Source of the DNA: Branchiostoma lanceolatum
Lineage: Eukaryota; Chordata; Leptocardii; Amphioxiformes; Branchiostomatidae
DNA length: 64,000 nucleotides
Direction: 5' to 3'
NCBI RefSeq assembly: GCF_035083965.1
Contig: NC_089723.1
Location: 36,029,193-36,093,192 of the forward strand
Shown here: positions 1 through 64,000 of the stretch, piece after piece
Layout: each line of letters starts with the position of its first letter
Position numbering within the stretch: the first letter of the stretch is position 1
Position numbers and translations under genes: made by a program
Notes under the pieces: generated by a model
Seen by the model: only the letters and a program-made list of their open reading frames with translations
Told to the model about the DNA's origin: nothing
Databases searched by the model: none

Positions 1-318
1 TAGATTTTGGAAAATGTCAGACGTTTCCGGTAGCATCCTTAACAGGCAAAAAAGCTTACGTGCCCAACTGTCTGATCTTTATTTCCTATTGAACTTCCCT
101 GAACGCTTTACCCAAATTAAGGGGTGTTGTTCAGTATTTAAACAAGAACATATCAATTCAGAGGTTTTGGTTAAAACCTGGTGAACTTCAGATCTTATTC
201 CAGTCACAGACGAAAGGAAGTGGATGCTACCCGAAATGTCTGACCATTTTCAAAATCTATCCATTTTCTTAAGAGTCACTGTTACCTTGCATATCTTACT
301 ACCTGGGTGTCTAACCTT
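1..318. repeat. MITE-like repeat, left end cut by window
   Basis: The block carries two inward-facing copies of a motif resembling AGACGTTTC.GGTAGCA (near 27 and, inverted, near 220-240), each next to an AAAATCTAT stretch. The same arrangement recurs at 36848-37022 and 58563-58700. No coding capacity is seen. It looks like a non-autonomous inverted-repeat element whose first bases lie outside the window. Confidence 0.55.
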
Positions 319-1879
319 CGTCGCCACTCTTTTCCCTCTTCGTTGAGAAAGTTGCCGTATGTTTTATAGCCACGCGAGAGAGGGCAGTGACACATCATGG
401 ACCTCCTTCCCTACCTCGGAACCTACTTGTACGGATCGCTTACCGGGCGTGCAAATCATTCCCAGCAGCACGACCGTAATGTCAGCAGGGTCGGGTTCAC
501 GGGGAGCCATTCCAGCGGCGGAGGGATATTAATGAGGGCGGCTGTGCCCTGGCCGCGACGCCCGGGGGAGTCTTTCATAAACACAGATTACCTCCTCAAC
601 AATATGTCATTCCGCGGCGCAGTGGCTCGAGAATAACTTTGCAATGATGATCTAAAACATGATGGCGATCGTATATCATTTTTGGAGTCTGAAAAAAAGA
701 AAAGGGTTTTATTTCTGTTTTGTATTCTTTTTGCACATTTTACAAGAGTATACTTTATCAGTTAGTGATAGCTGATCCCTTTCCCATCATCATGAGGACT
801 AACCACCCGTAAAAGTCATCTTAATGGAATCAAACGTGGAGAGACAAAGATGTATATCATAACACTAAAAACAAATGTGAGATTTGAATTTGTTTCAAAA
901 TCCCATTGAAGATAGTCAAAACTACGAGTATGACTTTGAACTTAGCACTGAGGACCGTGCACTTAGCTATCTTGATTTCTGACTGGTTGTCAGTAAAGCC
1001 GCCGGTATTTCCATTATGTGACTGTAGCGCTACTAGTGTTTCAAACGCAAACTTAAAACCACAGCAAACACTCCAGTCTCCCTACCGCGAAATCAAATCC
1101 CCGCGAACTTAAATGCACTTACAGTATTCAACGCTCGTGCACTACGTCGCTTGATCCACATGCCAATCATTCCGTACACGCCCCCCGTGAAGTGATATAT
1201 CGACCAATCACCGCTCGGCGTTCCAGTACCGTCTGACCTATCCGTCAGACATCCCCCGCGGCTCCTACCCCGGATGACGGCACACCCCTTCACCCGCGTG
1301 TCAGGCCCCTCTGCCTGAGAGATGCACGTAATTACCACCAACTTATCCAGACGGATCACCTTATTTTGGCTGGGCAATCAGCCTCTTGCAATATGTATAT
1401 CCACCATTAGCGGTGCTGTGACGGAACGTCATGTATACACAACGTTATAACAGGTGCGTCGTTTGTTTATGACATTTGCCAGTCGGTGAGGTTTTTTTGT
1501 CGAGAAGCCTGGAACAACCCTGTTCTCAGTTTGAGTTGCGCATGCACAGAGTGATGCATTGCGGGTAATATATCAAAGGTGAAGGCCCCTCCGTTTTCAC
1601 ATCTACACATCAGTGTAGATGACGACTATATATATGCCTGTGCACACATTTGGAGAGGGACTTTTGAAATACGCAATGACATACCTCCAGTACAGAAGTA
1701 CATGTTGACACAAACATGATACATTGAAGACGTAGACATAAGACACCAAGGAAGCTCCATGTTAAATCACAGGGATCCTTTGGCTCAACCAGGCACCGGA
1801 GCTTGAAGCAGGTTGAGCTTTTAAAATTTACACCGCCCTGTCACCGGCTCATGAGATATGTTTGTTTAATGTTGCAGAA
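319..1879. other. gene-free stretch
   Basis: Only short ORFs without family resemblance occur here. Around 1040-1125 there is a piece of the CGCGAACTTAAA-type repeat that is seen in fuller form at 55341-55742. Nothing else could be assigned. Confidence 0.5.
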
Positions 1880-2850
1880 CCAGGATCTATGAGAAAAGCC
1901 TTGTGGGGGCTTACAATGAACCATCATCAACTACAGTGCCTTTTTTTCGGAGATAAAAGAATACGTATACGTGTATAAATCACCTACAGGTAAAAACGAG
2001 ATGCCTGGTCCGGAAGTAAGATCTATAAGACCCTATAAGAAAAGCCTTGTGGCAGCTTAAAATGAACCATCGTCAACTACATTGCCTTTTTTTTCGGAGA
2101 TAAAAGAATACGTATACGTGTATAAATCACCTACAGGTAAAAACGAGATGCCTGTTCCGGAAGCAAGATCTATAAGACTCTAAAAGAAAAGTCCTTGTGG
2201 GAGCTCACAAGTAACCATCGTCATTTACATTGCCTTTTTTTCGGAGACATATAACGAACTACACACGCATACGTGTATAAATCACCTACAGGTAAGAACG
2301 AGATGCCTGTGCCGGAACCAAGATCTATAAGACCCTATAAGAATTGCCTTGTGGGAACTTACAATAAACAGTCGTCAACTACAGTGCCTTTTTATCGGAG
2401 ACACATAACGAACTACACACGTATACGTGTATAAATCACCTACAGGTAAGAACGAGATTCCTGTTCCGGAACTGAGATCTATAAGACCCTATAAGAAAAA
2501 TCCAGATGGAGCTTACAATGAACCATCGTCAACTACAGTGCCTTTTTTCGGAGACACAAAACTACAGACGTGTATAAATCACCTTTAAGAACGAGATGCC
2601 TGTTCCGGATCCAATATCTATTAGACCCTATATTATTAGAAAAGCCTTATGGGAGCTTACAATGAACAATCGTCAACTGCAGTGCTTTTTTTTTTTCGGA
2701 GACACATAAATAACTACAGCTGTATGAACGAGAAGCCTGTTTCGGAACCAAGATCTATAACTTATAAGAAAAGCCTTGTGGGAGCTTACAATGAACAGCC
2801 GTCAACTTCAGTGCCCCTTTTTTTCGGAGACACATAACTACATATCATGT
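1880..2850 (+). repeat. satellite-like tandem array, about 7 units of 129-154 bp
   Basis: Seven degenerate units can be lined up on the phrase AAGCCTTGTGGGAGCTTACA, with starts near 1901, 2047, 2195, 2349, 2503, 2647 and 2776. Most units then carry TTTTTTTCGGAGA, most have a CGTATACGTGTATAAATCACC stretch, and all but the last end in AAGATCTATAAGACCC or a close variant. Unit length shrinks toward the right as small segments are lost. Short ORFs inside are by-products of the repeat and not genes. Confidence 0.85.
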
Positions 2851-3949
2851 AAATCAGGTTGGTTTAAACCTTGCGTACATACATCACCGACTGTATGAAC
2901 CAGAGGGTACGAGCGTGATGCCTGGCGGCAAATCAGCCGCAGTGTCCCGCACGGTGATGGATATCTGATGATCAGCTGAATACATCTCCCGATGTCAGTG
3001 TCCTCAGGCCCTCGTCTGTATCAATAGCTAGGCCTGGTAAAAAAAATGATGTGTTTCCCGTAAGCCGAACAACCTTAGCGAAATAAAAAAAAACTACCTG
3101 ATCCTAGCCTTGACTTGTGTTGGATCGACCACTGGCAAGGGACAAAATATCATTTTTGATCTGACATCTGAGTGATGAAATACAGTACTGACTTCCTTTA
3201 TTTCACTCTAAGTGATCGATTGAGGCTTTGAATAGTTGATGTGAGAATGTGTAGTGAACATTGTACTTGTTTACTCAGGTCTGTCCTTGTATAATGTACA
3301 TTTATATGATTACAATACGATGTTGAAAATACCAGTATGCCTTTCAGTTTAACATTGTAAAATTGTATTTGCTGAAGAAAAAGAAACAATCTCTAAATAC
3401 TGACCTTAATTTTGTTCAGGGCCGGAACAAGGAAACACAGCATGCACTTTTGAGGCCTAACCATATGTGTATGATGTATATTCTAAGAAGTTCATGGAGT
3501 CATGATTCCTTGGTTGGCTGACGGGATAGACGAGACAAGAACTATCCCGAAGATTTGTCTTGCTTACACCCGTCTGGACTTGACGTATGGTAGAGGGCAG
3601 ACGATGTATGTGAGAAGGAGGGGAATATCTTACCAGAAACAGCATTGTGCGAAGAACGTGATACACTATTCAGAGATGCGCGCTAAGTCTATACAAGCAC
3701 ATACAGAGGTTGTAGAAAAACGTGACAAAATCATGCAAAGTGTAATGTGATCATAAGACACACGCCTTACCTCCGCGTTTTGCTACTAACCTGTGTATGC
3801 ATGATGATGCTAACAGATATGATAGGAGTCCCCCCGCTGACCGAACTGGTTTGGGCCACATCTTCCGCCAGCACCCAGACGTGTCATCCTCTGCACAAGA
3901 TTGCCCAAGCCTCGCGATGTTTATCTTGAGGTTTTCACCATCATTGTCA
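2851..3949. other. gene-free stretch
   Basis: No exon-like segment with recognisable protein similarity. ORFs of 60-82 codons (for example 3502-3750, plus) have no detectable family features. No structured repeat was identified. Confidence 0.4.
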
Positions 3950-4255
3950 CGAAGTGAGGCGTAAGTTTCACTCCAAGATAAGACACGATGCCGTTTTCAG
4001 TTCAGATGTATATAATCATTTCGTTAGGTGCCAGAGCTATCAACACGGATTTGAGGTGTTTAGAAATTCGTTTTTCCCTATAGAACAATCGTTGCCAACG
4101 AGTACTGTAGGAGCATCCTCATCGGATAGCTTTGAAAACAACGCTTGCAGCTTTAGGTGTGGCAGGTCGTTCAGTGCCATATAACCAGCTGCTGCCGCCG
4201 TGTTACACCGAAGGGCAGTTACAACGGCTTTATAGATATAGATACAGATTGTATT
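3950..4255 (+). mobile_element. LINE 3' end relic (reverse transcriptase C-terminus)
   Basis: The plus-strand translation contains degenerate NSFFP...SLPTSTVGASSSDSF, which resembles the conserved extreme C-terminus of CR1/L2/RTE-type non-LTR reverse transcriptases (pattern N.FFPR....WN.LP...V). The same 3' segment, including the downstream ATATAACCAGCTGCTGCC, recurs at 30310-30600 in a glycerol kinase intron. Reading frame is broken; this is a 5'-truncated dead copy. Confidence 0.65.
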
Positions 4256-4361
4256 GTATATGATTGTACAGAGAAACGTACAAGCTTCCTCCACCACAGC
4301 CCAACAAGCACGAGATTTTAACTAGTCGAAGAAATAATTGAAAGCGAAAAACCCATCTGAC

Positions 4362-4398
4362 CCATCATCATCATCATCATCGTCATCATCATCATCGG
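4362..4398. repeat. (TCA)n microsatellite
   Basis: About twelve TCA triplets, interrupted once by a CGT. Confidence 0.85.
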
Positions 4399-5393
4399 AC
4401 CTCCTCATTACGAGGTGCAGGAAGCGAAGTTTACTTTGCAGAACTGCTTGTCATTCCGGGATTGCTGAGAGAAGTTCATGTTCTTCTAAATTAGATTCTG
4501 TTTTTATCAGTTCCTTTAGTGTTGTGATGCTCTTAGCTAGCGTCTGACCCAAAAGACAGAACGAAAGAGCAACCGGTAGTCGGGTTGCCTCGTATTCTTC
4601 AGACCACCCCGTCATCCCCCGAGGAATGACTCATTAACACCGGGGTCCAGATTAATTCAATAATGGCCCGCTGACGATCCGTTTTCCGGGAATGGAGATT
4701 GAAAGTCCGGGAATAAAAGGTTAATGATAGCCTGATCAGGACCTAATGACCTCATATCAGCTAATGTCCCGGATGGGTAACGGAGACACGAGCCGCAGGG
4801 TGATGGAATAATCGGTTCGACAGGCCGAAACATCGCCTATCTTCCGACTCGACACACGCATTAACACGGAACATTCTCTCTTCAATTGGTGTGGGACTGA
4901 ATCGGAGCGGTTTAGCCCTTTAGATTGAAGACATCGTTTGACTTTAATACCAAAACATCATACTAATAGATTGTGTATTTGCAAGTTCTTGCTCAAGGGC
5001 TAATTGCAGCATGTAACATGTTAACAGTATTCTAGACAAAAATCTACATACAGTACAATGCAAGAGGACAATGTTAACAAGTGGAACAAAGACTGAGCTA
5101 TTCTAAAAAAATACAGCGGAATACAATTTAAGCTTTTGATTCCTTTTTTTAAAAGTAGTGGAAAAAGGGGTCCCACATTTTGTATATAATGAGTGTTTTT
5201 TTTAACGGTAACAATGTAGTTTTGTTTTCGTCAGCAAATGTTTGAAAATTGTGATGAATTTTGGCGTCTTCTTTGAATAGCTGACAAACTGTTTGTGGCC
5301 TCCGTCGGTCAATATTGACCATGATGGTAAAGCTCTGATCAGCACCAGCCCCACAGCATCAGCTATGGCTAAACAGTTCTATTCGCGATAACG
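4399..5393. other. gene-free stretch
   Basis: No coding signal or named repeat was recognised. The sequence from about 4880 onward is AT-rich. Confidence 0.4.
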
Positions 5394-5402
5394 AGAATGA
5401 CA

Positions 5403-5582
5403 TACTCTCCAAGCAGAGGAGGGGTTCCGGCTGGTTTTTGACGTGCTTTCTGCTTTGTCATTTTTTTTGTGTATGTCGTGTGGTTTTGGCGACACAAACA
5501 ATATGACAAAGTAGAAAGCCCGACAAAAACGCTTAAAAACACGTCAGAAACCAGTCGGAACCCCTCTTCTGCTTGGAGAGTA
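5403..5582. mobile_element. MITE with long TIRs and 9-bp target duplication
   Basis: The ends are inverted copies of about 40 bp beginning TACTCTCCAAGCAG(A/G)(A/G)G and continuing with a GGGGTTCCG block and CTGGTTT. Flanks AGAATGACA (5394-5402) and AGAAAGACA (5583-5591) match at 8 of 9 positions, as expected for a 9-bp target site duplication. A 9-bp duplication suggests a Mutator-like (MULE) origin; that superfamily call is inference. No ORF. Confidence 0.85.
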
Positions 5583-6891
5583 AGAAAGACAGTCTTTACC
5601 ATATACGTCACATCTGGTCTGTTGCTCTCCTGAAGTTCTTTTTTGCGGATTCGTTTTTCTTTTTCGCTGCACATCAGTCTAGCTTCAACTGATCTTAACT
5701 ACCTGGACAGTGTACTATATCAAGGTATAAAATAGATACATTTGTCAGTGTAGTAGAGATTGCAACCTGGCAGAAGCAACGATTACACATGTAGAGATCC
5801 CGATAGGAGTCTGTCGACAGAGACTGTGATCAGTACGTTAGGAATGTGTTAGGGTGGTCTTCCATTTAGAATTTCATGAATTTCCTACATTTCAAGTCAA
5901 TCCATTGATCTAAAGTGACATGAATCGAAGTTGAAAAGTTATGACTGTCTTTTAAACAACTTTAGAATTTACAAACTACGATCGGGATCTCTACTGCCAG
6001 ATTACAATCCCTACCCTGACATATTCATGTACATTACAACTAAATCAAGGATCACACTACTACTTTTTGGTACCAAGATCGTATTCACAAAAACACCTGC
6101 AAGCGAAAAACGTAGTATCATATCTCCATTTAGATGTAGTATTAAAGCACCCTGAAGTCCTCTGTAGACTCTAAAATCCTCCGGGGGCACATCGCTGTCC
6201 ACATAGGTGTGATATCAACAACACACAGTCAGACAGACGCTGACAACTTACATCAGTCTTCATCATGTTTCCTTCCAACTGTCGCATTCAGAGCTGCAGA
6301 CGACAGATGCGCGCCTGGATAAACCGTCAGTCACTGAGCGTTGAAGTGTGACATAAGCCCCCTCGGCTTTACCTGCCCATCAAGGCGGACTTCATGGCCA
6401 TCCTTATCGTGACGTGGACGTCTTTTTCTGCCGGTTAAAAGTCCAACCTGTCCGAGTGACAATGGGATCGGGCGCAGTCCACATAATCCCGCCTTGTCAT
6501 TTCTTGACACAGGGTAGTTAGTGTAGCCTGGGTACCATCCTCCGTAGTAACCGCTGGCTCAATCGTTTCGCTTGGTAACTCCGTGGTTAAATTTTGTTAC
6601 TGTGACACGACGTATTTTCAGCATGAACGTGAACAGCCTACATATAAATGTCTTGAGAGAAATGAAATATGAACTGTGTACAATTGTATCTGAAGTCATA
6701 GCAAGTAAATCATATGAATGACAGACTCAGAGCGCGAAAAAAAAGATGACCCCCCCAAAAAAACAAGTGGCATAGTTTTTGAAAATAGAGACCATAAACG
6801 ATATCAAAGTAATTGAGGCAAGAGAACATGGTATCACAGGCAACACGTCTTTTATCCTTATTATTATTGTTATCATTTCAGAAGCGGCAGA

Positions 6892-6960
6892 AAGTGACAC
6901 TAGTGTCGTAGACTAATATTATTTCCAACTACACTCCAGGCTACCTCACTAGTGTCACTT
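6892..6960. repeat. short inverted repeat, 14-bp arms
   Basis: Perfect arms AAGTGACACTAGTG and CACTAGTGTCACTT enclose about 41 bp containing CCAGGCTA. It could be a MITE remnant or two nested ends. Confidence 0.6.
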
Positions 6961-7469
6961 TATACAACTACAACCAAGGCTACCTCATGAGGAATTTTTC
7001 GGTATTTTCTTGCCATGTTGAACAACAAATTTTCGTGTTTTTCCTTCCCAAAATCAGGGCTCGCACAGACGCCACCCAGAACATGTACTTCCTGTGGCCT
7101 AAGCAGCTTGCAAGGAGAACCGTTTTATCATGTTACCTGGAGTTTAACTTGCCCGTGATAAAGAAATGCGGAATTCCCTCTGACATTATCGGTGATGCTG
7201 CATACATGTGATGATGATGGTCGTCCATTGTTGTCGATGAGGACCTCGATTTCAGTCGCCCTTGTGGGTGCGGGAGTATCTGATCAGGCCAATTCTTGCC
7301 CAGAAACACTGGCCGCAGGTGCTGCACTGTAGGCTGGATTATGACTGTGCAGGGTTCTCTTCCCTCGCCTTCCGCGCCTCCCATACACAATGTTCACAAG
7401 CCACAAGGTGGTGACAAAAATCCTCTTAAAACAACAGAAATCAGACTGACGAGAAGCCACTTTCCCACT

Positions 7470-7530
7470 TAGTCTCTACCAGACTCCATTGGTCGCTGGA
7501 AAAATATTAGAAATCGACCAAATAGACAGA
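7470..7530. mobile_element. solitary MITE end (TCTCTACCAGACTC type)
   Basis: The stretch TAGTCTCTACCAGACTCC followed by GGTCGCTGGAAAAA and AAATCGACCAAATAGA matches one arm of the element at 39661-39857. No matching opposite arm is nearby. Confidence 0.6.
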
Positions 7531-7538
7531 TGATATGT

Positions 7539-7573
7539 ATGAATGAATGAATGAATGAATGAATGCATGAATG
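7539..7573. repeat. (ATGA)n microsatellite
   Basis: About eight ATGA units with one C substitution. Confidence 0.9.
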
Positions 7574-7764
7574 ATTTTATTTGCACAACAATTGCATCGG
7601 TGACAATGTATGGCAATGTACAGCTACGGCAGAGGAGTTCAACCGGCATGGAAGTACAGTATGCGACCAAGGGAGTCTGTCGGAGTCACCATCTTCTTTA
7701 AAGTCCACTAATTACCTTCGCCGAGAAGGTTATGCAGAGGGTGGCGTTTGCATGTGTGTATGTT

Positions 7765-8710
7765 TGTAACGTACAGCATAACTCGAGAAGGCTTGGATGG
7801 ATTGTCTTGATATTTGGTAGGTGGGTAGGTCTTGATGAGACATGGGAATGATTAGATTTTGGGCCCCCTAGCAGCTTGTTACGGTACTGCAGCGGAACTT
7901 CCTGTTTTGATATCTAGTGTTCTGGACATGCTATGGTTCTGATTTTTGAGTGGTAGATAGCTCTTTGGACAGAGAGTAAGTGGTATAGGTTTGGGCCCCC
8001 TAGCGGCTTTTTTGGAACTGCAGGAGCAGGTTTTGCTTCAGACTTTGAAATGGAATAACTCAAGAAGGGTCTGATGGATGGTCATGATTCTTGGTAAGTA
8101 GATAGCTTGAGTGATGATGTACTTGATTAGATAGTTAATATGCAAATCAGTATCTCATTTGCATAATTAATGAGGAAAGTTTATACATCCGCCAAATTCC
8201 ATAATAGGACTCTCAAACTTCTGACATATGTAACTGAGGAGGAGAGAAATATTAATAGATATCAACTATGCAAATGATGACCTCATTTGCATAATTAATG
8301 AGAAAATACTATAACTCAAGATGGGCTTGATGGATGGTCTTGATTTTTGGTATGTAGATAGCTTACGTGATGCTTTGTATGATTGGATATAATTATGCAA
8401 ATCAGATTTTCTAATTTGCATAACTAATGAGACAATTTTAAAAGCCCGCTGTTTTCCATGATATGACTATTCAAATATGTGACATTTGTAACTGAGGAAG
8501 AGAGGAATGTTAATAGATAGAAAATATGCAATTGTAGGCGTAATTTGAATAATTAATGACAAATTACTATAATTACATACAGGTAAATGATAGCAATTTC
8601 ATACTTGTGGCATTTGAAAGTTATGTGAATGTGAACATCGTTGAATCAAATTATGCTAATAAGGACCTCATTTGCATAATTGATGATAAATGTTAGCATA
8701 ACCTTCTTTG
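7765..8710. repeat. degenerate tandem repeat, units about 240 bp
   Basis: Three diverged units share TAACTC.AGA.GGGCTTGATGGATGGTCTTGATTTTTGGTA and a following TAGATAGCTT. The unit ends carry TATGCAAAT and CATTTGCATAATTAATGA. Starts lie near 7780, 8050 and 8310; a further partial unit with TTTGCATAATT is near 8640. The GGGCCCCCTAGC phrase occurs twice in the first part. Non-coding. Confidence 0.7.
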
Positions 8711-8954
8711 ATAAGCTCATACTTTGGACAACTTCTGTTATTTGGCTGAAGACGATCAACTGGTATGATTTATGATTGATGAGAACAAGGAGGTTGAGAA
8801 ACACTCCTAAATACGTCAGTCATAAAGGTTAAAATCATTTGGCGAAGGTATGAGGTCGTGGAACTCTAGTTGCTATTAAAGAAGTGCCAAGAATAGAATT
8901 CAAATAAGAAGACGGCCCGCGACATGTTCCCTAGGTTGCCTATACTGAACTCCC

Positions 8955-9040
8955 AGGCCGGCTAACTCCTCTAGCATGTTATATGTCTATTCGGCCAACA
9001 TCTACTATCTTTCCAGCGGCCCATGGAGCCTGGTATAGAC
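8955..9040. mobile_element. solitary MITE end (right arm)
   Basis: CTATTCGGCCAACATCTACTATCTTTCCAGCGG with GGAGCCTGGTATAGACTA corresponds to the right arm of the element at 39661-39857. The left arm is missing or unrecognisable. Confidence 0.55.
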
Positions 9041-10076
9041 TATTTCCCACACACGCGTCTCTTCAGTTCCACCGCGTGATATAACCCCATGTATTACCTC
9101 GTCCCCGTAGTCACATTGTGGTTGTAGATAGCGGAGGCGGTTAGAACACCGGATCAGTTCGACTTTAAGCCGGATTTGGCTTCTTACGGAAACCTTCAAG
9201 TGACATTATAGGACATTGATAAAGGCTATGATATATGTCACGTGACGTTGTAAATACAATCCTAGTATTCCATGATAAGTCCCCAACAAGTAAATCTTAT
9301 TGATAACATCCTCTGCAGACTCCAAATTTCATGCGAAAGATCGAAAAAAAAAGATCCGTACAAAAAACAAGATGCCTAGATCTTTCAAAATAGACACCAT
9401 TGCCGTTGGTAGTAGAATTGAAGCGAAAGATGATTGTAGTTTTGAAACGTCCGACTGTTTCAAACTGATTCATCCAGTTTCTTAATGAGTAAATGTCATT
9501 TGGCGTATACGTGTTTATATCACTTTAAATACGTTGTGTCTATATCGTGTGCTCATGTCACTTGAGTAGAGACTTAACAAACGGCATCAAATTACACATC
9601 TTCATAGACTGTGCATACATCTGCTGCAAGTTGATTTATTTTCCCTTTTCACAATTACGGTCAAAAGAGATTGATGGTAGTGATCTTTCAGAACGCTAAT
9701 ATCATTCCCTCTTAATTTGTGAACGGTGAAACGGTTGGATTGCTCCAGTCTCTGTTGTCGTAATTCATCGGTGTCAAGCGATAATTGACACTACGTGAAA
9801 AGCAACGGAAGTCAGGGACGAGGTGAACTAGGAGGGGTTGAATTGAGTTGATTTATCTGTTCAACGTTACAGCTTTTGGCTCTGAAACCCTGCTTTGACC
9901 GAGGTATTCGATCTAGAACAGAAGGTTCCATATCTTCGATATGGTGTTCGGCTGACGTTAAAAGCAACGGAAGAAGGGGCCGGGGTGAACTAGGAGGGGT
10001 TGAATTGATTTGACTTGATTTATGTGCTGGGCTACATAAAGATGTACAACTACTAGCCTTTGTAGGCCTTCTATTA
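9041..10076. other. gene-free stretch with one direct repeat
   Basis: A direct repeat GGTGAACTAGGAGGGGTTGAATTGA occurs near 9820 and near 9983, each preceded by AAAGCAACGGAAG. An ORF of 90 codons spans it on the minus strand, but this is explained by the repeat. No gene is called. Confidence 0.45.
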
Positions 10077-10143
10077 ATCTCCAAGCAGATCTAACGGTTA
10101 GCCGGTTGCAAAGTGGCATACGGTCTTAGATCTACTTGGAGAT
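10077..10143. mobile_element. very short MITE
   Basis: Inverted arms ATCTCCAAGCAGATCT and AGATCTACTTGGAGAT differ at one position and are about 35 bp apart. The ends match those of the longer element at 40296-40452, so it is likely a deletion derivative of the same family. No clear target duplication was found. Confidence 0.65.
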
Positions 10144-10664
10144 CATTCTACTCCGGTATTTGAGAACCTGGCTCACGTTGAAAATCAGGAAACCAGCGGC
10201 GCTCACCCAAAAATAAACACAAGCGGTCCTAGAAGGCTTGCTAAGGAGGCTACATAGCTACCCAACTAGCCGAAGGGCTGCCCCTGGTGACTGAACAACA
10301 TACAATATACAATATGAAATTATACAAACTGGATAACAAGGCACACACTTGTATATGGCGTTAGGTACTTTATGTATATATGTATATATGTTTTACGCAG
10401 ATTATACAAAACAATGAGTCATTTCTACGAGGGTTGATATCACTGTCTATTCTATATGAGTGAGAACCAACATCGGGCTTATTCACATCATAACAAAGAA
10501 GCGTAGCATGATTGGCGTGCAGGGCAGCTCAGCCACGCTATCTAGCGGATCTTGGGCAAATTGTTGAAAGATTTTTTTGGAAAATTTATTCTGGGCATAA
10601 AGCTCAGGTTTTCATGATTCACTCCATGCTGTTTTCCAACGTGCTACTTGTCTTCTCGTAGGAC

Positions 10665-11240
10665 TCACAATATTGATCAACTGTTGCAGTGACGCAACGT
10701 TAGGGCCAGACAGTCGAGAGTTCGAACTCTGTCTCTTGTCTTGTCTATATTGTTGCTTTAGTCTAAATATTCCCCCCTATTCTATGAAAATTCAGCAATG
10801 TTTGGACAGTGCAACAATGCGACACATCTTGGGCTGGTTACCGGTGAGCGAGAGAATCCAACAAAGAAGTTTTGCTACATTCCGCCAGCTAGTACATACT
10901 AAAGTGCCGAAAACTCAGTACCGTCAACTCACCTTTCAGTCAGAAAACAGTCGGTATCAAACAAGGCGGCAGCAACATCAAACTCAATCAAACTGCCAAA
11001 ACCGAAAACCAATGCAGAGAAGCGAAGATTCCTGTACCGCATGTCACAGATCTGGAACAGGACAGTTGATGCATGAACTTGATACTCTTCTTTGACCTTT
11101 TTATTCAGTTATCCTTCATTAATGTATTGTGTGGGAAAGTATTGCGTTATGTTGGATCTATGTGTATTTGTTTAAGGACCACAGAAATAATAGCTGCACA
11201 TTGTAATCTAATTGTGGATCTAAATAAAGTCAAGTCAAGA
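10665..11240 (+). mobile_element. LINE relic, reverse transcriptase C-terminal end
   Basis: One frame encodes ATMRHILGWLPVSERI, resembling the segment after the RT domain of CR1/Tx1/L2 elements (LGWLPV..RI). About 55 codons later another frame gives RRFLYRMSQIWNRTVDA followed by a stop, matching the typical final F.YR....WN motif. The two parts are out of frame, so the copy is dead. The tail ends in AATAAAGTCAAGTCAAGAC. The 140-codon ORF at 10673-11095 is therefore not a cellular gene. Confidence 0.7.
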
Positions 11241-12110
11241 CAAACGCACTAACAAAAAAGTAACCACAAGGGCATCTGACAACTGTTCAATTTATTCAAA
11301 TATTATTTGCTACTACAACAAGTAAAGCTCTACAAAAAGTCACTTTTTCATTTGGATAGTCCCCAACCTCACATTGTCATACTGCACAAGTCATACTGCA
11401 CAAGTACACAGAGTAAAGTTTGTCTATATCTTGAACGCAACCCATTTATTCAAAACAGTATATAATAATGATAATAATAATGATGCTTATTGCATGTTCA
11501 TGCCAAAATGGGCTAAAGGCACGTATGACCACAGGTGGTCTAAATAAAAGGATGTAAAATCATAGAGCATGGAACATTGAAATGCTACATACTAAAAGTG
11601 TATGTATAAATTAAGCAAGTTATGCTATTCTTAATCTATTGGTAATCATGGTCACCTAATAGTTTCTTCTCCCTTTTGAATCACATGGAAACATAACTGC
11701 ATACTATGTACATAACATGTTCATTCGTGCATGACATCAATATGTGAAAGTGTTCCGCTAGAAAAGAAGAAATGTTTAGTTGGCCAGATGTTATTTTTTG
11801 TTGGTCTCTATTGTTCCAGTGACGGATCAAAAGTCGGCGGCAATTTTGTCCAAGTTAATTCCGGTATCAGATCCAGAATCCGAGATTGACCCAGGGTGTG
11901 TTGCGGCTTGGTAGTTAAGTCCTCGGCTCACTTTTCTTTCCTGCACCAGTGATCCCTCTAAGGCGTTCATTCTCCATTTTCCAAGAATAATCAAACGCGC
12001 AGATGTTTGATCTCAGTTACTGCTAAAGACTTGCTTGCCAGGCTATAGGACGTGATTTCTATCACATTCAACAAATACAACAGAAATTCTAATTTACAGA
12101 ATCGAATTCA
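11241..12110. other. 3' flank of the LRR gene, no further gene
   Basis: This stretch lies downstream of the minus-strand LRR gene and may hold its 3' UTR. A 14-bp direct repeat TCATACTGCACAAG occurs twice near 11380, and an ATAATA-rich run is near 11462-11482. No other coding signal. Confidence 0.4.
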
Positions 12111-14570
12111 TCATTTGTCTTTCTTTTCCAGTTTTGTATGCGTTTGTTTCGCTGCCGAGTACAAACAAGAGCTAACGGTGTTTTTCGGACCCGTGCCGTA
12201 TTGTTTTTGGGTATCCCGTTTATTTGTAGACGGGGGGAGTACAACCTCTGCTGCGGCAGCGTAGAATGTCACGACGTCATCGTCATCGTCATCTTCCCCT
12301 TCCAAACACTGACTACTCTGTTCCTCGTTGTTACAGTGACTCTGTTCCTCGTTGCTTTGTTCCCTGTTCTCGTCCCCACTCATCACGTCTTGCGCTGAAA
12401 GTCCACCCACCTCTTCATCCTTGATTTCGGAGTACATGTGTGTCAAAGACGGGCCATAGACCTCCTCATCCTTGATTTCGCAGTAGCTGTGGGCGGAAAG
12501 TGTTGAAGAGTGACGACGGGTGCTCCGTTCTTTTGGATCAGTAAAATCTGTAGGTTGAGCCGAGGACTTTGTATACATCGGATTGGTGATGAGAGCCTTC
12601 ACATCGATAAGCTGACGGGTACCTCTTGGTGTGGTGACTGCATTTGGGGAAATGTTTTGGGAGCTGCTGTTTAGTGTGCTGTTCTCGACTCTTACAACTT
12701 GTACAGAGATGCCATGGGAATCTTCGTCCTTGATCTCAGTGTAAGTGTGGGTTCTGGTCGGGTCATAAACGTCTTCGTCCTTTATTTCACTGTACGTGTT
12801 AGCTGCGAGGTTAGAAGAGAGGCGGTACCGGGGGCTTTGTTCGGTCGTCAGGTCAGTATCATCCGAGGTTTGAGCCAAAGTTTGGTTCGATTTTGTATAC
12901 ATCGGATTGGTAATAAGGCCCGTTGCACCTATACCTAACTGGGCAAGTTGCGGCCTGTTTGTAGTATCTGGTGCATTTTGAGCGGAATCCCTGCTAATTC
13001 TTAGCTTGTAGGATACAAATATTATCAGAATCAATGGTACGGGCACGCCGAGTAGTGAGAAAAAGTATCGAGAGGCCGTATCCTTCGCAATTGGTAATGT
13101 GGTACTGGATTGAACAAAGGGAATAAGCGTTTTGTAGGGATCTTTTCCTATCATGGTAGTCAGACTTGGGCCATTGGTGCTATTCGTCAAGTGTATAGCA
13201 GAGACAGTGGTTTGACTATTGGACAAGGTTGAGACGGGACATTCCGAGTAGGCTCCTCCCACAGCACCTTGCTCAATCCAGAACAGCGGCGCTATCCGCC
13301 CAGGAAAAGATACAAGGCAAGATATATTCGTCACACCAGCTGGCTCTCTCTCAGACCCGTTCATCGTGAAACCATTGCTCTCGTAGCTAGATACCAGGGC
13401 AATACCGTCGCTTCCATTTTGCGACATCTCTGTATTCTCTATATTGACAAGCTTTAAGCGCACGCCGCCTATACGTGGCAAAGTCATTCCGTCATATCTT
13501 GTCCACGCCTCTGAACACAGCAGAGCAGCTGAGAAATAGCTGTATTCTGTTCTCTTCAGGTCCAGGGCGACAACAAACGGCGGCTGGATGTCAAACTGGC
13601 CTTTCACCTGAAACGACTTGAACTGGAAGTCTTCCGTCGCTGTCGCATATGTGAGGTCCAAAAACATGCTATCGATACGAAGGTGAACCTTCTCTTTCCT
13701 CTGACGAAAACTACTCTTGTACACAGTAAGACTCCAGTCTAATTCGTCATCTTGTTCCCAGGAAATGTTACGCTTTCCCCCTAAGCTAAAGGTCTGGAGT
13801 GACCGCCCGGAAAGTGCTCTCTCGCTCAGGCACGTCAGAGGGTTGTGGCTGATGTTCAGGGCACGTAGTTCGTAAAGGGAATTCAAGGCGTTTGTAGAAA
13901 TTACCTCAATCTTGTTGTGACTCAGAATCAGTGTGTGTAGGAAACTAAGACCACGGAACCATCCGCTTGCTACTTCAGTCAGCAAATTGTGGGACAAATC
14001 TAACCCCGTGAGATACGGGATGTTTTCGAAACACCCAGGTTCAAGTTCAGTAATACAGTTATAGGATAAGGACAAGTAGGCGGTAGAGTCGTACGAAGTG
14101 TTCCAGCCGGAGAAGTAACCACGTTTCAGCTGCGACATAATGTTGTAATCTAAATGTACTGACCGCAAGTGTGGAAATCTGGCGAATGTGTTGTCTTCGA
14201 TCGTGCTTATACCCGCATCTGTGATGACCAGGACCGTCAGTGAAGACGGGTGGATGTTTTCCAGGATTTGCGAGGACAGGTTTCCGACGGGGACGCCTCG
14301 TAGGGCGACCCACTGGGCAGCGGGAAACGGTCCGTACGCGGAAAGTGTAGGGCAGATGCGTGGTATATTTCCCATTAAAGCGGATTCCTCGCAATGCATA
14401 CATAAACAAGTAGCGTTTTGGTAGAAAACGTTACGAACCTTGATGTTGTCGGGCACGCACGTGTTCCATGGTTTTGATAAGCACTTGGGGCTGAAGTTGT
14501 GGTCGCGCGTTGCCGAGGCGCTGCCCATAACAGAAAAGATCACCAGGATCCAACAGCCGGTCTTCTTCAT
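12111..14570 (-). CDS. LRR transmembrane receptor with ITAM-like tail
   Basis: Single-exon ORF of 819 aa. A hydrophobic start (MKKTGCWILVIFSVMGSASA) looks like a signal peptide. A cysteine-rich cap (CLCMHC) and about six leucine-rich repeats with the LxxLxLSHNxLT pattern follow to about residue 250, then a region of roughly 250 aa with several NxS/T sites and no recognised domain. A transmembrane segment lies near residues 500-520. The tail has two modules of the form YxEI-13 residues-YxEI (Y593/Y610 and Y696/Y713) with a central VY (602, 705), and two NPMY motifs (Y558, Y666). NPxY binds PTB domains, and spaced YxxI pairs recall ITAMs; a phosphotyrosine signalling role is inference. The C-terminus is acidic (six Asp). 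The divergent paralogue lies at 20081-22354. Ligand unknown. Confidence 0.85.
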   Translation of the reverse strand: MKKTGCWILVIFSVMGSASATRDHNFSPKCLSKPWNTCVPDNIKVRNVFYQNATCLCMHCEESALMGNIPRICPTLSAYGPFPAAQWVALRGVPVGNLSSQILENIHPSSLTVLVITDAGISTIEDNTFARFPHLRSVHLDYNIMSQLKRGYFSGWNTSYDSTAYLSLSYNCITELEPGCFENIPYLTGLDLSHNLLTEVASGWFRGLSFLHTLILSHNKIEVISTNALNSLYELRALNISHNPLTCLSERALSGRSLQTFSLGGKRNISWEQDDELDWSLTVYKSSFRQRKEKVHLRIDSMFLDLTYATATEDFQFKSFQVKGQFDIQPPFVVALDLKRTEYSYFSAALLCSEAWTRYDGMTLPRIGGVRLKLVNIENTEMSQNGSDGIALVSSYESNGFTMNGSEREPAGVTNISCLVSFPGRIAPLFWIEQGAVGGAYSECPVSTLSNSQTTVSAIHLTNSTNGPSLTTMIGKDPYKTLIPFVQSSTTLPIAKDTASRYFFSLLGVPVPLILIIFVSYKLRISRDSAQNAPDTTNRPQLAQLGIGATGLITNPMYTKSNQTLAQTSDDTDLTTEQSPRYRLSSNLAANTYSEIKDEDVYDPTRTHTYTEIKDEDSHGISVQVVRVENSTLNSSSQNISPNAVTTPRGTRQLIDVKALITNPMYTKSSAQPTDFTDPKERSTRRHSSTLSAHSYCEIKDEEVYGPSLTHMYSEIKDEEVGGLSAQDVMSGDENREQSNEEQSHCNNEEQSSQCLEGEDDDDDDVVTFYAAAAEVVLPPSTNKRDTQKQYGTGPKNTVSSCLYSAAKQTHTKLEKKDK

Positions 14571-15269
14571 GTCTTAAGTAGTTTCCAGGCCTTATACTGA
14601 TGATCAAAAGAATGTTGACAGTGTATGTCGGGCCCTAGAGTAGCCTTTGAACTATCGACCGTATAAGAAAAGTACTCAGCCAAAATTTTTTTCAAACGCG
14701 ACACACTTTTTGTTTGGATGGATGGAGCACAAGTCGCCACAGACCCAACTGCGCTTAGGAGAAAAGGCTTATAATGACGCTCCTCGCGGTTTGTGTGGGC
14801 TTTTATTGCCATTTCTGTCAGAAGAGCGTAATCCGTTAAATCGGTATAATCCTACAGACCCCCGGAAAACACGTGAGGTGTGGCTGTTTACCTACTGATG
14901 AGTCTGTCATAAAATGTAGATATTGCGTAAACATGCAAATTTCTGTGCATTCTCCTCCATGCATCGAGACCTAAACAATTTTTAGGAAGGGATACATTTA
15001 AATGTTTTGATATTGGTGCCAGGATCCAGATGAAGGGGGTAAACCCCTTGAAAAGGGCAAAATGTTGCTGTTTTTTTTTAATCATTTGGATGAAATATTA
15101 TGTGACGACAGTCATTTTGTAATATTCAAATCCTGATTATTCAGACCCAGAATCGGTCCGGAAGTTTAAAGCAGGATTTGGCCGTGTTGTAGTTAGGTCC
15201 CGAGTTTGCAATCCAGCTAACACGTTATGCGAAGTATAGGCACACCGTTTGAAGCAAAGTGCGGTAGCG
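14571..15269. other. 5' flank of LRR gene
   Basis: Region upstream of the minus-strand LRR gene; it should hold its promoter. No TATA box is convincing and no second gene is seen. Confidence 0.35.
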
Positions 15270-15372
15270 TGCGTTGTCCAGTGGTTAGCGGCCCTGCCTC
15301 TGGAACTAGAAGCCGTGAGTTCGATCCCGACATGCACAATACCGGAAATGGACGAGGCGTTAAGCCGTGATC
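15270..15372 (+). mobile_element. tRNA-derived SINE head fragment
   Basis: GTCCAGTGGTTAGCGGCCC (A-box-like) and GAGTTCGATCCCGAC (B-box-like) are spaced as in a tRNA, but the acceptor arms do not pair. A related fragment is at 30840-30905. Confidence 0.6.
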
Positions 15373-15407
15373 TACTGTTCATTAGGCTTGTCGAAAAAAG
15401 CTAGGGG

Positions 15408-15530
15408 AATTTCCCTATTCCAGTTCGGGATTTTTTACGTCTGAAGGGAGACAGACGTAAAAAAAATCCCGAACACTCCTACCCTACTCGACCGAAACCT
15501 CTGCTTGGAGAATAGAATTTCCCCGGTGCA
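15408..15530. mobile_element. foldback / MITE
   Basis: The inner arms TTCGGGATTTTTTACGTCTG and CAGACGTAAAAAAAATCCCGAA form a near-perfect hairpin. The outer parts GGGGAATTTCCCTATTC and GAATAGAATTTCCCC are also inverted. The right side contains TCTGCTTGGAGAATA, related to the end of the element at 5403. Confidence 0.65.
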
Positions 15531-15794
15531 ATACACCTGTGAATACTGTACATAGCGTCTGTCTTCTCTGTCACGACCAATGGAAGAATAGCTCTTCAGT
15601 GAGCTAAACTGGATCGAGAATTCACTTTCCTTTATTTAACGTAGCTTTCATCGGACGAGTCTACAAGATCCAAAAGGGACATTTTCGGTAACATTACGTC
15701 CGGCGTCCTCTCTATTTGGCGCCATTTCCAAGAAATCGGCCGAGGACTCGCAGGTCACCGAGTTTCGTCCAATGCAACGTAACAGGGTAGACTT

Positions 15795-15895
15795 TTAGTC
15801 GAAAAATGCGATCGACTCCCTCCCGGATTCGAACCCAGGACCTCTTGGTTCTGGGCCGAACACTGTGCTACTGCGACGCCACGTCATTAACCATA
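15795..15895 (-). mobile_element. tRNA-derived SINE head fragment, minus strand
   Basis: Read on the minus strand it has TAGCACAGTGTTCGGCCC and GGTTCGAATCC separated by about the tRNA distance. It shares AGAACCAAGAGGTCC with the SINE at 16485. The acceptor stem is absent, so it is not a functional tRNA gene. Confidence 0.6.
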
Positions 15896-16484
15896 TCTGC
15901 TCTTACATAATATCCATTACGAAAAAGCGAGGAAAAGTCGAATCCATGTAGTTTATTGGCAATGTATAGATGTATCTGTAACCTATTCTTTTGTTGTGAC
16001 CTGTGTTTAAACATGTTCAGTGCATATATGTGTAGAATTGTACAATAAAGTTCTTTATTCTAAATTCATTCTAAATTCTATTAAAGTGTGTTGTGTTAAA
16101 AGTGGCCTGATTAACAATAAATAACTCAACACAATTGGAAATGTTATTGCAATTAAACAAGAAAAACTACATAGAAAGGGAACATTTGCAAGAAAGCGCA
16201 TAATGTTTACCACATGGTCTAGCCTATCAAACTACTAACGTTACTTTGTTTATTCTTACTCAAACACATTCATACATATGGTGACCAGCAAGACAATAAT
16301 CAAGACCTGCTATCTTATACATGGTACCGGTAATCATGTAAGAAAGAGGCTGTCAAAAGTCACCTACCTGAGTTTTAGTCCATAAAAAAAATACATAGGC
16401 AGGGGTGTCTGACCTAAGTGTCAATTTAGAGCATATTTCAACTTTTTAATCGGCACAAACCGTACGTATTCAGCCAAGTTTAGT

Positions 16485-16842
16485 TGGGTCGTGTGGAGCA
16501 ACGGCAGAGCGTTCGACTCAGAACCAAGAGGTCCCCAGCTCGAATACTGTCATGTCACCGATCTTGTGCCCTTGGGAAAGGCACTTTACACGGCTTTCCT
16601 CACTCCACCCAGGTGTAAATGGGTACCTGACTTCGGTTGGGAAAAATCGTATTGAGGTCACCTGGTGGCGCCGAATGGCAGCCGCCCAGACCCTTGCGAC
16701 AGTTCCACAAAATGCAAGTGTGGATAAGATATTATATATGTTGTGTAGTGTGTGAAACCTGTAATACCCTGCATCAATGCAGCGCTAGAAAGGCTGCCAT
16801 TGCGGGTAATTTCTGACCATTAAAAAAAACATTATCATTATT
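16485..16842 (+). mobile_element. tRNA-derived SINE, near full length
   Basis: A tRNA-like head (GTGTGGAGCAACGGCAGAGC, then CAGCTCGAATACTG) is followed by a conserved body: CACTTTACACGGCTTTCCTC, ACCCAGGTGTAAATGGGTACC and a TGGCGCCGAATGGCAGCC stretch. A degraded antisense piece of the same body is at 29890-30010. It ends in an A-rich and ATTATT tail. Confidence 0.75.
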
Positions 16843-16998
16843 ATTATTTATGTTTCCAAGAATTGACCTTTGACACCTCTTCATCACCTGATAACCACAG
16901 GGAGATGTACAGGGAGTCTCTACCAGACTAATTACGCCGGCTGTAGGGAGAACATTTGCCAGTGTTTCATTGGCGAAATGTGATCTTCACCATGGACA

Positions 16999-17057
16999 GG
17001 CTCTACTGGCTAATTATTCCTTTTTCTGCCGAATTCTACGATTCATACGCCCGTAAG
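16999..17057 (-). repeat. dispersed repeat, inverted copy of 52154-52211
   Basis: CTCTACTGGCTAATTATTCC and the following TTTCTGCCGAATTCTACG and ATACGCCCGTA are the reverse complement of the block at 52154-52211 with few differences. This shows an interspersed family; its class is unknown. Confidence 0.65.
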
Positions 17058-18189
17058 AGGGCCAACACGGAAACACCAAACGTCTACAGGCTACAGATAC
17101 CACAAACATGGATAAAAGTGTGATTTTTCAACACAATAAGGTAAAAACCCTTATCGCTAACATCCAGCTCCAATACCAACAGATTCAAAAGTAAAGCCCT
17201 TTTAAACCTACTTTTACCAAGGGTACGAAACCTATCTATGGATCTTCTGCGCCTGCGCCAATTACTGGAGTGGCTCCGTCCTGTTAATTGCTACATAATG
17301 TAATCGAACACCACAGGGTGTTCACTACTTCACCAGTAACCATGGTGACAGCCGTCTGGTGCAGGTCGCTGATCTATTTGTTCCAGGAACGGACGAAGAA
17401 ACAGAGCAACAGCAGAAACAATATGTTTCCCTTCCGAATTCCGTAAAGGTAAGGCCACAACAGTAATTTTTATGGATGACATCAGCGCGCTCATTAATTT
17501 TCGCCTGATTTCGAAATTTAAAAAAACAAACAAGAAATTTCATTGCCCTCCGACGGTGATCAACATGCCAAAAATTGGCAAATATGTCGTAAACGTTGAC
17601 AGTCTAAGGTGTTTCATTGCATATGAATACCCAGTGTACTTCCTGACCATGATGGTTTAATAACACTAACAGGCTGTTTTCTGCATTTGTTCTAGCAAGG
17701 ACATTATATAAATAATGGGGGGGGGTCTAGTCCATTGAGCTGTATACACAAGGTGTTTCATCGCATATGAATACCAATGGCCAGTGTAGTTGCTTCAGAT
17801 GATGGTACGACGAGCTTTTTTCTGCATTTATTGTAGTTAGTCTATTGAGATGTATACACATCTACAAGGACATGTTTACTGTTGAATCAATGGGGGTTTG
17901 TATTATACCTCAATGAAACCTCATTGGTTGAATACAGGAATAAAAGACCTGTTGGTCATGATATCATATCTCGTCGCCTCAATTCTTGTTTAACAAGATT
18001 TATGATTTCAAAATTTGAAAATATAGGAATCTTGTTTTTTTTGGCCCGCCTTGTTTTTTAACTTAAATATTATCTCATTAATTTTGGAGTCTGCGTCTGA
18101 CAGACACCGAAACGTCAGCAGGTGAGATTACCTGGTTGTGTACAAAGAATCTCCAATGTTCTTCCAACGTAATTGAATTATTTTAGGAT
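17058..18189. other. gene-free stretch
   Basis: No gene was recognised. TGTTTCATTGCATATGAATACC near 17610 recurs with changes near 17755, suggesting a local duplication of about 150 bp. A run of nine G lies near 17718. Confidence 0.4.
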
Positions 18190-18376
18190 ATTATTGTCTT
18201 TCATTACTTGTTGTTGTCTTTCATAACATATTGTTATCTTTCATAACATATTGTTGTCTTTCATATCATATTGTTGTCTTTCATAACATATTGTTGTCTT
18301 TCATATCATATTGTTGTCTTTCATAACATATTGTTGTCTTTTATAACATGTTGTTGTCCTTCATACAATATTGTTT
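18190..18376. repeat. 20-bp minisatellite, about 9 units
   Basis: The unit TTGTTGTCTTTCATAACATA is repeated head to tail with substitutions, mainly AACATA/ATCATA alternation in the middle units. Ends are more diverged than the centre. Short ORFs across it come from the repeat. Confidence 0.9.
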
Positions 18377-19010
18377 GTCCCGGTGCCGGTCTGTTAATGA
18401 CACTACACTCTTGTTGTGTCCCAGTCTGCAATTTTTCCCACGATCGCCTAGCTAGCCTTTGTGTTTTGTCGGAAATACATAATGTATTGCCCGAGAATTC
18501 TTCCTGGAAGAGCTGACGCCGGACGTGTACACCCGACAGACTTTTGAAAGGTCTGAAACGGAGGGAGAACAGGGACACAACCAGACGGAGTACCAGCAGG
18601 TCGGGTGTGGATCACTACTTACATGTACATCTATCTAACATCATGTCTTACGTGTGCCTCATGGTGTTAGTTCCTGGATATGCTGGAGGCTGGCCAAACC
18701 TCTGGCCAGCCATCAGGCAGGCATCTGGCTCCCAACAGACATCTTTTGTACCTCCAACATTCAGTCTTCTGTGGAGGAACGTTTTTGACACGAAAGTCAT
18801 GTATTGAAGTTGCCTTTCCATTTCCTGTTTTATATTTGTTACCTCCGTTCTTGTAGTGACTGGTGTTGACATGTACGTGATCAAGTTTTCTGAAAGCTTT
18901 TTTTCTTGTCACATACGCATTATTTTTTAGAAAAATTGAAATGATTCTCAGTTTGATCGATTTGCTGATTGGTCCGTTTGACTGAGCCGTGTCAGTTTGA
19001 TTAATTGAGC

Positions 19011-19317
19011 CCCTATCTCACTGGACCCGCGGCGTTTTATCGATGAAATTCTGTCAACTTGGTCGCTCGGTCACAGCGAGGTCACCAACGGTTGGCAGCA
19101 TCGCCGTGACCGAGCGACCAAGTTAACAGCGCTCTCAGATAATTTCATCGATAAAACACGAATCTTTTTAGTAATACGCTTTATGCGTTTTGTTGTCTTC
19201 GTAGTCATACTTACACGTACGTTTTGCAAAGTTATAAAGTTAAGGGTAACACAAATCCAGGTTAGGACGCAGCGACGCCGCCAATGTGCCGCGGGTCCAG
19301 TGAGATATAGGGGGTTT
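19011..19317. mobile_element. foldback MITE with nested inverted arms
   Basis: The outer arms CCCCTATCTCACTGGACCCG (19011) and its complement near 19290-19316 define an element of about 307 bp. Inside it a second, larger hairpin (about 19034-19159) pairs GTTTTATCGATGAAAT and CTTGGTCGCTCGGTCAC with their complements. No ORF of transposase type. Confidence 0.75.
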
Positions 19318-20080
19318 ATTTCGCGCATACGGCTGTTGTTTCGGTGGTTAAATATAGGAACCGAACAGACATCATGCCGCCATATTCACTTCGGGATGGA
19401 ACATTACTATTCAGTGTTACTCATTTTTATCAATGAGAAAAACACAAACACGTGTCTGTCACTGTCGGCATGAATAGAACAAGGTCGGTCACCTTTACAT
19501 AACGGGTCGATAATTGTCTGAGCTTTTTAAATAGACCATTCATAGAGTTGTTTGATGCAGAGTATGTCCAATGTTTTTTATTACAATTGAATTCTGATTT
19601 ATGCATACGTGTATTTGTATTCTACTGTCTTGAAATATGAGTAGCCTTTTCAGGCAAACAAAAAAACAAAAACATCTACTCGTGTCAGACAATATAAATG
19701 ACATGGCCTGAAAGAAAAAAGAGTGCGGATGAACGTTTGAAGGGACCATATGTGCAGGAACTTATATCAACATCCGTTTATGCTTGTAAGCATGCCTTTG
19801 TTGTGACCTGTTGGTCATAAAAGGTTAATTATTCTAATCGTTTTACTTAAAAAACAATAAAAGGCAGAGCAAAACTTGGTCGGCATCATGTACACTTCTA
19901 CTCGCTTTAGTAGTCAGTGCATCGCAACGTTTCGTGTTTCACAGAAAAATCGTGAGGCCTCCAAAATGGAAAGGGTTTCGTTCAGTTGTGTTCTTTTTTA
20001 TACCTTTTACAGGCAGCCTGATCTGACAGAGAGGTGTTCGGAGTCCACCATCGTGTAGAAGCTACCGAAGACGAGCGGTC
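19318..20080 (+). promoter_or_regulatory. 5' flank of the plus-strand LRR copy
   Basis: The stretch contains TTTTTTATACCTTTT near 20003, about 75 bp before the ATG at 20081, which could act as a TATA element. The rest shows no gene. Confidence 0.3.
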
Positions 20081-22354
20081 ATGAAGCGGACCGGCTGCTG
20101 GCTCCTGGTGGTCTGCGCATGCTCTGTCCTCGGCAGTGCCACGGCGACGCGCGACCACGACTTCAGCCCCGAGTGCTTATCACTGAGAACCATGGAACAT
20201 GTGCGTGCCCGACAACATCAAGGTTCGTGACACTTTCTACCAAGACACTACTTGTATATGTATTACTTGCCTGACTGGACCTCCAAAAGGCTATTACGAA
20301 GACTCGGTCTGCGCTTCACTTTCCCACTACGGACCGTTCCCCGCTGCCCACTGGGTCGCCCTACGAAGCGTCCCCGTCGGAAACCTGTCCTCGCAAGCCT
20401 TGAAAAACATCCACCCGTCTTCATTGACGGTCCTGGTCCTTATAGCTGTAGGTACAAGCACGATCGAAAGCAACACATTCGCCAGATTTCCACACTTGCG
20501 GTCAGTACATTTAGACTATAACACTTTGTCGCAGCTGAAACGTGCTTACTTCTCCGGCTGGAACACTTCGTACGACTCCACCGTCTACTTGTCAGTTTCC
20601 TATAACCGTATTGCTGAACTTGAACCTGGATGTTTCGAAAACATCCCGTATCTCACAAGGTTAGATTTGTCCCACAATTTTCTGACTGAAGTAGCATGCG
20701 GATGGTTCCGTGGTCTTAGTTTCCTACACACACTGATTCTGAGTCACAACAAGATTGAGGTCATTTCTACAAACGCCTTGAATTCCCTTTACGATCTACG
20801 AGTCCTGAACATCAGCCACAACCCTCTGACGTGCCTGAGCGGGAGAACACTTTCCGGGCTGTCACTCCAAACCTTCAGCGTAGGGAGAGCTGAGAAATGT
20901 CTCTTTTCCCGACACACTCCTGATATAGAATCCAATACGACTAGTACTCACACAGAGTCCAGCAGTCTAATCACCCATAATGCTGCAGAATACTTGGAGA
21001 AAACCACCAGGCTGACGACCTTGATAGAACAGGATCCCTACAAAACGCTTATTCCCCTCGTTCAATCCAGTACCACATCATCAATTGCAAAGGGAGCGGT
21101 CTCTCGATATCTTTTGTTACTAGTCGCTTTGCCCGGACTGATTTTAATTTTGGTACCGGTGATAATGGTCTACAAGAACAAACGTAAGAGGAATGCCGCT
21201 CAAAATGTACCAAATGCTCCAAACACGTTGCGGCTTACTCAGCCAGGTATAACGTTAGGTGTAACTGGCAATACGAAGCGCAAAGGACCCGCACAAAAAC
21301 CGCCAAACTGCCCTGATGACAGCAGCAGTAGCGAGGAAACATCTATCCACACCTACGCGGTGGTAAAGGACGAAGACGTCCACGATCCGTCTAGAGATCA
21401 CAGCTACTATGAAATCAGGGACGAAGAAATCGGCATTTCCGTGCAGGACACAAGAGCGGAAAACGACGAACTGAACCACGCTGCTCAAAATGTTCCAGTT
21501 GCCACCGCCCAGGTGCACTGTAGCCATCAGGCCATCGATGTAACGCAGCTTATAAGCAATCCGATGTATCCAAAATCGAACCAAGCTTTGGCTCAACCCT
21601 CGGATGATACTGACCTGACCGAACAAAGCCCCTGGCACCGCCTCTCTTCTAAACTCCCAGCTAACACGTACAGTGACATAATGGACGAGGACGTTTATGA
21701 CCCGACTAGATCCCACACTTACACCGAGATCAAGGACGAAGAGGCTCACGGCATTTCTGTACAAGTCTCAAGAGTCAAGAACAGCAAACAAAAAAATACT
21801 TCCCAAAGAATTGCACCAAATGCAGTCACCTCACCACGAGGTACCCGTCAGCTTATCGATGTGACGGCTCTCATCAGCAATCCGATGTATATCAAGTCCT
21901 CGGCTCAACCTACAGATTTTACTGATCCAAAAGAACGGAGCAACCGTCGTCACTCTTCGACACTTTCCACCCACAGCTACTGCGAAATCAAGGACGAGGA
22001 GGTCTATGACCTGTCTTTGACACACATGTACTCCGTAATCAAGGATGAAGAGGTCGGTGGTCTTTCCGCGCAAGACGTGATGAGTGGGGACGAGAACGGG
22101 GAACAAAGCCGAACGAGGAACAGAGTTGTAACAACGAGGAACAGAGTAGTAACAACGAGGAACAGGGTAGTCAGTGTTTGGAAGGGGAAGATGTCGAACA
22201 AGCAGGAGACCCAGACGATGACGTCGTGACATTTTACGCTGCCGCGGCAGAGGTTGTACTCCCTTCGTTTGCAAATACACGGGATACTCAACAACAATAT
22301 GGCACGGGTCCGAAAAACACCGTTAGCTCTCGTTTGTATTCAGCTGCGCAATAA
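20081..22354 (+). pseudogene. LRR receptor paralogue with two frameshifts
   Basis: The start MKRTGCWLLVVCACSVLGSA mirrors the signal peptide of the 12111-14570 gene. A 4-nt excess near 20186-20196 shifts the frame, so the first reading closes at 20230 and the main ORF is 20199-22229 (676 codons). Near 22110 a 2-nt excess shifts the tail again; the paralogue-like C-terminus continues in the other frame to a stop at 22352. Between them lie the cysteine cap, about six LRRs, a much shorter juxtamembrane ectodomain, a transmembrane helix (LLLLVALPGLILILVPVIMV), and a tail with three paired-tyrosine modules and two NPMY motifs. AATAAA is near 22572. It is either a young pseudogene or an intact gene with sequence errors; the long open middle favours recent decay or error. 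Confidence 0.7.
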
Positions 22355-22925
22355 CCGCATACAGAACTCAGAAAAAAAGATAAATGATAGTTCAATGCAA
22401 TGAGTTTCTTTCTTGCCAAATTTGTGCTTTATTTGTTGAATGCGATAGTTCAAAGCAAGCATATCTTGTACCTATTTTGTACTGCGTTTGTTTTGTGTAA
22501 TACCCATCACGCCAAAGTGGACAGGTCGAACGTCTCAGGTGATGCTGTCTACCTCTGGATCTGTTTGAGTTAATAAACATTTTATATCACATTTGTGCAT
22601 TTGTCTTTGTGTTTCCTCTTAAGTTACCTCAATGACATAATATAGAATTAGAAATGCCAATGGTGCTAATGCTAATGGTAGGCATTAGGCAAGTCAGTTG
22701 AAGTACCGGCGTACCTTACGCTTGACTACTTCAAGCAACTGGATACAATGTTTTAGAGTGAGGCGGTTCAAATAGCACCCACTATTTTCCGTCAGTGACT
22801 AAGAAGTTAAAGTCAAGTCAGTTGAAGTTTCACCGTTTTGCCAAATTGATATAAACTGCCGGTCTGTGGAGCGAAACTCTTGGCTTAAAAGTCGTGGCGA
22901 CTTACCTTTTATTGTTTTATTGCAT

Positions 22926-23007
22926 GACGAGGTGGCCGAGTGGTTAAGGCGATGGACTGCTAATCCATTGTGCTCTGCACGCGTGGGTTCGAATCCCATC
23001 CTCGTCG
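22926..23007 (+). tRNA. tRNA-Ser (anticodon GCT)
   Basis: 82 nt with a perfect 7-bp acceptor stem (GACGAGG with CCTCGTC), discriminator G, A-box TGGCCGAGTGGTTAAGGC, and B-box GGGTTCGAATCCC. Anticodon stem TGGA/TCCA encloses CT-GCT-AA with GCT at 22959-22961. The long variable arm (TGCTCTGCACGC) is typical of class II serine tRNAs. A T-rich stretch follows as Pol III terminator. It reads serine AGY codons. Confidence 0.95.
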
Positions 23008-23317
23008 AAATTTATTTTTAGGTGCTGCTATGTAGACAATCGCAATCTCCCTTCTTTCGAGAAATTTCCCTCAGCGTTTTCCATTGGACGTTTCGGCCAA
23101 TTGTTATTAGTTTTCGTTCAAAAAGTTTTGAGTTGATCTCTATACGTGTTTAGGCTTGTCATAGTACATTTTCTTCGGAAAAAAAATGACGGACCATACA
23201 AATACGTACATGTATGACATTGAACCAAGCCACCGCACATCTGCTTGGAGACCATTGTGATGGGATCCTTACATCATCTCGCGGGGCGGCGCGAGAGGGA
23301 ACGAGGTCAATTTCAAA

Positions 23318-32307
<8,990 letters not shown>

Positions 32308-35300
32308 CAAAGACAAACTGTTGGAAAATTCAATACAATGTGTTGCATTTTTTATACCTACTTTGAAGTGCCATTATGGTACATGCACGTAGCTTGTACT
32401 CTCCAAGTGGGGAAAATTGTTACCTTTTTGTCATATGCCCCGTTTTCTGCTGGCACAGGCATATAATGAAAAGGCCACAATCTCCACCAACCACTAGCCT
32501 GGAATTGAAACCTATTATAGCTCTCCGGAGAGGAGACTCGGGAGCTATAAGGATTCCAGGCTAACCAACCACTGCTTGGAGAGAAAATGACTTGTATAAT
32601 GTTCTAATTTCTACCGTAGTATGTACACAGTTGGTTTTAATGCTGCTTTCCTGTGCAGCTACCTTATTGTTATTAGTGCTATGAATAGGGCTATGTCATT
32701 TATGCAATTTTTATGGTGCATAACCAAAAAGTTTGAAAACATATGTACATATACAAAATGTATGGGAATTTAGAACTTCAATTCTGCTGATATTTCACTG
32801 GTTCTGTGGTGTGAGACTCTGCAGGGTTTTGTCCGATGCAGTAATTTTTACCTTGCCTAAGAATCAGACATGTTCAGCTTGAGCCTGCCCTATAACCGTT
32901 GCTACATGTATATGTTAGCAGAGGTCAGAGCAGCAACAAGCCAAATAAGGCAGGATCTTAGGCTAATTCTTTTGCACAAGCTCTGAATCAAATAAACCAT
33001 ACATACAAATTCTGTATAGGTATTACTTCTACAGTTACTGTCATGTTCATCAGCAAAACCTTAAAATTGTTTTTAAAATGTAGATGTATATATACATGTA
33101 GTTGTTCCTTGCTACATTATATGGGTGGGAAAAAAGTATCAGATTGCATCCCTCTATCTGGCTATCAACTCTGGCAAGGCAAAAAAAATGCAAATCCAAA
33201 AATCACATTAGATGTGAAATATGACAGTGTTAATGCTTTTTGGCTGAAGAGTGAAGAAATGTGTGTGCTGTGTAGATAGTAATTTTCCTATGCAATGCAA
33301 AAACAACAATCAGGGCTGGGAATTCAATTTACTTACAACAACCCTTGTGGAAATTCTAGAATCAAGTCTGTATATATATGTAAGTCTTGTACATTTTCTG
33401 AAGGTGCAAGTTACTTTTACCAAGCCATGACACTGAACTATGACACTGGTGCTCGAACTAATTCCATTGTAAATTACACATTTCACTGTTTTTGTATTGT
33501 CCCTGTGTATGTCTTTGTATGTATTGATCACTTTTCTAATGGGTTGCATCAAGGTACATGAAATGTTGTACATTTAAAAAGAGTTTCTGCAAAAAACTTC
33601 AGAATTTGTATTGTACAAGCCAAAGAGCAAGAGCTGCTTTGGTATAAGTTAGATATAACTATTCAATTTCAATGTTGCTACATCTTAGGACTTAACAGAT
33701 GAGCATTTTATACATTTAAGCATGGTTAAGATACATCATAAGCTAGCTATAGGTTTTTGACATCATGAGACAGTGGAAAGCAAAAGGTTGTACTTCTAGC
33801 TACTTTGCTCTTTTCCTCCATTCTTGATCTGCTGCTACGTCCTTCTTTGTAAAAAGGATGATCTCCACGTCTTTCAGAAAGCATTTTTTTTCACTAATTT
33901 TTAATAGCGAGGGAAAAGCGTACTACCTAGATGCAGTCAGAGCGAGTGGAAGGATAGAAACAGGCCAAAAGACATTTGCTTGGAGGCATTAGACATAGGA
34001 GACTGAGTGTGTTGATAGCCTTCAGACCATCTACACAACAGATATGCAATGTGGTCCAGTGTGTCACTGCCAGTTCTGTACATACACAGTGTAGAATTAC
34101 ATCCTGCTATGAGCCAAGTAAGGGAAGTCAATCTTAGCAAGTGTGAGTCCTACCTGTGTATGATCTTTTCGAGTAGAAAGGAGCTACATGTAGGTTAGTC
34201 TAACTTTTTGCCAGGTATTATACATGTACATGTATGTTGTATGCCATCCCTAACGTTGTGTTGGAAAGCTTGTTTTATATTTTCCATGGCTGTTACAATT
34301 CTTTTCTAGAAGTATTGTGTACAATGTGTATATAATCATGTTTATATTACCAGGTAGAATTTGAAAATAAAATGATGTTAGTGCAATAGAGAAATAAAGA
34401 AGTTGCTTTTTTTACCATCTTTTGTCTGATTTTTGTTGTTTTCTGTCTGTTTGCAGATTGAGTGGGTGTGTTGTGTGCAGGGGGACCAGCATGCTTTGCT
34501 GTGGTACTCCAGGGAAGTGTACAAGAACACTAACCTATACGAACAATCATAATTCAGTATTAAGGCCCCATGTCCACTAGACACTGATCACTAAGCAACC
34601 CTACCCCACATTGCAGCGACCAAAACTGGATTTACGTAACATTTGATTTCCCAATTGGGATATGATGCCAGACATAAATGTATGATTTAAAAGACAGCAA
34701 AACCCCACAAAAAAGTGTTCTTTATCTAGGAACGTTGTTGAGCGATCAGTCACATCATTGGTCGCTTAGTAGTTGCAGCTTCTAGTGGAAAGAGGGCATT
34801 AGCAGGGCACCACATGTAGTGGTAGAGAATGAAGCACTCTGCATTTAACATGTAAAATAGAAAATGAGCATGGGCACCCACATACCTCAGTATCCTGTCT
34901 CAATATGGGTACATGTACACGTCTATCCAGGCAACAAACTGGTACCAGTACTGTGCCGTAGCATGGACATTTCTAGCATACAACAGCAACAAACACATAG
35001 TAATTTGAAGGTACATGTTAGTTTTAGCTTTGTAGACACAACTGGATTTTGCTTGTTAACCTATTTTAACAAGGTAGTAAAATAGTGTTGTAACATGCTA
35101 CTTTAGAGGAAGCTATTCCTACTTAGTTTTAAGTTGAGGTGTCATTATTTTTGTAACTGTGATTTTCCTAATTCGTACTTACCATTAATATTATTGCTGT
35201 AGGTTAATTCTTAACTATGAACAATGTACCTCTGTTACAGTAGAAACTAGGATATACCCGATATGTTTAACATTTTTAAAATTAGCAGATACTAAATGCC

Positions 35301-35975
35301 TGTAGTGGAAGTAACAAGTGATCATGTAGTGAAATGAATGTGGAAATTGCAGTGCCTTGTGTGATGTCCATCACTAAATGTACATGTACATGTAGAATTA
35401 GCTTCTTTACGTATGCTCTTGAAAATTGATGAACAATATTTTACATATCTTTTCTTGCCTGCCTTTTCTAATCGAGTACTAATATTGTTGCTTCTCAGTC
35501 CAATTAAACCTACGTACATCATACAGAATAAACTTTTTAGTAAATAACTCGAACAGATTTGTAAAAATGTGGTCTGACCTCTTGATCCACCATCATATCT
35601 GTGTACTCATTGGGACTTAGATTGGGGTCAATTTCCTTTTTATGTTCTAAACTGTAATGTAATTGTTCTGTGCCTTGCTTGAACTGTATGTTCCCAAGGC
35701 CTTCCAGAAAACTCACCGACTGAGAAAACTACCCCGTCATACTCATAGTAAACAGAAATACATTCTAACTTTAGAATTGAAGAAGAAAAAGATTGACAAA
35801 TACACCACATTCTTCACACAGTGAGTTTAATCCATCAACGCAACATCAAAGTACAGCTCTTCAGTGTTGATGTACATGTGTACTGACAATATTCCTTACA
35901 TCTGGAGTGTTTTGTCTGGACTGCACTAGTCAGGTATGTTCTCTACATGTAAAATGTTCACATCTTGGATGAGGA
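32308..35975. other. GK 3' flank and intergenic DNA
   Basis: AATAAA-type signals occur near 32990 and 34365, so the GK 3' UTR could extend well past the stop. Short ORFs (for example 33295-33561) have no family resemblance. One MITE lies at 32495-32563. No further gene is called. Confidence 0.4.
32495..32563. mobile_element. 69-bp MITE with perfect 9-bp target duplication
   Basis: Ends TAGCCTGGAAT and ATTCCAGGCTA are inverted, with matching inner arms (TATAGCTC...GAGCTATA). The flanks ACCAACCAC at 32486-32494 and 32564-32572 are identical. It belongs with the element at 60708-60794, which has the same 8-bp terminus. It lies in the presumed GK 3' UTR. Confidence 0.85.
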
Positions 35976-37603
35976 TTAGACGTTGTAGCCGATGAGGCTG
36001 CGTCTGCCGATGATCTCCCCGATGAAGAACCAGAAACCGATCTCTGCTACCACCACCGTGTTTCTTACACCCTCCTGCATGGCACAAGGAAGAAAGAAAT
36101 TCAGTCACATTAGATACAAGCATAACAATCAAAATTCTTGTCAAATTACCCAGATCCCTTCACACGCAGAACAAGGGGCAACTAAAATCATAAGTAAACA
36201 TTTAGGAAGTTGAGAAAATATTTTAAGCTTCTAGTAAGTTGTCTCATCTCTGCACCTACATGTACCCTGACAGTTTGAGACAGCGGCTTTGAGACAATAT
36301 GACTTCACGTTCAAACTGTGCATGCACAGCGAGATGCATCGTGTGATTAATGTGTCAAAGTTGAAGACCCCTAACTTAAATCAAGGAGGTTTAAAATCAA
36401 ACCTCCTTGCTTAAATAAAGGCTACCTACAATACATCTCACTGAACATGACAGTTTATACAATGATGAAACAAGGCATCACCTAGCATACCTACACTGAC
36501 GTATTTGGTTTGGTTTGCTTTATTTCACAATGAGTGTTTGTACACAGTTAATTGGAATAACAGAAATCATCTCAGTCAATACCCTGACAGTAGTCTGCAT
36601 CCAGGCTCCTGTGCGGGCGGCCTTGATCAGGTTGGAGAACCCCTCGGTGATTTTGGGGATCTCGGCGGGAGTGGGCGGAACCATCTCCACCTTGGCGTAG
36701 TACCAGAACGTCTGCAGCCGAGGCTTCGAGAACTCCACAGCATCTGGGTAGGGTTGATGTCAGAGTGTTAGAAATATATACTAGTACACAACTGGTTTTG
36801 GAAAGACAAACAGTTACTAAAACAACTGTATATATTTTGCCAACGGTTGGACGTTTCAGGTAGCACCAACTACCTATCGTCAGTCACCTTTTGCATATCA
36901 CTGACGAAAGGTAGTGGTACTTAACTACCTGAAACGTTCTGACCATTTTTAAAATCTATTCAGTTGCTTCAGTAACTGTTTTCTTGCATATCTTATACCC
37001 ACGTGTCTAACCTTCGTCGACATAAGTTTGGAAAGGGCATTCCAAACTTATTATTTTAGATAAAAGCTACAGTATCATGAGTATGTGACAATGATAGCTT
37101 GCACAACGCTGAGGAAAGAGATTTTAGAAGTACTACATTCTAAAATCTCCTTGGACTGAGCGAGGGGGGTCTACATGTATTCATCCGCTTCCTTGGACTA
37201 AGTTTGAGCAAGGAGGTTTTGGTTTGAGGGTTCATAAACCTAAATCTTTTCCGGCTTTTGCTCTCGAATCAATCAATAATTTGTTTTTTATTGTGTTCTA
37301 TCAAAACTTATGAATGTCACATGGTGACGATGGCTCTCTCACTACTGAGTAATATCATCAATGAAGCCAAACCGTTCAGTCACAACGAAACAAGGTCATA
37401 GCGTGCCGCCATCTTGGTTTTCCTCTTGGGTAAGGTCATGCACAAAACTGCGCCAAATTGTCAACTATCACCCATTGAACACACTTATTTTAACAACAAC
37501 ATTACACTTTACTATCTTATCTTCTAACCGGCGGCTTACTTTTGGCTAGAACGGGTCCCTTGGTGGTAAGAGCGGTCACCATCCGCTGAGCGAGCGCCGC
37601 CAT
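35976..37603 (-). CDS. ATP5MG: mitochondrial ATP synthase subunit g, 3 exons
   Basis: Small membrane subunit of the Fo part of mitochondrial ATP synthase, involved in dimer contacts and crista shape. Exons on the minus strand: 37603-37540, 36743-36583, 36074-35976; 324 nt, 107 aa (human about 103). [26 protein letters not shown] (shown in parts: [22 protein letters not shown]) is diagnostic. The C-terminal exon encodes a single transmembrane helix with the GEIIGRR.LIGYNV ending, including a GxxxG-like pattern in the family. Intron phases 1 and 0. The start is in AAGATGGCGGC, a YY1-like motif. It is divergent from COX6C, whose first exon begins roughly 270 bp away. Confidence 0.95.
36848..37022. 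mobile_element. MITE-like inverted repeat in ATP5MG intron 1
   Basis: GACGTTTCAGGTAGCACC and its inverted partner GGTAGTGGTACTTAACTACCTGAAACGTTC enclose a CACTGACGA segment. It is followed by AAAATCTATTCAGTTGCTTCAGTAACTG and a GTGTCTAACCTTCGTCG end shared with 1-318. Confidence 0.65.
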
Positions 37604-37955
37604 CTTCCTTCTTTTTGCAGCGACACCGAGATGTAACGGTAGTCTCCGATTCGCCTACGTTCGAGGTAGGGTTAACTTTGAATTTATTCCGACAAAAAAA
37701 GAAGATAAACTTATACAAATTAAAACACAGTATCATCCTTTAACAAATATTTAGGTACTGGTTAGCAGGAAACCCTTTCTACACTTAATTATTTCTGATT
37801 AGCGATAAAGTAATGCGAATCTCAAAAGCAAATAGCGGACTATATTTTATCATGTTGCCATGACCCAACTGCGCATGTCCGACCTTCGTCCGCCATCATC
37901 GTTGTGATCAGAGAAACGTACTTCACTTTCTTCGCTGAATTTTCACATTTTTGAG
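37604..37955. promoter_or_regulatory. shared bidirectional promoter and COX6C first exon
   Basis: The interval lies between the ATP5MG start (minus) and the COX6C non-coding first exon, which ends at a GTACGT donor (exon end 37955) and joins an acceptor at 38588. It contains TGCGCATG (37870-37877), an NRF-1-like half site, and GCCATC motifs (YY1-like) on both sides (near 37598 and 37892). No TATA box is evident. Co-regulation of the two respiratory genes is inference. Confidence 0.6.
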
Positions 37956-38219
37956 GTACGTAATGACTTGAAATCATCTCGATTTATTATCTAGAGGTTT
38001 AAAAACTTGTCGCAGATTCGTTGCTATTCGTCAGATGAAGCCTTGTGCTTTCTTTTATGATAAAACTCGTGCCGAAGATGGCATGTCGGTTTATCTCAGG
38101 AAAGGTTGCCTTTGGTTGGTTGGTGGAGTGGGAGGGGGGTGAGGTCGAGTGTACGACTTTTACAGTGGAAATAACTTTCTAAACATTGTCTGTGTATCTG
38201 TCGGTCTTTTATGGTGTGT

Positions 38220-38234
38220 GTGGGGGGGGGGGGT
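38220..38234. repeat. poly-G run in COX6C intron 1
   Basis: A GTGTGGGGGGGGGGGGG run of about 13 G follows a GT-rich stretch. Confidence 0.8.
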
Positions 38235-38595
38235 GGATAAATAAAGTTTGCTTGGACCTGTCTTTTTCAGATCATGGTGTTTTGTTGTACTAGTAGTCAG
38301 CTAAAAAATGCTAACAGAAAATTATGCACACACACACCTACAAAAGCACACATGAATTTCGGTGGAAATGAGTGTGTTCATGTTAGCATTGATATACATT
38401 GTATTATCTTACACCCCACAGGATGGCAAATGATTGTATGTGACAAAAACATAACCTGTAAGCTATTTCAAGTGTTACGTGAGAGACAATGGTCGGGATT
38501 CAATCCCTCAACCCCCAGGTCGCAGACATTGTTGCTCGCCCTTAGATCAAGCAAGCTGCTTGTTACATGATTGTTTCTCTGTCTCCAGCTCCATC

Positions 38596-39434
38596 ATGGC
38601 AGATGTCCCGGCAGGCAGACTCCCCAAGCCCCAGATGAGGGGGCTCCTGATCAGTCACCTCAAGCGGCACGGCGCCATCGCTCTCGTGTTCTCCATGGGC
38701 GTCACACTGGCGTACAAGCTCGCTGTCGCAGATCCACGGTGGGTCAAGTCAACAGTGCTGACTGCTGAAATATTTTCACAGAGTGACAAGCATGGATATG
38801 TGCACTGACTTCGCCATATTCCTGTTTTTGTACACAATGATAATGGCAATGAACTTTATTGTATATTCATGCATTAGGTAACATAATTGAAGTACAAGAA
38901 AAGGAACATTCTGTTTATCTATTCCCTCTTCTTGAAATATGGGTACACAAATTTACATAGTTTTTCAATTACATGTACATTGTAGTTTTTAGATGGCATG
39001 ATATAATGGGAATAGTTTGTTCTTTATAAAATGTGCATACAGTAAAAACTTGCCCAGGAAGACCATTCAGTAGGATGAGAAAATTTGGTCTATATGAATG
39101 TGAACAGGTGGTCGCTATAGACAGATTGTTATGCTTGAGTCAGTCAGAAAAAATTATGAGACCACGTGCACCAAAAAGTGGTCACATTGGCATGTAGAGG
39201 TGCTCACTTGTACAGGTTGGACTGTCCTTACAATGTGCAAATGTTATACAGTCCTATGAATTTCTGTGGTGCTCTACTTTCATCTAATCATGTGTTCTTT
39301 GCTCCTGTAGCAAGCGACATTATGAGGAGTTCTATAAGAACTATGATGTGAAGAGAGAGTTTGAGGCTATGAAGGAGGCTGGTATTTTCAACTGTGCCAG
39401 GCCCAGCTGGGAGCAGGCAGCAGAAGAAGACTAA
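38596..39434 (+). CDS. COX6C: cytochrome c oxidase subunit 6C, 2 coding exons
   Basis: Nuclear-encoded small subunit of respiratory complex IV in the inner mitochondrial membrane. Coding exons 38596-38738 and 39311-39434 sum to 267 nt, 88 aa; the family is usually about 75 aa. LPKPQMRGLLISHLKRH followed by one membrane helix (AIALVFSMGVTLAYKLAVA) and the matrix/IMS segment HYEEFYKNYDVKREFEAMKEAGIF are characteristic. The C-terminus is extended by an acidic tail (...SWEQAAEED). An untranslated first exon is inferred at about 37880-37955. Translation start is the first ATG after the acceptor at 38588. Confidence 0.95.
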
Positions 39435-39660
39435 CCCCCCATCTGTAGAGCAGTCACTGTAGGTAAGCACAGTTTGACATTGCTTCAAGTATGTGGGTAT
39501 TATCTGTACTGGTCACTTCAGTACCAAACCCAATATTGAAATGCCTTAGAGAATGTCCAATAAATAGGAGGCAGTAGTCTTCAACACAAATGTGTAGAGC
39601 TAGGGGTCATCAGAGTGAACTGGAGGTTCTGTGCCAAAAACAAAGATTGTTGGCAAAGAT

Positions 39661-39857
39661 AAGCCTCTACCAGGCTCCGGGGATCGCTGAAAAAAGTAGT
39701 AGAAATTGGCCAAATAGAGTGAATAGTATGCTAAGGGAGTCGGCTATTGGTCGCCTATTGTCCCTCTCTCCATAGCTGACTCCTTAAGCATACTATTCAC
39801 TCTATTTGGCCAATTTCTACTGTTTTTCCAGCGATCCGCGGAGCCTGGTAGAGGCTA
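39661..39857. mobile_element. MITE with TIRs of about 90 bp
   Basis: The arms begin (A/T)AGCCTCTACCAGGCTCCG and pair for about 90 bp through TTGGCCAAATAGAGTGAATAG and TAAG.GAGTC. The flanks GGCAAAGAT and AACAAGGAT agree at 6 of 9 positions, consistent with an old 9-bp duplication. Solitary or degraded relatives are at 7470, 8955 and 63285. It lies 3' of COX6C. Confidence 0.85.
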
Positions 39858-39914
39858 AACAAGGATGTCTACCGCCACCACGCATTGATCAGCACTTGCT
39901 GCCTGGAGATGATT

Positions 39915-39946
39915 GATAAATTGATTGATTGATTGATTGGTTGATT
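39915..39946. repeat. (GATT)n microsatellite
   Basis: About seven TTGA/GATT units with one variant. Confidence 0.8.
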
Positions 39947-40295
39947 CTATCAATGATGAGTCAAATAACACAGAGTGATGTCCTGTTTGAAAACTTTATT
40001 CTGATATTTCTGTTTTCACTCTTTACAGGTTGTCAAGAAGATTGATTTCTGCTCCATCCAGGAGATGTACAAGATGTTTAACATGTTTGTCCACAATATT
40101 TTATTTCATTCGCAAAGTAACACTATACATTGTAGTCCTGACACTGAATAAAGAATGTCATAGTGTGTAAAATGTGTGTTGTTGCATACTTCTTAAATCT
40201 CACATTACGAGTCAATGTCAGAAATGATGCGCTGCAAGATTTCAACTCTTCCCACAAACATTTACAACACAAATGGGTCCATGTGCATGAATTTC

Positions 40296-40452
40296 TAATC
40301 TCCAAGCAGATCTACACGGTGCCAAAAATCGTATATGCTAGCCAGAGAAGCTCCAGTCAGCCAGATAAGCTCCAATCCGCACCATAGGGGACTGGATCTT
40401 CTCTGGCTAGCATATACGATTTTTGGTACCGTGTAGATCTGCCTAGAGATTA
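40296..40452. mobile_element. MITE with perfect 9-bp target duplication
   Basis: The arms TAATCTCCAAGCAGATCT and AGATCTGCCTAGAGATTA continue inward for more than 50 bp (ACGGT.CCAAAAATCGTATA, GCTAGCCAGAGAAG). The flanks ATGAATTTC at 40287-40295 and 40453-40461 are identical. The short element at 10077 shares the ends. Confidence 0.9.
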
Positions 40453-41937
40453 ATGAATTTCAACTAAGATGGAACATGAACCAGCTAATGACATCTGAGT
40501 TGATTAAAGCTAAATTTTTGTCAACATTTTGAAATGATTGTAAATGGCTATCGTGGTAATACATTATTCATGTCTCCTTTATTACTGAGGATACCACAGT
40601 TGATAAATCTTGTTACATGTAGCTCCCATACCATTCCCACAAAATGAAATTAAACTTGACACAATCTAGCCAATGATTTTTTTTTACTGAGTGCCAAGCA
40701 AGTACTGTGAGCCACAGTGTCTTTTTCCATATCATATGTCTTAATCATGTGTTCTCAATTCTTGTATACATATATATACATGTATATCAAGTTATCAATT
40801 GATGTATATATTCCACATAATATCACCTTAATTCACAAGAAATACTGGGTTTGATTAAAAACAGACAAGACCATACAGGCTTCCCTATGGTACTACATAA
40901 TAAGCGTTTGAACAGTTTTTAGGGTGCCAGACTTTCATGCACTGCTGATGTCCTGATAACACATTGCTAACACATTTGAAGAAGACCAGGTACAAAAGAC
41001 ATCAAAACTCACTTTTGGAAATTTCATCGTCCTATGCATACAACAATTAGATAACACTTATAAATTTCATGAACTGCATCTTTTTGTTGAGAAAACATTT
41101 GGCCGTAAAAACTCTTGCTACAAAAAAGGACTTGCACTTGATGAGGAGTTCTGGGGCTCCCCCATCCATGTGCAAGCACGTCTAACCCCCAGATGATGGG
41201 GAACAAAAGACGTTAAATTGGAGAGAGAGAGAGAGAGAGCTTGTATGAACATTACAATTTACATGTATCTGACTTGCTCATTAATGCACATCTTTTTGTA
41301 ACAATGCTCACGTAAGTTTATCAGTGTGCAGTTCTTCACATTAATACATTGCACACATAAAAAGACCCCCATTTGTTCCAAACTCTTAGGATTGCCTTGA
41401 ATAACACAGTAATATCCATGTGGCTTGCAAACAGACTATTTGTTCAAAATCTACAGATTTAATGATAATGGCCCTTGTAAACAAACCATTATGCATATTT
41501 TTATAAAGGTAGCTTTTCTGTTTATAAGTTCTTCTTTTTGTATATTGACATTATGCTATATCTTTCTTTGTAAACCAGTTCCTAATAAGACAATTTGACG
41601 AAAATATGACTTAGTTATTGGACTCCATCATAAGTGACCTGACTAGATTCTGAACAGACAATTGCATAAACTTGGAAGTTAATGAGAAGTAACCTACCTT
41701 GTACCTTTTGGCAGCTGTTGTACTGTAGGTAAAAGAAAATCTTGGAATATTCTACTCTAACCCTAAAGTGTTAGCTGGCACGTATATTGAAAGCCATACA
41801 AGGCCCACAAGTTAGTAGGGCTGATTTGATCAGCTCTTTCACTTAAATATTGCATTCATGTTAGTAAATATCAATCTTGAATTATAAACACTAAATGTTT
41901 TACATCATGGCAATTTATGACGGCCATTCCTTGCACT
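40453..41937. other. intergenic between COX6C and the CABIT-SAM gene
   Basis: AT-rich, no exon-like segment. A repeat tail resembling the one at 25640 lies at 41146-41218 and a (GA)n run at 41221-41240. Confidence 0.4.
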
Positions 41938-42100
41938 CACATCACTGATTAGGGATGACTGCACTGAACAAATGCCGCTAGCTTGCCTTTAAGTATTAGC
42001 ACCAAACACATTTCTTATGCCTAACACTCAGAATCTTTGGCCAGGGAAAGCTTGTTGATCACCTTAGTCTCCTCAACAAAGTGACTCAGCAGTCAGCATT
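41938..42100 (-). pseudogene. relic of a duplicated SAM-domain C-terminus
   Basis: Read on the minus strand it gives LLSHFVEETKVINKLSLAKDSEC and a stop. This matches the last residues of the live SAM exon (MLSHFVEKTKAINKLSIADDSDC) closely. The downstream GAATGACTGCACTGAACAAATGC flank is shared too, so coding end and 3' flank were duplicated together (compare 42118-42256). Upstream parts of the SAM domain are not present here. Confidence 0.7.
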
Positions 42101-42183
42101 GTACTGATGATTATGATAACTTATCAGGAATGACTGCACTGAACAAATGCGGGTAGCTTGCCTTAGTATAATCACCAAAAAGC

Positions 42184-45100
42184 CTAACAGTCTGAATCAT
42201 CGGCTATGGAAAGCTTGTTGATTGCCTTAGTTTTCTCCACAAAGTGACTGAGCATTTTGATCTGAAAATCGTCCACGTAGAACTCCTCAGTCAGCTGCTG
42301 CGCTGTCATTTTCAGGACAGCGGGTCCGGTGATGCCCCGGGTTTGGAAGGACTGGATGGTGTCCTCACTGAAGTGGAAGTAGCGGAGTAACCTGGTCATG
42401 TCTTGTGTCGAGAAGTCGATGATGTTGTAGTCCTTCGGAGGGATGGTCTTTTCCGCTGGAATGGGGTCACTGAAGCCTGAATCTAGAAAGAATAAGTAAT
42501 GAAAGTTTATTTGCAAGTTCAGGCTCAAAAGCTACTTGCAAGTACATGGTAGAAGCATATAGGAGGCATACATGTGACAAAAGACAGTGATTGACATTGT
42601 AACAAGAGACTACTCAAAATCAAATACTTGCGTTGGCCATATCTTGTTAGCAAGAGTCAGCAGGCAAGTGGGAGACTTGTGAGAAACTTTGTCCAACCTT
42701 CCAACATTTCTCAGGTGCTGACATATACGACTCCCTATTGTATCTCCTGTTGATATCATCTACCTTTGACAATATTATATAGATAGTGCCTTCATGTTGT
42801 TTGAAATGGAGCATTGTACTGCCTAGAACCTAACCATTGTATAGCATAGAACCTACCTATAGTTTTTAGTAGTTTGATATATGTAGCCAGTAGTATTCTA
42901 TTTTTGCCTTACATTGTACCTGTTACAATCGTTGTGCAACAAACTTTGACTTTGACTTGCATGCACTTGTATGCAGTATTTTCCTAACTTTGTTTCTGAA
43001 AGATTTGATGATGAATGGAGTTGTGGTGTGGTGGTAGCTCACTATTATACTACAGTAACTATAATATTGTGATAGCAGATGCACTACAGGTAAATTAGAA
43101 ACTGGGTGTTGAGTGTTTTTACAACTGTTTTCAGTCTGTGTGTTCATTTGTCCTGGTGTGTGTCTGTAAATATTTGAATATTGTAGAGTGACAGGATGTG
43201 AGGTGGAAGATGGTGTAACCGGCGACTGGTAGGATATGAATGTTGGCTTCGCCCGGGTCCAAAGTTGGCCCACATATAGCCATTACTTAGGAGAAATTCA
43301 CAATGAAGAGATTCACAAACAATATTTCACTTAAGTATGAGATCTTCCACATCTTCTTTTAGTTTGGCCTTAGACTTTCTCATGATTGTCACTATATTTC
43401 CACAGATATACAGCTTCTTGGTGCCAGGTTGTGATGTGCATCTTACAATGTCGATCTTTCAGACTTGTTTTGATTACTCAACTCCCTGCTTACCCACTTG
43501 GGGTACCAAGATAAGGATTAATGGTTAACCCCATTATGTTCATCAGTTACGTGCCTAGATATAATGCTGGCTCATTCGATGCCTATGTGGACATGTAAAC
43601 AGTACATGACAGCTGGAATGTTAAGTGTTTATAGGCACCTCATAAGTACAATCAGTAATTATGGCCATTGCATTTATTTCTAGATAGTGTGTCTCTAGCT
43701 CAACTGGTAGCAGCCTCACAGTTGAGCTCCTGGTTCCAATTAGTTGCTAACTGGGAGATCACGGTTCAATCCTGGGAATGGCATTTCGGTTGGGGCTACA
43801 CCCGTCTTTAGGAAGGGGTGTAAAATGGGGGTCCCGTGTTCGAGGAGGTGCCTGGAGTATGTTTAAGGGGAATTAGGGCTAACATTAACAACCCCTTCTT
43901 GTGAAAATATACCCTGCTACTGAAACAGCAGGGAAACTTGCTGACCTATGTGCCACTACAAGGGGCTGAAGGAACGAACAAACAAACTGTTTTGAGAACT
44001 ACCTCCCTCTATGTGACAAAGTGAAACACTGTTATGATCACACTTGTTTTGAGCCTGGAACATTCCATAGGCTACACATACCTCCTGCACCTGTTTACTT
44101 GACTTCTACACATACCACCTGCACCTGTTTACAAAAGTCAAGGTCCAGGACGTGTTTGTCTTCCTTCTTGTAACAAAGGAAGTAGCCTCGAGTTCAAGTT
44201 CATAGTGACGTCACAGAATGGTGAGATACAAACTCCTCAAAACTTCCCAAGAAGACCTTTCACTGGGGACTGATGATATCTGGTAGTGGACAGGTGGTCA
44301 CTATATACAGGATTCTTAATGCTTGTGTCAATGGGACCACCAAAAGCTTTGTACAGGTTGTTCTTACCTAAAGGTACATTTGTACGTGGTCACTTGAACT
44401 GGGATCTAAGAAAGATCACCATGGCCGCGGTACATTTTAAGGTCCAATTTCCACACAAGTTTTCAGAGTTGACCTGGGCTGTATGTGAGGAGCTTTGGGC
44501 TGCTTAATTGGAGTTTTCCTAATATAAAGCACTGTATGTACTTGAGTGGCCTAGGGTTCTCCTTGCACAGTCAATGGTCAACTCGATGCAAATCGACTCA
44601 AAAACGTGTGTGTAAAGCCAGCCTAAGAGCTGCCATCTATTAACAACACATGACAGGTTTAGGTTCCACACAGGTGTTTGTATACACAGTTCCTACCTGT
44701 GCTGGTGGTACTGATTGTGGATGTCCTGGTGAGTTCTTGGCCCTGGTAGGCTGTGTCAGCTCTGTGACCATGACGAGGGGCTGGTTTGGGGATCTGTCTC
44801 AGAGCGCTGACCGTCCCAAACTCTGTCTCCTCCTCCATTTCTATATAGTCATGACTGTCATCTGCGATGGCGGATAGAATATGTTATATATCACAGAAGT
44901 GTAATTTTAAGGTTATCTTAAAGGCAACCAAAGCAATATTAGGACCCAAAAATTAAAATAAAACAAATGCTGAAATCTTTATGGTAGTGGCATTTACCAA
45001 CACTGTTTAATACACTTGCGTAATAACTTCATAATTTGAGCATTTTCAAACCGCGCAAAAACGTGCCGTACGATGATCTCCTTAGTTTCGCAAGCCTACA

Positions 45101-47267
45101 AAAACTCTGGCGACGATTTTCAGTTAGTTCTCACATCACAACGACATCGTATTTTTGCATCATGGACGTCGTTATACATTGTGATATTGTCGTTTGGACT
45201 TATCATGTATAGACATGACTAAATAAGATGCCTTTTAAAATCCGATGTTCGGGCCTTAATATTTCATAGGTTTCCTTTAAAACCACCAACACATACTCAG
45301 GGAGAAAAAATGCTGTTCCAATCCTGAGTGTTAGTTCAGTACCCAGAGGTAGTATTATGGCCTTAACCCTCAAACCACCGTAGCTTTTTTCGACTAATCT
45401 TACCGTATGGGGTCAAAACTGACCCCACAATGTTTTCTACAAATATAGCTTTATTGGTGACTATTTTTGTGGTTTGTATATATGTATAGTTTAAGTAATC
45501 TATAAGGGACAGTTTGACATGATTAGGTGTGAATAATTTTTGCTCATTATCATAATTTATGCAAAAATAGGGAACATCGTCTTTTGCAACTAACGCTATT
45601 CAGACAAGCGGGCTCTTTTGAGGCCTGCGCCAACACTTGATGTCATGTCACATCTGAATGGCTTACGCTAGAGCAACCAAACTTGGTCACCTTTGCTAAA
45701 ATTTCGTTGGCAACAATTTTAGTTTAATGAAATATCTAATCAATGTTTTCATGTTGCTATGGCATCCGGTTTCTTAGAGCCATATTTTGAAAAAGTCGCT
45801 ACTTTTGGATTTTACAATGTAATTCTAGGGCGGTCTTTTTAAACTGCACTTATTTTGTTTCATCAATACCAACCAATTTAATTCACTATCATTTTTATGA
45901 TTTGATATTCATAATTTATGCATATTTGATTACGTCATCGGTCAAAATCTAGGATGGTGGACGATATAATTAGATTAGTTATAACCGGCTATTTAAACCT
46001 CAAATTTCATCATTACCATGTTTATTCAAACAGAAACAATCTTAATATAAACGTTTTGGTTCATTTTTATTGTGTTATTAGGTTATATGATGAAAAAATG
46101 CATTCAAAATAATTCAAGATGGCGGAACCAAGATGGCGGATTTCCCTTGTGTAACTTGATATGAATATAATTTTTATGACGTCATTTTGACGTCGTTCCT
46201 GTTGCCATCTACAAATAACGTCTTTGGATATATTATGATTTATCATACATAATTTCTACCTAATTTTTATCGTGTACCTTTGAATTATACGGAAATACCC
46301 AATTTGTAGGTTTTCGTCAATAAAATCACGTAAATGACGTCATAATACGTCGCAACGTCATTAATTTTTACGTTCGATTAAAAAATTGCTTTTTTCATGT
46401 TTCTACAAAATTATATTTTGTAACTATGATCATAATAACCCTTATCATAAATGTTACTAGATGACAAGTATCAAACAATAGGAAATATGAGTGCAGATTT
46501 TGCTGGGGTCAATTTTGACCCCACTGGACCATGCGTAAACTTTCTAGGATAACTTAATCAACAATGAGCCAATCTCGGTAAAAACTTGTTAGAAGTTATA
46601 AGACATCTATACAAACAAACTCATAGAAGGAATTTTGTTTTCGACTCGAAATGTCAAAATGACACATGTTGATATGCGCCTGGGGTCAGTTTTGACCCCA
46701 TACGGTGGTTTGAGGGTTAAGGGAGAAGTACATTCAAAACTGCCCAAATCTTGTAAAGAAAGAAAAAACCTTTAATACCTTCATCGTCCGAAAATTCCAC
46801 TGCCTTTGCTGTAGTGGGTGACGTCACGGGAGTGACGTAGCTGCCTTCGCTATCAGTGTTGACCGCACTCAGCTGTTTTGATAGCGCTGTTTTCATCAGC
46901 GGGGTTGGTAAGGACATGGCTGGGTCTGGCGGGAAGGACAGAGCTGTTCTCGCGAGCTGGGTTGGTAAGGACATGGCTGGGTCTGTCGGGGAGGTCAGAG
47001 GCGTCAAATAGTCTTCCTCATCACTGCTATCCATCCACTCGTACTCATGGGGATCCCTAGGGGTACAGAGAAACACGGGAGGAAACAAGTAAGATGTACT
47101 GTGAATTATCTTGGCTTACTTGTGTTTGTGTGTCTTATGAGGTTCATGGTATGATTGGAATAGTTAACGCTGGCAATTATGGTATTTTAACTCTTGTTTG
47201 GTGGGGTATTTGTACCATAAGTGTTTTTCATCATCATCACCCAAGTCTATCGTGTATAGCAAATAGA

Positions 47268-47363
<96 letters not shown>

Positions 47364-50301
47364 AATTTTACTAAAGCTATGATGTTATAGAAGAGCTTTG
47401 GTTGCACACTTGTCTACAGCGCAAGTTGATGCTTTGAGGATAAGATTACATCAGACTCTATACCGTTGACTAGTTTCCATGCGTCCTTTTTTCAAACAGC
47501 AATATGAAAAAGCAGCCGGTTTCAATAAATGCTGACCGTCAATACTTACTCGACATCGACTTCTTCTGCGCGGGACCTCGGGCTGTAACTCCTAACCTCA
47601 GCACGCTCTTCCCTCGGACTTTTCTCGACGCGTGCTGGCGGTTGTGTCTGTTCTTCCCCGGTTCCTCCCGAGCCCGTCGCCGTCGCTATGTTGGGACCTG
47701 GGTCTTCTCTCGGGCTCAAAGCCCGTTCTGGCTGGTTTCTAGGGTCAGGATGTTCTCTCCCTTCTTTCACCCGTTTGAACAACTTCTTAAGTCCTTTCTT
47801 CAAGTGCAACTTTGTTGCTTTGGGGGGAGGGAGAGTGTGTGTGAGGCCCTGGGTACTGGATTCGCCACGGTCTTGAACTTGTGGAGTTTCCAGCCAATTG
47901 TCCGGCAGTGATGCATGGCGCGGACGGGTCTGTACAGTAGCCGGATTTGGCTTCAACTCCGATCCATGTTTTGGCACAGGCGGGACTTCCTCGGTTGGAA
48001 ACATCGGTTCAGGTTCGGCAGCAATGCTCAATGAAGCACTGCGTATGCCTTCCCGGGAACGCGGAGGGACGGGGGGAGGGGCCACGATGTCCTCGTAAGC
48101 AGACACGAGTGTACGCTTCTCGAAATAGATGTGCTCGGGGAGCCTTTCGATGGGGTAGTACCTCACCTTGACTCTGTGGTCAAGTTCTGTGTAAAGCTTC
48201 ACTTTGTGTTTCACCTTGAGACTCGCGTGCAGGGGGATCTCGAAAATCGGTTTGTCGGGAGACTCGTTGTCGTACTCACTCGCCACTACGTAGATCTCGT
48301 CGTACATTCCCTCAACAGTCATTGTCGACATGTAAGCAAGCGTCTTGTCGGGAAATTTCGGGTCCCCCCTGACAAGTGCTATTGTTGTGGGCAGTTCTGG
48401 ACGTTCGTTCCCGAAGAGTTCTCTCAGAGTAAACTCAGACCTCTGATTCTTATCCTCTAAGATTTCTTCAAACGGACAGACCATGGAGAGAGGGATTCTG
48501 ATCGGTTCTGCCTTAACTCGGCCGCTTTCCTGCCTCTGTTCGCGCGTGCAGAGCAGATACTCCACGTGCCCGCTGGGTTGGCGATCGCACGGGACTTTCC
48601 CCTTCTTGTCCGTCGGCGCTATGATGTCGTCGACGAAGACAGAGTCCAAGTCCGGATGTGAAACGGGAACTGTTTTTGTAGCTCGAACTTTCCCGTCCAT
48701 CTCGGATATGTGCAAGTCGTGAACTGTTGGATACATTTGCGGCCTCTTCTCGAAAACCCCGCGGTAGCTTTCTCTGATGGCCACCTTGGTGGTTTCGTCT
48801 CCGGCCAACACAGTCCTAACGGCCACGTCATAGTGTATGGTGAGACGGACGCCCTTCTGGATCCTGACAGCAGTCCCCTTGGGGTGGAACGTCCCCTCTG
48901 TGGTCTCTACCAAGACGGGAAAACCCTGTCCGTACTTGCGACACACTTCGGACAGGTCCATGGAGTGCTGGAAGTCGTCTTCTCCTGTTGTGATGGGGCG
49001 CACGAAGATAGGCCAGTCCACGGGAAGCGTCTTGCGTAGAGCGCCGTTTCTGGTCACGACTTCCACTTCCTTGGGAAGTTGACCTAATATATACAGAAAT
49101 AAATAAGGAAAAAGTGTCAGTTAAAAACAGCCGTGAATGAGTTAATCATCAATCTACACATTGCAGCACCGACTCTTAAGATCTTAGCTACAGTGCGAAG
49201 TAGAACCAGTCAGTATTCCCAAGAGAAAGGTGACATGCTAGCCTCCACCAGGCCTTCCTACAGGGGTACGGACGTACCATTTGTCAAACGGATATATAAT
49301 TGTCAGTCCACGTGAAGGTTAAGATTTCCCCTTCCGAAGCTAAACTCCCCTGTCAAATATTCTTCCTATAGTTAGTTTGGCAGTGAGACTGGTGGCAGAC
49401 GGTCACTGAAACGCCGGCCTCTGTAACTCTTTGGTTGTGAATAAAGATCTCTGTTATTCAGCTAAGCACAGCGTTTGAGAAATAGCAACTCGGAACCCGG
49501 AAGTGACGGATGGCCCTTGAAAACATAACAGTGAATGCCATTTTACTAAATTAAAACTTCTTCTGCATCGCACAACATGTATATTCGTCCTTAGCTTTAG
49601 TGCATATCACAGTAGCGTCGTAGCTACAAGACGAGGGTTAGACGTAGCCGTGGATCACGGTTAAGCATGACCTCCCATTCACGGTCATGGTATATACCTG
49701 GTATTCATGTAAAGTCAAACCTGTACAAGTTCATCAAGTTACCACCTGGAAAACCTGACTACTTTAACCACTTTTTAGAGGCTACTATTTTTTTTCCCAT
49801 CGACACAAGTACAGTATTTTAAAAGAGCCCTGTCTAAAGTGACCCCCTGTCCACATGAACCAGCGTTTATTGGTCCCTTGAGTGGTCTTCTTGAGTCGTT
49901 TTGATTGTAATGGCGAGGCCACTGGCATATTACCTGTCTAGAGCTACAGTACTTAAAATAAAGATACTCTTAAAAAGCTCTTTTTTGGGTTGATTCACAC
50001 GAACAACTGTTGTTTAACACGCTCAGAGACCAGTTGACACACTTAGGTGAGAGTTTTAGTGTCCATTACAAGCTGCTTTAGATTCAATCTACGAAGTTAT
50101 TTATTTCCGGGTTAGACCGAACCTACCTCTTCTGAGCCTGGGCGAGTTTCTTGCCGGTAAAATCCTTATAACGTCGCCGATGGAGAAGTCACTGTCGAGG
50201 GTGGTCGCATACAGGCCTTCGGCTACTTCCACAGTGGCGGGCAGCGCGTGGTCGGACACAAACTGCTGTAGGGTAGTTACCGACTCCTCCGACGCCGCCA
50301 T
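42184..50301 (-). CDS. CABIT-SAM adaptor (GAREM/THEMIS-like), 5 exons
   Basis: Exons on the minus strand: 50301-50127, 49083-47550, 47056-46779, 44861-44697, 42482-42184; 2451 nt, 816 aa. Exon 1 (LQQFVSDHALPATVEV..., GDVIRILP) and most of exon 2 form a CABIT module. Exon 2 then has SH3-ligand stretches (APPPVPPRSR, EEVPPVPKH, LPPPKATK) and a basic patch. Exon 3 carries YLTPLTSP and YVTPVTSP plus a doubled DPAMSLPT segment; exon 4 has DYIEM. Exon 5 ends in a SAM domain (about 70 aa). CABIT, proline/tyrosine linker and SAM is the order in GAREM, a GRB2-binding regulator of growth-factor ERK signalling; THEMIS has CABIT modules without SAM. Orthology is not settled. A tandem paralogue lies upstream at 53824-56680. 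Exon 3-4 intron holds a piggyBac-like element. Confidence 0.88.
43685..43985 (+). mobile_element. tRNA-derived SINE in intron 4 of the CABIT-SAM gene
   Basis: Head with TAGCTCAACTGGTAGCAGCC (A box) and ACGGTTCAATCCTGG (B box), body with GGGGCTACACCCGTCTT and CCTGCTACTGAAACAGCAGG, and a terminal AACGAACAAACAAAC stretch. It differs from the 16485 SINE in body sequence, so it is a second family. Confidence 0.65.
45367..46716. mobile_element. non-autonomous piggyBac-like element, 1350 bp
   Basis: The element is bounded by TTAA at 45363-45366 and 46717-46720. It has perfect 16-bp terminal repeats CCCTCAAACCACCGTA, and subterminal TATGGGGTCAAAACTGACCCCA, inverted at the other end. TTAA target duplication and CCC-starting ends are the hallmark of piggyBac. 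The interior is AT-rich with no transposase ORF. It sits in intron 3 of the CABIT-SAM gene, 59 bp from the donor of exon 3. Confidence 0.85.
47269..47362. repeat. (CT)n microsatellite in intron 2 of the CABIT-SAM gene
   Basis: An almost pure CT run of about 90 bp on the plus strand (GA on the gene strand). Confidence 0.95.
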
Positions 50302-53300
50302 TGTGAGGCAGGGTCGTAAAGTTCCCGTAGTACGTGTTGACTCCAGAAACTGTTTGACGTAAACAAACAAAAGCGTTCAGGGTCAGACGGTTCACTTCGA
50401 GGTAACGCAACGCAACAGTGATCAACAATCTTCTCTCTGTCGCTCAAAGTCACGGAACAAAGTCGCGCGACAAAAGAAAGTGCACGACAGGTATTCGGCT
50501 GAGCTCATAATTTTGTTACTACATGTACCAAGCTTTGTCCTATTTCAAATTCTGCGGATTCAAACAACTGAGCCATAGCGCTGTAACTACTTATAAGATT
50601 ATGGCAGCGAAAGAGGAACCAAATAGTTTCTGTGACTGTGTAAATTTGACACAGCAAATAAACATGTCTTACCTTTCACCGTGTTTTGGCAGCAGTGGCC
50701 AACTTCCTTTTCGTCGAACCGACAGAGATATTCGTCTCTGTCATTGATACTTGTGTATTATGTCTACCCTAAGGGGTGATCTTTGTGTGTTTGTGGGTGT
50801 ACCTGAGACAGATAAAGTGCTAAGGTCAGTTAGTGGTTATCAAGTCCCAATGAAAAGGTTACTCACCCAAGATAAAGACTTTATTGAGTGTTGATTAATT
50901 AAAGTGCTTATACCACTGATGACAATGAAATACAACAGTTCTTAATGACAGGTAAATCTTTATGTAATGGTTGCTGGAACAATTCCGCTTTTCTTTGAAT
51001 GATACCGAGCACATCTAAACTCCTATAGAACAGAGCACACAGAACCACTGCACTTGCCTCTGTCTTTATTGTACTGATTCATAACTCTAACAAGGGAAGT
51101 ATACGTACAGGAAATTATATTATTGGAAGTTTCCGATTAAAGGTCAGTGAATTATGTTGATATTAGTTGACATTGTAACATTACCCCGTCCTTTTGTTCC
51201 TGTCTTACATTCTTGTCATTGGAATTTAAAAGAATAACAAGGAAATGATACATATGGTAGTTGGATGTTTACGTCTGAAAGCAAAACAAAACAAAACAAA
51301 GCTCACTAAAGTTTATTCTATGCGGGATCTCACACACAATACTTTCCACTTTATCAAAGACGTTTGACAACATTTCAAGATTGTTATGTTTAGCCATAAG
51401 TATGGCTCAACATATTGTTTTCTCTCATGTTTCTTCTCCTGTCAAATCTTCAAATCGATTCATCTCTGTCATTTTTTGACCAAATGACCTGAAATTTGGT
51501 ACAGAGGTAATGTAGGCAAAAACCAATGTACGTTCTTTTCCTTTTTTTGATATTGACCTTGAAAGTGATTTTATTGAGGTTTTTAGGCTATTTTTAGCAT
51601 ATCTTGGCCTCCTGCGCCCTTGTATTTCAACCGAATGACCTGAAATTTGCTGTATATGTGGCTTGAACAAATATTTAAAGGACTACATTCCCATTTTTGG
51701 CATACATATATTCAAAACGATTTATTTTGGGCTTTCTTGACAATATTTGCCACTTCTGTCACTTTCAATACTACATATGACCTACAGGTCATTGACCCCG
51801 AGTGCCTTGCACCTGGCCAAGCTTGAAGTTTGCTTACGAGGAGGAAAGACCGGACATAAACATTTAACGTGATTATCGGGAAAACACCATGTTCCCTTAA
51901 ACTCAGTGGTTAAATTGCAGTTTAGGAAATTTTATAACAGAAAACAAGTTAAATCAATGATTTTGTGAATGTTTATTCTAGCATTAGTTATTCCAGATAT
52001 TTTCAAACTCCAAATTCTTCAACACAACACGGGAGATCTTTTCTCCTCAGACTGGCGCGACACTCCTGTCAAAATTGATTGATGATCTCTCTCTGCCGCC
52101 GACTTCATACATGATCAAAGGCGGGTGGTAGGCGGTGCCTTCCTACATGTCCTACGTACGGGCGTATGGATCGTAGAATTCGGCAAAAAAGGAATGATTA
52201 GGCCAGTAGAGTCAGTCCCCGGTAAGGTCAATGATTCGCCCCTTTGCGCTAGCTTGTAACGTTAAATGAATGTACCCTCTGGTGGCCAAACTTCACTGAC
52301 AAACTTTCTCCCTATTATCATCATGAGCTTGCGTTAGTCTGGTACTAGTGACTATTATGTGCCGGGAATGTTTATCTATCGCACGCCTTGGAAGGAAGTT
52401 CAACCATGATAAATGGTCGGCCGTTGCGAAAATTTGGAATCCCATGCTGTTGATTTTTGTGATTGAATCTGTAAGAAAATATATTTTCATGTCGTTCATG
52501 TTTTTGGGACGGACGCCGGGACGGGGTAAATTTTTTCTATCATTTTCGTCCCGTTAGTAATGCAAATCGAATCGTGTTGCACAAGAGGCAAAACACTAAA
52601 AACGTGGGTCTTGTGGAGTGTTTTGGAGCGGGAAAATGCCGGATATTAGCGGTGCCGAACAGTGTACATCGTCGCGCGCGGGTGACGCTCCGTCAAAACA
52701 AATCCGCTGGTGGTCTAGCGCGGCCACCGAAAATAGGCAGAAACACACAGGAGGACTTAGCACCTTCGTTTATGAGGGCAATTGTGAAAATCTTTTGTTA
52801 CAAATTGTTCGAACATTGAAACATTTGGATAGATGGTTTGAAACTGTTCTAAATAAAGAGATTTTTGTGTAGTTACGTTCGAAATGTTTCCAACGTATGT
52901 GAAATGAGTTCAAACATGTTATAAGTTTCAATTCTAATTGTTTGAACACTTTAGAACTGTTGTGACTTAGACATTCTTTTAATCAAAATAGTTCAAACAT
53001 ATTACAAATATTATATCAAAACCCTCTCGGTGACTTTGAATTGACCTAAATATGTTGTTTTTGGTCATTTCCTTCGTCTCCTGTCAAATCTTCATATGTA
53101 TACTATGGAAAACTTCATTCTTCCCTGGGGCTGATCTTTTTTAATTCAATTTTGAACTGGGTTGATTATGCGCAAGAGTGTAATTTTCAGCGGATATTTT
53201 TCGACTGGTTTACATGGAAATGGCACGGAATATCCCATTCTTGCAAGGGGAGGATTTTTTAATTATTTCTTTCAATTTTGAGCTGGAATGATTATGAAAA

Positions 53301-53823
53301 AGTCCATTCTTTAGCAGAAGTGTTAATCAATTAGTGGATATGGTTGTGGACTGGTCCATATTGTGTTGAGGTGCTACTGGAAGACTCAGTTTTGGACTGG
53401 GGTGATTCATTTTTTTAGTGCAAGTATTTTAGAATGGTCCATTGTTATTTGGGGAGAGTCCATTTTTTGCATGGCGAGGAGTATGGCTAAACATGCTGTA
53501 TTTGCTCGCAAATGTTGCCTTTCTAGTTATCTATGTAATGGCATTGGCACTATCGGCACTGTTTTCCTTTCGAGTGGGTGATCCACAGATTTCCAATGAA
53601 CCAACTCACAGATTTTGCAAAATGTTTAAGCTTGCACTCTGTCGACTCGAGCTCGGATATGTTGTAAGGGGTTGCACTCGTCATTTCGGATGGTGACGTA
53701 AAGCCAGTGGCCCCGTGTGTGAGGAAGCTTCGGGCGTAAGCCTCAAGCGTCAAACCTCTTCACGTAAGATATTTTATCCTTTCTTTTCGTTTCTATCCTT
53801 CCGCCCATGTCCGAAGACGTGAG
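50302..53823. other. intergenic between the two CABIT genes
   Basis: It should include the promoter of the CABIT-SAM gene. Around 51430-51700 two diverged copies of AATGACCTGAAATTTG.T form a degenerate repeat. The dispersed repeat at 52154-52211 matches 16999-17057. Small ORFs, including one at 52618-52872, show no family features. Confidence 0.4.
52154..52211 (+). repeat. dispersed repeat, inverted copy of 16999-17057
   Basis: ACGGGCGTATGGATCGTAGA and the following CGGCAAAAAAGGAATGATTAGGCCAGTAGAG correspond to the minus strand of 16999-17057. Confidence 0.65.
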
Positions 53824-56680
53824 TTAATCCTTACTGTGCCTCAGGTGCGTTTTTGCTTCTTCAACCTTCCTCGTCACCGCACCGAACATTCTCGACATGC
53901 TTCGCACAAAGGCATTGCTCCCGTCTTTAGCTCTGGTAAGGGTCGTGAAAGTCGTCTGTGCAGGGAGCGTCTTGCTGCCCCATTGGCTCAGATGGGTGTC
54001 ACTCTCTGACAGCGGTCTGGAGCGGGGATGATAGCGATCTAAGTGTCCTGAGTCTGGATGGAACGTCTGCCTCCAACTTTTATCATTTGACGGAGGTCTG
54101 CGAGCTCTCTGAAGAGACGTCCGCCGTAGGGGCACGGCTGGGATGGCTTGTTCGGGTGGGTCGTTGCTAGGAGACCCCGTTCTGTTCCCAGTTGATGTAG
54201 AGAAATGAGGCAAGTTAGAAGGGCGCGGCGGTAGAGGAGGGGGTGTGAGGATACTCTCATATGTTGTAACGTTCGTCAGTTTCTCATTGAACACATCTAC
54301 GGGAAGAAACTCGATTACCTGGTGTTGTGCAACGACTTTCGAAACGACGTGGTCATTCCTCTGGCACAGTTTGACCTTAACGTCGGCGTGTGTTGGCATT
54401 TCGAACGCCGTTGTCGTTTTGTCGGTACGTTTGCGTTCTCTTGCCACCAAGTACGTGTCGCTGTACTCACCCCGAACCGATATAGTGCCGATGGTAGACA
54501 GGTGATCATCGGGAAAGGTCGGGTCACTTCGGACAAGTTCGACATTCACCGGCAACTCCGGAGACATTCGGACAACTTCCACGATTGTGTATCCCGAGCT
54601 TTGCCCGTCGTGGGTAAACGTGGCGTCCAGGCATTCTTCAAACAGACAGTCAGCGAAAAGGGGTATTCGGATCGGGATTTCGTCACCCGTAGTCCTGTCT
54701 TTGCGCATGCACAGTAGAAAGTCCTCCTGTACTTCTGAACTTGAGGTGGACGGCGTTTTTCCGACTACGTTGGTCGGGATGAGTATGTCGTCGATGCTAA
54801 TGTTGTCTAGCCTGCCAAGAGGAATCTTAGGTGATCTTAAGACTCTGACTTCTCTATCTATAGCTGAGGAATACAGGTCGGAGGCAGACAGATACCTCTT
54901 TGGTTTGACACGAAACCTACCCTGATAAGCATCTCTTATTGCTATCTTTGTATCTCCACGTTCGGCTAACACAACCTTAACAGTCTTGCCCATGTACACT
55001 ACCAACTGGCTTCCAACTTTTAAACGGGCGTTGTCAGACTTAAACCGTCCCTCCGTTACCACAACATCCACGGGGAAGACGGCGCCTCTTTTCCTCAGGA
55101 GTTCGCGGAGGCTCATGGGCGGCTGAAAGGCGGTGCTCTCAACCGAATGGACGGGAATGATGAAGAGGTCTGAGTAGACTGAGTGGGTCTTCACTTCTCC
55201 TGTTCCTTCGATCACGATGTCGACGACATCGAAAGGAGGAGCGTCACCATCTGGATCGTACCCTTTGTGGAATAAAAAGAAAAACATGATGACAACAATG
55301 TACCGTAGAGGGGAAAATGTTCGCGGGTATAACAAAAAAAAATGTAAATGCAGAAGTGTTCGCGGTGGTTTCATGTTCGCGGTTTTCGCCGTGAACTCTC
55401 CGCGCGAACTTAAAACCACCGTGAAACCTTTCGCCTATCTATGACTGAAGGGCTAGTATTGTTTCAAACGAGAACTTAAAACCACCGCGAACACTCCATT
55501 TTCTCCCTACCGCGAAATAAAAACCACGTCAACGTAAATGCATACAGTAGTTGGTTTCGCTGTAGGCAGAAAATGGAGAGTTTGCGGTGTTTTGAAGTTC
55601 GCGGTTGAAACAGGGATGTGCAGTAGGTTCTGGGTAGAAGACAAAACGAAAATCTTTTGGCGATGGTTTTGAGTTCGTGGCGAAAAGGTCAACACGGAAA
55701 CCGCGAACATGAAACCACCGCAAACATTTCCGCTTTTACAGTATTTCAGGATAGTGATGTGTGTGTCAAGTTGCGTACGTGCGTCTGCATAGGGCACAGC
55801 GAGGACAGCGCAAGTTATTCTGTGACCTTTCAAAAGGCCGTGCAAACAGTGAGCACAGCCCAGAAGTCAAATATTAACCAATGAAATGGAGACGACAAAC
55901 AGTAACATGCATTGTCAGGTGCAAGGGAACTACGACAATGCATGGAACCGTTTTTAGTTCACATGTGCTTTAAGTAGGTATATGATGAAACAAAGATGAT
56001 TTACTCACAAAACATGAAGGATTAGTCACAGGAGTGTGTAATGATAAAAAGGTGTAGTTCGAAGAAATTGGTTTGTAGGGTTCATTCAATCGGCAAAGAA
56101 GACATTTTGACTCCAAGCGAACCATGAAACACATACCAATGCGCTATATCGTGGATTCTCTTCAGAAGAGCACCAGAAATTGTACAGAAAATTGTTTATA
56201 AATATTTGAATTAGCGGCCCCATTCACTTGATAAAGCTTAGGGAAAAACGGATGTAATCTATCATATCATTGACATAATTTTGGTGCTCACAGGCAATCA
56301 TAAATTACACATTAAGTTTATTACTGCCACCGATTTAAAAAGAACCCCATCGAGTAGAATCACCAGAACTATGTGAAACCAACACACTCAAACAATACCT
56401 TAACACTACATTGGATAGAAGGTGGGCGAGACGCACCTATTTCTTATAGCTTGTCTAGTTTTCTGTCTAAACGTGGTACAGGAAATAGTTTTAAAAGATA
56501 CCCACCCCGAGGCCTGGACTGACGTTTGGGCGGCAGTATCTTTATGACGTCCCCCAGGGAAAAGTCGCTGATGACGTCAGTAGAGTAGATTCCTTCCGTA
56601 ACTCGTACAATCGCGGGAAGTTGGTGACTTCTGACAAAGTTTTCCAAAGACATGGGGCGGTCGCCTGACGCCCCCGCCAT
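53824..56680 (-). CDS. CABIT-domain adaptor without SAM, 2 exons
   Basis: Exons 56680-56506 and 55262-53824 sum to 1614 nt, 537 aa. The first exon (MAGASGDRPMSLENFVRSHQLPAIVRV..., GDVIKILPP) is exactly 175 nt with a phase-1 end, the same as in the CABIT-SAM neighbour, which supports this ATG over the upstream in-frame ones at 56695 and 56815. The CABIT region (to about residue 390) shares the VDDI/IDDI, RIPL and FPD.(T/H)L anchors with the neighbour. The tail has TPPPLPPRP, a class II SH3-ligand-like site, and a basic arginine stretch. There is no SAM domain. A donor-like CA/GTAAGG lies just before the stop, so splicing to an unseen exon is possible, but none was found before 50.3 kb. Adaptor role by family; partners unknown. 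Confidence 0.85.
55341..55742. mobile_element. MITE-like inverted repeat in the CABIT gene intron
   Basis: Left TGTAAATGCAGAAGTGTTCG with GGTGGTTTCATGTTCGCGGTTT is inverted at the right end (AAACCGCGAACATGAAACCACC, CGCTTTTACA). Internal AACTTAAAACCACCGCGAACAC repeats occur. A fragment of the family lies near 1040-1125. It begins about 80 bp upstream of exon 2. Confidence 0.7.
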
Positions 56681-56815
56681 TTTGAATTCCGCCATCTTTT
56701 GTTCGATCCTGACACGTTTATTCTGTGTCAAAGTACGTTCCGAAACATGGTAGGCCAGAGAATATCCCCTGCAGGGGCGGAGATTTGACGATAGGGACCT
56801 CAAGAGTGAATGCAA

Positions 56816-58019
56816 CTCTTTAGAATACTACTAGTAGGGTTTGATAATGTGCACGTCTGGTGGTCTGGTATCTTTGGTGATGTTCTAATTCACCGAATCT
56901 TGTAGTAGCATTTCAGCGTTACGAGACTCAGAATATTAAACAAAAAGTGTAAGAAGCATAATCTACTTGTGTTTTAATATTCTATATATCTTTTTTTCAC
57001 GATTGTCTTTTGAATCCTATCCTTTGAATAATTTGTCATTTAGTTCCTCCCAATGATTTGAAATAGCAAAAAGTTTACATATTCTTAAGTTTCTACATTT
57101 CAAACAATAGTAGATTTTTAAGTTTGCTATTTCTAATAAATTAACAAAGATAGAATTCTTAAAAACTTCGATCCAACTAAATTAGTTTTTCACTTTAGTA
57201 ATACCTCGATCACCGTTAAGTGAGCACTCGAGTGAGTACAAAGTACCACATTCTTAATCATTAGCGACAGCGAAATCTCATGACGTGTGCCATTTACATT
57301 TCTTTTGGGACATTAAACTAGTAAATACATCTCGCTTGTTCACTTGAAAGTTCAGTTCAGCTTTTAAAGTTTAAACTTCATTCAGGACATCTCGATTGTA
57401 TTAATCTGAAAAATCTTTATTTGATGGAGTTCTGGTTTCAATCTCTTTCCATCGTCTCGTTTCCAGTTACAATTTTATTATTATGATGTAATGAGAGTAA
57501 TTTGGCATTGATTAGGTATCAAAACTATTCTGATTAGTATCCATGATAGGGGTCGTAAGTTAATGGTGTAGTTTGGGTTCTTGTGCAATAAGAACGTAAA
57601 TAACGAAGATTCTAAAGGATTGGAATAGGTTAAGTCCGCACATCCGTGTAAATATAAATTCTAAAGATCAAAATCAGGAAAAACATTGCAAGACTTCATG
57701 CACATGAAAATATACATGCATACAAAGTGTGACTTTGGTATGCGAAAACCATCTAAAATTTTCCGTTGAGTGATAGCCATTGCAATCATATACATGTATT
57801 CGTTTCCTGAATGAAAATATGTGTGGTATTGCACTTTGAAATAAATTTTCATTACTTCTTTGTTTGGAGTCCTGAGAACAATCACATCAGCTATTTCTGA
57901 GTACCACCGTTGGGATCCGAGGAATGCTTAGGTCCCAATTAGAAAAAGGATCAAAAAGGGGTTCATGTGAGATGAGGTGTATCCCCTACAACCAACAAAA
58001 ATTATAGGTTGTCATCCCG
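56816..58019. other. intergenic, AT-rich
   Basis: It lies upstream of the CABIT gene (minus) and downstream of the kinase-like gene (minus). No exon, tRNA or clear repeat was found. Confidence 0.4.
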
Positions 58020-58268
58020 CTAGATTGATTCGGATACGGTACACTAGAGTACGACGTAGTTAGCCTGAAAGTGTTCGTCGTGAAAGCTAAGTCTACTGGA
58101 CGATCGTGATTCCCCCGTTTTGTTGATGTTCTCTTTCCTTGTCATTACGCTAGACTGATTTGGATACGGTACACTAGAGTATGACATAGCTAGCCTTAAA
58201 GTGTTCGTCATGAAAGCTAAGTCTACTGGACGACCGCGAGTCTCCTGTTTTGTTAATGTTCTCTTTCC
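58020..58268. repeat. tandem duplication at the 3' end of the kinase-like gene
   Basis: Two units of about 119 bp, 58020-58138 and 58150-58268, share TAGA.TGATT.GGATACGGTACACTAGAGTA, AGTGTTCGTC.TGAAAGCTAAG and TTTTGTT.ATGTTCTCTTTCC. The right unit contains the last about 32 codons and the stop of the kinase-like gene; the left unit is a downstream non-coding copy. Confidence 0.85.
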
Positions 58269-61200
58269 AGCAGCTGGCCGTCAGACGGCTCTCCGGCTCG
58301 CTTGCCCAGCAGCACGCCATGACGGCGGTCCACTTGTTGTAGTCCCGGGGTTCCCGGATGTAGGCGCCCTCGCTGGGGTCCTCCGGAGTCTTCGGACGAC
58401 GGTTGCTGCAGACGAAGTCTTTCAGTTCCGAGAACGTCCTGATGTTCTCGTCCACGTAGGCACTTCCGGTGTAGCATATCTCCCACATCATGAGACCTGG
58501 GGAAAGGTGGGGTAATCATGACTTCTCAAAATATGCCTCAAACTACAATGGAAAAGTTGCTCAAGTAGCTGCCGTGGATAGATTTTGTCAGACGTTTCAG
58601 GTAGCGTCCGCTATCTTTCGTCAGTTAATGTGGAAGGCCTGATAGCTGATGCTACCTAAAACGCATGACCGGTATATAGATGTCTAACTTTCACCAAATA
58701 CCTAATATGAAATTGCAGTTGTGTGAGCTGACAACGGTCTGATTATCTCATCTGCTTACACTTTGGGTAATATTTCACCAGGATGCATGTACATGACTGT
58801 ATAAGCTAACCTATCTTCAACAGATATATCGATTTCTACATGTCGCATAGTATGAGTTAAGTCCAACTATTGTATAATCATATGATCGTTACCATGTATT
58901 TTGTATCCATATGCCTGTACTTAGCCCGTGATAGGGCATGAATGTACAAAAAAGGTTATTATCATAATGATTTACGTGTGGGTCACGACACCAGCAATAG
59001 TCTTACGTGCAATTCTGATAAATCTCTGTGGTTCAAAGCGTTGGTAGAAGTTGATCGATCAATATGAAAACGATATGGTCTTGTCGCAGATGTATAAGAC
59101 AGTCCAACTCAACTGCGAATTAAATCTGAAGAGTTTGTATGAACCTTGCTGGCCCGAGTTGCGTTAACCCAATCACACCTACCTACGGCATACATGTCCG
59201 ACTCGGTGACGTAGTCCTGCCCCCGCAGGACCTCGGGTGCCAGGTAGACGTATCCCCCCGCCTCTGTCGTATCAAATGACCCCTGGTGCGGCAGGCTGGC
59301 TTCACGGGGTTTCCCGATGTTCGTAAGCTTCACCACGTCATCGCTGTCAACCTGAAGATGAAAACACAGCGGTGCATTTGTAATGTGATAGGTTTCTGGG
59401 TCCGACTACCTTGAGTGGAGCAGGAAACATGACAGAGGGAGGGTATCATGTTATACGTGTCTAAGATATGATTTATTCGTCCGTCTATGTGCCTCGTAAG
59501 CACGGACAAGCACAATCATCCATTGCTATCTAGACAACGGAAAGAAAATGACCAGTCACAGCCACGGTAATGTATGGTACCATGGTATACAAAGTCTTAC
59601 GCAAAATAGCTCATATGTTGGTCGTACATTAACAATGAGTATAATAAAAGAAGGACAGTCTTTTATTCAATTATAAAGCTCCATTTTATCAAGCCCAGTC
59701 TTATAACAGTTTTCATGAAAAAAAAAACAAGGATTACGTGAAATCTTTACATACCGCCACAGTGCTGAGTGACAAGTCGAGATGCACGAGGCCCTTGCTG
59801 TGCAGGTACTCCAACCCGTTTACAACCTGCATCATGATTCCCATCAACACGTCATAGGGCGCGTACGCGTTTTTCATGAGCGCTGATTGGTGGATGTCGG
59901 AGATGCGTGTGCGCAGGTCTGTCACCACGGGTGTGAAAACGAGGCAGGGCAGGTGGCCAATCCGCGAGAAGCCGCTCAGGTGTATCAGGTTTAGGTGTTT
60001 CTTCACCTTTCTGGAAAACAAATACGACATTTGTAATTTTCTAAAAGAAGCTGGGGTTTAACATCACAGAGTAGGAATCCAGAAAATGGCTGTTTTATTC
60101 AGTATGCCTGAAACTGGACCAAAAATAAATGAAAACATAATTCGGAACTCAATTCCTGTGTCTGCCCTCTGATTTCATGTTCATATAATGTATAGTAAGA
60201 ACTGTTCAGGATCACCACTCAGAGGGCCGATAAAATCTGGTCCATGTGGAAAGGTGATCGCTATGGACAGGGTTCTTTAAAATGATTGTGTCAATGGGAA
60301 AATCATCTATAAGGGACCACCAAAAAGTGGTCACATTGGTCAGGTCGTCTTTATGAAGAAGTGGTCGCTCGTACAGGTTCGACTGTACTTCTACAATGAG
60401 TCACAGGCTGCCCTCAATATTCACCTGAAAATATCTTCCTCCTGTAGGAACTCCATGACGTTCCGGTGAGTAATCTTCCCCCTGAACAGTTTGATGGTGA
60501 CAGGCTTCGCCCCGGCCGAGCCTACCTGCTGAGGCCGCAGCTCTCCCCGCTTTAGTTCTGCCCGTAGTCCTGAGCAGATGGGGCCTTCATACACATCCTG
60601 CAACAGACAAGGATGGTCTGAGTATTTTATGTAAGGTATACTAGACTAATAAGGACCGATGTAATGGCCTAGTCGGTTCGCATTGTACACGGTAGGTCGT
60701 GAGCTAGTAGCCTGGGTGCCATCCTATTTTTACCGGTGCTCCTACATTAGACAAATGAAGGAGCCCCGGTAGAAATAGGATAGCACCCAGGCTAGTGAGT
60801 TCGATCCCGGCCAAGGACTTTGATAATGGTACATACTGCTTTCTCTGCTCAGCACTCAGCATTTGGGAAAGATTATGGGAGTTGAAAACATATCGCTACC
60901 AGTGGGCTTTCCTCCCTGTTTTAGTGATTGCACAACGTTGTGTGGCCCAAGGGCTATTGAAACGGAGGTGGGCGACGCCAAATACACCATCTTGTGACAG
61001 AAATACTTTAACTTACTAGACTATGTACTCCATGTGTACCGGTGAAATGGCCTAGTGTGTAGGGTGTACCTGCTGTTTACTCTGCTTGGCACTAAGAATT
61101 TGGGAACGAGTACGGTAGTTGAACACACACCACCTGTGCTGTAAAGATTGCACAAACCTGTGTGGCCCAAGGGCTTAGGATTAGAGATGTGCGCTACCAT

Positions 61201-63791
61201 AGGACATGTATGGTGTGGGAGAACTTTAGCTTGATATTGACTTCATCTATGTGTGTTACACACATACAAGCCAATTGAATTGAAAAAAAAGAATTTCGTG
61301 TGCTTCAAATTAAGTTTTTTTTTCTGATGAAGTTACAGCCAACTCACAACTGAAGGAAAAACGTCAACTGAGATCCACTATAGCTAAAAACTTTTTCAGT
61401 CAAACTATCCTCAAACAAACAAGGGAGCAAACAAACAAATCAACAAACGAATAAACCATACCCGAGTGGCGAAGGCTACGGTTTGTGGGTCGATGTCGGG
61501 AGCCCAGAGCTCCTGGACCCAAAAGGCCTTCAGCCTTCGATGGAAGTTGTCCATGACTTGGAGAAGTGGAGAGTAATATATGGTGTAGACCTGGAACAGC
61601 AAGGACAAGGTTACTACCATTAAACACCAATGATAACAACAGCGTGATATCACAATCTCTACAAATCTACAAAATTTATTTGACCCCCGACCGTTTCATC
61701 TCTAGTGTCTTTTCTTTTCATCCCTAGCGTCCTACCTTTCCATCCCTAGCGTCTTACCTTTCCATCCCTAGCGTCTTACCTTTTCATCTCTAGCGTCTTA
61801 TATTACCATCCCTTAGCGTCTTACCTTTCCATCACTAGCATCTTACCTTTCCATCTCTAGCCTCTTATCTAGATCTTTCCATCCCCAGCGTCTTACCTTT
61901 CCATACCTTAGCTTCTTACCTTTCCATCCCTTAGCGTCCTACCTTTCAATCCCTAGCTTCTTACCTTTCCATCCCTAGTGTCTTACCTTTCCATCCCTAG
62001 TGTCTTACCTTTTCATCCCTAGCATCTTCATTCAGGTCCCTGACCAGGTCCAGGTCGAGTTGGATCTGTTTGGGGACGACCTCCTGCAGCTGCTCCAGGC
62101 AGTAGTAAGCTGGCTTCAGCTGGTAAGGTAAGACACCGCTCTATCTCTAGCGTCTTACCTTTTCATTTCTAGCGTCTTACCTTTCCACCCCTGGCGTCTT
62201 ACCTTTTCATCCCTAGCGTCTTACCTTTTCATCCCTAGCGTCTTCATTCAGGTCCCTGACCAGGTCCAAGTCCAGCTGGATCTGTTTGGGGACGACCTCC
62301 TGCAGCTGCTCCAGGCAGTAGTAAGCTGGCTTCAGCTGGTAAGGTAAGACACCGCTCTATCTCTAGCATCTTACCTTTTCATTTCTAGCGTCTTACCTTT
62401 CCATTCCTAGTGTCTTACCTTTCCATCCCTAACGTCTTACCTTTTCATCCCTAGCGTCTTCATTCAGGGCCTTGACCAGGTCCAGGTCCAGTTGGATCTG
62501 TTTAGGGACGACCTCCTGCGACCTCCTGCAGCTGCTCCAGGCAGTAGTAAGCCGGCTTCAGCTGGTAAGGTAAGACACCTCTCTATCCATAGCTTCTTAC
62601 CTTTTCATTTCTAGCGTCTTACATTTCCATCCCTAGTGTCTTACCTTTTCATCCCTAGCGTCTTCATTCAGGTCCCTGACCAGGTCCAGGTCCAGTTGGA
62701 TCTGTTTAGGGACGACCTCCTGCGACCTCCTGCAGCTGCTCCAGGCAGTAGTAAGCAGGCTTCAGCTGGTAAGGTAAGACACCTCTCTATCCCTAGCGTC
62801 TTACCTTTTCATTTCTAGCGTCTTACATTTTCAACCCTGGCGTCTTACCTTTTCATCCCTAGCGTCTTCATTCAGGGCCTTGACCAGGTCCAGGTCCAGC
62901 TGGATCTGTTTTGGGACGACATCCTGCAGCTGCTCCAGGCAGTAGTAAGCCGGCTTCAGCTGGCTTCTGACGTAATCCCGCAACTCGTTACTCCGGACAA
63001 ACTGCTCCAGCTCCTTCAGAGCCATGCGGCTTAGGTAACCATACCTATAGCATGATGATACAGAAATGAGAGTTATGTTTGGAGTAAAGAAAACGAAACG
63101 CAAGAATAAATGAGATATTCTTCGTACACCCGAAAATGCTTCCATGTAAGGTAACCATACCTATGGCATGATGATAAAGAAATTTGAAGCAGTTATGTTT
63201 GGAGTAAAGAAAAAGAAACGAAATAATATTTTTCGTACACCCGAAGATGCTTTCATGTTACACCGTGGCTTGTTGGCAATGACCTTCTAGTCTCTACAAT
63301 ACTTCATCGGTTGCTGGGGAAATAGTCGAAATCTGGCCAAATATAATGAATAGAAGTTTATTTTTGCAGCCTACAGTTCTCTGGTGTATCATTCAGTATA
63401 GTTGGTCATTTTCTGCTGATTTTCTAGCAACATATGAAGTCTGGTAGAGAAAATGAATTTGTTGGTACAAAGATGCAAATTTTAGTGATAGAAACTTCTT
63501 CCCATTGCACTTCTCTAAACAGTAACAAACAAAAAACAAAACAATTTGGATACACGAGCTAAGTGTTTCATTAGAAGTCCCAGAAAAGAAAACTACAGAA
63601 TGCTGTCTACACCTAACACTTAGATATCAAGAAAAGACTTACTTGTCTTGTTGGTAGGTGTTGACCTCCTTATCCTCCCTGCTCCGTTCCACAATCCTCT
63701 TCAGCTCGACGATCCCGTACACAGACAGGCCGAAGAACGCGGCCACGACGCCGATGGGGAGCCATATGGGGGACGTCACGCCAAGGGTAAC
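58174..63791 (-). CDS. transmembrane tyrosine-kinase-like protein, likely pseudokinase (5' partial)
   Basis: Exons in the window (minus): 63791-63643, 63044-62849, 61590-61462, 60597-60425, 60010-59755, 59351-59183, 58496-58174; 1395 nt, 464 aa, phases consistent. The first visible exon encodes a transmembrane helix (WLPIGVVAAFFGLSVYGIV) then a basic stop-transfer. About 110 residues of juxtamembrane sequence precede a kinase-like domain: VTIK (beta-3 Lys kept), QEE in helix C, HLDLSLST in place of HRDLAARN, TNIG in place of DFG, YLAPEVL (APE kept), SDMYAVGLMMWEI and CCWASEPESR. Loss of the DFG aspartate and the catalytic-loop Asn suggests no or altered catalysis (inference). Part of exon 63044-62849 is repeated downstream in the intron. 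The ectodomain, if any, lies beyond the right edge. Confidence 0.82.
58563..58700. mobile_element. MITE-like inverted repeat in the kinase-like gene intron
   Basis: GATAGATTTTGTCAGACGTTTCAGGTAGCG faces TGATGCTACCTAAAACGCATGACC across a TTTCGTCAGTTAATG centre. Same family as 1-318 and 36848-37022. Confidence 0.6.
60658..61022 (+). mobile_element. tRNA-derived SINE interrupted by a MITE
   Basis: Head ATGGCCTAGTCGGTTCGCA (A box) and GAGTTCGATCCCGGCC (B box) are separated by the inserted element at 60708-60794. The body (TGCTTTCTCTGCTCAGCACT, TTGTGTGGCCCAAGGGCTA) recurs at 61040-61265. Removing the insert and one duplication restores a continuous tRNA-like head. Confidence 0.75.
60708..60794. 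mobile_element. 87-bp MITE nested in a SINE
   Basis: TAGCCTGGGTGCCATCCTAT and ATAGGATAGCACCCAGGCTA are near-perfect arms, and the pairing continues through ACCGG and GGAGC. The flanks GTGAGCTAG and GTGAGTTCG match at 7 of 9 positions; the right copy is the SINE B-box sequence. Same terminus as 32495-32563. Confidence 0.85.
61040..61265 (+). mobile_element. second copy of the same SINE, degraded
   Basis: ACCGGTGAAATGGCCTAGTG, CTGTTTACTCTGCTTGGCAC, TGTGTGGCCCAAGGGCTTAG and a GATGTGCGCTACCATA stretch parallel the element at 60658. Its B box is lost. Confidence 0.65.
61713..62008 (-). repeat. 22-bp minisatellite built from a 5' splice site
   Basis: About 14 units of TCTTACCTTTCCATCCCTAGCG. On the gene strand each unit reads like AGGGATGAAAAG/GTAAGA, the last codons and donor of the exon ending at 62849. 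Three to five more units lie between each pair of the exon copies at 62009-62849. Most units keep the GTAAG core. Confidence 0.85.
62009..62765 (-). repeat. four extra copies of a coding-exon 3' part
   Basis: Copies at 62009-62119, 62225-62335, 62441-62561 and 62645-62765 repeat the 3' 111 nt of the exon 63044-62849. Spacing is 216, 216, 204 and 204 bp to the live exon. The two distal copies (62009, 62225) are intact: 37 in-frame codons (LKPAYYCLEQLQEVVPK... to DEK), flanked by TTACCAG acceptor-like and GTAAG donor sequence, phase 0 on both sides. The two proximal copies carry a 10-nt internal duplication that causes a stop. Confidence 0.85.
63285..63460. mobile_element. degraded MITE (TCTCTACCAG type)
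   Basis: TAGTCTCTACAATACTTCAT, GGTTGCTGGGGAAATAGTCG and CTGGCCAAATATAATGAATAG face TTGGTCATTTTCTGCTGATTTTCTAGCAAC and GTCTGGTAGAGA. These are diverged arms of the 39661-39857 family. It sits in an intron of the kinase-like gene. Confidence 0.6.
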
Positions 63792-63859
63792 CTAGGTGCG
63801 ATCAGGTAGCATCATCATTTAGCATCATCAGCTACATGTATCAATTACCCAAACTTATA

Positions 63860-63887
63860 TTTATCTATCTATCTATTTATTTGTTTG
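63860..63887. repeat. (TATC)n microsatellite
   Basis: About five TATC/TATT units. The remaining DNA from 63792 to the window end is intron of the kinase-like gene with no further exon recognised. Confidence 0.75.
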
Positions 63888-64000
63888 GCTATTCAGAACG
63901 CACAGCCAGGGCTCCCAACTAGCCTGTGGCTATTACAAAGGGCTAGCAGTTTGGTGAATGCTCCTATTCAAGCAGAACTTGAGGCTTGTATGGAAGGCAT

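What the first reader, a model, noticed from the sequence alone, without database searches (positions are those of the whole stretch)
61713..62960. A coding exon and its splice donor amplified into an array inside a kinase-like gene
The 3' 111 nt of the exon at 63044-62849, with its GTAAG donor, is repeated four more times downstream in the same orientation. Two copies keep an open 37-codon frame with acceptor-like and donor sequences and phase 0 on both sides, so their inclusion would lengthen the juxtamembrane region by 37 residues each without a frameshift. Two copies have an identical 10-nt duplication that makes a stop. Divergence between copies (for example LQEVVPK versus LQDVVPK, VRDLNED versus VKALNED) argues against a simple assembly artefact. 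This could be a length-polymorphic or alternatively spliced segment.
Basis: partly seen in the sequence, partly recalled or inferred. Interest (0 to 1): 0.78.

Follow-up and report, generated by a model that had tools for sequence, protein, structure and literature searches.

The report
Nested exon-edge repeats in kinase gene
The end of one exon of an animal kinase-like gene, together with its splice signal, has been copied over and over into the next intron at two nested scales; this is a new and unusually elaborate case of a repeat type already described in lancelet genes, and it is not known whether the extra exon copies are ever used.

Summary
Exon E2 (63044-62849, minus strand) of a transmembrane, kinase-like gene is followed in its 1258-nt intron by four same-orientation copies of its last 111 nt. 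D3 and D4 are open and in phase; D1 and D2 share a 10-nt duplication that makes a stop.

(1) A nested repeat: a 22-bp minisatellite, GACGCTAGGGATGAAAAG|GTAA, spans exon end and donor; the intron holds 20 exact copies of the donor AAGGTAAGA. (2) The acceptor-like tract before each copy is a short inverted copy of that donor (12-nt match; 0 of 20,000 shuffles and 0 of 2,044 window 18-mers reach it), so it can pair with nearby donors in a 12-13 bp stem. (3) Such exon-boundary arrays are published in amphioxus as "mirages" (Adh3, TnC, globins; PGBD5 likened to them); they vary in length and are reported not to disturb splicing.

Best reading: a two-level mirage, mostly spliced out as intron. D3/D4 inclusion (+37 or +74 residues) is possible but unproven; mostly synonymous differences between copies are a weak hint of past coding constraint. 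The organism was not identified. New variant of a known kind.

The parts
62849..63044 (-). Authentic exon E2 (196 nt; begins after 2 nt of a codon, ends at a codon end), juxtamembrane segment
   Evidence: Gene model with intact frame, E1 partial
62645..62765 (-). Copy D1 of E2's last 111 nt, with 10-nt duplication and stop
62441..62561 (-). Copy D2, same 10-nt duplication and stop
62225..62335 (-). Copy D3, 37 open codons, phase 0/0
62009..62119 (-). Copy D4, 37 open codons, phase 0/0
62766..62848 (-). Linker E2-D1 (83 nt): 22-bp minisatellite units, then inverted donor and CAG
62562..62644 (-). Linker D1-D2 (83 nt), same architecture
62336..62440 (-). Linker D2-D3 (105 nt), one more 22-bp unit
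62120..62224 (-). Linker D3-D4 (105 nt)
61690..62028 (-). Terminal 22-bp minisatellite, about 15 units, the first of which includes D4's end
   Evidence: TRF period 22, 15.0 copies, score 408
62771..62780 (+). Inverted donor core in the pyrimidine tract before D1
62567..62576 (+). Inverted donor core before D2
62341..62350 (+). Inverted donor core before D3
62125..62134 (+). Inverted donor core before D4
63033..63258 (-). 116-bp x2 tandem duplication over E2's acceptor, including the first 12 exonic nt
61462..61590 (-). Next authentic exon E3
   Evidence: acceptor score 10.4
58009..58268 (-). 130-bp x2 duplication over the last 30 codons and stop of terminal exon E7 and into the 3' region

Best explanation
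A two-level 'mirage' (a minisatellite that spans an exon-intron boundary). Shown by the sequence: the last 18 nt of exon E2 plus the first 4 nt of the intron form a 22-bp unit that is tandemly amplified. A larger unit (194-226 bp: 111-121 nt of exon plus a linker of minisatellite units ending in an acceptor-like junction) is itself repeated, giving four exon-tail copies and 20 exact spare donors. The junction in front of each copy holds a short inverted copy of the donor, which provides a pyrimidine tract before a CAG that is already a codon of E2. Inferred: the array arose by replication slippage or template switching (a fold-back at the junction made the inverted piece) and turns over by unequal exchange. 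In most mRNAs E2's own donor joins E3's acceptor and the array leaves as intron, because the copy acceptors have short AG-free tracts that tend to be locked in stems, and because extending E2 to any of the 20 later exact donors runs into a stop after 71 codons. Copy number probably differs between haplotypes.
For: Nested arrays: TRF periods 22 and 216/204, unit-by-unit split, 27 ungapped unit matches, 5 of them the exon ends. 20 exact AAGGTAAGA in the 1258-nt intron; 28 donor-like sites scoring 6 or more there, versus 1, 2, 0, 0 and 2 in the other five introns, recalled matrix. Inverted donor: 12-nt reverse-complement match between the 18-nt junction and the minisatellite (consensus plus one variant unit); 0 of 20,000 shuffles (largest 8) and 0 of 2,044 window 18-mers ending in CAG outside the array (largest 9) reach 12. 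Local stem of 13 bp in 3 of 4 junctions, 12 bp with one mismatch in the D1-D2 linker. All 20 later exact donors give the same stop. Exchange: D2 is E2-like at variable columns 9, 80 and 83, D1-like in the 10-nt duplication and column 48, and its linker is the 105-nt type of D3. Published mirages: same definition, both exon edges affected, 6 versus 3 units in two haplotypes, regular splicing.
Against: No RNA evidence. The organism is not identified, so the cephalochordate context is inferred. Synonymous bias among copies (6 of 9 variable columns) is not what purely intronic drift predicts. The copy acceptors outscore E2's own acceptor on the recalled matrix (7.7 versus 4.2), and the copies' donors equal E2's. 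Fold z-scores are modest, -1.37 to -2.54. E2's donor is not specially open in the model: its mean pairing is 0.44, while several spare donors are at 0.10-0.30 and three at 0.98, so folding alone does not explain why E2's donor would win.
Confidence: 0.72

Rival explanations
1. D3 and/or D4 are real cassette exons that lengthen the juxtamembrane segment by 37 or 74 residues in some isoforms or haplotypes; D1 and D2 are decayed copies.
For: Phase 0/0 and open frame for D3, D4 and D3+D4. Donor score 10.3, equal to E2's, the best of six authentic donors; acceptor 7.7, within the authentic range 4.2-12.6. D1, D3 and D4 differ at 6 columns, all synonymous (chance 1e-4 to 9e-4 under three mutation models, subset chosen after seeing the data); over all five copies 6 of 9 columns (0.005-0.03). 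An amphioxus VCBP3 cDNA that takes up a duplicated, divergent exon is published.
Against: AG-free stretch 15-17 nt against 18-73 at six authentic acceptors; pyrimidine tract paired with mean probability 0.78-0.93 in the folded model. E2 against single copies shows only 3 of 6, 2 of 3, 3 of 6 and 5 of 8 synonymous. Exchange with the constrained exon E2 also explains a synonymous bias, and D1 shows it although it carries a stop. In lancelet PGBD5 a gene model that made an exon of such repeats was rejected by the authors for lack of transcript support.
Confidence: 0.2
2. Assembly error or joined haplotypes: the true locus has fewer copies, or the copies are alleles placed in tandem.
For: Arrays of this kind are hard to assemble: one published mirage haplotype was aberrant in the draft genome (legend of Additional file 4), and lancelet PGBD5 repeat numbers differ between two sequence versions.
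Against: Copies differ pairwise at 3-8 of 111 columns, have 83- or 105-nt linkers, and two share a 10-nt duplication. The inverted-donor junction is not in E2 itself and would not come from stacking alleles of E2. Re-examined reads upheld the PGBD5 repeats. The exact copy number could still be wrong.
Confidence: 0.08

Closest known systems
Amphioxus 'mirage' minisatellites (Adh3; globins BflGb6, BflGb9), Ebner et al. 2010 PMC3087553, and Canestro et al. 2002 as cited there (not read)
   Same: Tandem repeats that span an exon-intron boundary, units of 10-72 or 150-160 bp, many copies carrying AG/GT signals, imperfect copies, either exon edge affected
   Different: Here two unit sizes are nested, the amplified segment has an acceptor-like junction made of an inverted donor so that whole cassette-like copies exist, and the same exon also has an acceptor-side duplication. 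In the section and passages read, no nested array or inverted donor is described.
Lancelet PGBD5 60-bp and 108-bp repeats over splice sites, PMC3902484
   Same: Repeats overlap exon edges; a JGI gene model made an extra exon (57 residues) out of them; copy number differs between two sequence versions
   Different: No inverted donor or nested minisatellite is mentioned in the passages read.
Human internal tandem repeats at exon-intron boundaries, PMC2812944
   Same: Boundary repeats can create new introns or alternative splicing
   Different: Primate genes in segmental duplications; half of the variable repeats lie in coding exons (passages read).
[quoted passage not shown] potato RdRp, PMC4974935)
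   Same: Duplication supplies splice signals for new introns or exons
   Different: In those cases the tract is inherited from the parent intron, or AGGT is duplicated; here the pyrimidine tract is a donor in reverse complement.

Membership tests
Mirage minisatellite | Tandem repeats that span an exon-intron boundary of a coding exon | tested here: met
   22-bp unit = 18 exonic + 4 intronic nt; large unit = 111-121 nt exon-like + linker; the exon itself is predicted, not shown by RNA
Mirage minisatellite | Copies retain splice-site sequence | tested here: met
   20 exact copies of the donor 9-mer in the intron
Mirage minisatellite | Copies imperfect, with signs of exchange between units | tested here: met
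   3-8 differences of 111 per pair; D2 mosaic
Mirage minisatellite | Length instability between haplotypes or within an individual | not testable with these tools
   Only one sequence of the locus on hand; no genome is held for the window
Mirage minisatellite | Normal splicing in spite of the repeats | not testable with these tools
   No RNA data
Mirage minisatellite | Described in cephalochordates | not tested
   Organism not identified: no genome held, and I ran no scan of the sequence collections, which are described as viral, phage, plasmid, prokaryote and metagenome records
Alternative cassette exon array | Open frame, compatible phases | tested here: met
   D3 and D4 yes, D1 and D2 no
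Alternative cassette exon array | Acceptor with an AG-free tract as long as the gene's own acceptors | tested here: not met
   15-17 nt, below the smallest of six authentic acceptors (18); not proof of disuse
Alternative cassette exon array | Transcripts that include the copies | not testable with these tools
   No RNA data
Protein kinase (host gene) | Kinase domain profile | tested here: met
   PF07714 E 2.4e-28, PF00069 8.4e-25
Protein kinase (host gene) | Catalytic motifs HRD...N and DFG (motif names recalled) | tested here: not met
   Aligned to FGFR4, HRDLAARN reads HLDLSLST and DFG reads NIG; pseudokinase-like

The most novel reading that the evidence does not exclude
A splice donor copied in reverse complement became the pyrimidine tract of a splice acceptor, so that a boundary minisatellite gave birth to complete, in-phase cassette exons (D3, D4). 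These are or were translated in some isoforms or haplotypes, making a juxtamembrane region whose length changes in 37-residue steps between individuals, while the intron's 20 spare donors and donor-acceptor stems set how often they are used.
Probability: 0.17. Interest if true: 0.72.

Novelty: new variant of a known kind. Interest (0 to 1): 0.43.

Why it matters
If the array is simply spliced out, it is a natural test of how the spliceosome picks the first of 21 identical donors (E2's own plus 20). If D3/D4 are used, it catches exon birth in the act and gives a concrete source for the missing pyrimidine tract: an inverted donor. The published mirage model for intron gain needs a suitably placed acceptor to be present or to arise by mutation; this locus shows one way such a sequence could come with the same rearrangement.

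Tried and rejected
Chance placement: the three tandem duplications that TRF found in the gene all touch an exon edge or gene end, but random placement gives three of three with P = 0.23, so it is not evidence of targeting. Pfam on E2 alone gave only sub-threshold DIL (0.059) and RHH_1 (0.27) matches, taken as noise. Compensatory change in the four stems: D2's keeps pairing through wobbles and D1's breaks a pair, so there is no covariation evidence (read by eye). Hairpins as guard of E2's donor: rejected, since E2's donor is no more open than many spare ones. Upstream copy of E2's acceptor (exon start 63160): nearly as strong as the real one (4.16 versus 4.23), but reading in from it meets a stop. 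The E7 duplication (7 synonymous and 4 amino-acid changes before the stop, 4 changes after it) fits one constrained and one free copy, so no claim is drawn. The donor and acceptor matrices are human-like values recalled from memory, so scores are only relative. Paper searches. Searches (the exact phrase 'mirage minisatellite'; identical donors and U1) found nothing. Canestro 2002 was not held (one search used a wrong DOI) and is known here only through citing papers. Search of the window's own genome was not possible. Structure prediction and scans of the sequence collections were on offer and not used.

Full report
What is there. The minus strand of 63791-58174 carries a gene model with an intact frame: E1 partial to 63643 (a hydrophobic, transmembrane-like stretch, judged by eye), E2 63044-62849, E3 61590-61462, E4 60597-60425, E5 60010-59755, E6 59351-59183, E7 58496-58174; the six introns between them are GT/AG. 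Pfam PF07714 matches at 2.4e-28. The best solved-structure match is FGFR4 at 9.1e-17; in that alignment the lysine of VAIK is kept, but HRDLAARN reads HLDLSLST and DFG reads NIG, so the product looks like a pseudokinase (motif names recalled).

The array. Intron 2 is 1258 nt. It holds four copies of E2's last 111 nt: D1 62765-62645, D2 62561-62441, D3 62335-62225, D4 62119-62009. D1 and D2 carry a second GCAGGAGGTC and run into a stop; D3 and D4 are open. Of 16 inclusion patterns, 4 keep the frame. Copy-to-copy spacing is 194, 204, 226 and 216 nt.

The second level. Exon end and donor, GACGCTAGGGATGAAAAG|GTAA, form a 22-bp minisatellite. Each copy up to D3 is followed by 3-4 full units, its own exon end counted, and a hybrid last unit; the terminal array from D4's end has about 15. 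An ungapped scan found 27 units with at most 6 mismatches, 5 of them the exon ends. The intron holds 20 exact AAGGTAAGA; sites scoring 6 or more number 28, against 1, 2, 0, 0 and 2 in the other five introns (matrix recalled, relative use only).

The acceptor tract. In front of each copy stands GGTGTCTTACCTTACCAG. Its reverse complement shares 12 nt with the minisatellite (consensus or one variant unit); none of 20,000 shuffles (largest 8) and none of 2,044 window 18-mers ending in CAG outside the array (largest 9) does as well. The CAG is E2's own codon, so the tract alone was added. In 61-nt local folds the last donor before each junction and this tract form a stem of 13 bp in three junctions and 12 bp with one mismatch in the D1-D2 linker. 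In longer folds the tract may pair with an earlier donor of the linker instead. Energies against shuffles are modest, z -1.37, -1.62, -2.54 and -2.23. In a folded model of 62980-61540 (span limit 300) the tracts are paired with mean probability 0.78-0.93. E2's own donor is at 0.44; the spare donors range from 0.10 to 0.98, so the stems hide acceptor tracts rather than spare donors in general. A fold-back template switch at the first large duplication would make such a junction; this is inference.

Are the copies exons? For: frames and phases; donor score 10.3, acceptor 7.7, within the authentic range 4.2-12.6; 6 of 9 variable columns synonymous over all five copies (chance 0.005-0.03) and 6 of 6 among D1, D3 and D4 (1e-4 to 9e-4, a subset chosen after seeing the data; the extra 10 nt of D1/D2 were left out of the columns). 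Against: E2 compared with D1, D2, D3 and D4 singly has 3 of 6, 2 of 3, 3 of 6 and 5 of 8 synonymous differences; AG-free stretch 15-17 nt versus 18-73 at six authentic acceptors; the stems; and two stop-bearing copies lying nearest to E2. D1 shares the synonymous pattern in spite of its stop, and D2 is a mosaic of E2-like, D1-like and D3-like parts, so exchange with the constrained exon explains the bias without any use of the copies. Of the 21 identical donors, E2's is the only one that E2 can run to with an open frame: the 20 later ones give a stop after 71 codons.

What is known. Section 16 of PMC3087553 (read whole; [quoted passage not shown] It reports 6 versus 3 units in two haplotypes, cites somatic instability at Adh3, says that Adh3 data and globin RT-PCR suggest regular splicing, and proposes that mirage units may become exons. 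PMC3902484 (passages) reports 60- and 108-bp repeats over splice sites in lancelet PGBD5, with different copy numbers in two sequence versions and a rejected gene model that made an exon of them; it likens them to mirages in globins, Adh and TnC. PMC2812944 and PMC4974935 (passages) cover human boundary repeats and intron gain by duplication. PMC2632668 (passages) reports intronic exon-like copies in amphioxus VCBP3 and a cDNA that takes up a divergent duplicated exon with a premature stop. In what I read I saw no nested array and no inverted donor; the searches made were made, in an open-licence library only.

Verdict. A new, two-level variant of the mirage kind. The organism is not identified here; a lancelet is my inference from the array type. 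Mostly intronic removal is the best reading (0.72); occasional or haplotype-bound inclusion of D3/D4 is the main rival (0.2).

Noticed in passing
63033-63258 (-): 116-bp tandem duplication that copies E2's acceptor and first 12 exonic nt; the upstream acceptor copy (exon start 63160) leads to a stop.
   Followed up: yes
58009-58268 (-): 130-bp tandem duplication of the last 30 codons and stop of the terminal exon; the second copy lies after the stop and stays open (7 synonymous, 4 amino-acid changes before the stop).
   Followed up: partly
1887-2693 (+): 154-bp array, 5.4 copies; four units carry CACCTACAGGTAARAACG, an acceptor- and donor-like motif; possibly another boundary array, host gene unknown.
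   Followed up: no
12114-14573 (-) and 20187-22226 (+): Two long reading frames with similar sequence, by eye, in opposite orientation; the first has leucine-rich repeats by Pfam, the second was not scanned.
   Followed up: partly
47549-49120 (-) and 53827-55434 (-): Two long reading frames that look related by eye; the first matches Pfam CABIT (1.9e-9), the second nothing at 0.01.
   Followed up: partly
22925-23008 (+): tRNA-Ser (gct), the only Rfam (gathering threshold) and ARAGORN hit.
   Followed up: no
58174-63791 (-): Host gene looks like a transmembrane pseudokinase: HLD for HRD, T for the loop N, NIG for DFG.
   Followed up: partly
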